Positions 1 through 41,927 of a stretch of DNA of 41,927 nt are shown here, piece by piece. The translations under genes and the position numbers were made by a program. Position 1 is the first letter of the stretch; the number at the start of each line of letters is the position of its first letter. This stretch comes from Chlorobiota bacterium (GTDB lineage Bacteria; Bacteroidota; Ignavibacteria; Kapaibacteriales; NICIL-2), in contig JAOAGY010000014.1 in NCBI GenBank assembly GCA_026415505.1, forward strand, positions 1-41,927, in the 5' to 3' direction. The notes below the pieces were generated by a model that saw only the letters and a list, made by a program, of their open reading frames with translations, searched no databases and was not told where the DNA came from.

Positions 1-372
1 AGCAGTGATGCGGGTCGGTATGTGGTGGAGGTGAGCAACGAGTGTGGGACGGTGACGTCGAGCGACGTGGATGTGGTGTTGTCGAGTGTCGAGGAGGAGG
101 CGTTGGCGGCGGGTTATCGTTTGACGGTGCAGCCGCAGCCGGTCGGGGATGTGGGGATAGTGAGCATTGGCGGACCGGTGGGGTCGAGTGTGGAGGGAGT
201 GTTGTACGATGGCAGTGGGCGCCGGGTGATGGTTGTCTGGCGAGGTGTCGTGGGCGGCAGTGGCATGCACCAGGTGCAGTTCGGAGCGACCGAGTTGGCA
301 TCGGGCGTGTATCGGTGCGTGCTCGAAAGCGGTCGCTATCGCCTCTCGGTCCCCCTTACCATCGTGCGGTAA
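1..372 (+). CDS. Ig-like protein with T9SS C-terminal sorting domain (5' truncated)
   Basis: The reading frame is open from base 1 and ends at the TAA at 370-372, so only the last ~123 residues are in the window. The visible start is the end of an Ig-like repeat (SSDAGRYVVEVSNECGTV). It is followed by a linker (SVEEEALAAGYRL) and a ~80-residue domain ending GVYRCVLESGRYRLSVPLTIVR-COOH. That tail has the layout of the type A Por/T9SS C-terminal sorting signal: a central D-G-S-G-R turn, then G-V-Y before the last strands. The protein is therefore probably secreted or attached to the cell surface. It is a paralogue of the next gene, but its codons are strikingly G-rich (GTG, GCG, GGG). Function beyond surface binding is unknown. 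A terminator follows at 396. Confidence 0.75.
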   Translation, partial: SSDAGRYVVEVSNECGTVTSSDVDVVLSSVEEEALAAGYRLTVQPQPVGDVGIVSIGGPVGSSVEGVLYDGSGRRVMVVWRGVVGGSGMHQVQFGATELASGVYRCVLESGRYRLSVPLTIVR

Positions 373-811
373 AGGAGCGAATATGCTTGGTCAAGACGCG
401 GCAGGAGGTGCTAACTTCCTGCCGCGTTTTTTGTAACTTGTGAGCGAGAAAAAAGAGCGCCTGGTGTGTCGCTAAATTCTGCTTACAGAAGCCGGCTCTG
501 CAGCCACTGTGTAGCTCTTGCGTGGAGATTGTGGTTGTTGAAAAATTTTCTTTGGTTTTTGTTGCGGTAGTTTGTATTTTCGGAACGGGTAGATTCAACA
601 CTCGCTTGCAGTGTGTTGCCGAAGGTTGACTGTCGAGTGTCAGGCGTGTCTGCCCAATGTCTCATCATCAATGTGTGATGTTGTAGCCATGATTCGATTG
701 CGACAAGTTTCTCTTGCGTCGGTCTTGGATGGTGCAGGACCAGTCAGAGAGATTGACGTTCAAGATGCCTATCAGCTTTCTCCATCATGTTCAACTATTA
801 GTCGGCGTACC
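373..811. other. 439-bp intergenic region between the two Ig-like genes
   Basis: Apart from the terminator at 396-432 I see no gene here. The stretch is richer in A and T than its surroundings, especially 535-600. Open frames on both strands are short and have no family resemblance. The frame of the next gene is open upstream to 611, but the signal peptide fixes its start at 812. The promoter of that gene should lie here. No exact TAnnTTTG element was found; the nearest sequence is the T-rich stretch around 540-585. Confidence 0.5.
396..432 (+). terminator. Rho-independent terminator after the Ig/T9SS gene
   Basis: A 14-bp stem (396-409 with 414-427) closed by a 4-base loop contains a single G-T wobble and is followed by six T on the plus strand (427-432). 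A run of A does not precede it at the same distance, so it most likely serves the plus-strand gene ending at 372. Confidence 0.85.
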
Positions 812-2008
812 ATGAATCGCTTTGCTATGCTTGTCCGCTCGGCGGTAGCGGCAGTTGGATTCGGTCTTGTGTCTTTTTGTGTGCTCGTTGCTTTGAGCAG
901 CACGGCGATGGCGACAGAGTACAAGATCACGATCGTGCAACCGCCACAAGACGCTACGGTCTGCGAGGGGCAGACGGTGACACTCACAGTGCAAGCAACG
1001 ACTGATTATCCGAACGGGCAATTCGGCTATCAGTGGTTGTTCCAGAATCAACCGCTCAGCGATGGTGGAAAGTACAGCGGAACGACGACAAACTCGCTCA
1101 CGATAACCAACATCAGTGCTGCCGAAGCCGGTGATTATACCGTCATCGTTAGCGTCACGAATGGAACTGGCGTCAATCCACAAACGGCACTGGCGCGAAT
1201 TACCGTGATTCCAGCACCGACAATTACACAGCAACCTCAGGCTGTTACGGTCTGCAGCGGACAGCAAGCCTCGATGAGCGTGGCGGTCAGTGGTGGACTC
1301 AACGTTCGTTATCAGTGGTATGTCAACGGTACTGCTGTTCCTGGTGAAACGCGCAGTTCGATTTCTGCAACAGCAAATCAAGCGATGGATGGTGCTCGAG
1401 TCTATTGCCGCATTAGCAGCGACTGTGGCGATGTGAGCAGCGATACTGCTACAGTAACCGTTCTTGTAGCGCCGACCATCACCCAACAGCCGACAGCATC
1501 CGATACGGCAGCGATCGGTCGTTCGTATCAGCTCACTGTCCAAGCAAGCGGCAGCCCGACGCTGCAATATCAATGGTACAAAAACGACCAACCGATCCCA
1601 GGAGCGACGAGCAATACCTACACGATTACCAATGTCAGCGCTAATGATGCCGGCACATATAAAGTCCGTATCACGAACAGTTGCGGCACCGTCGAGTCGA
1701 ACGCATCGGTGATAGCCGTTGCATCGGTCGAAGACGACGCGATTGCTGCGGGCTATCGGCTCCGCATCGATCCGCAACCTGCCAGCGACAACGTCACGCT
1801 TGTGGTGACGACACCGCACGCTGCATCGGTGACCGTCGAACTTGTGGATATGAGCGGTCGCTCGCTCGGCACGCTGTGGAGCGGTATCAGCAGCGGCAGC
1901 GAACAAAAGCTCGATGCCAGCATCGGCGATGTTGCAGCAGGCGTTTATCGCTGCGTGTTGCGGAGCGGTAGCTATCGCCTCTCGACACCGCTGGTGATCG
2001 TTCGATAA
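812..2008 (+). CDS. Secreted protein with three Ig-like domains and T9SS sorting domain
   Basis: 398 residues. The start at 812 is chosen because it gives a clean signal peptide (residues 1-34, hydrophobic VGFGLVSFCVLVALSS, cleavage near AMA/TEYK), although the frame stays open 67 codons upstream. Three Ig-like domains follow. Each has a YQW core tryptophan, and domains 1 and 3 have the A(G/N)DAG-Y-type strand F motif. Domains 1 and 2 carry a cysteine near the first strand (VCEGQ, VCSGQ). The last ~85 residues are a Por-type sorting domain (VELVDMSGRSLG ... AAGVYRCVLRSG), so the protein should cross the outer membrane by type IX secretion. It is a tandem paralogue of the gene ending at 372. 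No enzyme domain is visible; adhesion or surface-layer function is inference. Confidence 0.8.
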   Translation: MNRFAMLVRSAVAAVGFGLVSFCVLVALSSTAMATEYKITIVQPPQDATVCEGQTVTLTVQATTDYPNGQFGYQWLFQNQPLSDGGKYSGTTTNSLTITNISAAEAGDYTVIVSVTNGTGVNPQTALARITVIPAPTITQQPQAVTVCSGQQASMSVAVSGGLNVRYQWYVNGTAVPGETRSSISATANQAMDGARVYCRISSDCGDVSSDTATVTVLVAPTITQQPTASDTAAIGRSYQLTVQASGSPTLQYQWYKNDQPIPGATSNTYTITNVSANDAGTYKVRITNSCGTVESNASVIAVASVEDDAIAAGYRLRIDPQPASDNVTLVVTTPHAASVTVELVDMSGRSLGTLWSGISSGSEQKLDASIGDVAAGVYRCVLRSGSYRLSTPLVIVR

Positions 2009-2030
2009 CAGCGACGCTTCTTTTGTGCGA

Positions 2031-2067
2031 AAGCGGGAGCGACAAAAACGCTCCCGCTTCCTTTTTT
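2031..2067 (+). terminator. Rho-independent terminator
   Basis: A perfect 11-bp stem AAGCGGGAGCG/CGCTCCCGCTT (2031-2041 with 2049-2059) encloses a 7-base A-rich loop and is followed by CC and six T. It lies 22 bases after the stop of the Ig/T9SS gene. The T run overlaps the stop codon of the convergent anmK gene. Confidence 0.85.
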
Positions 2068-3235
2068 AGGGTGGGGGAGTGATCGAACCGAGCACCGCAG
2101 AGCGATGCGCACCGGTGACCGATACGACACTCGACGCAAGACCGCCGAGCGTGCGGTACGCAAGGTATGCCATCAGTACGGCTTCCTTTGCGCTTTCGGG
2201 AATCCCGCAGTAGTCCGACAGCCGAACGATTCGTGCTCCGGGGAGTTCTCTTTCGAGCATCGAAAGCAGCGTAGCATTGTTGGCACCGCCGCCCGAAACG
2301 ACGATCGTTGTGCGATCGGTTGCATAGCGGCGAATGTTTTCGGCGATGCTCCACGCGGTAAACCATGTGAGTGTCGCGACGATGTCTTCGGCAGGAACCA
2401 TGGCTCGATCGAGCGGTGCGAGCAACTCTTCGAGCGTATGGCGTGAGAAAAGCTCTCGTCCTGTGGATTTCGGCGGTGGCGCAGCGATGAATTCGATCGT
2501 GCGCAGTCGCTCGGCAAGCGGTGTGATGAGCGTGCCTGCTGCAGCAGTTCTCCCGCCATCGTCGTAGCGCTTTCCCCAATAGCGGTGCATCGCAGCATCT
2601 ATCCACACATTGCCGGGACCGGTATCGAACGCACAAATGCTCTCGACCGTCGCCTTCGGGGGAATCACCGTCACGTTCGCGATTCCGCCGATATTGAGCG
2701 CAACGATACAATGCGTCGGGTCGCGGAGCAATTCCCAATCGAGAATCGGCACGAGCGGTGCACCGTGCCCGCCGAGCGCAACGTCTGCAGTGCGGAAATC
2801 GCTGACGACCGGCACACCGAATGTCGCAGCAACGATTGCTGGGGTAGCGAGCTGGAAGGTCGTTCGGCATTCGATGCCGAAACTCTCGTGCGACTCCGGC
2901 TGATGCCAAAGCGTTTGTCCGTGTATGCCGATCGCCTCTGCTTTCGCTCCGCTGCAGGCGATGGCGTCGGCGAGCGCGCGATTGTAGTAGTGCATCAGGA
3001 CGCAACCGAGATCGGCGAGTTCTGCGACGCGGAGTGGCTCTTCGGTCGCGCGAAGGAGTGCCTGGCGAAACTGTCGCGGAAATTCGATGCATGCGGTGCC
3101 GAGCAGGTCGATTGCGATGCGGTCGCGATGCTTTGCCAAACGCACGACCGCTGCATCCACGCCGTCGAGCGAGGTGCCGCTCATCGCACCAGCGACGATG
3201 CGCGGTCGAGAAAGCCACTGTCGCGGAGATACCAT
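2066..3235 (-). CDS. anmK: Anhydro-N-acetylmuramic acid kinase
   Basis: 389 residues, the usual length for AnmK. The enzyme hydrolyses and phosphorylates 1,6-anhydro-MurNAc to MurNAc-6-phosphate during recycling of cell-wall fragments in the cytoplasm. The N-terminal phosphate-binding motif GAMSGTSLDGVD is at residues 16-27. IGIHGQT, ALNIGGIANVT, FDTGPGN and a late VSGGGANN follow in the family order of the ASKHA kinase fold. The frame is open further upstream, but the ATG at 3235 begins just ahead of the conserved N-terminus. The upstream motif CGAAATTA (TAATTTCG on the minus strand, 3260-3267) lies 24 bases before it. It is divergent from the PAP2 gene. The stop overlaps the terminator of the gene on the other strand. 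Confidence 0.92.
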   Translation of the reverse strand: MVSPRQWLSRPRIVAGAMSGTSLDGVDAAVVRLAKHRDRIAIDLLGTACIEFPRQFRQALLRATEEPLRVAELADLGCVLMHYYNRALADAIACSGAKAEAIGIHGQTLWHQPESHESFGIECRTTFQLATPAIVAATFGVPVVSDFRTADVALGGHGAPLVPILDWELLRDPTHCIVALNIGGIANVTVIPPKATVESICAFDTGPGNVWIDAAMHRYWGKRYDDGGRTAAAGTLITPLAERLRTIEFIAAPPPKSTGRELFSRHTLEELLAPLDRAMVPAEDIVATLTWFTAWSIAENIRRYATDRTTIVVSGGGANNATLLSMLERELPGARIVRLSDYCGIPESAKEAVLMAYLAYRTLGGLASSVVSVTGAHRSAVLGSITPPP

Positions 3236-3244
3236 AGCGCTGTG

Positions 3245-3252
3245 TATGTTTG
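3245..3252 (+). promoter_or_regulatory. Bacteroidota-type -7 element TATGTTTG for the PAP2 gene
   Basis: Exact match to TAnnTTTG followed by C, 28 bases upstream of the ATG at 3281. It recurs at similar spacing before several other genes of the window. A matching -33 TTG is not obvious. Confidence 0.55.
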
Positions 3253-3259
3253 CCGCGAG

Positions 3260-3267
3260 CGAAATTA
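3260..3267 (-). promoter_or_regulatory. Variant -7 element TAATTTCG for anmK
   Basis: On the minus strand the sequence reads TAATTTCGC, one base off TAnnTTTG, 24 bases before the anmK start. Together with the element at 3245-3252 it would give two divergent, crossing promoters within the 45-bp gap. Confidence 0.4.
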
Positions 3268-3280
3268 GCCCGCACGCGAC

Positions 3281-3877
3281 ATGAACGAATTGCTCGGATT
3301 GCTGGCAGCCGGCGATACACGATTGTTCGAAGCCATAAACGCCGGCATGAATGCGGCGTTCTTGGATGCTGCAATGCCGCTGGTTACATCGTTCCGCACG
3401 TGGATCCCGCTCTTTGCGATCGGTATCGTGTGGCTCGTCGTCAGAGGCGGACGCAGCGGGCGGTGGTGCGCCGTGGCGATGATCGTTTCCGTTGCGATCG
3501 CCGATCCGGTGACCAATCGCATCGTCAAACCGCTCGTCGAACGCCAGCGACCGTGCCGGCAGATTCCTCATGTCGTGTTGCGCATTCCGTGTCCAGAGGG
3601 TCCATCGTTTCCTTCGTCGCATGCTGTCAACATGGCTGCTGTCGCGCTCGTGTTGACCCGATACTATCGGCAGTGGTGGCTGGTGTGGTGGAGTGCGGCT
3701 GCCGTCGTCGGTTTTTCGCGTGTGTATGTCGGTGTGCACTATCCCGGCGATGTTATCGCAGGCTGGCTTTTCGGCGCAGCGATCGCCAGTGCGACGCTGT
3801 GGGGCATAAACAACAGCGCCGCTTTCGTGCGAAAGCGGCGCTGCGGTGGTGGTGATGTCGCTCCTACATCGCGGTAG
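3281..3877 (+). CDS. PAP2-family membrane phosphatase
   Basis: 198 residues. The three PAP2 signature motifs are present: K83-x6-R90-P91, PSSH at 111-114, and SR-x5-H ending HYPGD (146-156). Several hydrophobic segments (about 42-54, 62-76, 116-126, 132-146, 157-175) place it in the inner membrane with the active site facing the periplasm. Relatives dephosphorylate undecaprenyl pyrophosphate, phosphatidylglycerophosphate or other lipid phosphates; the sequence does not tell which. Undecaprenyl-PP recycling would suit its place beside the cell-wall recycling gene anmK (inference). The last ~25 codons encode a basic tail and contain a 14-bp inverted repeat and part of a second hairpin that spans the stop codon. 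Confidence 0.85.
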   Translation: MNELLGLLAAGDTRLFEAINAGMNAAFLDAAMPLVTSFRTWIPLFAIGIVWLVVRGGRSGRWCAVAMIVSVAIADPVTNRIVKPLVERQRPCRQIPHVVLRIPCPEGPSFPSSHAVNMAAVALVLTRYYRQWWLVWWSAAAVVGFSRVYVGVHYPGDVIAGWLFGAAIASATLWGINNSAAFVRKRRCGGGDVAPTSR

Positions 3878-3948
3878 GAGCCGGGGAGTGCCCCCGTAAA
3901 AGAAGCGCAACTTCCCTGCCGCATGGCAGTCGGTGATGGAAGCTGCGC
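3814..3948. other. Cluster of four strong hairpins over the PAP2 3' end; possible structured RNA
   Basis: Four successive structures can be read directly. (1) A 14-bp perfect inverted repeat at 3814-3827/3830-3843. (2) An 8-bp perfect hairpin, GCTCCTAC with GTAGGAGC, at 3860-3881, spanning the PAP2 stop. (3) A 5-bp GC hairpin at 3882-3896. (4) A long stem, 3905-3915 with 3938-3948 with one mismatch, that encloses an inner hairpin CTGCC-GCAT-GGCAG (3916-3929). No T run follows on either strand, so a simple terminator is not convincing. I could not match it to a riboswitch class I know. It could be a leader of hslO, an sRNA on either strand, or a processed 3' UTR. Confidence 0.4.
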
Positions 3949-4091
3949 CTGTGTGAGGGTACCATGAAACGCGCACGCCATAAGACGCAGAAACCGGCAA
4001 AACATTTGACGGTCGCCGAAATTTTTTTTGCGGCAATAAATCGGCGCTTCGTTCGCCTTTGCTTGCAGATTCACCGCCACCACGTGTTCCG

Positions 4092-6160
<2,069 letters not shown>

Positions 6161-6856
6161 TTACGAGTCGGATTGTTGCGAATCGTTCGTCGCGGTACCG
6201 TCGCCTGCTCGAGCGCCAGCGGACGTCACCACTCGCGCATGCCGCAGCACGCGATCCTTGAACAGGTAGCCGCGCTGAACCTGCTGCACGATCGTGCCTT
6301 CGGGTAATTCCGGGTGCGGCACGTGCACGAGCGCTTCGTGCAGCTCGACGTTGAACGGCTCACCACTCCGCGCTTCGAGCGGACGGACGCCGTGTTCTTC
6401 GTAGAGCTTGTGTGCTTTCGCAGCGATCATTTCCAGACCGCCGAGCATTGCGTCGTAGTCGCGCGACTGCTTGCCGGCTTCGACGGCAGCATGGAGATCG
6501 TCGAGCAATTCGACCAAGCGCGAAAAGAGGCGCTCGGTGGCAAAGAGAACCAGTTGCTCTTTTTCGCGTTCGGTCCGCTTGCGGAGATTGTCCATTTCGG
6601 CGAGTGTGCGAACGTACTTGTCGCGCAGTTCGTCGCGCTCGCGTTCGACGGCGCGGAGCTGCTCTTCCAATGCGGCGACGCGCTCTCGGAGCACTCCGAT
6701 CTCGTCGGCGCTTTCGGTCGTCGCAGCCGCAGGCGAACCGCTCTGCTGGCTCGTTTCAGCCTCTTCGCTTTGTTCGATGTGTGCGCGCTGTTCTTGCTTG
6801 ATGTACGCGTTGACCACGTCTTGCATTCGTTTGTGAAAGGGTTTTTGTTCGTCCAT
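6161..6856 (-). CDS. grpE: Nucleotide exchange factor GrpE
   Basis: 231 residues. An acidic, low-complexity N-terminus (to about 50) leads into a long coiled coil (about 52-110, REREKEQL and neighbours) and the C-terminal beta domain with the hallmarks VRPLEARSGEPFN and EGTIVQQVQRGYLFKDRVLRHARV. GrpE drives ADP release from DnaK. It is the first gene of a grpE-dnaJ operon. No hrcA and no CIRCE inverted repeat were found upstream, so heat regulation must act another way. Upstream, 79 bp separate it from the permease gene. Confidence 0.95.
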   Translation of the reverse strand: MDEQKPFHKRMQDVVNAYIKQEQRAHIEQSEEAETSQQSGSPAAATTESADEIGVLRERVAALEEQLRAVERERDELRDKYVRTLAEMDNLRKRTEREKEQLVLFATERLFSRLVELLDDLHAAVEAGKQSRDYDAMLGGLEMIAAKAHKLYEEHGVRPLEARSGEPFNVELHEALVHVPHPELPEGTIVQQVQRGYLFKDRVLRHARVVTSAGARAGDGTATNDSQQSDS

Positions 6857-6935
6857 TGTCGCTCGATTCGATGGTGGAACCCGTCGGGGTCAACGGAATT
6901 GCAAAGACGAAGACGGTGCCCTCGGTAGTGCCGGC

Positions 6936-7985
6936 TTACTCGCCCCGTTGGGTGGTTCGTGGATCGAGCGCATCGCGCAAACCGTCCCCGAAGAGGTTGA
7001 TCGCATAGACCGCCAGTGCGATCGCGATCGAGGGATAGAGCACCAATCCCAATCCTTCGCCGACGTAGAGATAACCGCGTCCGTCCTGAATCATGCGTCC
7101 CCACGATGGCGTCGGCGGTTGGATGCCGAGCCCCAAAAAGCTCAGGCTCGCTTCCAAGATGATTGCCGTGGCAAAACCGGCGGTACCGACGACGACGATC
7201 GGTCCGAGCGTGTTCGGCAACAGATGCCGAAGCATGATGCGCCACGAACCGAAACCGAGCGCCCGCGCCGCTTGCACGAACTCGACGTTCCGCAGCGCAA
7301 GAAATTGACCGCGAACGATGCGTGCGATGTCCACCCAGCTCGACAGTCCGATCGCAACGAACGTCTGCCACAAACCTTGTCCGAGAATGACGCTGAGAGC
7401 GATGACCAGCAACACCGTCGGGAACGACCAGACGACGTTGGTCAGCCACATCAACGCATCGTCCACCCATCCGCGGAAATAACCCGCGAGCGCACCGACG
7501 ACGATCCCGATGACGATCGCCAGTGATTCGGCGATCAGCCCCACCAGCAGCGCAACGCGTGCGCCATAGACGAGCCGACTGAAAACGTCGCGCCCGAAAT
7601 GATCGGTGCCGAGAATGTAGAGCGGCTGGGCGTGCCACGACTTGGGACTGTCGCCCCAGAGCTGCGAGCGATGCACGCGAAACGTGCGACCGAGCAGGTC
7701 GGTGTATTCGACAGAATCGCCGACGATGCGGTACGATTCGATGGCGAGGATCGTCGGTCGGTCCGGATGAACGGGATTTTTCCGCAGCAGAACGTTTCCT
7801 CGAAACATCGCCGGCTTGATGGCGTACTCGAGCACTTGGACGGTCGGGTCCATCGGTGCGACGAGCGGTGCAGCGACAGCGAGCGCAACGAGGACAACGA
7901 GGATCACCAGTCCGACGAGTGCGCCACGATTTCGCCGGAGACGCTTCCATGCCAATGCCCAAAGCGAGGTGTGCTGTCGTTGCAT
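6936..7985 (-). CDS. ABC transporter permease, DppC/OppC family
   Basis: 349 residues from the ATG at 7985. The frame continues upstream, but starting there would overlap rlmN and add no family sequence. The basic start and first membrane segment (about residues 22-42) are typical of the DppC N-terminal domain. The core has LGTDHFGRDVFSR, five further membrane segments, and the EAA-type loop QAARALGFGSWRIMLRHLLP that contacts the ATPase. Between the first membrane segment and LGTDHFGRD there is an enlarged, presumably periplasmic insertion of roughly 80 residues. No partner permease, ATPase or binding protein is adjacent, so substrate (peptide, nickel or other) cannot be assigned. Confidence 0.88.
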   Translation of the reverse strand: MQRQHTSLWALAWKRLRRNRGALVGLVILVVLVALAVAAPLVAPMDPTVQVLEYAIKPAMFRGNVLLRKNPVHPDRPTILAIESYRIVGDSVEYTDLLGRTFRVHRSQLWGDSPKSWHAQPLYILGTDHFGRDVFSRLVYGARVALLVGLIAESLAIVIGIVVGALAGYFRGWVDDALMWLTNVVWSFPTVLLVIALSVILGQGLWQTFVAIGLSSWVDIARIVRGQFLALRNVEFVQAARALGFGSWRIMLRHLLPNTLGPIVVVGTAGFATAIILEASLSFLGLGIQPPTPSWGRMIQDGRGYLYVGEGLGLVLYPSIAIALAVYAINLFGDGLRDALDPRTTQRGE

Positions 7986-8093
7986 CGAACGTGTGCCCAC
8001 AGGGTGAACGCCTATGCCGAGCGTAGGCTGGGCGTGTAATTTGCGTGCGTCCTCTTCGTTGTTGTATCGGAGTGGCACTACCGCACACGCCGC

Positions 8094-9209
8094 ATGCTCG
8101 AACTCGGTCAGGCAAAAATGCGAAGGTTGAACCCAGAAACGCTCGGTGGGCGTTTGCTGCTCGGCAATTTTTTGCCGGAAGAACTCCAAGCACTGATGGT
8201 CGAGTGGGGGCAGCCGCGCTATCGCGCCGAACAAATTCTACACGGCTACTACGCCGAGCGACGGCTCGATCCGATGGAAATGACCACGTTGCCACTTGTG
8301 CTGCGGCAGCAATGCGCCGAGCGGTTCGTGACGATGCCGCTAAAGCTCGTGACGCACACGCGTTCGAGCGACGGCACGGTGAAAATGCTCTTCGAGCTGC
8401 TCGACGGAAACCGTGTCGAGTCGGTGCTCATCCCGCGGGAGATGCGCGACGGACGCAGTCGGCGAACGCTGTGCATTTCGACGCAGGCAGGATGCCCGCT
8501 CGGTTGCGCGTTCTGCGCGACGGCATCGCTCAAACTTCGGCGCAATCTCGAAACGGCAGAAATCGTCGGGCAAATTCTCGCAGCCGAACGTGTGCTCGGC
8601 GAGCGCATTACGAACGTCGTGTTCATGGGTATGGGCGAGCCGCTGCTCAACTACGACGCCGTCGTGCGTGCTGTTCGGCTGATGACGTGGGGACAGCAGC
8701 CGCTCGTCGCGCCGCGCCACATCACGCTTTCGACAGCCGGCATCGTGCCGGCGATCGAGCGATTGGCACAAGAAAGCATCGCGATCAAGCTTGCGCTCTC
8801 GCTCCACGCGACGACCGACAATCTGCGCCGGCGCTTGATGCCGATTGCGCGGCGCTGGGACTTGGAAACATTGCTTGCCGCGATGGAACGCTACTATCGC
8901 GCTACCGGGCGCGCCGTGACCTACGAGTACATCCTCTTCGACGGTCTCAACGACACCGATGCCGACATTCGGCGCTTGGTCAAGATCGCGCGCCGTGTGC
9001 CCTCGAAAGTGAACGTCATACCGTTTCACCCGATAGATTTCACCAACCCGACCGGTCTGGCTGCCGAGCTGCGTCCGACGCCGCGCGAGCGTATCGCCGA
9101 GTTTGTTGCTGCACTGCGTCGCCAGGGAATTCCCACGATGGTGCGGAGTTCGAGCGGTGTGGACATCGCGGCAGCATGCGGACAGCTCGCGCTGACTGCC
9201 GCTCCCTAA
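8094..9209 (+). CDS. rlmN: 23S rRNA (adenine2503-C2)-methyltransferase RlmN
   Basis: 371 residues (345-380 is usual). It is a radical-SAM enzyme that methylates A2503 of 23S rRNA and A37 of some tRNAs. The 4Fe-4S motif C134-PLG-C138-AF-C141 is followed by MGMGEPLLNYD. The S-adenosylmethionine-binding strand LSTAGIVPAI and the C-terminal methyl-carrier cysteine (C362, in AAACGQL) are present. The start could also be the ATG at 8118, which removes eight poorly conserved residues. The stop overlaps the stop of the convergent TonB receptor in the tetramer CTAA. A near-match to the -7 element (TAATTTG) lies at 8037. Confidence 0.94.
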   Translation: MLELGQAKMRRLNPETLGGRLLLGNFLPEELQALMVEWGQPRYRAEQILHGYYAERRLDPMEMTTLPLVLRQQCAERFVTMPLKLVTHTRSSDGTVKMLFELLDGNRVESVLIPREMRDGRSRRTLCISTQAGCPLGCAFCATASLKLRRNLETAEIVGQILAAERVLGERITNVVFMGMGEPLLNYDAVVRAVRLMTWGQQPLVAPRHITLSTAGIVPAIERLAQESIAIKLALSLHATTDNLRRRLMPIARRWDLETLLAAMERYYRATGRAVTYEYILFDGLNDTDADIRRLVKIARRVPSKVNVIPFHPIDFTNPTGLAAELRPTPRERIAEFVAALRRQGIPTMVRSSSGVDIAAACGQLALTAAP

Positions 9210-11794
9210 AACGTCACGCTGAAACCAATCGTCGGTAGGATCGGCAGCATCGTCGAACGGCGCTCGACGAGCTGAAGCGTCTCACGATCGACGCGGTAGA
9301 ACACACCGACGACGTTCTGCCGGTTGTACACGTTGATGATGTCGAGATACCAGCTCCACTTCCACCCGAACCAATCGGTGTACGTTGTCACGCGTACATC
9401 GAGCCGATGGTAGTCCGGCAGACGTCCGCGATTGATGTTCGCCAGCCCGCCGCGATCGACGTCGAAAACGACGCCCCGCCAGTCCGTGTCGAGTTTGGCG
9501 ACCGTTTGTCCTGTGACTGTATCGCGTACCTGCACGATGCGCGGACGGATGCCCACCGGATACGTCCACGGAAAACCGGAGCCATAGGTGAACGTGAAGC
9601 TGACGTCGAGCTTCTCCGAGATGCGGTAGCCGCCGACGATGCTCAGCGTGTGGCGCCGGTCGAAATTGAACGGTATCACCAAGCCGTCGCGGTAGCGATT
9701 GGCGAACGCAAATGAATAGGCGATCCAGCCGTAGAATCCGCGATTGCCCGGATCGGGAAACTTCTGCAAGAACAGCTCGATGCCGAACGACTCGCCAGTG
9801 GCGCTGTTGACTGGGATCGTCGTCAGCGCGTCGCCGATCGTCGCCACTGGTTCGGTCCAGCCATTGCGCGTGCGATAGACCGAGTCGGGCAAGCCGGGAA
9901 TTTTTTCGACCTTCCAGACCGTTCCTTGCACGACTTTCGGCAGAATCAAATCGCTGAAGCCTTTGTAGTAGCCTTCGATGCGGGCGAGCCACCGCCGGTC
10001 GAACTGATGCTCGATGCCGACGATGTTGTGGATCGCACGTTCGGCTCTGAGCGAGCGGACGTTGTCGCCGGTCAAATCGAGAAATACCTGCTGATCGAAC
10101 AGCTTTTCGTAGCCGGGCGATTGATAGTACACGCCCCACGAAGCGCGGAGCGTCGTTTGCGGCGTGAGGGCATACGATGCAGAAAGGCGCGGTGCCAGGT
10201 ACGTTTTGCCGATGAGCGCGAAATAATCCAGCCGTGCACCGATCGTGAGCGTGAGCCGATCGAGTGCGCGCCAGCGATCCTGCGCATACAGACCGCTGCG
10301 GATGTAGTCGATCCCGTCTTGGAGCGACTCCGGCAGCGGCGGCGCCGTTGGATTTGCAGCACGAATGGCTTTCAATCGTGGGTCGAAATCCAAGTACGCC
10401 ACGATGCCCGTGTAGAGCCAATCCTGCTGCAAACCGAATTCGAGCGCGTGGAGCGAGTCGAGCTGCCAAATGTTGTCCACCTTGAGCGAGGTTTTTTGGA
10501 AGCGAAAGCCTGTTTCCCCACGCACACTGAAGAGCGTCGGCACATCCACACCAGCTCGGCGCAACGAGTCCTGCAAGCGCTCGAAGTCGGATTTGCTCAG
10601 TGTTCCACCGTTCGGATTCGAGTTCAACAGCGCCGAACCGCCGACCCCGCCGAAGCTGTTGGCACCGTAGTTGGCGTAGTACGACAGCCCGACGTTCGCC
10701 ACAAAGCGCCGCGAGGGCGTCCACTGCCATGCGATGCCGTATGCGTCGTTGTAGCTGCGGTCAACCAGGCTGATGGAATCGGCACTTTGGCGATTGACCC
10801 CCGATGTGAATTCGGTGTTGTCGCGACTGGTCAGAACGTTCGCCGTCAGCTTGTGTCCCTGGGCAGGGAAGAGCGTCACCTTCAACTGCAGGTCGCGGAA
10901 ATTCGGGAATGCGACGTCGCCATCGACAGCACCAGTGGCGCGCACGATCGGACCGACGATGAGGTCGTAGTACGTTCGCCGCGTCGAAAGAAGCCACGCG
11001 CCGTTCCAGAAAGGGAGAGCTCCTTCGGTGATGATGTTCGCGTTGGTGATGCTGACGTTGAGTTTGCCGGCGAAATAACCATTGCCGGTGTATCCGTCGC
11101 GATTGCGCACATCGAGCACTGCCGAGAGACGATCGGTGTACTGTGCCGGAAAGCCGCCCGTCAGCAAAGTGATACTGCTAATCGTTTCCGGGTTGAACAG
11201 CGAAATGAAACCGTAGAGCCGGTAGGGATTGAACAGCTCGATGTTGTCGAGCAAAATGAGGTTCTGATCCGGTCCCGATCCGCGCACGACGAGCTGCGAA
11301 GAAAAATCGCTCGGTGCAGTCACTCCGGGCAGATTCTGCAGCGTGCGGAAAACGTCCTCGATGCCGCCGGCTTTGTACTTGGCTTCGCGCGGATCGACCG
11401 TGATGACACTTGTGCGGGTGTCGGTTTGCTCTTGCATGCGCCGCGATGCAGTGACTTCGACTGCATCGGCTTCGATGCTCGATTGGCGCAGCACAATGCG
11501 CAGTCGTTCGGTTTTGCCCGCAGCAACTGTGACTGTCGTCGTGTAGGGGGCGTAGCCGATTGCCGAAATTTCGACGCGATAAGTCCCTGCCGGAATGTTG
11601 GCGATTGCGAACGTTCCATCGCTGCGCGAGACCGTGCCGCGCTTGATTTGCGGGAGCTTGATCGTCGCGCCGACGATCGGTGAGCGTTCGGTGTCGTAAA
11701 TGGCACCTTCGAGGCGTGCAAATTGTGCATGTGCTGTTGCCGCCAGCAGAAGGGTGGTGATCGCCAGAAGTGAAGCAAGCCGCATCGTGTTCAT
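9206..11794 (-). CDS. TonB-dependent outer-membrane receptor with carboxypeptidase-regulatory-like domain
   Basis: 862 residues. A signal peptide (1-23, cleavage near AHA/QF) is followed by a CarboxypepD_reg-like beta-sandwich (about 28-108, EGAIYDTERSPIVGATIKL). Next come a plug domain (about 120-230, with SDFSSQLVVRGSGPDQNLILLDNIELFNP) and a 22-strand-type beta barrel ending in the aromatic residue F, as outer-membrane barrels do. Such receptors import siderophores, cobalamin, glycans or peptides using TonB/ExbBD energy, or serve related surface functions. It resembles the FecA/CirA-like group of Bacteroidota rather than full SusC. No SusD partner is next to it, so the substrate is unknown. 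Divergent from the haloperoxidase-like lipoprotein, with 154 bp between the starts. Confidence 0.92.
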   Translation of the reverse strand: MNTMRLASLLAITTLLLAATAHAQFARLEGAIYDTERSPIVGATIKLPQIKRGTVSRSDGTFAIANIPAGTYRVEISAIGYAPYTTTVTVAAGKTERLRIVLRQSSIEADAVEVTASRRMQEQTDTRTSVITVDPREAKYKAGGIEDVFRTLQNLPGVTAPSDFSSQLVVRGSGPDQNLILLDNIELFNPYRLYGFISLFNPETISSITLLTGGFPAQYTDRLSAVLDVRNRDGYTGNGYFAGKLNVSITNANIITEGALPFWNGAWLLSTRRTYYDLIVGPIVRATGAVDGDVAFPNFRDLQLKVTLFPAQGHKLTANVLTSRDNTEFTSGVNRQSADSISLVDRSYNDAYGIAWQWTPSRRFVANVGLSYYANYGANSFGGVGGSALLNSNPNGGTLSKSDFERLQDSLRRAGVDVPTLFSVRGETGFRFQKTSLKVDNIWQLDSLHALEFGLQQDWLYTGIVAYLDFDPRLKAIRAANPTAPPLPESLQDGIDYIRSGLYAQDRWRALDRLTLTIGARLDYFALIGKTYLAPRLSASYALTPQTTLRASWGVYYQSPGYEKLFDQQVFLDLTGDNVRSLRAERAIHNIVGIEHQFDRRWLARIEGYYKGFSDLILPKVVQGTVWKVEKIPGLPDSVYRTRNGWTEPVATIGDALTTIPVNSATGESFGIELFLQKFPDPGNRGFYGWIAYSFAFANRYRDGLVIPFNFDRRHTLSIVGGYRISEKLDVSFTFTYGSGFPWTYPVGIRPRIVQVRDTVTGQTVAKLDTDWRGVVFDVDRGGLANINRGRLPDYHRLDVRVTTYTDWFGWKWSWYLDIINVYNRQNVVGVFYRVDRETLQLVERRSTMLPILPTIGFSVTF

Positions 11795-11948
11795 CGGGAG
11801 AGTCGAGCGCTAAAACGCCACGTGCAGGGAAATAGTTTCACCGCCGGTTCAAGCACTGCGACGCATGCGCCGATAATGACGAATGGCGATGGAAGCGCGT
11901 GTGACCGACAGAGGATGTCCCCAGCTTCACCATCGGCAGAGGATTGCG

Positions 11949-13295
11949 ATGAATCATGTGCGTTCGATCGTGATCGCACTTGCGATCGTAGCGGCGGTCG
12001 GCTGCAACGATCCTGTTGTCGTGCCCGATCCATTCCCGACTGCCTACGACGGTGCGCGGTTCGATACCGATTTACTCGCCACGACGTGGTACGACTGTGC
12101 CACAGCGTGCATCGAGCAACAACCGAGCTTCGCCGATCCGATCGCAGCGCGCGTCTATGCGTACATGGGGATTGCGCTCTATCAATCGCTCGTGTGGGGA
12201 ATGCCGGGCTATCCATCGCTCGAAGGGCGCGTGGCTGGTCTGTCGGAATTGCCGCGTCCCGACACCTCCGGCAAACGATTCCACTGGGCGCTCGTTGCCA
12301 ACAGTGCGATCGCCGAGCTTCTGCGGGGAATGTTGCCACCGTCGAGCACTGCACAGCGCCGCATCGACTCGCTCGAAGCAGCAAACATTGCCGAGCGATG
12401 GCTCGCCGAACGCGATACGGCGATGCTCGAACGGTCGGTCGCATACGGGAAAGCATTGGCACGTCGCATCCTCGAAATTGCCCGCACCGATGGCGGGAAC
12501 GGCGCGTGGGCAAATCTTTTCCCGCCGGACTACGAGCTGCCGCCGATACCGGGGGTGTGGAAACCGACCTCGCCCGATCTCGGATCGGTGCCGCTTTTGC
12601 CGCAGTGGACATCGGTGCGTATGCTCGCCTGCAGCGATTCGAGTGTGCCGCCGCCACCGGCGTATTCGACCGATCCATCGAGCGCGTTCTATGCTGCTGC
12701 CGATGCGGTGCACCGGCAAATGGCGCAAGCGACCGAGCTCCAGCTCGACGGTGCCCGCTACTGGTCCGATCCGTTCGGACGCGCACCCACCTTCCCCGGT
12801 CATCTGATGCGCATCGCCACGCAACTGATACGCACCGGACCCTATCGCATGGGATTCGGAGCGGTGCTCTATCTTCGGCTCGGACTTGCCATGCACGACG
12901 GCTACGTGCTGGCGTGGAAAGCCAAGTACCGCTATCCCATCATGCGTCCGCAGACGTTCATCGTAGCGTATCTCGACTCGCGCTACCGTCCGCCGCTCGA
13001 ATCGCCACCGACGCCGGAGTACGTCTCCGATCATGCGCTCGTTGCGACTGCGGCGATACGGATACTTCAAGACGCATTCGCTCAGCCGTATCCGCAAATC
13101 GAACGCATCACCGATCGCACGCACGTCGAACGCGGTTTGCTGCCGCGCGATTATCGCACGCTCGATGAATTGCTCGCCGACATTCTCGCTGCCGAGCGAT
13201 GGAGCGGAACGCACTACGACTTCAGCATTGCAGCCGCTTCGGCGCTCGGCGAGCGGGTCGCTGGGGAGATACTCGATCGTATTGCGCTCGACTGA
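11949..13295 (+). CDS. Vanadium-haloperoxidase/PAP2-like lipoprotein
   Basis: 448 residues from the ATG at 11949, which gives a lipoprotein signal peptide (MNHVRS, hydrophobic core, lipobox AVGC at the end). The body is alpha-helical and C-terminally carries the vanadate/phosphate-binding pattern of the vanadium-dependent haloperoxidase and PAP2 superfamily. The pattern is K-x-RYPIMRPQTF (lysine and RP pair), PEYVSDHALV in place of the usual PSGHA, and ERWSGTHYDFS for the R..G.H element. The second motif has D where most relatives have G. Function could be halide peroxidation or phosphate-ester hydrolysis, probably at the outer or inner membrane facing the periplasm. The adjacent divergent TonB receptor may be linked in function (inference). 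Confidence 0.78.
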   Translation: MNHVRSIVIALAIVAAVGCNDPVVVPDPFPTAYDGARFDTDLLATTWYDCATACIEQQPSFADPIAARVYAYMGIALYQSLVWGMPGYPSLEGRVAGLSELPRPDTSGKRFHWALVANSAIAELLRGMLPPSSTAQRRIDSLEAANIAERWLAERDTAMLERSVAYGKALARRILEIARTDGGNGAWANLFPPDYELPPIPGVWKPTSPDLGSVPLLPQWTSVRMLACSDSSVPPPPAYSTDPSSAFYAAADAVHRQMAQATELQLDGARYWSDPFGRAPTFPGHLMRIATQLIRTGPYRMGFGAVLYLRLGLAMHDGYVLAWKAKYRYPIMRPQTFIVAYLDSRYRPPLESPPTPEYVSDHALVATAAIRILQDAFAQPYPQIERITDRTHVERGLLPRDYRTLDELLADILAAERWSGTHYDFSIAAASALGERVAGEILDRIALD

Positions 13296-13306
13296 GTGAC
13301 GATGGC

Positions 13307-13314
13307 TATATTTG
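13307..13314 (+). promoter_or_regulatory. -7 element TATATTTG before the STAS gene
   Basis: Exact TAnnTTTG followed by CC. A TTG at 13282-13284 lies 22 bases upstream and could be the -33 element. The STAS start is 57 bases downstream. Confidence 0.55.
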
Positions 13315-13371
13315 CCGCGTGCCTGTGCGGGCACGTTCGAGCCGTATGTTCCACCGCTGCGGGGGCGAACA

Positions 13372-13722
13372 ATGAAATTCACCGTCGAACACGACGACAA
13401 CATCGTCATCTTCACACTCAAAGAGCCGCGCTTGGATTCGAGCACCGCGCCCGACATCAAAGCGGAGCTGCTGATACTCTGCCAGCCGACGATTGCTGCA
13501 TTGATCGTTGACCTGTCGCGCATCGAGTATGCCGACAGCAGCGGCTTGAGCGCGCTTCTGCTGGCGTACCGCCAATTGCGCGACCACAAAATCCCGGTCA
13601 TCCTGGTCGGTGTCCGCGAAACAGTGCGCAATCTTTTCCGCATCTCGCAAATGGAGTGGCTCTTCGAGTTCTATCCGACGACCGAAGCAGCATTGCAACA
13701 GCTCCAGGCAGAGGGTGACTGA
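13372..13722 (+). CDS. STAS-domain anti-sigma-factor antagonist
   Basis: 116 residues making up one STAS domain of the SpoIIAA/RsbV type. The conserved phospho-acceptor region ADSSGLSALL (residues 54-63) with serine at 56/57 is intact, so it can act as a partner-switching protein controlled by a serine kinase and a PP2C phosphatase. Neither kinase nor phosphatase is nearby. The frame opens upstream at 13312, but the domain begins at MKFTVEHDD (13372). It precedes thrS by 97 bp; thrS has its own -7-like motif in that gap. Confidence 0.9.
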   Translation: MKFTVEHDDNIVIFTLKEPRLDSSTAPDIKAELLILCQPTIAALIVDLSRIEYADSSGLSALLLAYRQLRDHKIPVILVGVRETVRNLFRISQMEWLFEFYPTTEAALQQLQAEGD

Positions 13723-13757
13723 AGCATCGGCAAGCGGAGAGCCCGACGCTCCGGGCG

Positions 13758-13765
13758 TAATTTTG
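13758..13765 (+). promoter_or_regulatory. -7 element TAATTTTG before thrS
   Basis: Exact match to TAnnTTTG, 54 bases ahead of the thrS start, in the 97-bp gap behind the STAS gene. It implies that thrS can be transcribed on its own. Confidence 0.5.
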
Positions 13766-13819
13766 AATCGTTCCGCTCGCATATCGAGCGGTGCAAGGCA
13801 CACCACTTTCGATTCGACG

Positions 13820-15739
13820 ATGATCATCACTTTTCCGGACGGATCGCAGCGAGAATTTCCGCCGGGCACGACCGGCATGGAAATCGCCCGTTCGATCGGC
13901 GAAGGCTTGGCGCGCGCTGCGCTCGGCATCGTCGTCAACGGTACGGTGTACGACCTGTCGCGACCGATCACCGAGGACGCGACGGTCCGCATCCTCACCT
14001 GGAACGACGACGAAGGCAAGCGCATCTTCTGGCACTCGACAGCGCACCTGATGGCGGAAGCACTCGAAGCGCTCTATCCCGGCATCAAATTCGGTATCGG
14101 TCCGCCGATCGAAAACGGGTTCTACTACGACGTGGACTTGCCCGAAGGCGCCACGATTTCGAGCGACGACTTCCCGCGCATCGAAGAGAAAATGCGCGAG
14201 CTGGTCAAAGCCGACAATCCCTACGAGCGCATCGAAATCGCCTGGGAAGACGCCGTCGAGTACTACCGCCGCAAAGGCGACGAATACAAACTCGAACTAC
14301 TCGAAGAGCTGCGCGGCGAACCGATCACGTTCTACCGCCAAGGCAATTTCACCGATCTCTGTCGCGGTACGCACGTCCCAACGACCGGCTACCTGAAGTA
14401 TCCGAAGTTGCTTTCGGTCGCCGGTGCATATTGGCGCGGCGACCATCGGCGCAAACAACTGACGCGCATCTACGGCATTTCCTTCCCCAAAAAGGAAATG
14501 CTCGACGAATTTTTGCGTCAGCGCCAGGAAGCCGAACGCCGCGACCACCGCCGTTTGGGTCGCGAGCTGAACATTTTCCTCATCACACCGGCTGTCGGGA
14601 GCGGCTTGCCGATTTGGCTCCCCAACGGTACGATTATTCGCCGTCGCTTGGAAGCATTCTTGCGGTCGGAACAGAAAAAGCGCGGCTACCAAGAAGTCAT
14701 CACGCCGCATTTGGGCAATCTCGAACTGTACAAAACCAGCGGGCACTATCCGTACTACGCCGACTCGCAGTTCCCGCCGATGACGGTCGAAGACGAAGAG
14801 TACTTGCTCAAACCGATGAACTGCCCGCACCACCACCAGATTTACGCCAGCCAACCGCGCTCGTACCGTGACTTGCCGTTGCGACTGGCGGAATTCGGCA
14901 CGGTCTATCGCTACGAGCAATCCGGCGAACTGACCGGCTTGGTGCGTGTGCGCGGTTTTACGCAGGACGACGCGCACATCTACTGCACACCGGAACAGCT
15001 CAAAGACGAGGTCAAAAGCGTCATCGAGCTGACACAGCTCGTCTTCCGCACGTTCGGCATGGAGGTTTCGACGCGGCTGTCGTTCCGCGACGACAATGCC
15101 GACAAGTACGGCGGCGATATTGCACTGTGGGAACGTGCGCAGCGCGAAATCCAGGAAGTCGCCGACGAAATGGGACTCGATTACACCATCGGCATCGGCG
15201 AGGCAGCGTTCTACGGACCGAAAATCGACTTCATCGTTCGCGATGCGATCGGTCGTCGTTGGCAGCTCGGCACGGTGCAAGTGGACTACGTCATGCCCGA
15301 ACGCTTTCAGCTCGAATACACCGGCTCGGACAATGCCAAGCATCGCCCGGTGATCATTCATCGTGCACCATTCGGCTCGATGGAACGCTTCATTGGCATT
15401 TTGATCGAGCACTTCGCCGGCAATTTCCCGTTCTGGCTGGCGCCCGTACAGGTGAGCGTTCTGCCGATCACCGATGCGCAACTGGCGTATGCACGCCGCA
15501 TCGGTGCGCTGTTGGACGAAAAAGGATACCGTGTGTTCGTCGACGAGCGCTCCGAAAAAGTTCAGCGCAAGATCGCCGAAAGCGAGCAACAGAAAATCCC
15601 GTTCGCGCTCATCGTCGGGCGCAAGGAGGAGGAAAGCGGCACCGTCGCATTGCGCGAGCACGGCAAAGGCGACCGCGGCACGATGAGTCTCGACGCGGTG
15701 CTGGAGATGTTCGCAACGCTCGATGTGCCCGGTGCATGA
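13820..15739 (+). CDS. thrS: Threonine-tRNA ligase
   Basis: 639 residues, the standard full-length enzyme. An N-terminal TGS domain (1-60) is followed by the editing/SAD domain with HSTAHL (HxxxH) and LCRGTH. The class II catalytic core has the zinc cysteine in MNCPHHH, motif 2 (RLAEFGTVYRYE and RVRGFTQDDAH) and motif 3 (HRAPFGSMERFIG). The C-terminal anticodon-binding domain covers about 540-639. It charges tRNA-Thr and edits Ser-tRNA-Thr. The ATG at 13820 begins the TGS domain; longer in-frame starts lie inside the STAS gene. Its stop overlaps the start of the next gene (ATGA). Confidence 0.97.
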   Translation: MIITFPDGSQREFPPGTTGMEIARSIGEGLARAALGIVVNGTVYDLSRPITEDATVRILTWNDDEGKRIFWHSTAHLMAEALEALYPGIKFGIGPPIENGFYYDVDLPEGATISSDDFPRIEEKMRELVKADNPYERIEIAWEDAVEYYRRKGDEYKLELLEELRGEPITFYRQGNFTDLCRGTHVPTTGYLKYPKLLSVAGAYWRGDHRRKQLTRIYGISFPKKEMLDEFLRQRQEAERRDHRRLGRELNIFLITPAVGSGLPIWLPNGTIIRRRLEAFLRSEQKKRGYQEVITPHLGNLELYKTSGHYPYYADSQFPPMTVEDEEYLLKPMNCPHHHQIYASQPRSYRDLPLRLAEFGTVYRYEQSGELTGLVRVRGFTQDDAHIYCTPEQLKDEVKSVIELTQLVFRTFGMEVSTRLSFRDDNADKYGGDIALWERAQREIQEVADEMGLDYTIGIGEAAFYGPKIDFIVRDAIGRRWQLGTVQVDYVMPERFQLEYTGSDNAKHRPVIIHRAPFGSMERFIGILIEHFAGNFPFWLAPVQVSVLPITDAQLAYARRIGALLDEKGYRVFVDERSEKVQRKIAESEQQKIPFALIVGRKEEESGTVALREHGKGDRGTMSLDAVLEMFATLDVPGA

Positions 15740-16626
15740 AAGCAGCGGCGATCGTGCTCGTTTGCTGCGCTGTCGTGCATGCAGCGGCAGTCGAAATCCC
15801 CGACGAGTGGATCGGAACTCTCGTTGTCGTACGACTGACGACCGGTGACCAAGTCCGCGGTGAACTTCTCGGACGAACCCAGCGCGACAGCATCGAAGCG
15901 ATACGAGTGCGAACAGCTATCGGCACGGCGACGATAGACCTCGATCAGATTGCCGAAATCCGACCGCTCAGCCGCAGTTACCGCCACAGTTGGCAATCGC
16001 TCTTGATGCCGACTGCCGAGCCGATAGGCGACGATCACAGCCTGATGAGTTTGGAGCTCATGACACTCGGCGTCGCCGCCGGTGTGGGAGACGTCGTCAG
16101 CATCATGGCACTGCGGAGCATCGTGCCGGCGATTCCATCGAGCCATCAACTGAGCGTGCTCGACGTCAAAGCGACCGTGCTTCAAGCCGACTATCAGCAA
16201 CTCGACGGGCACTTGTCTGTTGCTGTCGGTGGCAATCTTGCGTGGGTCAATGCGCCGAACCGTCTGCAGCATGTGTGGCTTGCCGGGACGTTCACGCGCG
16301 TTCGATCGCGACTGACGGTGATGACGTTCTACAACCTCTCCAGCCGCGATACCTACGACATCTACGCCGGAACGTTCGGCTCGGTGACGATGCGCTATGC
16401 GCCGAATGCCGTCGGCTTCGGTCTGGGGTTGGACGTTCAGGTCCCCTCGCGCGACGATCTCCACGTTCTCGCCGAGCTGTGGAATAGCGATCTGGCACGC
16501 CCGTATCAGACGATGCTGGCGATCGGACTGCGTCTTGCGAACAGTGCCGTCGCACTCGATGCCGGGGTAGCGATTGCTTCGCAGGTCGTTCTCCCGATTG
16601 CGGCGGTGCGATGGACGCCGTGGTGA
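15736..16626 (+). CDS. Secreted protein of unknown function, coupled to thrS
   Basis: 296 residues, starting in the ATGA overlap with thrS, so translational coupling is likely. A short signal peptide (MKAAAIVLVCCAVVHAAA) is followed by an N-terminal piece of about 50 residues with the strand pattern of a small SH3/Sm-like barrel (VVVRLTTGDQVRGELLG, then IDLDQIAEIRPL). The rest alternates hydrophobic and polar residues in strands such as RLTVMTFYNLSS, VGFGLGLDVQV and LAIGLRLANSAVALDAGVAI, and ends with W. This suggests a small outer-membrane barrel. I do not recognise a named family. Convergent with the response-regulator gene, four bases apart. Confidence 0.7.
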   Translation: MKAAAIVLVCCAVVHAAAVEIPDEWIGTLVVVRLTTGDQVRGELLGRTQRDSIEAIRVRTAIGTATIDLDQIAEIRPLSRSYRHSWQSLLMPTAEPIGDDHSLMSLELMTLGVAAGVGDVVSIMALRSIVPAIPSSHQLSVLDVKATVLQADYQQLDGHLSVAVGGNLAWVNAPNRLQHVWLAGTFTRVRSRLTVMTFYNLSSRDTYDIYAGTFGSVTMRYAPNAVGFGLGLDVQVPSRDDLHVLAELWNSDLARPYQTMLAIGLRLANSAVALDAGVAIASQVVLPIAAVRWTPW

Positions 16627-16630
16627 GCGG

Positions 16631-17170
16631 TCAAATCGAATCGAGCCAACGACGGAGTTCTTCTTCGTCGCGAGTCGAGGGCATTTGCTGGTATCGCGCG
16701 ATGGGGGGCTGCGCCGGGAGAGTTCGCTGCTCGGTATCGGCGGGAGGTGCTGACGTTCGATCGCTCGTTCGATGGTGTTGCTCGTCGGTGCTCGGCAAGG
16801 AGCCGAGAAGGGGATAGAGCTTTTCGTAAATCGTCGAGCGGGTAAACGGTTTGCGAATGAATCCTGCGGCACCGCATTTCATGGCGTCCATGAGCAGCTC
16901 GACTTCGGTCGCCACGCTCAAGATGAGCACCGGAATATCCGCCGTCGCGGGCAACCGTTTGAGCAGACGCAGCACCTGCATCCCTGTCAAATCGGGCATG
17001 ATCAGGTCGAGGATCACCGCATCGGGAAGATGCTCCACAGCGAGTGCGATGCCTTCGTAACCGTCGCGGGCGATGATCGGCTCCCAGCCATAGCTGGCGA
17101 CGATCTTGGCGACGATACGTTGCATCCACGTGTTGTCGTCGACGATCAAGACATGGGGAGCATCTTTCAT
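16631..17170 (-). CDS. Response regulator, receiver domain with short disordered tail
   Basis: 179 residues. The receiver domain occupies 1-122 with the acidic pair D11-D12, phospho-acceptor D55 (VILDLIMPD), a Ser at the switch position (LILSVAT) and lysine in IRKPF. After it comes a Pro/Ser/Thr-rich tail ending EEELRRWLDSI, with no DNA-binding or enzymatic output domain. It is therefore a CheY-like or adaptor regulator. It is the last gene of a minus-strand run with motB-like, fliW and csrA (16 bp after csrA), which suggests a link to motility or its control. The cognate kinase is not in this operon. Confidence 0.9.
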   Translation of the reverse strand: MKDAPHVLIVDDNTWMQRIVAKIVASYGWEPIIARDGYEGIALAVEHLPDAVILDLIMPDLTGMQVLRLLKRLPATADIPVLILSVATEVELLMDAMKCGAAGFIRKPFTRSTIYEKLYPLLGSLPSTDEQHHRTSDRTSAPPADTEQRTLPAQPPIARYQQMPSTRDEEELRRWLDSI

Positions 17171-17185
17171 GGCTTCCGTGGTGCG

Positions 17186-17452
17186 TTACAACGGTGTCGT
17201 TTCTTTGCTCGGTTGTTTCGGTGCATTCTGCTGCAGACAACCGATCGCTTGCTTGAGCGTGTCCGGTGTAGCGCCGGCGGCTTGACGGTTGAGCTCGATG
17301 ATGCGGTCATAGACCTCTTTGCGGTGAACGGGAACGTCTTTCGGTGCCTCGATCCCGACGCGGACGATGCCGCGATCGTAGCTCAAGATGGTGATTTTGA
17401 TCGAATTGCCGATCGTGATGACTTCGCCGATTTTGCGTGAGAGTACGAGCAT
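17186..17452 (-). CDS. csrA: Carbon storage regulator CsrA (translational repressor)
   Basis: 88 residues. The first ~60 are a clear CsrA: MLVLSRKIGEVITIG at the start, then VRVGIEAPKDVPVHRKEVY, including the RNA-binding arginine region. CsrA dimers bind GGA-containing leaders and block translation, notably of flagellin. The C-terminus is ~27 residues longer than in Escherichia coli CsrA and rich in Q, P and K. It follows fliW by three bases, the classic arrangement in which FliW binds and inhibits CsrA and coordinates flagellin synthesis with assembly. Confidence 0.95.
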   Translation of the reverse strand: MLVLSRKIGEVITIGNSIKITILSYDRGIVRVGIEAPKDVPVHRKEVYDRIIELNRQAAGATPDTLKQAIGCLQQNAPKQPSKETTPL

Positions 17453-17455
17453 AGG

Positions 17456-17935
17456 TTACGTCGTCGTTTGTTGTTGAACACCGATGGGGTGAGCCGTCGA
17501 GTACTTGTCCGATGGAATGATGATTTGCATGCCGCGCTGCTGGCGGACATCGAGAATCACGGGCGCTTTCAGGTTCGCAGTCGCACCGCCGGCGCCGAGC
17601 GTCAGAATGGCAAGCGGTGTGTAACGCTGAAAGTCGCAGTATTCCTTGCCTGGCGAGTAGTCGGCGACGAGGAAAAACGGGCTGATGACCGGAAAACTCA
17701 GTTCCGGATGTTCGACCGAAAGCAGCCATCGCACAGGTTCGGTTCGCTCGTCGCGAACGATGATGAACTGGCGAAGGTCCTCGAATCCGAGCAGCCCGTC
17801 GGGGAACGTGAAAATGTGCCGTTCCTCGATCAAGATTTCGCCGAACTGCTCTGTGGCGAGCTTGCGGATGCTCTGCGATGTCGTTGCCGTCATCGGCGCA
17901 GAAGGCAGTGTTGCGGTATCCATCGGAAACACCAT
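17456..17935 (-). CDS. fliW: Flagellar assembly factor FliW
   Basis: 159 residues. The family core runs from about residue 30 (FGEILIEERHIFTFPDGLLGFEDLRQFIIV) through PFFLVADYSPGKEYC and LTLGAGGATANLKAPVILD to QIIIPSDKYSTAHPI. FliW antagonises CsrA and is itself sequestered by flagellin. The N-terminus has several possible starts (17935, 17923 and 17893); the first ~25 residues are unconserved. Its pairing with csrA and a MotB-like gene argues that the organism is, or was, flagellated, although no structural flagellar gene lies in the window. Confidence 0.9.
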   Translation of the reverse strand: MVFPMDTATLPSAPMTATTSQSIRKLATEQFGEILIEERHIFTFPDGLLGFEDLRQFIIVRDERTEPVRWLLSVEHPELSFPVISPFFLVADYSPGKEYCDFQRYTPLAILTLGAGGATANLKAPVILDVRQQRGMQIIIPSDKYSTAHPIGVQQQTTT

Positions 17936-17957
17936 CCGTGGTTGTGGAGATTCGTTG

Positions 17958-18551
17958 TCAGTGATCGAAAGCGATCAGAATTTCGACACGACGATTTTTC
18001 GGCGATGCAGAATCGGCAGCGATCGGCTTGCTCGCGCCGAATCCACGCACGACGAGTCGGCGTTCGGGAACGCCGTTGCGAGCCAGTGCAGAGGCGACAA
18101 CGGCAGCACGTTCGGCGGAGAGCGCAAGGTTCGTCAGCCCATTGCGCGGCGGAACTGCGTCGGTGTGACCGTCCACGGTGATCGCGGCACTGCCGCTGCG
18201 AAGCACCGATGCAAGGTCTGCCAGCGCACGTTCGGCATCGTCGCTGAGCCGGCTCGATCCGCGCTCGAAGAGCACTTCGTCTGCCAGGATGCAGCGGAAT
18301 GTCGTGCTGTCGTGCTCGACGTCGGTCGGCGACAGCCGAGCAAGTGCTGCTTCGATCGGCATACTGCCGCGCGAATTCGTGTCGCTGCTGTGCGCCGTGC
18401 CGAAGAGCGCCGCTGCTGCGCGTGCAAGCTCGCGGTACCGATCCGCATCGGCTCGAAACGTTGTCGAAAGAACCACGAACACACCCACCAGAAGCGTCAC
18501 CATGTCGGCATAACTGACCAGGTATCGATTCGTGTCGTCGTGCTCGGGCAT
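17958..18551 (-). CDS. MotB-like protein with OmpA peptidoglycan-binding domain
   Basis: 197 residues. An N-terminal stretch RYLVSYADMVTLLVGVFVVL (9-28) is a single membrane segment holding the aspartate (D16) that conducts protons or sodium in MotB. The C-terminal half is an OmpA-like domain (ITVDGHTDAVPP, LSAERAAVVASAL, NRRVEI) that anchors to peptidoglycan. It would be the stator anchor of the flagellar motor, but no MotA partner is adjacent. At 197 residues it is shorter than typical MotB (about 250-300), because the linker between membrane and OmpA domains is short. First gene of the operon with fliW, csrA and the receiver protein; divergent from murF. Confidence 0.85.
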   Translation of the reverse strand: MPEHDDTNRYLVSYADMVTLLVGVFVVLSTTFRADADRYRELARAAAALFGTAHSSDTNSRGSMPIEAALARLSPTDVEHDSTTFRCILADEVLFERGSSRLSDDAERALADLASVLRSGSAAITVDGHTDAVPPRNGLTNLALSAERAAVVASALARNGVPERRLVVRGFGASKPIAADSASPKNRRVEILIAFDH

Positions 18552-18624
18552 GGCAACGATCGTGTGACGTGTTCGCTCGGTGTTATCGGCAGCTTGTCGG
18601 AAAACTCAAGGGCTCGATGACGAG

Positions 18625-18632
18625 TAGTTTTG
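18625..18632 (+). promoter_or_regulatory. -7 element TAGTTTTG before murF
   Basis: Exact match to TAnnTTTG followed by CA. It lies inside the longer open frame of murF, which argues that translation begins downstream, at 18644 or 18659. Confidence 0.5.
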
Positions 18633-18658
18633 CACATCGCACGATGACTTTGGCACCG

Positions 18659-20053
18659 ATGGCACACTTTACCGCCGAAGAGCTGATTGCCGCGATCTGT
18701 CCGGAAGCCACCGAGAACGTTTCGTCGCTTGCTGTCGGCGGTGTTTCGACCGATACGCGCACGCTCCAGCCTGGCGAACTTTTCGTTGCGCTCAGCGGCG
18801 AGCGCTTCGATGGACACGATTACGCGCGCGTCGCGATCGAACGCGGAGCGGCTGCATTGGTGCTCGATGTATCCCGGCGCGGCAAGCTCGACATCGGCGA
18901 TACACCGACGCTGTGGGTTCGTTCGACGCTCGATGCGCTCGGCATGCTGGCGCGCTACCATCGGCGGCGCTGTGGAATTCCCGTGGTCGCCGTTGCCGGT
19001 GCGGTCGGCAAGACAACGACCAAAGACATGGCAGCACATGTCCTGGCATCGTGCTACTTGGTGCACAAAACGCCGGGCAATTGGAACAACGCCGTCGGCG
19101 TTCCACTGACGCTGCTTCACATCGCTGCTCATCACACTGTTGCCGTCGTCGAGATTGGAACGAATCACCCCGGCGAGATCGCTGCGCTGTGTCGCATCGC
19201 AGAACCGACGCACGGGATCGTTACGGCGATCGCCGAGGAGCATCTGGAGTTTTTTGGCGATCTCGATGGCGTCGAGCGAGAAGAAACGGCACTCTTCGAG
19301 TGGTTGCAAGCTACCGGTGGCATCGCATGCGTCAATCTCGACGACGAGCGGCTCCGTCGCTATGCCGCTGCGCTCGGTAGGGTCGTAACGTTCGGCACGA
19401 GCGATGGAGCCGATGTGCGGGCGAGCGTTCGGTTCGAAAGCACAACGCTCTTTCCGCTGGTGACGATCGAAACGGGCGGCAGGCGAGCCGAAGTGCGCAT
19501 TCAGCAGCCGGGTTTCGCTGCCGCACGTTGTGCAATTGCCGCAGCCGCAGTGGCAGCCAGTCTCGGCATGGATGCACCGGCGATCGCAGAAGCGCTTGCG
19601 TCGTACCGACCCGACGCCGGTCATGGCTACGCGCGCATGATCGTGCAACGCACTGGCGATGGCATCGTGATTTTGAACGATTGCTACAACGCCAATCCTG
19701 CTTCGATGCGATGTGCGCTCGATACGCTGGCAGCGTATCCGACCGCTGGACGGCGCATCGCACTCCTCGGCGATATGCGCGAGCTGGGAGAGGCGACAGA
19801 AGCCGAGCATCGCGCAATCGTCGGCTATGCTGCCCAACGAGCCGATGCGATCATCGCGGTCGGCGAAGCAATGACGCGTGCGCTCGCACTGCTCGATGGT
19901 CGCGTCGCTGCCTACAGTGCACCGTCCACAGCCGATGCAGCAGTGCTCGTTCGCCGGATCGCCAGCAGCGGCGATGTCGTGCTCGTCAAAGGCTCGCGGT
20001 CGTTGCAGCTCGAAGACGTCATCGCCCGACTCGGCGCAGGCGAAGAGCCGTAG
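18659..20053 (+). CDS. murF: UDP-N-acetylmuramoyl-tripeptide--D-alanyl-D-alanine ligase
   Basis: 464 residues from 18659. It adds D-Ala-D-Ala to UDP-MurNAc-tripeptide, the last cytoplasmic step of the peptidoglycan precursor. The N-terminal domain has GVSTDTRTLQPGELFVAL. The ATP-binding loop is VAGAVGKTTTKDM (A-V in place of the common S/N residues), then TPGNWNNAVGVPLTLL, EIGTNHPGEI, and the C-terminal domain with LNDCYNANPASM and LLGDMRELG. Alternative starts at 18569, 18617 and 18644 are in frame. I chose 18659 because the -7 element at 18625 lies 26 bases upstream and the conserved domain begins here. The TAG stop is part of the next promoter. Confidence 0.93.
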   Translation: MAHFTAEELIAAICPEATENVSSLAVGGVSTDTRTLQPGELFVALSGERFDGHDYARVAIERGAAALVLDVSRRGKLDIGDTPTLWVRSTLDALGMLARYHRRRCGIPVVAVAGAVGKTTTKDMAAHVLASCYLVHKTPGNWNNAVGVPLTLLHIAAHHTVAVVEIGTNHPGEIAALCRIAEPTHGIVTAIAEEHLEFFGDLDGVEREETALFEWLQATGGIACVNLDDERLRRYAAALGRVVTFGTSDGADVRASVRFESTTLFPLVTIETGGRRAEVRIQQPGFAAARCAIAAAAVAASLGMDAPAIAEALASYRPDAGHGYARMIVQRTGDGIVILNDCYNANPASMRCALDTLAAYPTAGRRIALLGDMRELGEATEAEHRAIVGYAAQRADAIIAVGEAMTRALALLDGRVAAYSAPSTADAAVLVRRIASSGDVVLVKGSRSLQLEDVIARLGAGEEP

Positions 20054-20058
20054 CTTTG
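20051..20058 (+). promoter_or_regulatory. -7 element TAGCTTTG before the thioesterase gene
   Basis: Exact TAnnTTTG followed by CA, 30 bases upstream of the ATG at 20089. Its first three bases are the TAG stop codon of murF. Confidence 0.5.
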
Positions 20059-20088
20059 CAGCCGGAATTCACTCCGCGTTTTCGAATC

Positions 20089-20607
20089 ATGCAGCCCAAA
20101 TGCCCCTCCGAATCAGCCATCGAAATGACCGAACTGGTGCTGCCCAACGACACGAACTACCTGGGCAACTTGCTCGGCGGACGCTTGATGCATTGGGTGG
20201 ACATCGCCGCAGCATTGGCGGCGATGAAGCACAGCGGTCGCGTGTGCGTGACGGCATCGGTCGATAGCATCAGCTTTTTCGAGCCGATCAAGCTCGGTCA
20301 CGTCGTGCGGATTTATGCGATGGTCAATCGTGCTTTTCGTACCTCGATGGAAGTCGGCGTCAAGGTTCTCCGCGAGGACCCGATCAACGGCTCGACTGCG
20401 CATGTCGCGACGGCGTATCTGACGTTCGTTGCCATCGACCAATACGGCAAGCCGCTGCCGGTGCCGCCGATCGAGCCGCGCACACCGGAGGAACAACGTC
20501 GCTTCGAAGCAGCCGAGATTCGTCGGCAGCAACGCCTCCAGCAGCGCGAGCTACTGCGCAAGCGACACGAAGAGGTGCAGTCGAGTCCCCGCACGAGCAC
20601 ATGTTGA
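20089..20607 (+). CDS. Acyl-CoA thioesterase, hotdog fold (YciA/BACH type)
   Basis: 172 residues. A single hotdog domain hydrolyses acyl-CoA to free fatty acid and CoA in the cytoplasm. The family motif appears as VLPNDTNYLGNLLGGRLMHWVD (active-site N and D region), followed by TASVDSISFFEPIKLGHVVRI and VATAYLTFVAID. A charged helical tail (EEQRRFEAAEIRRQQRLQQ) follows, as is common in the family. The ATG at 20089 is in frame with an open frame inside murF, but only this start begins the domain. It is followed 19 bp later by tyrS. Confidence 0.9.
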   Translation: MQPKCPSESAIEMTELVLPNDTNYLGNLLGGRLMHWVDIAAALAAMKHSGRVCVTASVDSISFFEPIKLGHVVRIYAMVNRAFRTSMEVGVKVLREDPINGSTAHVATAYLTFVAIDQYGKPLPVPPIEPRTPEEQRRFEAAEIRRQQRLQQRELLRKRHEEVQSSPRTSTC

Positions 20608-20626
20608 ACCTACAGTGGCTGCAACG

Positions 20627-21844
20627 ATGATGCTTTCGGCACGAGAGCAATGGCGCATTCTTTCCGACGGCGTTGCCGAGATACTGCCCGAGGATGAATT
20701 CCTTGCCAAGCTCGAACGGTCGGTGCAAACGGGAACGCCGCTGCGCGTCAAGTTAGGGTGCGATCCATCGCGACCGGATTTGCACATCGGTCATGCCGTC
20801 GTGCTCGAAAAGTTGCGGCAATTCCAGGAACTCGGTCATCGGGTGATTTTCATCATCGGCGACTTTACGGCGATGATCGGCGATCCGAGCGGGCGCTCGA
20901 AAACACGACCGGCACTGACGATGGAGGAGACGCAAGAAAACGCGCGCAGCTATCTCGAACAGGTCGGCATCGTGCTCGATGTTTCTCGAGCGGAAATTCG
21001 GCACAACTCCGAGTGGCTGGCGGCGATGACATTTGCCGACGTCATTCGAGTGGCTTCGCAGGTGACCGTCTCGCAGATGCTCGAGCGCGACGATTTCCAC
21101 GAGCGATTCGAACGCGAGCAGCCGATCGCACTGCACGAATTTCTCTACCCGTTGGCGCAAGGCATCGATTCGGTGCAAGTCCGTGCCGATATCGAAATCG
21201 GCGGTACCGATCAGCGCTTCAATTTTCTGCTCGCTCGCGAGCTGCAAAAGCACGCCGGTCAGCCACCGCAAGCCATCGTGTTGATGCCGCTTTTGGAAGG
21301 CACCGACGGTGTGCAAAAAATGAGCAAATCGCTCGGCAACTACATCGCATTGCTCGATCCACCTCGCGAGATGTTCGGCAAGGCGATGTCCATTCCCGAC
21401 GAACTCATCGTGCGTTACTACCGCTACGCGACGTTCGCTTCGGCTGACGAAGCACGTGCGATGGAGGAAGGGCTCCGCGCTGGCACGCTGCATCCACGCG
21501 ATGCAAAGGCGCTCGTCGCCGAACGGCTGGTCGCACGCTACCACGGCGAAGAAGCCGCGCGTTCGGCACGCGAAGAATTCGATCGCATGTTCCGCCATAA
21601 GCAACTGCCCGACCAGATCGAAACAATCGAGCTTCGGCTGATTCCACCGGTGCCGCTCGTCGAGGTGCTCGTCGCTGCGGGTCTGGTTCCGTCGAAAAGC
21701 GAAGCACGTCGGCTCATCGCCGGCGGCGGCGTTTATGTCGAAGGGGAACGCATCGGCGATTTGCACGCCACGCTGGGCGATGCGGGTGAGTACGTCGTCA
21801 AGGTCGGCAAGCGTCGCTTCGCGCGCGTGCGGTTGCAGGCGTAG
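20627..21844 (+). CDS. tyrS: Tyrosine-tRNA ligase (KMSKS-type, TyrZ-like)
   Basis: 405 residues. Class I synthetase with HIGH at 53-56 in PDLHIGHAV and KMSKS in DGVQKMSKSLGN. The KMSKS form and the arrangement place it with the TyrZ-like branch rather than the KFGKT branch of Escherichia coli TyrS. The tyrosine-specific region DIEIGGTDQRFNFLL is present, and a C-terminal S4 RNA-binding domain (about 340-405, SEARRLIAGGGVYVEGERI) completes it. An ATG pair at 20627/20630 is the start; the frame is open upstream but carries no family sequence. The gene converges on the acyl-CoA dehydrogenase with a 10-bp gap. Confidence 0.96.
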   Translation: MMLSAREQWRILSDGVAEILPEDEFLAKLERSVQTGTPLRVKLGCDPSRPDLHIGHAVVLEKLRQFQELGHRVIFIIGDFTAMIGDPSGRSKTRPALTMEETQENARSYLEQVGIVLDVSRAEIRHNSEWLAAMTFADVIRVASQVTVSQMLERDDFHERFEREQPIALHEFLYPLAQGIDSVQVRADIEIGGTDQRFNFLLARELQKHAGQPPQAIVLMPLLEGTDGVQKMSKSLGNYIALLDPPREMFGKAMSIPDELIVRYYRYATFASADEARAMEEGLRAGTLHPRDAKALVAERLVARYHGEEAARSAREEFDRMFRHKQLPDQIETIELRLIPPVPLVEVLVAAGLVPSKSEARRLIAGGGVYVEGERIGDLHATLGDAGEYVVKVGKRRFARVRLQA

Positions 21845-21854
21845 CGTGCGAAGC

Positions 21855-23024
21855 TCAAACTTTCCCCAGCAGACTTCGCGCGATCACCATGCGTTGAATT
21901 TCGCTGGTACCTTCGCCGATGGTGAGCAGCTTCGAATCCCGCCAGTATTTCTCGACGGGGTATTCTTTGATGTAGCCGTAGCCACCGTGGATTTGCACGG
22001 CATCCTCGGCAGTGCGGACGGCGACTTCGCTGGCGAAGAGTTTGGCTTGCGATGCTTCGCGGCGGAACGGTTTGCCTTGGTCGCGTAGCCATGCGGCGCG
22101 GTAGGTGAGCAGACGAGCTGCTTCGATTTCCATGTTCATCCGCGCCAGCTTCATCGCGACGCCTTGATGTTCGACGATCGGTTTGCCGAACTGCACGCGC
22201 TCTTGGGCGTAGCGCATCGCTGCTTCGAAAGCGCCTTGCGCCAAGCCGACCGAGAGTGCAGCGATCGTGATGCGCCCGCCATCGAGTATCGCCAGCGCCT
22301 GCTGAAAGCCTTCGCCTTCGTCGCCGAGCCGATTCGATGCCGGCACGCGCACGTCGTCGAACGCCAGCGAGGCGGTGTCGCTGCAGCGCATGCCGACTTT
22401 GTTCTCCTTTTTGCTGGCGTAGAAGCCAGGCATCGTTTTATCGACGACGAATGCGCTGATGCCACGCTTGCCTTTGTCGGGATCGGTCAATGCCATGACG
22501 ACCGCGATCGAACCGACGTTGCCGTGCGTGATGAAATTTTTGCTGCCGCGGATGATGTAGTGATCGCCTTGGCGGATAGCGACAGTCCGCATCGCGCCGG
22601 CATCGGAGCCGGAGCCGGGTTCGGTCAGCCCCCACGCGCCGAGCGTCTCGCCGCGCGCGAGCGGCACGACGTACTTGCTGCGCAATTCGTCGCTGCCGAA
22701 GCGATAGATGTGGTACGTACACAAACCGTTGTGCGCGGCGACACCGAGCGCCACAGCCGGACACACGCGCGCAATTTCTTCGACGATGATTGCGCACTCG
22801 ATGGCGCCCAAGCCTGCGCCGCCGTATTCGGGCGGAATCAAAATACCCAGAAAGCCGATCTCGCCGAGCTTGCGGAAAATCTCGTGAGGGAATTCCTGTG
22901 TTTCGTCGTAGTACGCCACGTGGGGGCGAATCTCGGACTCGGCAAAGTCGCGTGCGAGCTGGCGAATTTGCTCCTGCTCTTGGCTGAGCGCAAACGAAAC
23001 GGTCGAGGTGAGAACGTCGGACAT
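21855..23024 (-). CDS. Acyl-CoA dehydrogenase
   Basis: 389 residues. FAD enzyme catalysing alpha,beta-dehydrogenation of acyl-CoA in fatty-acid or branched amino-acid breakdown, passing electrons to ETF. Recognised by the [14 protein letters not shown] substrate/FAD segment ([16 protein letters not shown]), the KNFITHG stretch, [14 protein letters not shown], the FAD motif [20 protein letters not shown], and the final [15 protein letters not shown]. It is closest to short-chain (butyryl) dehydrogenases by eye. Chain-length preference cannot be read. The start at 23024 begins the domain; the longer frame upstream is not family-like. A -7 element lies at 23096-23103 on the minus strand. No ETF or crotonase genes are adjacent. 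Confidence 0.93.
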
Positions 23025-23095
23025 ACGACACACAAGCGTTGGGTGACTGGCTTGCCTAACAACACACGAGCACAGGTGCTCGGTTTCGCATGCGG

Positions 23096-23103
23096 CAAAG
23101 TTA
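23096..23103 (-). promoter_or_regulatory. -7 element TAACTTTG before the acyl-CoA dehydrogenase
   Basis: On the minus strand the sequence is TAACTTTGCC, an exact TAnnTTTG, 71 bases upstream of the start codon at 23024. Confidence 0.5.
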
Positions 23104-23178
23104 CGACCGATGCCGGCTGTGAAGTTCGCGCGAAAACGTCCGATACTCCAGCCGAACAACACCGGAAGACAGGAAGCA

Positions 23179-23325
23179 ATGCGACTCGACCTCGATGCGT
23201 TTTTAGCCCGACTGCCCGAAAGCGAGCGCTATGCGATGCTCGAACAATTCTGGCTCTGGGGCAGCACTGCCGCAATCGTCGGTGCGATTTTGATCGCGAC
23301 GGCGCTGTGGCAGTTGTTGCGCTGA
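23179..23325 (+). CDS. Small single-pass membrane protein, unknown function
   Basis: 48 residues from the ATG at 23179. The frame is also open from 23110, giving 71. A charged N-terminal helix (MRLDLDAFLARLPESERYAMLEQ) is followed by one hydrophobic segment (GSTAAIVGAILIATALWQLL). An AGGAAG lies just ahead of the ATG, one of the few purine-rich Shine-Dalgarno-like sequences in this part of the window. It sits between the acyl-CoA dehydrogenase (divergent) and the lipoprotein gene. Coding status rests only on this membrane-protein pattern. Confidence 0.45.
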   Translation: MRLDLDAFLARLPESERYAMLEQFWLWGSTAAIVGAILIATALWQLLR

Positions 23326-23378
23326 CGTGTTCGGCGAGCAAGGCGAGGAGGGCAGCGATACCAATCGGTGCGAATCCG

Positions 23379-23386
23379 TAGATTCG
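23379..23386 (+). promoter_or_regulatory. Variant -7 element TAGATTCG before the lipoprotein gene
   Basis: TAGATTCGC differs from TAnnTTTG in one base and lies 35 bases upstream of the ATG at 23422, within the spacing range seen at other genes. Confidence 0.35.
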
Positions 23387-23421
23387 CGCCCGACTGTGTC
23401 CAACGTTCTCGAAAATGCTCT

Positions 23422-24414
23422 ATGCGCGGGCTTGTCGCTGCCAGTTTGATTGTCGTCTGGGTCGTCGGTTGCAGCAAAAAAGCAGAGCCGGTGCCTATCG
23501 AACGGTGGGAACGTTATACCGATCCGGTTCGAAATTTCTCGATCGAATATCCCGCCAATTGGTCGCATCGCGCGGTCGCCGGCGAGCAATTCTACGCCAT
23601 TTCGATCGCCGGTGCAGAGCAGCGCTTCATCGAGTACGGCGAAGGTCCCTCGGCGGCGAAGCTCGAAATGCGCGTGGTGAAGACCACCACTCCGCTCGAC
23701 CAATTCATCAAGGAGGACAAAGTGTTTGCCGAGGAAGCCTACAAGCAAGAACCGGCAACGATCGCCGGCGTACAAGCGACGAAGCTTTCGTACAAGTTCG
23801 ATGCGCCGGATGGGACGTTCGAGGGCTTCAAAGTGTACGCTGCCAAAGACAGCTTCATCACGACGATCGAATTTGCGGCGTTCGGCGGTACGTTCGAATA
23901 CTACAAGCCTGCGACCGAGCGCATTCTGCAATCGGTCGTCTTGCCGCAAGTGCAAGCAGCTCCTCGTGCGGACACGACGCCGAAAGGTCCCGAGCCGCCC
24001 TCGGCAACGTTCGTGCGAACGCGCGGCGATGGGTACAGCATCGAAATACCGGACAACTTCCGCGTCAAGGGCATCAAGGCGCAAGGTGCGATCGGTGGGT
24101 CGGAGTATCTCGGTAGTCGCCTCGATTGCACGATTCGCGTGGATATTCTCGATGCATCGAAGCAATCGAAGCTCGACAAGATCGCCAGCGACAATCGCTC
24201 CTCGTTCGGTGGCGGCGAACCGCGCAAAGTCAAGCTCGGCGGTACCGATGCGGTGCTGTTTGTTTATTCGCCGCAGAAAGGCATCGAACGGCACGTCTAT
24301 TTGGCGGTCAAGGACAACAAGCTCTACCGCGTGTTCCTGACCTGGAACAAGCAGGAAGAGTCTGTTTACAAGCCTGTTTTCGATCGTGCGATCGCGTCGT
24401 TCAAGTTCGAGTGA
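23422..24414 (+). CDS. Lipoprotein with two PsbP/Mog1-like domains
   Basis: 330 residues. The start at 23422 gives a lipoprotein signal (MRGLVAASLIVVWVVGCSKK, lipobox VVGC). Two similar units follow. The first (about 28-175) begins RYTDPVRNFSIEYPANW, and the second (about 195-330) begins RTRGDGYSIEIPDNFRVKG. Both have the layout of the PsbP/Mog1/DUF1795-like fold, ending in strands with aromatic residues (FITTIEFAAF, LYRVFLTWN). Such lipoproteins occur in many bacteria without a settled function. The linker between the two is Pro/Ala-rich. The last 49 bases overlap the convergent nucleotidyltransferase gene. Confidence 0.7.
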   Translation: MRGLVAASLIVVWVVGCSKKAEPVPIERWERYTDPVRNFSIEYPANWSHRAVAGEQFYAISIAGAEQRFIEYGEGPSAAKLEMRVVKTTTPLDQFIKEDKVFAEEAYKQEPATIAGVQATKLSYKFDAPDGTFEGFKVYAAKDSFITTIEFAAFGGTFEYYKPATERILQSVVLPQVQAAPRADTTPKGPEPPSATFVRTRGDGYSIEIPDNFRVKGIKAQGAIGGSEYLGSRLDCTIRVDILDASKQSKLDKIASDNRSSFGGGEPRKVKLGGTDAVLFVYSPQKGIERHVYLAVKDNKLYRVFLTWNKQEESVYKPVFDRAIASFKFE

Positions 24415-24770
24415 GGGGCGGAGTCGTTGCGGTGAGCCATCTGTGACTGTTCGTTGCTGCAGCGGCGACAATAGAAAGCCTTTCCTTCGCGCTCGATTTC
24501 GTCGCGGAATGCGCGGTTCGAGACGAGCGACAATAAGACCACGTCTATTGTGTAGGGTATCGGCAGTTCGTCGAATTCGCCCATGACGCGATAGAGAACG
24601 CTGAGATCGAGGTCGGAACCACCGTCGAGTGCTATGTCGATGTCGGAGTTGTGGCGGTGAGTTCCGCGGGCGCGCGAGCCGTACAGTATCGCACGTCGGA
24701 TCGCTGGGTATTTCTCCAAAGTTTCCCGAATCAGCGCGAGGGTTTTTTCGTCCAGCCCGAACTCATTCAT
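24366..24770 (-). CDS. MNT-type nucleotidyltransferase, antitoxin-like (MntA/HI0073 family)
   Basis: 134 residues. A minimal nucleotidyltransferase with G31-S32-RARG, the acidic pair D43-x-D45 in NSDIDIAL, and a third acid at about D76 (YTIDVVLL). In paired systems such proteins transfer AMP (or another nucleotide) to the HEPN partner and silence it. Its start overlaps the end of the HEPN gene by 8 bp, so the two are translated together. The C-terminal ~20 residues are antisense to the end of the lipoprotein gene and look unconserved. A start at 24782 is possible but less likely. Confidence 0.88.
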   Translation of the reverse strand: MNEFGLDEKTLALIRETLEKYPAIRRAILYGSRARGTHRHNSDIDIALDGGSDLDLSVLYRVMGEFDELPIPYTIDVVLLSLVSNRAFRDEIEREGKAFYCRRCSNEQSQMAHRNDSAPHSNLNDAIARSKTGL

Positions 24771-25188
24771 TGTCCTCGGCACGCAAGAGTTCGAATTGCT
24801 TCATCAGTTGGATGAATTGGGGATAATATTTCGTGACGATGTCCGACGCTACTCGTTCAGCAAGAGCCTCGTCGTATGTGTGCGCTGTCAAGATTCGGCT
24901 CTCGACCATTTCCATCCATACCGCGCCGTTTTCGATCAATCCTCGCTTGAAAGCAAGTCGTATCGCATCGCGGCTGCCACGAATATTCGTTTCTCCTTGT
25001 GCTTGGAGAAAATCCTTGAGAGCGTTCCACGCAAGTTCGAATGTGTACTCGAATGCTTTGATCAATCCCTGTTGCTCGAACTCGTTGAGTTTGCCTCGTT
25101 CGACGAATCGACGCAATTGATCGAGCGCTTTCGAATACTGATCGGTACGCTGACGCCACCGTTTGTAATGTTGTGAAATCGAATTCAT
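24763..25188 (-). CDS. HEPN-domain nucleotidyltransferase substrate-binding protein (HI0074/HepT-like)
   Basis: 141 residues, all helical. It matches the HI0074 family: FEYTFELAWNALKDFLQAQG, then SRDAIRLAFKRGLIENG, and the active-site motif R98-x4-H103 within ESRILTAHTYDEALA. In HepT-type toxins R-x4-6-H is the RNase centre, and it is modified by the MNT partner encoded immediately downstream. The pair is therefore a candidate type VII toxin-antitoxin module; a nucleotide-binding complex without toxicity is the alternative. It lies 9 bp downstream of the outer-membrane barrel gene and may share its transcript. Confidence 0.88.
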   Translation of the reverse strand: MNSISQHYKRWRQRTDQYSKALDQLRRFVERGKLNEFEQQGLIKAFEYTFELAWNALKDFLQAQGETNIRGSRDAIRLAFKRGLIENGAVWMEMVESRILTAHTYDEALAERVASDIVTKYYPQFIQLMKQFELLRAEDNE

Positions 25189-25197
25189 AGCGACGTT

Positions 25198-25899
25198 TTA
25201 CCACCGGAACATGATGCCGGCGAAGATGCGAATGTCGTTGGAGTTGAGCGTGCCGAGCCGATTGCCGAACGCTTCGAGCGACGACATGTCCGACAGCGGA
25301 AATGTGTAGCGTGCATCGGCAACGAGACTGAAAATGCCGAGCGGTATTTCCAATCCAGCACCGATGTCAGCGGCAGCGACAGTCGTGCGTGCCTTCGGCT
25401 TGACGTCGAGCGGGATCGAACCGTTCATGCCAGTCGTATCGGTTCGGAGCGACGTCGTTGCCGATAGCTGAATGCGCACGTTCGGACCAGCGAAAAAGTA
25501 GGCACGGATGCCGCTCGTACCGGTGGCGACTTTGAGCAAAATGGGAATCTCGAGCGAGGTGATTTGGTGCTCGAACTCGAGCGTCTGTGGCATGTTCGAC
25601 GGCAGTGAATCCGGTGCATACTGCGCCAGCAAACTGCTCATGATGTCGGTCGTCGTCGTGCGGACGCTGTAGGTCGGCTCCAGTTGAATCGAAAAAATTC
25701 CACCGAGAGGGAATTCTTGCACCGCCGCGATGGTGAAGTTTGCCAAGTTGCCGGTCGTCAAATTCGCCGACGAATCGGCAGCATATTTCCAATTCGGCAG
25801 TGTCGCGCCGATTTTGATGCCCGATGCTTGCGCCATGAGCACATTTGCTGTCGCCAGCGCAACTATCAAACACTGCAGGAGCTTCGCCCTTGTGACCAT
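25198..25899 (-). CDS. Outer-membrane beta-barrel protein (porin-like, OMP_b-brl type)
   Basis: 233 residues from the ATG at 25899. The signal peptide is MVTRAKLLQCLIVALATANVLMAQA. The mature part has alternating strands in the style of the small Bacteroidota barrel family, including SIQLEPTYSVRTTTT, ITSLEIPILLKVATG, RAYFFAGPNVRIQLSA, AADIGAGLEIPLGIFSLVADARYTF, and a C-terminal strand ending FRW. The PILLK/FFAGPNV pattern recurs in PorT-like and related proteins. No partner is visible beyond the HEPN/MNT pair downstream. A frame start at 25923 is possible but spoils the signal peptide. Confidence 0.82.
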   Translation of the reverse strand: MVTRAKLLQCLIVALATANVLMAQASGIKIGATLPNWKYAADSSANLTTGNLANFTIAAVQEFPLGGIFSIQLEPTYSVRTTTTDIMSSLLAQYAPDSLPSNMPQTLEFEHQITSLEIPILLKVATGTSGIRAYFFAGPNVRIQLSATTSLRTDTTGMNGSIPLDVKPKARTTVAAADIGAGLEIPLGIFSLVADARYTFPLSDMSSLEAFGNRLGTLNSNDIRIFAGIMFRW

Positions 25900-26096
25900 G
25901 ACCGTTCTGCAAACGTGAAACAATCGCCAGTGCCAAAATACAACACTACGTTCAGCATGCGTTCGTCGTTATCGCTGCGTTTGAATTGCTCTTTTGTGCT
26001 ACCCTGCCCGGAATCCCGCTACGATCGGTTACCTGCTCGTGTAGTTCACATCTGCTGACAGACGTTTTTTCGTTCTTCTTCTCGACCCGAGGACCC

Positions 26097-26546
26097 ATGA
26101 GTCTTCAACCATGCCGCATGGAAGCAAGCGATGAGCTTTTCATCGCAGCGCCACCGCATCGCGTGTGGAATTTGCTTCGGCGCGTCGAACGCTGGCACCA
26201 GTGGAATCTCGCGGTGCGTGTGCTCAAAGCCCAGCCGATGATCAATCCGATGCGCTTCTGTTGGAAAGCCAGTGGCATTCGTTTCCATAGCGAGATCGTC
26301 GCCGAGCGTCCGACCCGGACGTTGCAATGGAAGTCCGTCGGACGTGGCATCGTCGCTCGCCGCTCGTGGATGTTGTTGCCCGAAGGAAGCGGTACGCGTG
26401 TCATCACGCATGCCGAAGCCGAAGGACTGGCGCTCTGCATCCGCCCGGAAGCAACGCAACGATTGCTCCGGCTGCAGACACACCAACTGCTCGCGGCACT
26501 GCGCCACGCCGCCGAAAGCACTCGCGATCCGATTCGCGCCAATTAG
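26097..26546 (+). CDS. SRPBCC (polyketide cyclase/START-like) protein
   Basis: 149 residues. The sequence SDELFIAAPPHRVWNLLRRVERWHQWN is the first strand and helix of the SRPBCC fold, including the W before the central sheet. The final long helix (EATQRLLRLQTHQLLAALRHAAEST) also fits. Members bind hydrophobic ligands; the role here is unknown. The start may be 26097 or 26118. A longer open frame from 25986 is unlikely to be translated. The gene converges on the EF-G-like gene with 6 bp between the stops. Confidence 0.75.
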   Translation: MSLQPCRMEASDELFIAAPPHRVWNLLRRVERWHQWNLAVRVLKAQPMINPMRFCWKASGIRFHSEIVAERPTRTLQWKSVGRGIVARRSWMLLPEGSGTRVITHAEAEGLALCIRPEATQRLLRLQTHQLLAALRHAAESTRDPIRAN

Positions 26547-26552
26547 CAGCGG

Positions 26553-28688
26553 CTACACTTCTTCGCCGTGTAGCTGAGCTTGGTATTCCTGCACGAGCTT
26601 CTGCTGAACGTGCGGTGGAACGGGCTGGTATTCGGCGAATTCGGCGGTGTAGATGGCGCGACCTTGCGTCATCGAACGAAGTGCGGTCGAGTACCGATCG
26701 AGCTCTGCCAGTGGCATGCGAGCGTAGATTTTCTGGTAGTGACCGTCGGAATCCATCCCCAGAATCACTGCCCGCCGCGCCGGTAGATCGCTCATCACGT
26801 CGCCCATGTATTCGTCCGGAACGGTGATCGTGACGTTGTAGATCGGCTCCAATAGCTTCGGATCGGCTTGCAAAAAAGCTTCCTTGAACGCCATCATACC
26901 GGCGGTCTTGAAGGCAGCTTCGTTGGAATCGACCGGGTGCATCTTGCCATCGTACACCGACACGCGAATGTCGCGTGCAGGACTGCCTGTCAGCGGCGCT
27001 GCGCTCATTTTTTCCATGATGCCCTTGACGATCGCCGGCATAAAGCGTGCGTCGATGACACCGCCGACGATGCAGTTCAAAAACACCAACTTGCCGCCCC
27101 ACGGGAGGTCGTATTCTTCCGTTGCGCGAACGGTCAGACCGTTGGGAAGCGGCATGCCCTCGGTCCACGGTTCGACGAGCATATGCACTTCGGCGAACTG
27201 ACCGGCGCCACCGGTTTGTTTCTTGTGGCGATACTGCGCGCGTGCCGGTTTCTGGATCGTCTCGCGATACGGAATGCGCGGTTCGACGAAGCGAACGTCC
27301 ACTTTGTAGCGATTCTGCAAGCGCCATTTGGCGACTGCTAAATGCAGCTCGCCTTGTGCGTAGAGGATCGTTTGCTTGAGTTCCTGCGAGTGCTCGACGA
27401 TGAGTGTGGGGTCTTCCTCGTGCAATTGGTGGAGCGCATTGCCGACTTTTTCTTCGTCGCCCTTGTTGACTGGCTCGACAGCGACGCGGATTTTCGGCTT
27501 TGGAAATTCGATCGGTGGCACAACGACGTCGCTTCCTTTTTCGCGGAGCGTATTGTTGACGTGCGTGTTCTTGAGCTTGACGACCGCACCGAGATCGCCG
27601 GCGGCGAGCTCGCTGACCTCGCTGCGTTTTTTCCCGTCCACGACGTAAATGTGACCGATCGTTTCGGCTGTTCCCGTCTGGGCGTTGACCAAAGTCGTGC
27701 CCGGACGGAGAGTGCCCGAATACACCTTGAAAAACGACATGTCGCCGACGTTCGGTTCGCTGATAGCTTTGAAGACGAACAGCACCACCGGTCCCGCCGG
27801 ATCGCACGGAATCGGTTTGCCGCTGGTATCGAGCACAGGAGTCGGCAATTCGTTGGCGCTCGGTGCGACGTTGTCGATGAAGCCGAGGATGCGACCGCTG
27901 CCCATGTTGTTTTTCGCCGACACGCAGAAGACAGGGAAAAGCTGCCGACGAATCATCGCGGTTTTCAGACCGAGGCGCATTTCGTCTTCGTCGAGCGAGC
28001 CTTTCTCGAAGTAGCGATCCATGAGTGTTTCGTCGTTTTCGGCGATCGCTTCGATGAGTTCGTTGTGGAGTCGCTCGGCGCGTTCGCGCTCGCTGTCGGG
28101 GATCGGGAGCTTTTGCGGCTTGCCGCCTTGCGGTGGGAATTGGTAGAGCGTCATTTTCAGCACATCCACGATGGCATCGAAGCCGGGTCCTTGCCGAAGC
28201 GGATACTGCACGACGGTGACGGCACGACCGAAGCGCTCGCGTGCTTGCTCGACGGTGCGTTCGAAGTCGGCGTTTTCGTGATCGAGCTTGTTGACAGCGA
28301 GAATCATTGGCGTGGAAAATTGCTCGGTGTAGCGCCAGATGAGTTCTGTGCCGACTTCGACGCCGCTGGCTGCATTGAGAACGAGAACGCCGGTATCGGC
28401 AACGCGGAGAGCAGTGATGATCTCGCCGCAAAAGTCGTCGTAGCCGGGTGTGTCGAGCAGGTTGATTTTGTAGCCGCGCCAGTCCAGATGCATGAGCGTG
28501 GTGAAGACCGAGCTGCCGCGTTCGTGCTCGATGTCGGTGTAGTCCGAGACGGTGTTGCGCTCTTCGACGCTGCCGCGCCGCGAGATGGCGCCAGCCTCGA
28601 ACAGCATCGCTTCGGCAAGCGTCGTTTTGCCCGAGCCGGTATGACCGAGCAACGCGACGTTCTTGATGTGCTGGACGTCGTACTGCAT
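26553..28688 (-). CDS. EF-G-like translational GTPase (EF-G2 group)
   Basis: 711 residues, with the five-domain architecture of elongation factor G. P-loop GHTGSGKT at 15-22, effector region ERGSSV in place of RGITI, G3 motif DTPGY at 79-83, NKLD at 133-136, then domain II, a domain IV segment with LRNRYKVDV-like strands, and a C-terminal domain with GGVIDARFMPAIVKG and TQGRAIYTAEF. Canonical EF-G has DTPGH, whose histidine stimulates GTP hydrolysis; here it is tyrosine. This is the pattern of EF-G-like paralogues found beside a normal fusA. A ribosome-linked role is likely, but the exact step is not established. The start at 28688 matches the family; 28736 is upstream and in frame. Confidence 0.9.
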   Translation of the reverse strand: MQYDVQHIKNVALLGHTGSGKTTLAEAMLFEAGAISRRGSVEERNTVSDYTDIEHERGSSVFTTLMHLDWRGYKINLLDTPGYDDFCGEIITALRVADTGVLVLNAASGVEVGTELIWRYTEQFSTPMILAVNKLDHENADFERTVEQARERFGRAVTVVQYPLRQGPGFDAIVDVLKMTLYQFPPQGGKPQKLPIPDSERERAERLHNELIEAIAENDETLMDRYFEKGSLDEDEMRLGLKTAMIRRQLFPVFCVSAKNNMGSGRILGFIDNVAPSANELPTPVLDTSGKPIPCDPAGPVVLFVFKAISEPNVGDMSFFKVYSGTLRPGTTLVNAQTGTAETIGHIYVVDGKKRSEVSELAAGDLGAVVKLKNTHVNNTLREKGSDVVVPPIEFPKPKIRVAVEPVNKGDEEKVGNALHQLHEEDPTLIVEHSQELKQTILYAQGELHLAVAKWRLQNRYKVDVRFVEPRIPYRETIQKPARAQYRHKKQTGGAGQFAEVHMLVEPWTEGMPLPNGLTVRATEEYDLPWGGKLVFLNCIVGGVIDARFMPAIVKGIMEKMSAAPLTGSPARDIRVSVYDGKMHPVDSNEAAFKTAGMMAFKEAFLQADPKLLEPIYNVTITVPDEYMGDVMSDLPARRAVILGMDSDGHYQKIYARMPLAELDRYSTALRSMTQGRAIYTAEFAEYQPVPPHVQQKLVQEYQAQLHGEEV

Positions 28689-28758
28689 AGGCGAATTCTC
28701 CCGCAAGTGGTGACACACAAAAGCCTCCGACCGCACGGCACGGTCGCAAGGCGACGTG

Positions 28759-28766
28759 CAAACTTA
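28759..28766 (-). promoter_or_regulatory. -7 element TAAGTTTG before the EF-G-like gene
   Basis: On the minus strand TAAGTTTGCA matches TAnnTTTG exactly, 70 bases before the start at 28688 (22 before the alternative start at 28736). It lies in the 98-bp gap to nadB. Confidence 0.5.
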
Positions 28767-28786
28767 GAAAATCGCGGGACTACCAG

Positions 28787-30409
28787 CTACCGAACAGGGC
28801 GGCACTCGATGCGATCGGCAATGATGACCGTGTCGCAGCGCCAGTGGCGGTCGTCGGTGTCGGGATAATCGCTCATCGTGTGCAGCCCGCGGCTTTCCTT
28901 GCGATGCATCGCGCTACGGGCGATGAGCCATGCTACCGTCGTCAGATTCCGCAGTTCGATCAACTCGGCTGTCAGTTTCGTGCGCCGGTAGAAATCTTCG
29001 ATCTCGTCCCGGAGCAACTCGATCCGCCGCAGTGCGCGCTGGAGTCGTAGCGTCGAACGAACGATGCCGACGTAATCCCACATGACCGCTTGGAGTTCCT
29101 CGCGGTCGTGCGAGACGAGCACCCATTCGTCGGCATTCTGTGTGCCGCTGTCGTCCCAAGGCGGAATTTTCTCGAACTCCGAGCCGATCGGCGGCGGAGG
29201 ATCGGCGAGGATCGCTTCGATGGCTTGTTGAGCAAAAACGACGCCTTCGAGCAGCGAATTGCTCGCCAGACGATTGGCGCCATGGACGCCGGTGCATGCG
29301 ACTTCCCCGCAGGCATACAAGCGCCGAATCGTCGTTCGCGCATCGAGGTCGGTCAGCACGCCTCCGCAGCAATAGTGCGCTGCCGGAACGACGGGGATCA
29401 TATCGTGCGGAAGACGAATACCGCGGTCGGCGCACGCAGCGACGATCGTCGGGAATCGCTCGCGGACGCTGGATTCGTCCAGGTGTCGCAGATCGAGCCA
29501 GACATAGCGATCGCCGCGCGTTTTCAGTTCATGGTCGATGGCGCGTGCGACGATGTCACGCGGTGCCAGCTCGGCGCGTTCGTCGTAGCGGAGCATGAAT
29601 CGTTCGCCGGTGGTGTTGCGCAGCACCGCGCCGGCACCGCGCACCGCTTCGCTGATGAGAAATGCTGGTCCTGTTCTGTCGGGTTCGTACAGCGCTGTCG
29701 GGTGAAACTGGATGAACTCCATGTTCGCGATGGCTGCACCCGCCCGGTATGCCATCGCGATGCCATCGCCTGTAGCGATCGGCGGATTGGTCGTGTGTGC
29801 GTACACCTGCCCGCAGCCACCCGTCGCCAGCAGCGTTGCGCGTGCAAAAAATTGCTCGATGCGTCCTGCATCGGTGAGTGCGTAGACACCGAAGCAGGTG
29901 GGCTGCTCGCTGGCGCTGCGGCGAAGGTGATGCTCGGTCATCAATTCGACCGCGAGGGCGTTCTCGACGATGCGCACCGACGGTCGTTGTGCGATCGCAT
30001 CGAGCAATGCGCGTTCGATGGCGCGTCCTGTCGCGTCGCGAGCATGAACGATGCGGTTGCGACTGTGCCCTCCCTCGCGACCGAGGTCGAGCGTGGAATC
30101 TCGGCGCGTGAATTCGACTCCGATGCGTTCGAGTTCTTCGATAACCTGCGGCGCACGATTGACCATCAGCTCGACCGCATCGCGATGGCACAAACCTGCT
30201 CCAGCGCGGAGAGTGTCTTCCAGATGCGATTGCGGCGAATCGTCCGGTCCGATCGCTGCGCTGATGCCGCCTTGTGCGTAGTTGGTGTTCGATTCGGCGC
30301 GTTGCTTTTTGGTCAAAACGACGACGCTACCGTGCTCGGAGGCGCGGAGTGCGAAGTACAAGCCGGCAATGCCGCTGCCGAGGACGAGGAAATCTGCAGC
30401 GTGTTTCAT
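28787..30409 (-). CDS. nadB: L-aspartate oxidase
   Basis: 540 residues. Flavoenzyme converting L-aspartate to iminoaspartate, the first step of de novo NAD synthesis. The Rossmann FAD motif GSGIAGLYFAL is at 11-21, and NYAQGGISAAI follows. The succinate-dehydrogenase-like active-site stretch HARDATGRAIERAL, the FQFHPTALY and HYCCGGVLTD motifs, and the signature ANRLASNSLLEGVVF are all present, with the C-terminal helical domain. It is separated by 7 bp from the upstream coiled-coil gene and so belongs to a two-gene unit. nadA and nadC are not in the window. Confidence 0.95.
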   Translation of the reverse strand: MKHAADFLVLGSGIAGLYFALRASEHGSVVVLTKKQRAESNTNYAQGGISAAIGPDDSPQSHLEDTLRAGAGLCHRDAVELMVNRAPQVIEELERIGVEFTRRDSTLDLGREGGHSRNRIVHARDATGRAIERALLDAIAQRPSVRIVENALAVELMTEHHLRRSASEQPTCFGVYALTDAGRIEQFFARATLLATGGCGQVYAHTTNPPIATGDGIAMAYRAGAAIANMEFIQFHPTALYEPDRTGPAFLISEAVRGAGAVLRNTTGERFMLRYDERAELAPRDIVARAIDHELKTRGDRYVWLDLRHLDESSVRERFPTIVAACADRGIRLPHDMIPVVPAAHYCCGGVLTDLDARTTIRRLYACGEVACTGVHGANRLASNSLLEGVVFAQQAIEAILADPPPPIGSEFEKIPPWDDSGTQNADEWVLVSHDREELQAVMWDYVGIVRSTLRLQRALRRIELLRDEIEDFYRRTKLTAELIELRNLTTVAWLIARSAMHRKESRGLHTMSDYPDTDDRHWRCDTVIIADRIECRPVR

Positions 30410-30416
30410 CCGTCGC

Positions 30417-31151
30417 TCAGCGGTCGAGCCGACGGCGCTGACGCTCGAGCAACTGCTGGAGTCGTTCCAGTTGCGGAGCGAGCGAGTCCACCATTTTGCG
30501 GAGCTGCTCGGAAAAGCGCTGCAAATGCTCGGTGGAGTTTCTGTACGCCTCGAGCGAACGTTGCATCTGTTCCGTCAGTCGCTCGGTAAGGCGCCGATTC
30601 TGTTCGAACGCTGCCGTGTCGCGTTGGGTCAACGATTCGAGCTGCTCGAGTTGCTTGTCGAGTAGCTCCCAATAGAAGCTCAGGCTGCGTTCGATCTGAC
30701 CACCATCGAGGGTGTCGATGTCGGGAATGTCGGGCATTGGAGGAATGTCCGGGACAGCCGGCGGGAACAGTCGCTCTGCCGACGAGAACATGTCGTCGTA
30801 CTTTTCCAGCTCCCGTGCGAGTCGCTCTGCTCGGCGTGCGAACTGCTCAGCCAGGCGTGCGTAGCGCCCTGCATCGAGTGCGTTGCGTTCGGCTTGTCGG
30901 CGATATCGCTCGAATCGTTCTACGGTCGTATCGGTCGTGCGAGTGCGTGTGTCGAGGCGTGGCGCTGGTGTTTTGCGTGTGTTCTGTTTGTCGAGCACGA
31001 TGACTGTGTCGAGCTTGCCCTTGGTGTAAAGCTCGATGACGATCTTTCCGTCGAGCGTATCGGTTCGTGCTTTGTTCGGACGTCCCGTGTCGGCGAGGGC
31101 GAGCGAGGAAGCCAGAAGGGCTGCAAGGATGCACCGAGCCACTGTCGTCAT
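30417..31151 (-). CDS. Secreted coiled-coil protein of unknown function
   Basis: 244 residues. The start at 31151 gives a signal peptide (MTTVARCILAALLASSLALADTG). After a short strand region (GKIVIELYTKGKLDTVIVLDK) the chain is almost entirely charged, Arg/Glu-rich helices (RYRRQAERNALDAGRYARLAEQ, then LDKQLEQLESLTQRDTAAFEQ to the end), interrupted by a Pro-rich stretch PPAVPDIPPMPDIPDIDTL at about 137-156. This is a periplasmic coiled coil. I do not recognise a family. It precedes nadB in the same unit. Its promoter element (31184-31191) lies 32 bp upstream. Confidence 0.7.
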   Translation of the reverse strand: MTTVARCILAALLASSLALADTGRPNKARTDTLDGKIVIELYTKGKLDTVIVLDKQNTRKTPAPRLDTRTRTTDTTVERFERYRRQAERNALDAGRYARLAEQFARRAERLARELEKYDDMFSSAERLFPPAVPDIPPMPDIPDIDTLDGGQIERSLSFYWELLDKQLEQLESLTQRDTAAFEQNRRLTERLTEQMQRSLEAYRNSTEHLQRFSEQLRKMVDSLAPQLERLQQLLERQRRRLDR

Positions 31152-31183
31152 GGCGACTCTCCAGAGAAACGGTGAAACACGCC

Positions 31184-31191
31184 CAAAATTA
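31184..31191 (-). promoter_or_regulatory. -7 element TAATTTTG before the coiled-coil gene
   Basis: Minus-strand TAATTTTGG is an exact TAnnTTTG, 32 bases upstream of the ATG at 31151. Confidence 0.55.
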
Positions 31192-31205
31192 GTGCCGCAA
31201 CACAT

Positions 31206-31247
31206 AAAAAAAACCGAGCGACCGCCGCATTCGGCAGCGATCGCTCG
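31206..31247 (-). terminator. Rho-independent terminator after the oxidoreductase gene
   Basis: On the minus strand a stem CGAGCGA/TCGCTCG encloses an inner CTGCCG-AATG-CGGCGG hairpin, followed by a G and eight T (the A run at 31206-31213 on the plus strand). It lies about 76 bases after the stop of the Gfo/Idh gene at 31324. Confidence 0.8.
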
Positions 31248-31323
31248 AGAGGGGTTCTCCGGGTGCGGGGCTTTGTCGAATCCGTCGGTGCAGACCGGAC
31301 GATTCCGGCGAACACCGAACGCA

Positions 31324-32346
31324 TTATGCCGTCACACAGTCGCCCGATGCGATGTGCACTTCGGAATGTTGCAGTGCCGATTGATAGAGCGCTTCCACCA
31401 CGAGCATGCGTTCGACGGCTTCGTCGGCAGTGGAGACAATCGGCACAAGACCTTGTACGCCGGCGACGAAATGCTTCAGCTCTGCTTCGTACGAACGAGC
31501 GTACTCTTCGACTTTGGACGTGTGGCGAGTAGGTGCGTGAACCGACATACCGCCGTCGAGCTGGCGAACGACCTTGAACGGATTGATGAAAGCGCTGCCG
31601 TGTTTGCCGTACACGTTGCAGTAGAAAAGGTCGTCGGGACGAACGAGCGACCAACTGGTTTCGATCGAAGCGACGCTGCCATCGGCGAAATTGATCGTGG
31701 CGATGGCGACGTCCTCGATCGTCGGATGGGTGTTGTAGAACAGCGATGCCGAGACCGACCGGACGGTCGTCGAGCGGAACAGATACAGAACCAAATCCAC
31801 CATCACCAGCCCCAGTTCGAAGAGGACACCGCGCCCGTGTTGTTCGGCGAGCATCCGCAAACGTCCGTCGCCGCTGTGTGGTTTGAGCCAGCCAGCTTTG
31901 GCGTAATAGACGCGTCCGAGCTGCTCTTGCTCGATGTAGTTTTTCATCAGCACGACGTCGTTGCGAAAACGGTGATTCATGCCGACCATCAGTTTGACGC
32001 CGCGCGATCGTGCTTTTTCTGCCAGGAGTGCTGCTTCGTCGCTACTGCGTGCGAGCGGACGCTCGACGAAAACGTCCAGACCCGCTTCGATGCACGCACC
32101 AACGATGTCGGCGTGGGTATCGGTGCTGGTGCAGATGTCCACAGCGTCGAGCGGCAGCGAGAGCAGTTCTTCGATCGAGCGAACTGCGCGAGGAATACCG
32201 AAGCGCTCGGCGACGGCTCGTGCTTTCGAGTAATTGCGATCGCAGACAGCGACCAGCTCGACGGTGGGTAAGCGGCGAAGGATCGGAAGATGCACGCTTT
32301 GTGCAATGTTGCCAGCGCCGACGACGGCGAGAGCGACCTTTTTCAT
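31324..32346 (-). CDS. Gfo/Idh/MocA-family oxidoreductase
   Basis: 340 residues. NAD(P)-binding Rossmann domain with AVVGAGNIAQSVHLPIL at 6-22, then CTSTDTHADIV and GLDVFVERPLAR. The family has EKP there; this protein has ERP, a conservative change of the lysine that often contacts cofactor or substrate. A C-terminal alpha/beta dimerisation domain carries KLMVGMNHRF. Members oxidise or isomerise sugars, inositol or amino-sugars; no specific substrate is apparent. The start at 32346 (MKKVALAVVGAG) is clear because the frame upstream lacks family features. Single gene with its own terminator. Confidence 0.88.
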   Translation of the reverse strand: MKKVALAVVGAGNIAQSVHLPILRRLPTVELVAVCDRNYSKARAVAERFGIPRAVRSIEELLSLPLDAVDICTSTDTHADIVGACIEAGLDVFVERPLARSSDEAALLAEKARSRGVKLMVGMNHRFRNDVVLMKNYIEQEQLGRVYYAKAGWLKPHSGDGRLRMLAEQHGRGVLFELGLVMVDLVLYLFRSTTVRSVSASLFYNTHPTIEDVAIATINFADGSVASIETSWSLVRPDDLFYCNVYGKHGSAFINPFKVVRQLDGGMSVHAPTRHTSKVEEYARSYEAELKHFVAGVQGLVPIVSTADEAVERMLVVEALYQSALQHSEVHIASGDCVTA

Positions 32347-32531
32347 CGTTTGCCTCCGTTCGTTGTGATGGTGCGGCTCCGAAAAAACCGGCGGCGAATA
32401 CTGTGCCAGTTTTCGGAAAGTTCCTGCAAAAGGTACCGTATCAGCAGACATGCTGCATTTCTGCACGCCAGAAACACTCGTCGCCGCTGTTTTGTTTCGC
32501 TCCGCCTCGATGAAACGCTGTCAACATTGCC

Positions 32532-33377
32532 TCACAGTGTCGGATTGGCTTGACGATCGACGCGTGGCAGAAGCGCTGCCAGGAGACGTTCCAGCTTCGG
32601 TGCTGCGCGGTCGGCAGCGGCGATGATCTCTTCTGCAGAGACGGGCTGGAGCGCGTCGGGGAAACATTCGTCGGTCAAGATCGAGAAGGCGAGCACACGA
32701 AGCCTACTGTGAACGGCAGCGATGACCTCCGGTACTGTGCTCATGCCGACGGCATCGGCGCCGATCGTGCGCAGAAAGCGATATTCGGCGCGTGTTTCCA
32801 GGTTCGGTCCGTGAACAGCGACGAGCACTCCCTCGCGCAGCAGTATGCGTTCGTCGAGAGCGACCTCTCGTGCCAGCTCTCGCAGCGATGCGGTGTATGC
32901 ATCGCTCATGTCCGGAAAGCGGTCGCCGAGCGTGTCGTCGTTGGGACCGATCAAAGGACTGTCGCCCATGAGATTGATGTGGTCGGCGATGAGCATGATG
33001 TCGCCGCGCCGAAACAGCGGATTGAGCGCGCCGGCTGCATTGGTCAAAACGAGCGTGTGAATGCCGAGTGCCGCCATCAACCGAACGCCGTAGGTGACCT
33101 GCTGCATCGTGTAGCCTTCGTAGTAGTGGACCCTGCCTTGCATGATGGCAACCGGCACACCCGACCACGAGCCGATGTGGAGTTGCCCACGATGAGTCGG
33201 TGCGGTCGAACGCGGCATGTGCGGAATCTCGGCATACGGAATCGTGCATTCGATCGTGCAACGATCGGCGATACGCTGCAAACCAGTGCCGAGCACGATT
33301 CCGATGCGCGGAGCAGTCGCGCATCGTCGCTCGATCGCTGCGCGGCTCTCGGCGAGCATTTCACGAAGATTGAGCAT
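32532..33377 (-). CDS. Purine nucleoside phosphorylase, PNP/MTAP family
   Basis: 281 residues. Phosphorolyses purine nucleosides to base and ribose-1-phosphate for salvage. Motifs: GIVLGTGLQRIA (phosphate loop), STAPTHRGQLHIG, QGRVHYYEGY, LTNAAGALNPLF, HINLMGDSPLIGPND and the signature VHGPNLETRAEYRFLRTIGADAVGMSTVPEV. The purine-contact region reads SILTDECFPDAL, as in many bacterial trimeric enzymes. The start at 33377 begins the conserved helix; it overlaps the end of the histidine-kinase gene by 17 bp, so translation is probably coupled. Confidence 0.93.
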   Translation of the reverse strand: MLNLREMLAESRAAIERRCATAPRIGIVLGTGLQRIADRCTIECTIPYAEIPHMPRSTAPTHRGQLHIGSWSGVPVAIMQGRVHYYEGYTMQQVTYGVRLMAALGIHTLVLTNAAGALNPLFRRGDIMLIADHINLMGDSPLIGPNDDTLGDRFPDMSDAYTASLRELAREVALDERILLREGVLVAVHGPNLETRAEYRFLRTIGADAVGMSTVPEVIAAVHSRLRVLAFSILTDECFPDALQPVSAEEIIAAADRAAPKLERLLAALLPRVDRQANPTL

Positions 33378-34917
33378 GGCTATGAGTGACGGTTCGTTGA
33401 ACATCGGTCGTCGGCGGAACGAGCGGCAAGCGAAGATGGAACGTCGTGCCGACACCCTCGGTGCTTTCGACGTTGATGCTACCGCCGTGTGCTTCGACGA
33501 TCCAGCGCACGATTGCCAAACCGAGACCGGTGCCGCCGACCTTGCGCGAGCGAGCTTTGTCCACGCGGTAGAAGCGATCGAAAATGAACGGGATGTCCTC
33601 GGCAGGTATGCCGATGCCCGTATCGCTGATTCTCAGATGAACCCACGGCTGCTCGACGGCTACCGAGACGCGAATCGTTCCGCCGGCGGGCGTGTACTTG
33701 ACGGCGTTGTCGAGCAAATTGATGAGCACTTGCCGCAGCCGCGCTCGATCGCCGACGATACGCACAAATTGGGGAATGTCGCAGTCGAGCCGAAGGTCGT
33801 GCTCGGCGGCGAGAAGCTCGAAGTCCTCGCACACGTCGGCAATGAGCTGGCTCAAGTCCACAAGCTCGTGCTCGATCTCGACCTGCCCGGATTCGGCGCG
33901 CGATAGTTCCAGCAATCCTTCGACGACTTTCGACAGTCGCACGACTTCTTCGAGCGCACTGGCAAGCGCCGCTTGATATTCCTCGACCGTGTGCGGACGG
34001 CGGAGCATCAGTTCCAGCTCGCCGATGAGAATCGCCAGCGGTGTGCGCAGTTCGTGCGACGCATCGCTGGTGAACTGCTGGATTTGCTGGAAGGATTGTT
34101 CCAGCCGGGCGATCATGTCGTTGAGCGTCGCTGTCAGTCGAGCGATTTCGTCGTTGACCGGCGGCATCGGCAGTCGCACGTTCAGGTGACGTGCTGTGAT
34201 GTCCTGCGCTGTCTTGGTGAGCACGTCCACTTGTCGCAACGAGTACCGCGCCAGCCAGTATCCACCGAGGACCGCTACGACGAGCACAAGCGGCAAGCCG
34301 ATCTTGAGCGTCGCGAAGAGTTCGCCGAGTGTTTGTTCGATTTCCGTCAGCGGATAACCGACCACGATTTCGACCGTCGGCGATCGAACGGCTGCAACAC
34401 GGTAATGCTCGCTTCCGACATGCACTGTTTTCAGCAGAGGATACGGCGGCGGCAGTTGATCGTTGCGCACCAGTTCGGCGAACATCGGCAGTGTATCGCG
34501 GCTCGGCAGCGAATGCCAGAGAATCGTTCCCGATGTGTCGGCGATTTGGATGACGAACGTTCGTGTGTTGAGAAGCATGTGCTCGTAGATCGCCATCCAG
34601 ACGATGTCCGGTTCGTCGGCAGTCGAGTCGCTGCGGAGCGTATCTGCCGGAGCAGGTGCGATGTCGAACGGCAGTACCGGGCTTCGCCGCCGGCGCGGTA
34701 TGCGCAACGGTCGCCGCGACTCTTGTTGCTTTTGTTTGACGATGTAGTCGAGCGACGTCGCCACCCGGCTGAGCGAGGCATCGAGGTTTTTGTAGAGACT
34801 CGTCGACACTGTGCGATAGAGCGCACCACCGAATGCAGCGAGTGCAATCGTGACGAGCACGCTGTACCACAACGTCAGTCGCCAGCGCAGCGGCAAGCGA
34901 CGGAGCAGATTCCTCAT
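33361..34917 (-). CDS. Membrane sensor histidine kinase
   Basis: 518 residues. A first membrane segment at about 12-33, a periplasmic sensor region of about 170 residues with a basic stretch near 67-79, a second segment at about 207-224, HAMP (about 225-280), HisKA with phospho-acceptor H288 in SDASHELRTPL, and a HATPase domain with NLLDNAVKYTPAGG, DTGIGIPAEDIPFIFDRFYR and GGTGLGLAIV. It is of the QseC/CusS style. No response regulator lies beside it: upstream is a divergent thioredoxin gene, downstream the overlapping purine nucleoside phosphorylase. The ligand is unknown. Confidence 0.92.
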   Translation of the reverse strand: MRNLLRRLPLRWRLTLWYSVLVTIALAAFGGALYRTVSTSLYKNLDASLSRVATSLDYIVKQKQQESRRPLRIPRRRRSPVLPFDIAPAPADTLRSDSTADEPDIVWMAIYEHMLLNTRTFVIQIADTSGTILWHSLPSRDTLPMFAELVRNDQLPPPYPLLKTVHVGSEHYRVAAVRSPTVEIVVGYPLTEIEQTLGELFATLKIGLPLVLVVAVLGGYWLARYSLRQVDVLTKTAQDITARHLNVRLPMPPVNDEIARLTATLNDMIARLEQSFQQIQQFTSDASHELRTPLAILIGELELMLRRPHTVEEYQAALASALEEVVRLSKVVEGLLELSRAESGQVEIEHELVDLSQLIADVCEDFELLAAEHDLRLDCDIPQFVRIVGDRARLRQVLINLLDNAVKYTPAGGTIRVSVAVEQPWVHLRISDTGIGIPAEDIPFIFDRFYRVDKARSRKVGGTGLGLAIVRWIVEAHGGSINVESTEGVGTTFHLRLPLVPPTTDVQRTVTHSHAQSS

Positions 34918-34993
34918 CGTCGAGCAGGGAATAAGAGACAGTCGGTTCGCTTTGCAAAGATGCAGTACCGACGCATGCGGAAATTGCGCGGCG

Positions 34994-35001
34994 TATTTTT
35001 G
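34994..35001 (+). promoter_or_regulatory. -7 element TATTTTTG before thioredoxin
   Basis: Exact TAnnTTTG followed by CA, 30 bases upstream of the ATG at 35032. Confidence 0.5.
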
Positions 35002-35031
35002 CACGTTCACAAACCGAGTCTCACTCTCACG

Positions 35032-35367
35032 ATGGAAGTCTCCGTGCAACCTGTCCACTTGACCGACGATACGTTCGAAGGCGAAGTTCTGCAGTCGCCC
35101 GTGCCGGTGCTCATTGATTTTTGGGCAGCATGGTGCGGACCGTGCCGCCAGATCGCACCGATTATCGACGAACTGGCGGAAGAACTCAACGGCAAGGTCA
35201 AGATCGCCAAGATGGACGTCGACAGCAATCCTCGCATTCCAATGGAGTACGGCGTGCGTTCGATACCGGCGCTGTTGATTTTCAAAGGGGGAAAACTCGT
35301 CGACACGATCGTCGGTGCTGTTCCAAAGCGGATGATCCTCGAGCGGCTTCAGCAGTACATTTCGTAA
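35032..35367 (+). CDS. trxA: Thioredoxin
   Basis: 111 residues, a complete thioredoxin: WCGPC active site in FWAAWCGPCRQIAP, the buried Asp before the sheet (IDF), the cis-proline in RSIPALLIFKGGK, and the C-terminal helix. It keeps cytoplasmic proteins reduced; the lack of a signal peptide fits. The open frame runs far upstream only as the antisense of the kinase gene, so the ATG at 35032, with its -7 element 30 bp away, is the start. A symporter gene follows 12 bp downstream. Confidence 0.95.
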   Translation: MEVSVQPVHLTDDTFEGEVLQSPVPVLIDFWAAWCGPCRQIAPIIDELAEELNGKVKIAKMDVDSNPRIPMEYGVRSIPALLIFKGGKLVDTIVGAVPKRMILERLQQYIS

Positions 35368-35379
35368 CACTTCACCGCC

Positions 35380-36696
35380 ATGGCGCAGCGACGTCGGTGG
35401 TGGAAGCCGAGCATCACACAGCAGATTTTCGTCGGGCTGGCGCTTGGGACGTTGCTCGGTGTTGTTACACCGGCGTTTGCGACCGAGCTGAAGTTTTTGC
35501 GGGAGATTTTTCTCAACCTCATCAAAAGCATCATCGCGCCCCTGGTTTTCGGCTCGGTGGTCGCGGGCATCGCCGGTAGCGGCTCGCTCAAAGCGGTCGG
35601 TCGCATCGGCATTCGCTCGCTGGTGTACTTCGAGATCGTGACCACGTTGGCGCTGCTCATCGGACTGCTGGTGGTCAATATCACGCAGCCGGGAGCTGGA
35701 TTGGTCTTAGTTGCCGATGGTCACTCTACGGAGATGCTGCCAACTGCCAAACCGAAGACACTCGTCGAGATTTTGATTCACATTTTCCCCGCTTCGATTG
35801 TCGAGAGCATGGCAAAAGGGGACATTCTCCAGATCGTCGCTTTTTCGACCGTCTTCGGACTTGCGACTGCAGCCGCCGGCGACAAAGCGCGGCGCATCGT
35901 CGAGTGGTGCGAGTCGCTGGCGCAGGTGATGTTCCGTTTCACCGAGCTCGTCATGCGTTTTGCGCCGATCGGTATCGGAGCAGCGATGGCATATGCGATC
36001 GGGCACCAAGGCTTGGGCGTGTTAGTCAATCTTGGTGCGCTTGTGCTGTCGCTCTACGGTGCGCTTGTCGTGTTCGTCGTGGTCGTCTTCGGTGCAGTTG
36101 CGTTCATTGTGCGGCTACCGTTGCGAGCATTCGTCGAAGCGGTTCGCGAGCCGTTTCTTTTGGCGTTCGTCACCACCAGCAGCGAGAGCGCGCTGCCGAA
36201 AGCGATGGAAAACATGGAGCAGCTCGGTGTCCCTCGTCGCATCGTCGGATTCGTCATGCCGCTGGGGTACTCGTTCAATCTCGACGGAACGACGCTCTAT
36301 CTGGCGATGGCATCGGTGTTCTTGGCTCAAGCGATCGAAACCACTACCGGTCAGCCGTTCGGCATCGGTCAGCAAATCATGATGATGCTGGCGCTGATGG
36401 TCACCTCGAAAGGTGTCGCTGCCGTTCCGCGGGCATCCCTTGTTGTGTTGCTGGCGACAGCATTGTCGTTCATGGATCCAGCGCTGGTTGCGGTCGGCGT
36501 CGCCGTCATCTTTGGCGTGGACGAGTTCATGGACATGGCGCGGACGTCGGTCAATCTCCTGGGCAATTGCCTGGCGACGGTCGTCATTGCACGATGGGAA
36601 GGATGCCAGTGGGAAGGCGATCGGCTCGTCGAACCGCAGACGGATAGTGCCGAGATACCTGCTGCGCTGGTCGGGGTCGCTCAATCCGAGGGTTGA
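35380..36696 (+). CDS. Dicarboxylate/amino acid:cation symporter (DAACS family)
   Basis: 438 residues, with eight or more membrane segments and the family core FVTTSSESALPKAMENMEQ (reentrant loop 1 with the serine-rich tip), FVMPLGYSFNLDGTTLYLAMA (the NMDGT-like substrate site, here NLDGT) and the late segment FGVDEFMDMARTSVNLLGNCLATVVIARWEG. It is of the GltP/DctA type and imports glutamate, aspartate or C4-dicarboxylates with Na+ or H+. It follows thioredoxin by 12 bp and is probably co-transcribed. The 3' end overlaps the convergent MoxR gene by 16 bp. Confidence 0.93.
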   Translation: MAQRRRWWKPSITQQIFVGLALGTLLGVVTPAFATELKFLREIFLNLIKSIIAPLVFGSVVAGIAGSGSLKAVGRIGIRSLVYFEIVTTLALLIGLLVVNITQPGAGLVLVADGHSTEMLPTAKPKTLVEILIHIFPASIVESMAKGDILQIVAFSTVFGLATAAAGDKARRIVEWCESLAQVMFRFTELVMRFAPIGIGAAMAYAIGHQGLGVLVNLGALVLSLYGALVVFVVVVFGAVAFIVRLPLRAFVEAVREPFLLAFVTTSSESALPKAMENMEQLGVPRRIVGFVMPLGYSFNLDGTTLYLAMASVFLAQAIETTTGQPFGIGQQIMMMLALMVTSKGVAAVPRASLVVLLATALSFMDPALVAVGVAVIFGVDEFMDMARTSVNLLGNCLATVVIARWEGCQWEGDRLVEPQTDSAEIPAALVGVAQSEG

Positions 36697-38051
36697 CCGG
36701 CACTGATTTCCTCGCGACGTTTGCGGCGTTCTGCCTCGCGTGCCTGGTCACGCTCGATTTCCTGAAACACGCGTGTCATCAAGCGCTCGACGGCGAGTTT
36801 CAGCTCGCGGATTTCTTCCGTTGCGGGTTGGAAATCGGCGATGAACTGTTCGAGCTGTCGGCGGTTGTGTGCGACTGTTTTGTCCACGCCACCGAAGGTT
36901 TCCTTGAACCACTCGATGAACGTGCGCCGAATCGGCGTTGTCGCAAGCTCGCCGAGCGGTTGCTCGAGAATGCTGCGGTCTTGCCGAATGTGCTGCAACA
37001 GCGTCTCGAATGCCAGCAGCGTGGCGATTTGCTCGAATCCGTTCGACGATGTCAGCGAATTTTCGATCGTCTCGAACGACTTTTTGAACAGCGCGATTTC
37101 TTCCGGCACGCCCACGGTGGCGAAGATGAAGTAGAGCTTGCTGATGTCTTCGTGCGTGACATGCGTGCGCGCGCGCAGCAATGCCAACGCCCGAAGCAGA
37201 TCGAGCGACTTTGCTTGTGTTCGCGGCGAAATGTAGAACTCACGGTACTCGTCGGCGGAGCGACCGCGATGCGACTCGCGGAGCGCGCGATTGCGCAAAT
37301 GTTCGAAATGGCGAATCACCAAGTTGGCGAAATACAAGTCTTCCGGGCGAATCGTGATCGTCACGTTCGGGTTGTTGCCCGTGATGATCGTGTGCATGTA
37401 CTTGAGTTCGGCGAACGGAATCTTGCGCGGCGGTTCGGCGGGTTTGCCGCCGTGCACCAGGTACTTCTGGGCGATCTTGAACTGCACGTAGGGTTCCTTG
37501 TCCGGCAGAATGAGCGCCTTGTAGAGGAAGCGATCGAGAATCGCTTCGGTGACTTCGCTCACGCGCAGATAATTCGTCGCAGCGATGACCGTGTGGATGC
37601 GTGCTGGCTGATGGTGTGTGCCTCTGATCAGCCGCCGCTCGTTGAGGAGCGATAGCAGTGCGCGCAGGGTGAAATCGTTGGCGTCGAAGATTTCGTCGAT
37701 GAAACCGAACTCGCTTTCGACGAGCGAGCCTTCGGTGTTGTGCTTGAGGATGCCGCGTTTGAGCAGTTCCAGATCGAGTCCGCCGAAGTACGAATCGGGC
37801 TGCTGTTCTTTGCTGGCTTGGATGCGGAAAATGCGCGCGCCGTCGAACATGGCAAAAATTTGCTCTGCCAGCAGCGTTTTGCCGACGCCGGTGCGGCTTT
37901 GCAGGAGCATGTGCTCGCCGGTGAGCAACGCGCAGAACGCTTGCTCGATGACCTCGTCGCGATTGACCACACGCTGACCGATGAACTGAGCGGCTTCTTT
38001 GAGCTTGAGCGCGATTTCTTCGACCGAGAGCAGAATCGGTTGCTGTTCCAT
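36681..38051 (-). CDS. MoxR-family AAA+ ATPase (RavA-like)
   Basis: 456 residues. Walker A in SRTGVGKTLLAE, Walker B in FGFIDEIFDA, sensor 1 region VIAATNYLRVSE and arginine-finger/lid segments (LDRFLYKALI) define an AAA+ module of the MoxR clade. The C-terminal part is alpha-helical and basic, resembling RavA more than the short MoxR proteins. Such ATPases remodel or activate client complexes and usually act with a VWA-domain partner; none is adjacent. Start at 38051 (MEQQPILLSVEE), 32 bp downstream of a TAATTTCG element on the minus strand. Divergent from the ligase gene. Confidence 0.87.
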   Translation of the reverse strand: MEQQPILLSVEEIALKLKEAAQFIGQRVVNRDEVIEQAFCALLTGEHMLLQSRTGVGKTLLAEQIFAMFDGARIFRIQASKEQQPDSYFGGLDLELLKRGILKHNTEGSLVESEFGFIDEIFDANDFTLRALLSLLNERRLIRGTHHQPARIHTVIAATNYLRVSEVTEAILDRFLYKALILPDKEPYVQFKIAQKYLVHGGKPAEPPRKIPFAELKYMHTIITGNNPNVTITIRPEDLYFANLVIRHFEHLRNRALRESHRGRSADEYREFYISPRTQAKSLDLLRALALLRARTHVTHEDISKLYFIFATVGVPEEIALFKKSFETIENSLTSSNGFEQIATLLAFETLLQHIRQDRSILEQPLGELATTPIRRTFIEWFKETFGGVDKTVAHNRRQLEQFIADFQPATEEIRELKLAVERLMTRVFQEIERDQAREAERRKRREEISAGQPSD

Positions 38052-38083
38052 CGCGTGCGCCCGTGGTAACGTTGGTATGCCAT

Positions 38084-38091
38084 CGAAATTA
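38084..38091 (-). promoter_or_regulatory. Variant -7 element TAATTTCG before the MoxR gene
   Basis: Minus-strand TAATTTCGA, one base off TAnnTTTG, 32 bases upstream of the start at 38051. It is the same octamer as the anmK element. Confidence 0.4.
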
Positions 38092-38156
38092 CGACCGTAT
38101 CGGTTTTGCGCGGAAGCATTACCGAACGATTCGACGTATCGGCTGATGCATTGCTG

Positions 38157-38164
38157 TAAATTCG
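38157..38164 (+). promoter_or_regulatory. Variant -7 element TAAATTCG before the ligase gene
   Basis: TAAATTCGC, one base off TAnnTTTG, 28 bases upstream of the ATG at 38193. It shows that the 5' part of the ligase gene belongs to the left-hand genome. Confidence 0.4.
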
Positions 38165-38192
38165 CCATCGCGATACCATTGGTGGCAGGGAC

Positions 38193-39365
38193 ATGAAAGC
38201 GACCGACGCTTTTGCAGCGCACATCAAAGCATCCAATCCGAGCGACCCACCCTCGCTGACTGTGGGGATCGAGGAAGAGTACATGGTTCTCGATCCGCAG
38301 ACGTTCGATTTGCGCTCGCATATCGACATGGAACTCATCTCGAAAGGGCGAACTGTCTTGCACGAGCACGTCAAGCCCGAAATGCACGGCTCGATGCTCG
38401 AAATCGGCACAGGCGTCTGTCGCAACATCCAAGAAGCGCACTTCGAACTGGTCAAAATTCGTTCGATCATCGCCCACATCGCCAAACAAAACGGACTGCT
38501 CATCGGTGCTGCTTCGACCCATCCGTTCGCGCGATGGCAAGACCAGCCGATCTATCCCGACGAGCACTACCAAAACGTCGTGCGCGACATGCAACTGTTG
38601 GCGCGGTCGCTGCTCATCTTCGGCATGCACGTGCACATCGGGGTGGAGGACCGCGACTTCGCCATTGACTGCATGAACACCGTGCGCTACATGCTGCCGC
38701 ACCTGCTCACCCTGACCACCAGCTCACCCTTCTGGGCTGGCCGCAACACGGGGTTGAAGTCCTACCGCTCGGTGGTGTTCGAGGACTTCCCCCGCACCGG
38801 CCTGCCCGAGAGCTTCCCCTCCTGGGCTGCGTTCGAGCGCTTCGTGCAGCGGCTGGTGAACACCGGCTGCATTCCCGACGGCTCGAAGATCTGGTGGGAC
38901 GTGCGGCCCCACTACAGCTTCCCCACCCTGGAGTTCCGCGTCTCCGATATCTGCACCCGGGTAGACGAGGCGGTGGCGGTAGCCGCGCTGATGCAGGCCA
39001 TCGTGGCCTGGATGTGGGACCTGCGCAAGAAGAACATGACCTTCCGCATCTACCGCCGCGACTTCATCGCCGAGAACAAGTGGCGCGCACTGCGCTACGG
39101 CCTGGATGGCAAGCTGATTGACTTCGGCAAGGAGGAGGAGGTGCCGGCCCGCCAGCTCATCCGCGAGCTGCTGTGGCTGGTGGACGAGCAGATCGAGGAG
39201 CTGGGCAGCCGCGAGGAGATCGAGGTGATCTACCGCATCCTGGAGTACGGCACCAGCGCCGACCGCCAACTTCGGGTGTACCAACAGCACGGCGGCGACG
39301 CCAACCGCGAGGCCGCCCTGCGCGCCGTGGTGGACCACCTGGTGCAAGAGACCAAGATGCTCTGA
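38193..39365 (+). CDS. GCS2-family carboxylate-amine ligase (YbdK-like), apparently chimeric
   Basis: 390 residues in one unbroken frame. Members join an amino acid to a carboxylate with ATP (weak glutamate-cysteine ligase activity in YbdK). The nucleotide/metal motif [13 protein letters not shown] is at about 23-35, [18 protein letters not shown] at about 58-76, the conserved [11 protein letters not shown] near residue 143, then [20 protein letters not shown] and [14 protein letters not shown]. Base usage changes inside the gene: counting codons, Glu is 6 GAA/4 GAG and Lys 5 AAA/1 AAG before about 38600, but 20/20 GAG and 8/8 AAG after 38640. The gene therefore probably joins homologues from two organisms at a conserved stretch, so the annotated protein may not exist as such. 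Confidence 0.85.
38593..38646. other. Composition junction between two genomes
   Basis: The last codons with left-genome style (CAA CTG TTG GCG) are at 38592-38603, and the first clearly right-style codons (GTG GAG GAC CGC) begin at about 38642. Between them lies the conserved coding stretch for [11 protein letters not shown], where two homologues could share enough bases for an assembly join or for recombination. The promoter, start-signal and codon evidence on the two sides agrees with a change of source genome here. Confidence 0.7.
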
Positions 39366-39420
39366 CCTCTGCCCGCTGACCTCTGACCCCCGACTTCTGC
39401 CCCCTGCCCTCTAACCTCTG
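39364..39420. repeat. Pyrimidine-rich degenerate tandem repeat between the ligase and M20 genes
   Basis: The 54-bp spacer is made of near-copies of a unit like (G/A)ACCTCTG or CCCCTG: CTGACCTCTG, CCCGCTG, ACCTCTG, ACCCCCGACTTCTG, CCCCCTG, CCCTCTA, ACCTCTG. CTCTG or CTTCTG recurs four times. It fills the whole gap and carries no promoter or Shine-Dalgarno sequence. Confidence 0.6.
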
Positions 39421-40586
39421 TGGCTTCCGCCTCTCTTCTCCACTACCTCACCGACCGGCTGCCCGCTATGACCGACCTGCTGGCGCAGCTGGTGAGCATC
39501 GAGTCCCCCTCCCTGGCGCCGGAAACCCAAGGCCCTGTCTTCGACCTTCTGGCCGAGCAGTTGGCTGCGGCCGGCTACGCATCGCGGCGCTATGCCGGTC
39601 GGCGCAGCGGCGGCGTGTTGTTGGCCCGGCCGGCTCGACGGCGCTGCGGGGCGCCGCTCCAGGTGCTCATCGGCCACACCGACACCGTGTGGCCCGTGGG
39701 CACCCTGGCCGACATGCCCCTGCGGGTGGACCAGGAACGCCTGGCTGGCCCCGGCGCGTTCGACATGAAAGGAGGGCTCGTGCTGGCCCTCTTTGCCCTG
39801 CAGGCCCTGCATGACCTCGGCCTGGAGCCGCAGGTTACCCCCGTGGTGCTCTTCAACTCCGACGAGGAGATCGGGAGCCCCGACTCGCGGGCAACGGTGG
39901 CGCGCCTGGCCCGCATCGCTGACCGGGTCCTGGTGTTGGAGCCGGCCTATGGCCCCGACGGCCGGCTGAAGACCGCGCGCAAGGGGGTGATGGGCTTCGA
40001 GATCGTCGTCACGGGCAAGGCGGCCCACGCCGGCCTGGCCCCCCAGGAGGGGGTAAGCGCCATCTTGGAGCTGTCCTACGCGGTGCAGAAGCTGTTCGCC
40101 CTCAACGACCCTGCCCGCGGGGTGACGGTCAACGTGGGCGTGGTACATGGGGGCACCCGGCCTAACGTGGTGGCCGCCGAGGCCACCGCGCAGGTGGATG
40201 TCCGCGTGCCCACGGCCGAGGACGGCCGCCGGGTGGCCGACGCCATCCTGGGCCTGCAGCCGACCTTGCCGGGCGCGACGGTGCAGGCGCGGCTGCTCAA
40301 GTCCACGCCGCCCCTGGAGTTCACCCCTCGCAACCAGCGGCTATGGCAGGTCGCTCAGCAGGCGGCGCAGGAGCTGGGCCTAACCCTGGACCACACCACA
40401 GCCGGCGGCGCGTCCGATGGCAACACCGCCAGCCAGTACACCGCCACCCTGGACGGCTTGGGGCCGGTGGGCGACGGCGCGCACGCGGCCCACGAGTTCG
40501 TCTACCTCCCCAGCCTGCCCCAGCGCGCCGCGCTGCTGGCCCTGCTGCTTTTGGCACCCCCCCTGGATCACCGCTCCCGGTCGTAG
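39420..40586 (+). CDS. M20-family metallopeptidase (glutamate carboxypeptidase/ArgE-like)
   Basis: 388 residues from the GTG at 39420; an ATG at 39468 (MTDLLAQLVSIESPS) is an alternative and lies at the usual start of the family. The di-zinc site is intact: GHTDTV (His, Asp), FDMKGG (bridging Asp), SDEEIG (catalytic Glu-Glu), LEPAYG, and the C-terminal AHEFVY histidine. A lid/dimerisation domain (about 180-295, AHAGLAPQEGVSAI) is inserted as in CPG2. It cleaves C-terminal glutamate or related amides in the cytoplasm. Strong GC codon preference. The end overlaps the convergent RibD-C gene by 19 bp. Confidence 0.9.
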   Translation: MASASLLHYLTDRLPAMTDLLAQLVSIESPSLAPETQGPVFDLLAEQLAAAGYASRRYAGRRSGGVLLARPARRRCGAPLQVLIGHTDTVWPVGTLADMPLRVDQERLAGPGAFDMKGGLVLALFALQALHDLGLEPQVTPVVLFNSDEEIGSPDSRATVARLARIADRVLVLEPAYGPDGRLKTARKGVMGFEIVVTGKAAHAGLAPQEGVSAILELSYAVQKLFALNDPARGVTVNVGVVHGGTRPNVVAAEATAQVDVRVPTAEDGRRVADAILGLQPTLPGATVQARLLKSTPPLEFTPRNQRLWQVAQQAAQELGLTLDHTTAGGASDGNTASQYTATLDGLGPVGDGAHAAHEFVYLPSLPQRAALLALLLLAPPLDHRSRS

Positions 40587-41413
40587 CACAGGAAGAGCTG
40601 GCCGTCGCCGTCCAGCGCGTGGCTGTCCCAGTAGAGGCTGTGTAGCCGCAGGCCGACGGCGGGGGAGAGCAGAGGTCCCTGCACCAGGGGCGCAAAGGGA
40701 TCGCCTCCCACCAGCCGGCTGACCACCGTCAGGTACATGCGGTCCAGCATGTCGTCCGCCAGCAGCAGGTGCATCACCTGGGGGCCGGTGGCGTTGTAGA
40801 TCAGGCGGTAGCCCAGCCGGAACAGGTGCTCCACCAGGGGACGGCCCTCGACGCGGCGCCGGCCGGCGATCACCACCGTGCCCAGCTGCGCCCGCAGCGC
40901 CTCCACGCGGGCCGGGTCCGCCTCCTCGGGGGGGGCGACGATGACGGGGCGTCCCTCCTGCACCAGCGCCGGGGGGATGGGGAACTCCAGGCTGGCGCTG
41001 ACCACGGCGAAGGCCGGATGCGGAGGCAGCCCGCGAGCCAGCCGCCACTCCTTCAGGTCGGCGAAACGGGGGTCGTTGTACACCTGCAGGATCTCCTGGC
41101 CGCGGCCCTCGGCGTATTGGCGCAGGTAGCGGCCGCTGGTCAGGATGACGTCCGCCTGCACTGCCAACTCCTGGAACAGCCGCCAATCCCGCTCGTTGGC
41201 GATGGTCTTGGGCAGCACCATGTCGGCCCGGCCCGGCTGGGCCACCGCGATGCGGCCGTCGAGGCTCATCACGTAGTTGGTGTAGACGTAGGGGCGGTCG
41301 GGGTCGGCCGCCAGCCGCCGACGCAGGTCGTGGGCCAGGTAGAGGCCGCGCAGCGGCGTCTCCTCGGCGGGCGGAGGATACAGGCGAACTAGTGGCGAGC
41401 TAAAGTCGGGCAT
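40568..41413 (-). CDS. RibD C-terminal/dihydrofolate-reductase-like protein
   Basis: 281 residues. RibD_C fold: VYTNYVMSLDGRIA at the first strand, DWRLFQELAVQADVILTSGRYLR, and the NADP-binding strand-loop region near VIAGRRRVEG and LIYNATGPQVMHLLL. The last strands are LTVVSRLVGGDP. It lacks the deaminase half of bifunctional RibD. Stand-alone members reduce pyrimidine or pteridine intermediates or have unknown roles. The start at 41413 is preceded by a good Shine-Dalgarno sequence (41421-41428). The TPP riboswitch and tRNA lie beyond. Confidence 0.82.
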   Translation of the reverse strand: MPDFSSPLVRLYPPPAEETPLRGLYLAHDLRRRLAADPDRPYVYTNYVMSLDGRIAVAQPGRADMVLPKTIANERDWRLFQELAVQADVILTSGRYLRQYAEGRGQEILQVYNDPRFADLKEWRLARGLPPHPAFAVVSASLEFPIPPALVQEGRPVIVAPPEEADPARVEALRAQLGTVVIAGRRRVEGRPLVEHLFRLGYRLIYNATGPQVMHLLLADDMLDRMYLTVVSRLVGGDPFAPLVQGPLLSPAVGLRLHSLYWDSHALDGDGQLFLCYDRER

Positions 41414-41420
41414 GGCTGCA

Positions 41421-41428
41421 TCTCCTCT
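41421..41428 (-). promoter_or_regulatory. Shine-Dalgarno sequence of the RibD-C gene
   Basis: On the minus strand AGAGGAGA stands 7 bases before the ATG. Clear purine-rich ribosome binding sites are generally absent from genes before 38,600, so it marks the change of organism as well as the start. Confidence 0.7.
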
Positions 41429-41583
41429 CGACGTCCTCTGTTTCGGGGGGCGTTATACCCGCAGCGCGGCGGCTCTGCAAACCGGCCGGCTGCGCGGTGG
41501 CCGGCCGATCTCGACGGCGGGATGGTCCACAGGGTCAAACGCCTGTCTGCCGGGTCGGGCAGAGGGGCACCGGGAAAAAAAGG

Positions 41584-41630
41584 TCCCCGGAGTTCCTCGG
41601 ACACTTGGGGTCTCCGGGGAACTCCGGGGA
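41584..41630. repeat. Long inverted repeat beside tRNA-Pro
   Basis: The arms TCCCCGGAGTTCC (41584-41596) and GGAACTCCGGGGA (41618-41630) are perfect complements of 13 bp, with a 21-base loop in which CGGA/TCCG can extend the stem. There is no T run. It lies 24 bp past the 3' end of the tRNA, in a gene-free stretch (41414-41653) that otherwise shows no feature. It could be a processing signal, a factor-independent attenuator, or a dispersed palindromic repeat. Confidence 0.65.
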
Positions 41631-41653
41631 AGTGAGAGAAGTTTCAGACGCTG

Positions 41654-41727
41654 TCGGGGCGAGAGGACTTGAACCTCCGACCTCTTGGACCCGAACCAAG
41701 CGCGCTACCGGTCTGCGCTACGCCCCG
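41654..41727 (-). tRNA. tRNA-Pro (anticodon CGG)
   Basis: 74 bases without encoded CCA. Acceptor stem CGGGGCG/CGCCCCG with discriminator A, D arm with AGCGCAGACCGGTAGCGC, anticodon stem CTTGG/CCAAG with a 7-base loop TTCGGGT whose centre is CGG (plus-strand positions 41691-41693), and T arm GGAGG-TTCAAGT-CCTCT. C at position 1 and the CGG anticodon with G37 are tRNA-Pro traits. Confidence 0.95.
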
Positions 41728-41821
41728 ATCACATGGCCATTATATGCCCACCGGCCGGATTTGGCAAACGGTAGGTGTCCTAATCGCAGCGCAGCGGCTC
41801 CGCCGACCGCCGGCCGCGAAG

Positions 41822-41849
41822 TTGACAACTTTCCCCAACGGCCTATAAT
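41822..41849 (+). promoter_or_regulatory. Consensus sigma70 promoter for the TPP-controlled gene
   Basis: TTGACA at 41822-41827 and TATAAT at 41844-41849, both exact, with 16 bases between them. Transcription would begin near 41856, just ahead of the riboswitch. This is unlike the TAnnTTTG elements found before 38,200. Confidence 0.8.
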
Positions 41850-41883
41850 CGGCGCTAAACCTGCTCGTTGTTTACCAATCGCA

Positions 41884-41927
41884 CACGGGGAGCTCGGTGT
41901 AGCCGGGCTGAGAGGAGAGCCGTTCAG
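41884..41927 (+). promoter_or_regulatory. TPP (THI-box) riboswitch, 5' part, cut by window end
   Basis: The sequence CACGGGGAGCTC, then a stem CTCGG/CCGGG and the conserved CTGAGAGG (CTGAGA at 41908-41913) are the P1/P2 part and the pyrimidine-sensing bulge of the thiamine pyrophosphate riboswitch. P3 starts at GAGAGCC. The second half (P4/P5) lies beyond the window. It predicts a thiamine biosynthesis or transport gene downstream. Confidence 0.85.

Follow-up and report, generated by a model that had tools for sequence, protein, structure and literature searches.

Between the gene of a PAP2 phosphatase and hslO, the window (the whole analysed stretch of 41,927 nucleotides from a Chlorobiota bacterium) carries a dense group of strong hairpins, which raises the question of what kind of RNA they form and on which strand. 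The original prediction offered three options, namely a structured leader of hslO, a small RNA on either strand, or a processed 3' UTR, and proposed a search of Rfam and an R-scape test for compensatory changes in relatives. The genes and the elements of the hairpin locus are as follows.

3281 to 3877, plus strand: the PAP2 phosphatase gene (PF01569, E 3e-22), convergent with the candidate small RNA.
4092 to 4988, plus strand: hslO (Hsp33; PF01430, E 6.3e-69), divergent from the candidate small RNA.
3806 to 3975, minus strand: the candidate small RNA of about 170 nt, drawn from homology, fold z and compensatory changes, with a putative 5' end placed by promoter spacing.
3903 to 3950, minus strand: hairpin P1 (13 pairs) with the inner hairpin P2, from folding and a helix alignment of six genomes.
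3882 to 3896, minus strand: hairpin P3, CGGGG/CCCCG, from folding and the six-genome helix alignment.
3860 to 3881, minus strand: hairpin P4, which holds the antisense of the PAP2 stop codon, from folding and the helix alignment.
3845 to 3859, minus strand: a conserved C-rich linker within GACAUCACCACCACCGCA, with 14 of 16 bases invariant in the segment 3843-3858.
3806 to 3844, minus strand: hairpin P5 with its T-rich tail, intrinsic-terminator-like and overlapping the PAP2 3' end, from a terminator scan and the helix alignment.

All four stems claimed between the two genes are present, at 3813-3950. The perfect 14-bp inverted repeat occupies 3814-3827/3830-3843, and the stem GCTCCTAC/GTAGGAGC occupies 3860-3867/3874-3881; the latter does cross a stop codon, as predicted, with the TAG of the PAP2 frame inside it at 3875-3877. 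The long stem AGGCGCAGCUUCC/GGAAGUUGCGCUU, within 3903-3950, exists together with its inner hairpin, but the 10 pairs ascribed to it are too few, as the minus strand forms 13, two of them G-U. Likewise, the statement that no T run follows the stems holds for the plus strand and fails for the minus strand, where the 14-bp stem is followed by the T-rich tail TGTTTATG. The stem and this tail were scored as terminator-like on the minus strand by a scan that gave 2 such sites in 501 bases versus 1.0 +/- 1.0 by shuffling and is weak taken alone.

The stems exceed chance expectation. The 170 nt of the minus strand at 3806-3975 fold with -82.1 kcal/mol (z -6.25, 200 dinucleotide shuffles), and the plus strand of the same stretch folds with -80.9 kcal/mol (z -3.85). 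The Rfam search of the whole window at gathering score returned a sole match, a tRNA at 41654-41727 on the minus strand, and no known family reached this score at the hairpin locus. At E values up to 10, nothing credible was seen at the locus, the sub-threshold matches having E 0.44 or worse.

The locus was found at the same place in all six genomes of one Kapabacteria genus. In a comparison of DNA similarity over 41 genomes, the genome of the window and five others of the same genus matched with E 4.1e-43 or better; outside the genus, these genomes gave short matches with E 0.015 or worse, or none. A covariance model gave 177-188 bits in each of the six genus genomes, which are the same genomes that it was built from. 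Model R1, applied to 197 genomes of the class, gave strong matches in no genomes but the 3 of the genus that the draw included, and weak ones (E 0.001-0.1) in five others, which we take for chance or terminator-like matches. In 10 other genomes of the order, hslO was present in all 10, and the fetched loci upstream of it contained no motif-like sequence; fold energies at those loci are without a shuffle control. A limited search of open-licence papers found no small RNA for Kapabacteria and, judged by title, no related small RNA divergent from hslO.

The strand was then read from the six genomes. Their fold z values were -5.1 to -6.7 on the minus strand versus -2.9 to -4.6 on the plus strand (100 shuffles each), the minus strand being the stronger one in every genome. 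In a helix alignment made by hand, which leans towards structure, the minus strand has standard pairs in 249 of 258 cells and the plus strand in 233. At six positions (P2-5, P3-1, P4-7, P4-8, P5-8 and P5-10), both partners have changed and the pair is retained in at least one genome. Pair 1 of P3 turns from C-G into A-U in G004 and is lost, as A-A, in G002; two neighbouring pairs of P4 are altered on both sides in G001, and pair 1 of P4 is broken in G003; in P5, T-A has become C-G at two stem pairs through changes of both bases. Pairing is lost at P4-1 and P5-11 in one genome each, and at P2-5 and P3-1 in one or two.

Where only one side has changed, at P1-2, P3-5, P4-3, P5-4 and P5-6, a G-U pair results if the minus strand is read but not if the plus strand is; at P1-8 all six genomes have a minus-strand G-U pair. 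One of the two minus-strand G-U pairs of P1 becomes G-C in G005, and the plus-strand reading of P1 has A-C mismatches where the minus strand has G-U. The loop-closing pair P5-12 is standard in only two of the six genomes on either strand, and its cells point both ways, as that of G004 (G-U) agrees with the minus strand alone and that of G005 (A-C) with the plus strand alone. RNAalifold, run on an unedited automatic alignment, recovered only 2 doubly changed pairs and misplaced P4 in G005. The stretch between P1 and P3 contains an additional hairpin (GCGCCCAUG...GGGCGC) in G002 and G004, an insertion seen in these two of the six genomes. The relatives also have T-rich tails after P5, although that of G005 is only weakly T-rich. 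Since the comparison covers only six genomes of a single genus, the covariation is modest; with pair counts in place of R-scape, the finding of a structured RNA nevertheless survives the check in relatives.

As the wobble pairs fit the minus strand, with the exception of the one ambiguous loop-closing pair, the hairpins are read neither as a leader of hslO nor as a PAP2 3' UTR. The divergence of hslO and the convergence of PAP2 further support a small RNA on the minus strand. Of the three options offered at the outset, the small RNA stays, on that strand, and the hslO leader and the processed 3' UTR drop out; a plus-strand leader or 3' UTR would leave unexplained the minus-strand G-U pairs, the minus-strand T-rich tails and the promoter-like footprint described below. 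We regard it as scarcely credible that a bidirectional terminator or the 3' UTR of PAP2 is all that the locus contains. Such a reading would suit the 14-bp stem, which lies where PAP2 ends and resembles a terminator when the minus strand is read, but its T-rich tail is a minus-strand one, and a plain terminator does not need an invariant segment of 25 nt some 100 bases away.

This segment and two conserved hexamers lie upstream of the hairpins on the minus strand.

3951 to 3975, minus strand: the 5' segment UGCGCGUUUCAUGGUACCCUCACAC, the proposed seed, with 25 of 25 bases invariant in six genomes.
3982 to 3987, minus strand: CGTCTT, a -10-like hexamer, 16 bases from TCAAAT, with 6 of 6 bases invariant in six genomes.
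4004 to 4009, minus strand: TCAAAT, a -35-like hexamer, with 6 of 6 bases invariant in six genomes.

The minus strand reads TCAAAT, 16 bases, CGTCTT, 6 bases and then the RNA. Invariance in the six genomes falls to 2 of 16 bases in the spacer and 0 of 6 in the gap after CGTCTT, and it is complete in the 5' segment (25/25) and in the 5' arm of P1 (13/13). For comparison, 33 of 78 bases are invariant at the start of the hslO coding sequence, 8 of 51 next to hslO and 13 of 58 at the PAP2 end. We read TCAAAT and CGTCTT as a putative promoter because of this conservation footprint and because the start that they imply falls at the 5' segment; it is in this way that the 25-nt segment is inferred to be the 5' end of the RNA. 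The hexamers do not match the sigma-70 consensus. The exact arrangement TCAAAT-N16-CGTCTT occurs once per genome, at this locus, in all six genus genomes, and in five genomes searched outside the genus it occurs once in G008 and three times in G009. A sigma-factor regulon with this arrangement was considered and rejected, as the six genus genomes hold no second exact site and the sites with one mismatch stay at the control level. Between the small RNA and hslO, at 4010-4040 of the window, there is also a conserved block, TTATTGC on the minus strand or GCAATAA on the plus strand, which may be part of the hslO promoter.

The same conserved stretch can be read on the plus strand as a leader of hslO, either an attenuator or a leader peptide starting with ATGAAACGC at 3964 after GAGGG. 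All six genomes do have this start (MKRA...) with a ribosome-binding-site-like sequence. However, the frame is 43, 42, 34, 33, 24 and 5 amino acids long across the six genomes, and on this lack of conserved length the leader peptide was rejected. The conserved bases form two hexamers with a loose spacer and not codons, and the numerous synonymous changes that a coding frame here would call for are not seen. Plus-strand folding is the weaker by z in all six genomes, the G-U pairs fit the minus strand, and a second copy of the motif sits in the 3' UTR of another gene. We consider an hslO leader highly improbable.

On the minus strand, the 5' segment resembles an anti-start sequence. Its reverse complement is the start region GTGTGAGGGTACCATGAAACGC, which consists of a ribosome-binding site, ATG and the codons AAA CGC; the segment is complementary to a ribosome-binding site plus the plus-strand start named above. 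In the free RNA, seed bases 1-25 have a predicted mean unpaired probability of 0.54-0.79 in the six genomes. Bases 16-25 are the most open (0.81-0.97), and bases 12-15 (UGGU) are mostly paired in all six (only 0.06-0.24). The C-rich linker may pair with the 5' segment according to RNAalifold.

In the genomes searched, the seed is confined to the genus, and it is present there twice. The 22-mer GCGYTTCATGGTACCCTCACAC gave 10 matches in a collection of genome contigs, two in each of 5 genus MAGs and none elsewhere in the collection, to which the genome of the window possibly does not belong; these MAGs are titled Candidatus Kapabacteria, Candidatus Kapaibacterium or Chlorobiota. The exact 18-mer core occurs twice in each of the six genus genomes, that of the window included; the three other genomes that were searched with it lack it even when 2 mismatches are allowed.

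The sequence of the seed suggests targets at the starts of genes, one of which lies in the window itself.

777 to 831, plus strand: the start region of gene A, a candidate target coding for a T9SS-type Ig-like protein, with its ATG at 812 and a predicted duplex of -24.1 kcal/mol.

Gene A spans 812-2008 of the window, 3.2 kb from the small RNA, and its product ends with a PF18962 sorting tail (29.7 bits, cut-off 27). The duplex was predicted in all five genomes examined, with -24.1 kcal/mol in the window and -25.4 to -26.5 kcal/mol in four relatives; G001 stays outside this count, its fetched locus stopping short of the gene. A second gene, B, was located in 4 of the 6 genomes, and there its start gives predicted duplexes of -30.0 to -38.7 kcal/mol. 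Gene B looks like a gene for a long secreted protein, a type that is read from its sequence in place of a domain assignment.

A search of the six genus genomes with a 19-mer of the seed complement at up to 3 mismatches yielded 9 sites beyond the twelve seed copies, versus 2 for the reversed-pattern control. Eight of the nine have an ATG in register at a plausible gene start and one does not. Judged by eye, the proteins at those eight starts are mostly signal-peptide-like or secreted-looking. G004 includes a gene that we take, from the look of the beginning of its protein, to be Cas9-like; its start region (G004:C1:69261-69279) differs from the seed complement by 2 mismatches. At the limit of 3 mismatches, G003 shows no site besides its seed copies. 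A universal target was given up, no single one being near-perfect in all six genomes. In 74 other genomes of the order, the 19-mer gave 39 sites, none closer than 2 mismatches, versus 16 for the reversed-pattern control (counted by hand). Since an anti-start seed matches gene starts anyway, as these 39 sites indicate, the enrichment of targets is modest.

Predicted pairing energies were examined in 400 kb of G004, for which 230 gene starts from a simple ORF caller, 1500 internal ATGs and 120 shuffled seeds were used. At -26 kcal/mol or better, the seed paired with 5 of 230 starts versus 5 of 1500 internal ATGs, and the best shuffle reached 4 starts (means 0.73 and 0.98). At -24 kcal/mol it paired with 7 starts versus 12 for the best shuffle (means 2.27 and 2.87), which it did not exceed. 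Of the five best starts in this sample, two are of the type with a ribosome-binding site plus ATGAA, one is a plausible gene that is paired otherwise, and two are not gene-like. The start of an ECF-sigma-factor-like gene (by eye) is among these five best predicted partners, with -29.9 kcal/mol and a different kind of pairing. Strong pairing of the seed is predicted at the starts of at least two families of secreted-protein genes.

The one further exact copy of the seed core that each of the six genus genomes contains has a constant setting. In all six, the motif comes 9-21 nt after the start of a host-gene stop codon and lies directly 5' of a GC-rich, terminator-like hairpin and a T-rich stretch that run in the same direction. 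This is the arrangement of a 3'-UTR-derived small RNA, with the seed in an mRNA 3' UTR that ends at a terminator, in six of six genomes. No promoter was recognised for the second copy. By eye, the host proteins are homologous across the six genomes; that of G005 has Ig-like, carboxypeptidase-regulatory-like and SdrD B-like domains and a C-terminal PF18962 sorting domain at 26.1 bits, just under the cut-off of 27. The own start of the host gene pairs with the seed at -18.1 in G004 and -15.6 in G005. Because this pairing is only moderate in the two genomes checked, self-regulation of the host gene is not indicated and was set aside. In the start regions of gene A, gene B and the second-copy host, TTGTTTCAC or GTTTCAC is often present about 20-30 nt upstream of the ATG and may be a promoter or leader element that these genes have in common.

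The setting of the second copy bears on a reading of the motif as DNA. The motif could be an operator, an imperfect palindrome around GGTACC that binds a dimeric regulator, with the hairpins as ordinary terminators. It is true that 14 of 20 positions of GTTTCATGGTACCCTCACAC are self-complementary and that a repeat search gives a palindrome of 77%. Nevertheless, an operator would be poorly placed between a stop codon and a terminator, the first copy is accompanied by three further conserved hairpins, and 8 of the 9 further sites fall on an ATG, which makes this reading very unlikely.

A structured minus-strand RNA might also have another job, such as protein binding or sequestration, a 6S-like function or cis-antisense action on the end of the PAP2 mRNA, its likeness to an anti-start being secondary. 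Such a job would agree with the conserved structure, with a second well-conserved segment, ACAUCACCACCAC (14 of 16 bases invariant), and with the overlap with the PAP2 end, although this end is itself poorly conserved (13/58). The 6S model RF00013 was undetected at E up to 1 in the six genomes examined (five of the genus and one of the same family), yet that search finds only 6 of 14 controls. The shape of 6S RNA is a long rod with a central bubble. The candidate instead has four separate hairpins, no Rfam family reaches its gathering score here, and the second locus repeats the seed and not the body. All this considered, we hold another job to be unlikely.

We therefore return to the small RNA that acts through its seed. 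That the locus holds a small-RNA gene is well supported by the conserved sequence and structure. As to its function, we think it probable that the gene encodes a trans-acting minus-strand small RNA of the GibS kind that blocks start codons and has a sibling in a 3' UTR. Such an RNA would be transcribed on the minus strand from about 3975 to 3806, away from hslO, and would end at the intrinsic terminator inside the PAP2 3' end. Its seed of about 25 nt would pair with mRNAs of secreted proteins, including T9SS-type surface proteins, over both the ribosome-binding site and the AUG, and so block their translation. The short sibling, made of the seed and the terminator hairpin, would deliver the same core from the 3' UTR of another secreted-protein gene.

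More tentatively, and with more doubt than confidence, we suggest that the two sources form a circuit that silences secreted (T9SS-type) surface proteins. The small RNA divergent from hslO and the 3' UTR would share one seed, so that stress or the synthesis of one exported protein would lower the translation of others in genomes in which Hfq was not detected. If true, this would give a small-RNA family to a lineage in which the limited search of open-licence literature found none. Its seed would itself specify the site of action, namely the region of the start codon in genes for secreted proteins, and a 3' UTR would give it a second route of delivery. It would allow Hfq-independent silencing at start codons to be tested directly and would add a post-transcriptional control of exported surface proteins.

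Among known systems, the candidate structured RNAs Chlorobi-1, Chlorobi-RRM, Lnt and SAM-Chlorobi come from a related phylum and were found by comparison (PMC2864571); the words hslO and Hsp33 are absent from their description. The Rfam models of the Chlorobi RNAs (RF01696, RF01697, RF01711 and RF01724) gave no match at the locus, either at gathering score or with the E limit raised to 10. Sibling small RNAs such as OmrA and OmrB are defined by overall similarity (PMC4211561). The genomes studied here resemble that case in having two predicted RNAs with the same seed, but one would be a free-standing gene and the other lies in an mRNA 3' end, and they have little in common beyond the seed and the terminator. 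OppZ and CarZ are described as autoregulatory small RNAs derived from a 3' UTR (PMC7398697). The second copy is like them in its place in a 3' UTR just before the terminator and differs in the moderate pairing of its host start, which does not indicate self-regulation.

The Hfq model PF17209 at E up to 0.01 matched in none of eight genomes (G000-G007, the genus and near relatives; control 5/14). MicA and RybB pair near the start of the target mRNA. Together with MicL, they are sigma-E-dependent repressors of mRNAs for outer-membrane proteins (PMC4618604), and the candidate would similarly lower the synthesis of exported proteins, the likely target class being alike. It departs from the MicA/RybB class in the lack of a detected Hfq in 8 of 8 genomes, and it resembles MicA and RybB in its likely target class; we claim neither a sequence relation nor membership in a sigma-E-type circuit.

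The nearest parallel in mechanism is GibS of Bacteroides thetaiotaomicron, a bacterium with no obvious Hfq; the 5' seed of GibS is highly conserved and unpaired and binds mRNAs over their start codons (PMC7366714). GibS is largely unstructured and has metabolic targets, whereas the candidate has a strongly structured body and predicted targets that are secreted proteins. What the two would share is an intergenic, trans-encoded RNA in a Bacteroidota lineage without obvious Hfq, with a conserved and extended 5' seed that pairs with start codons (PMC7366714).
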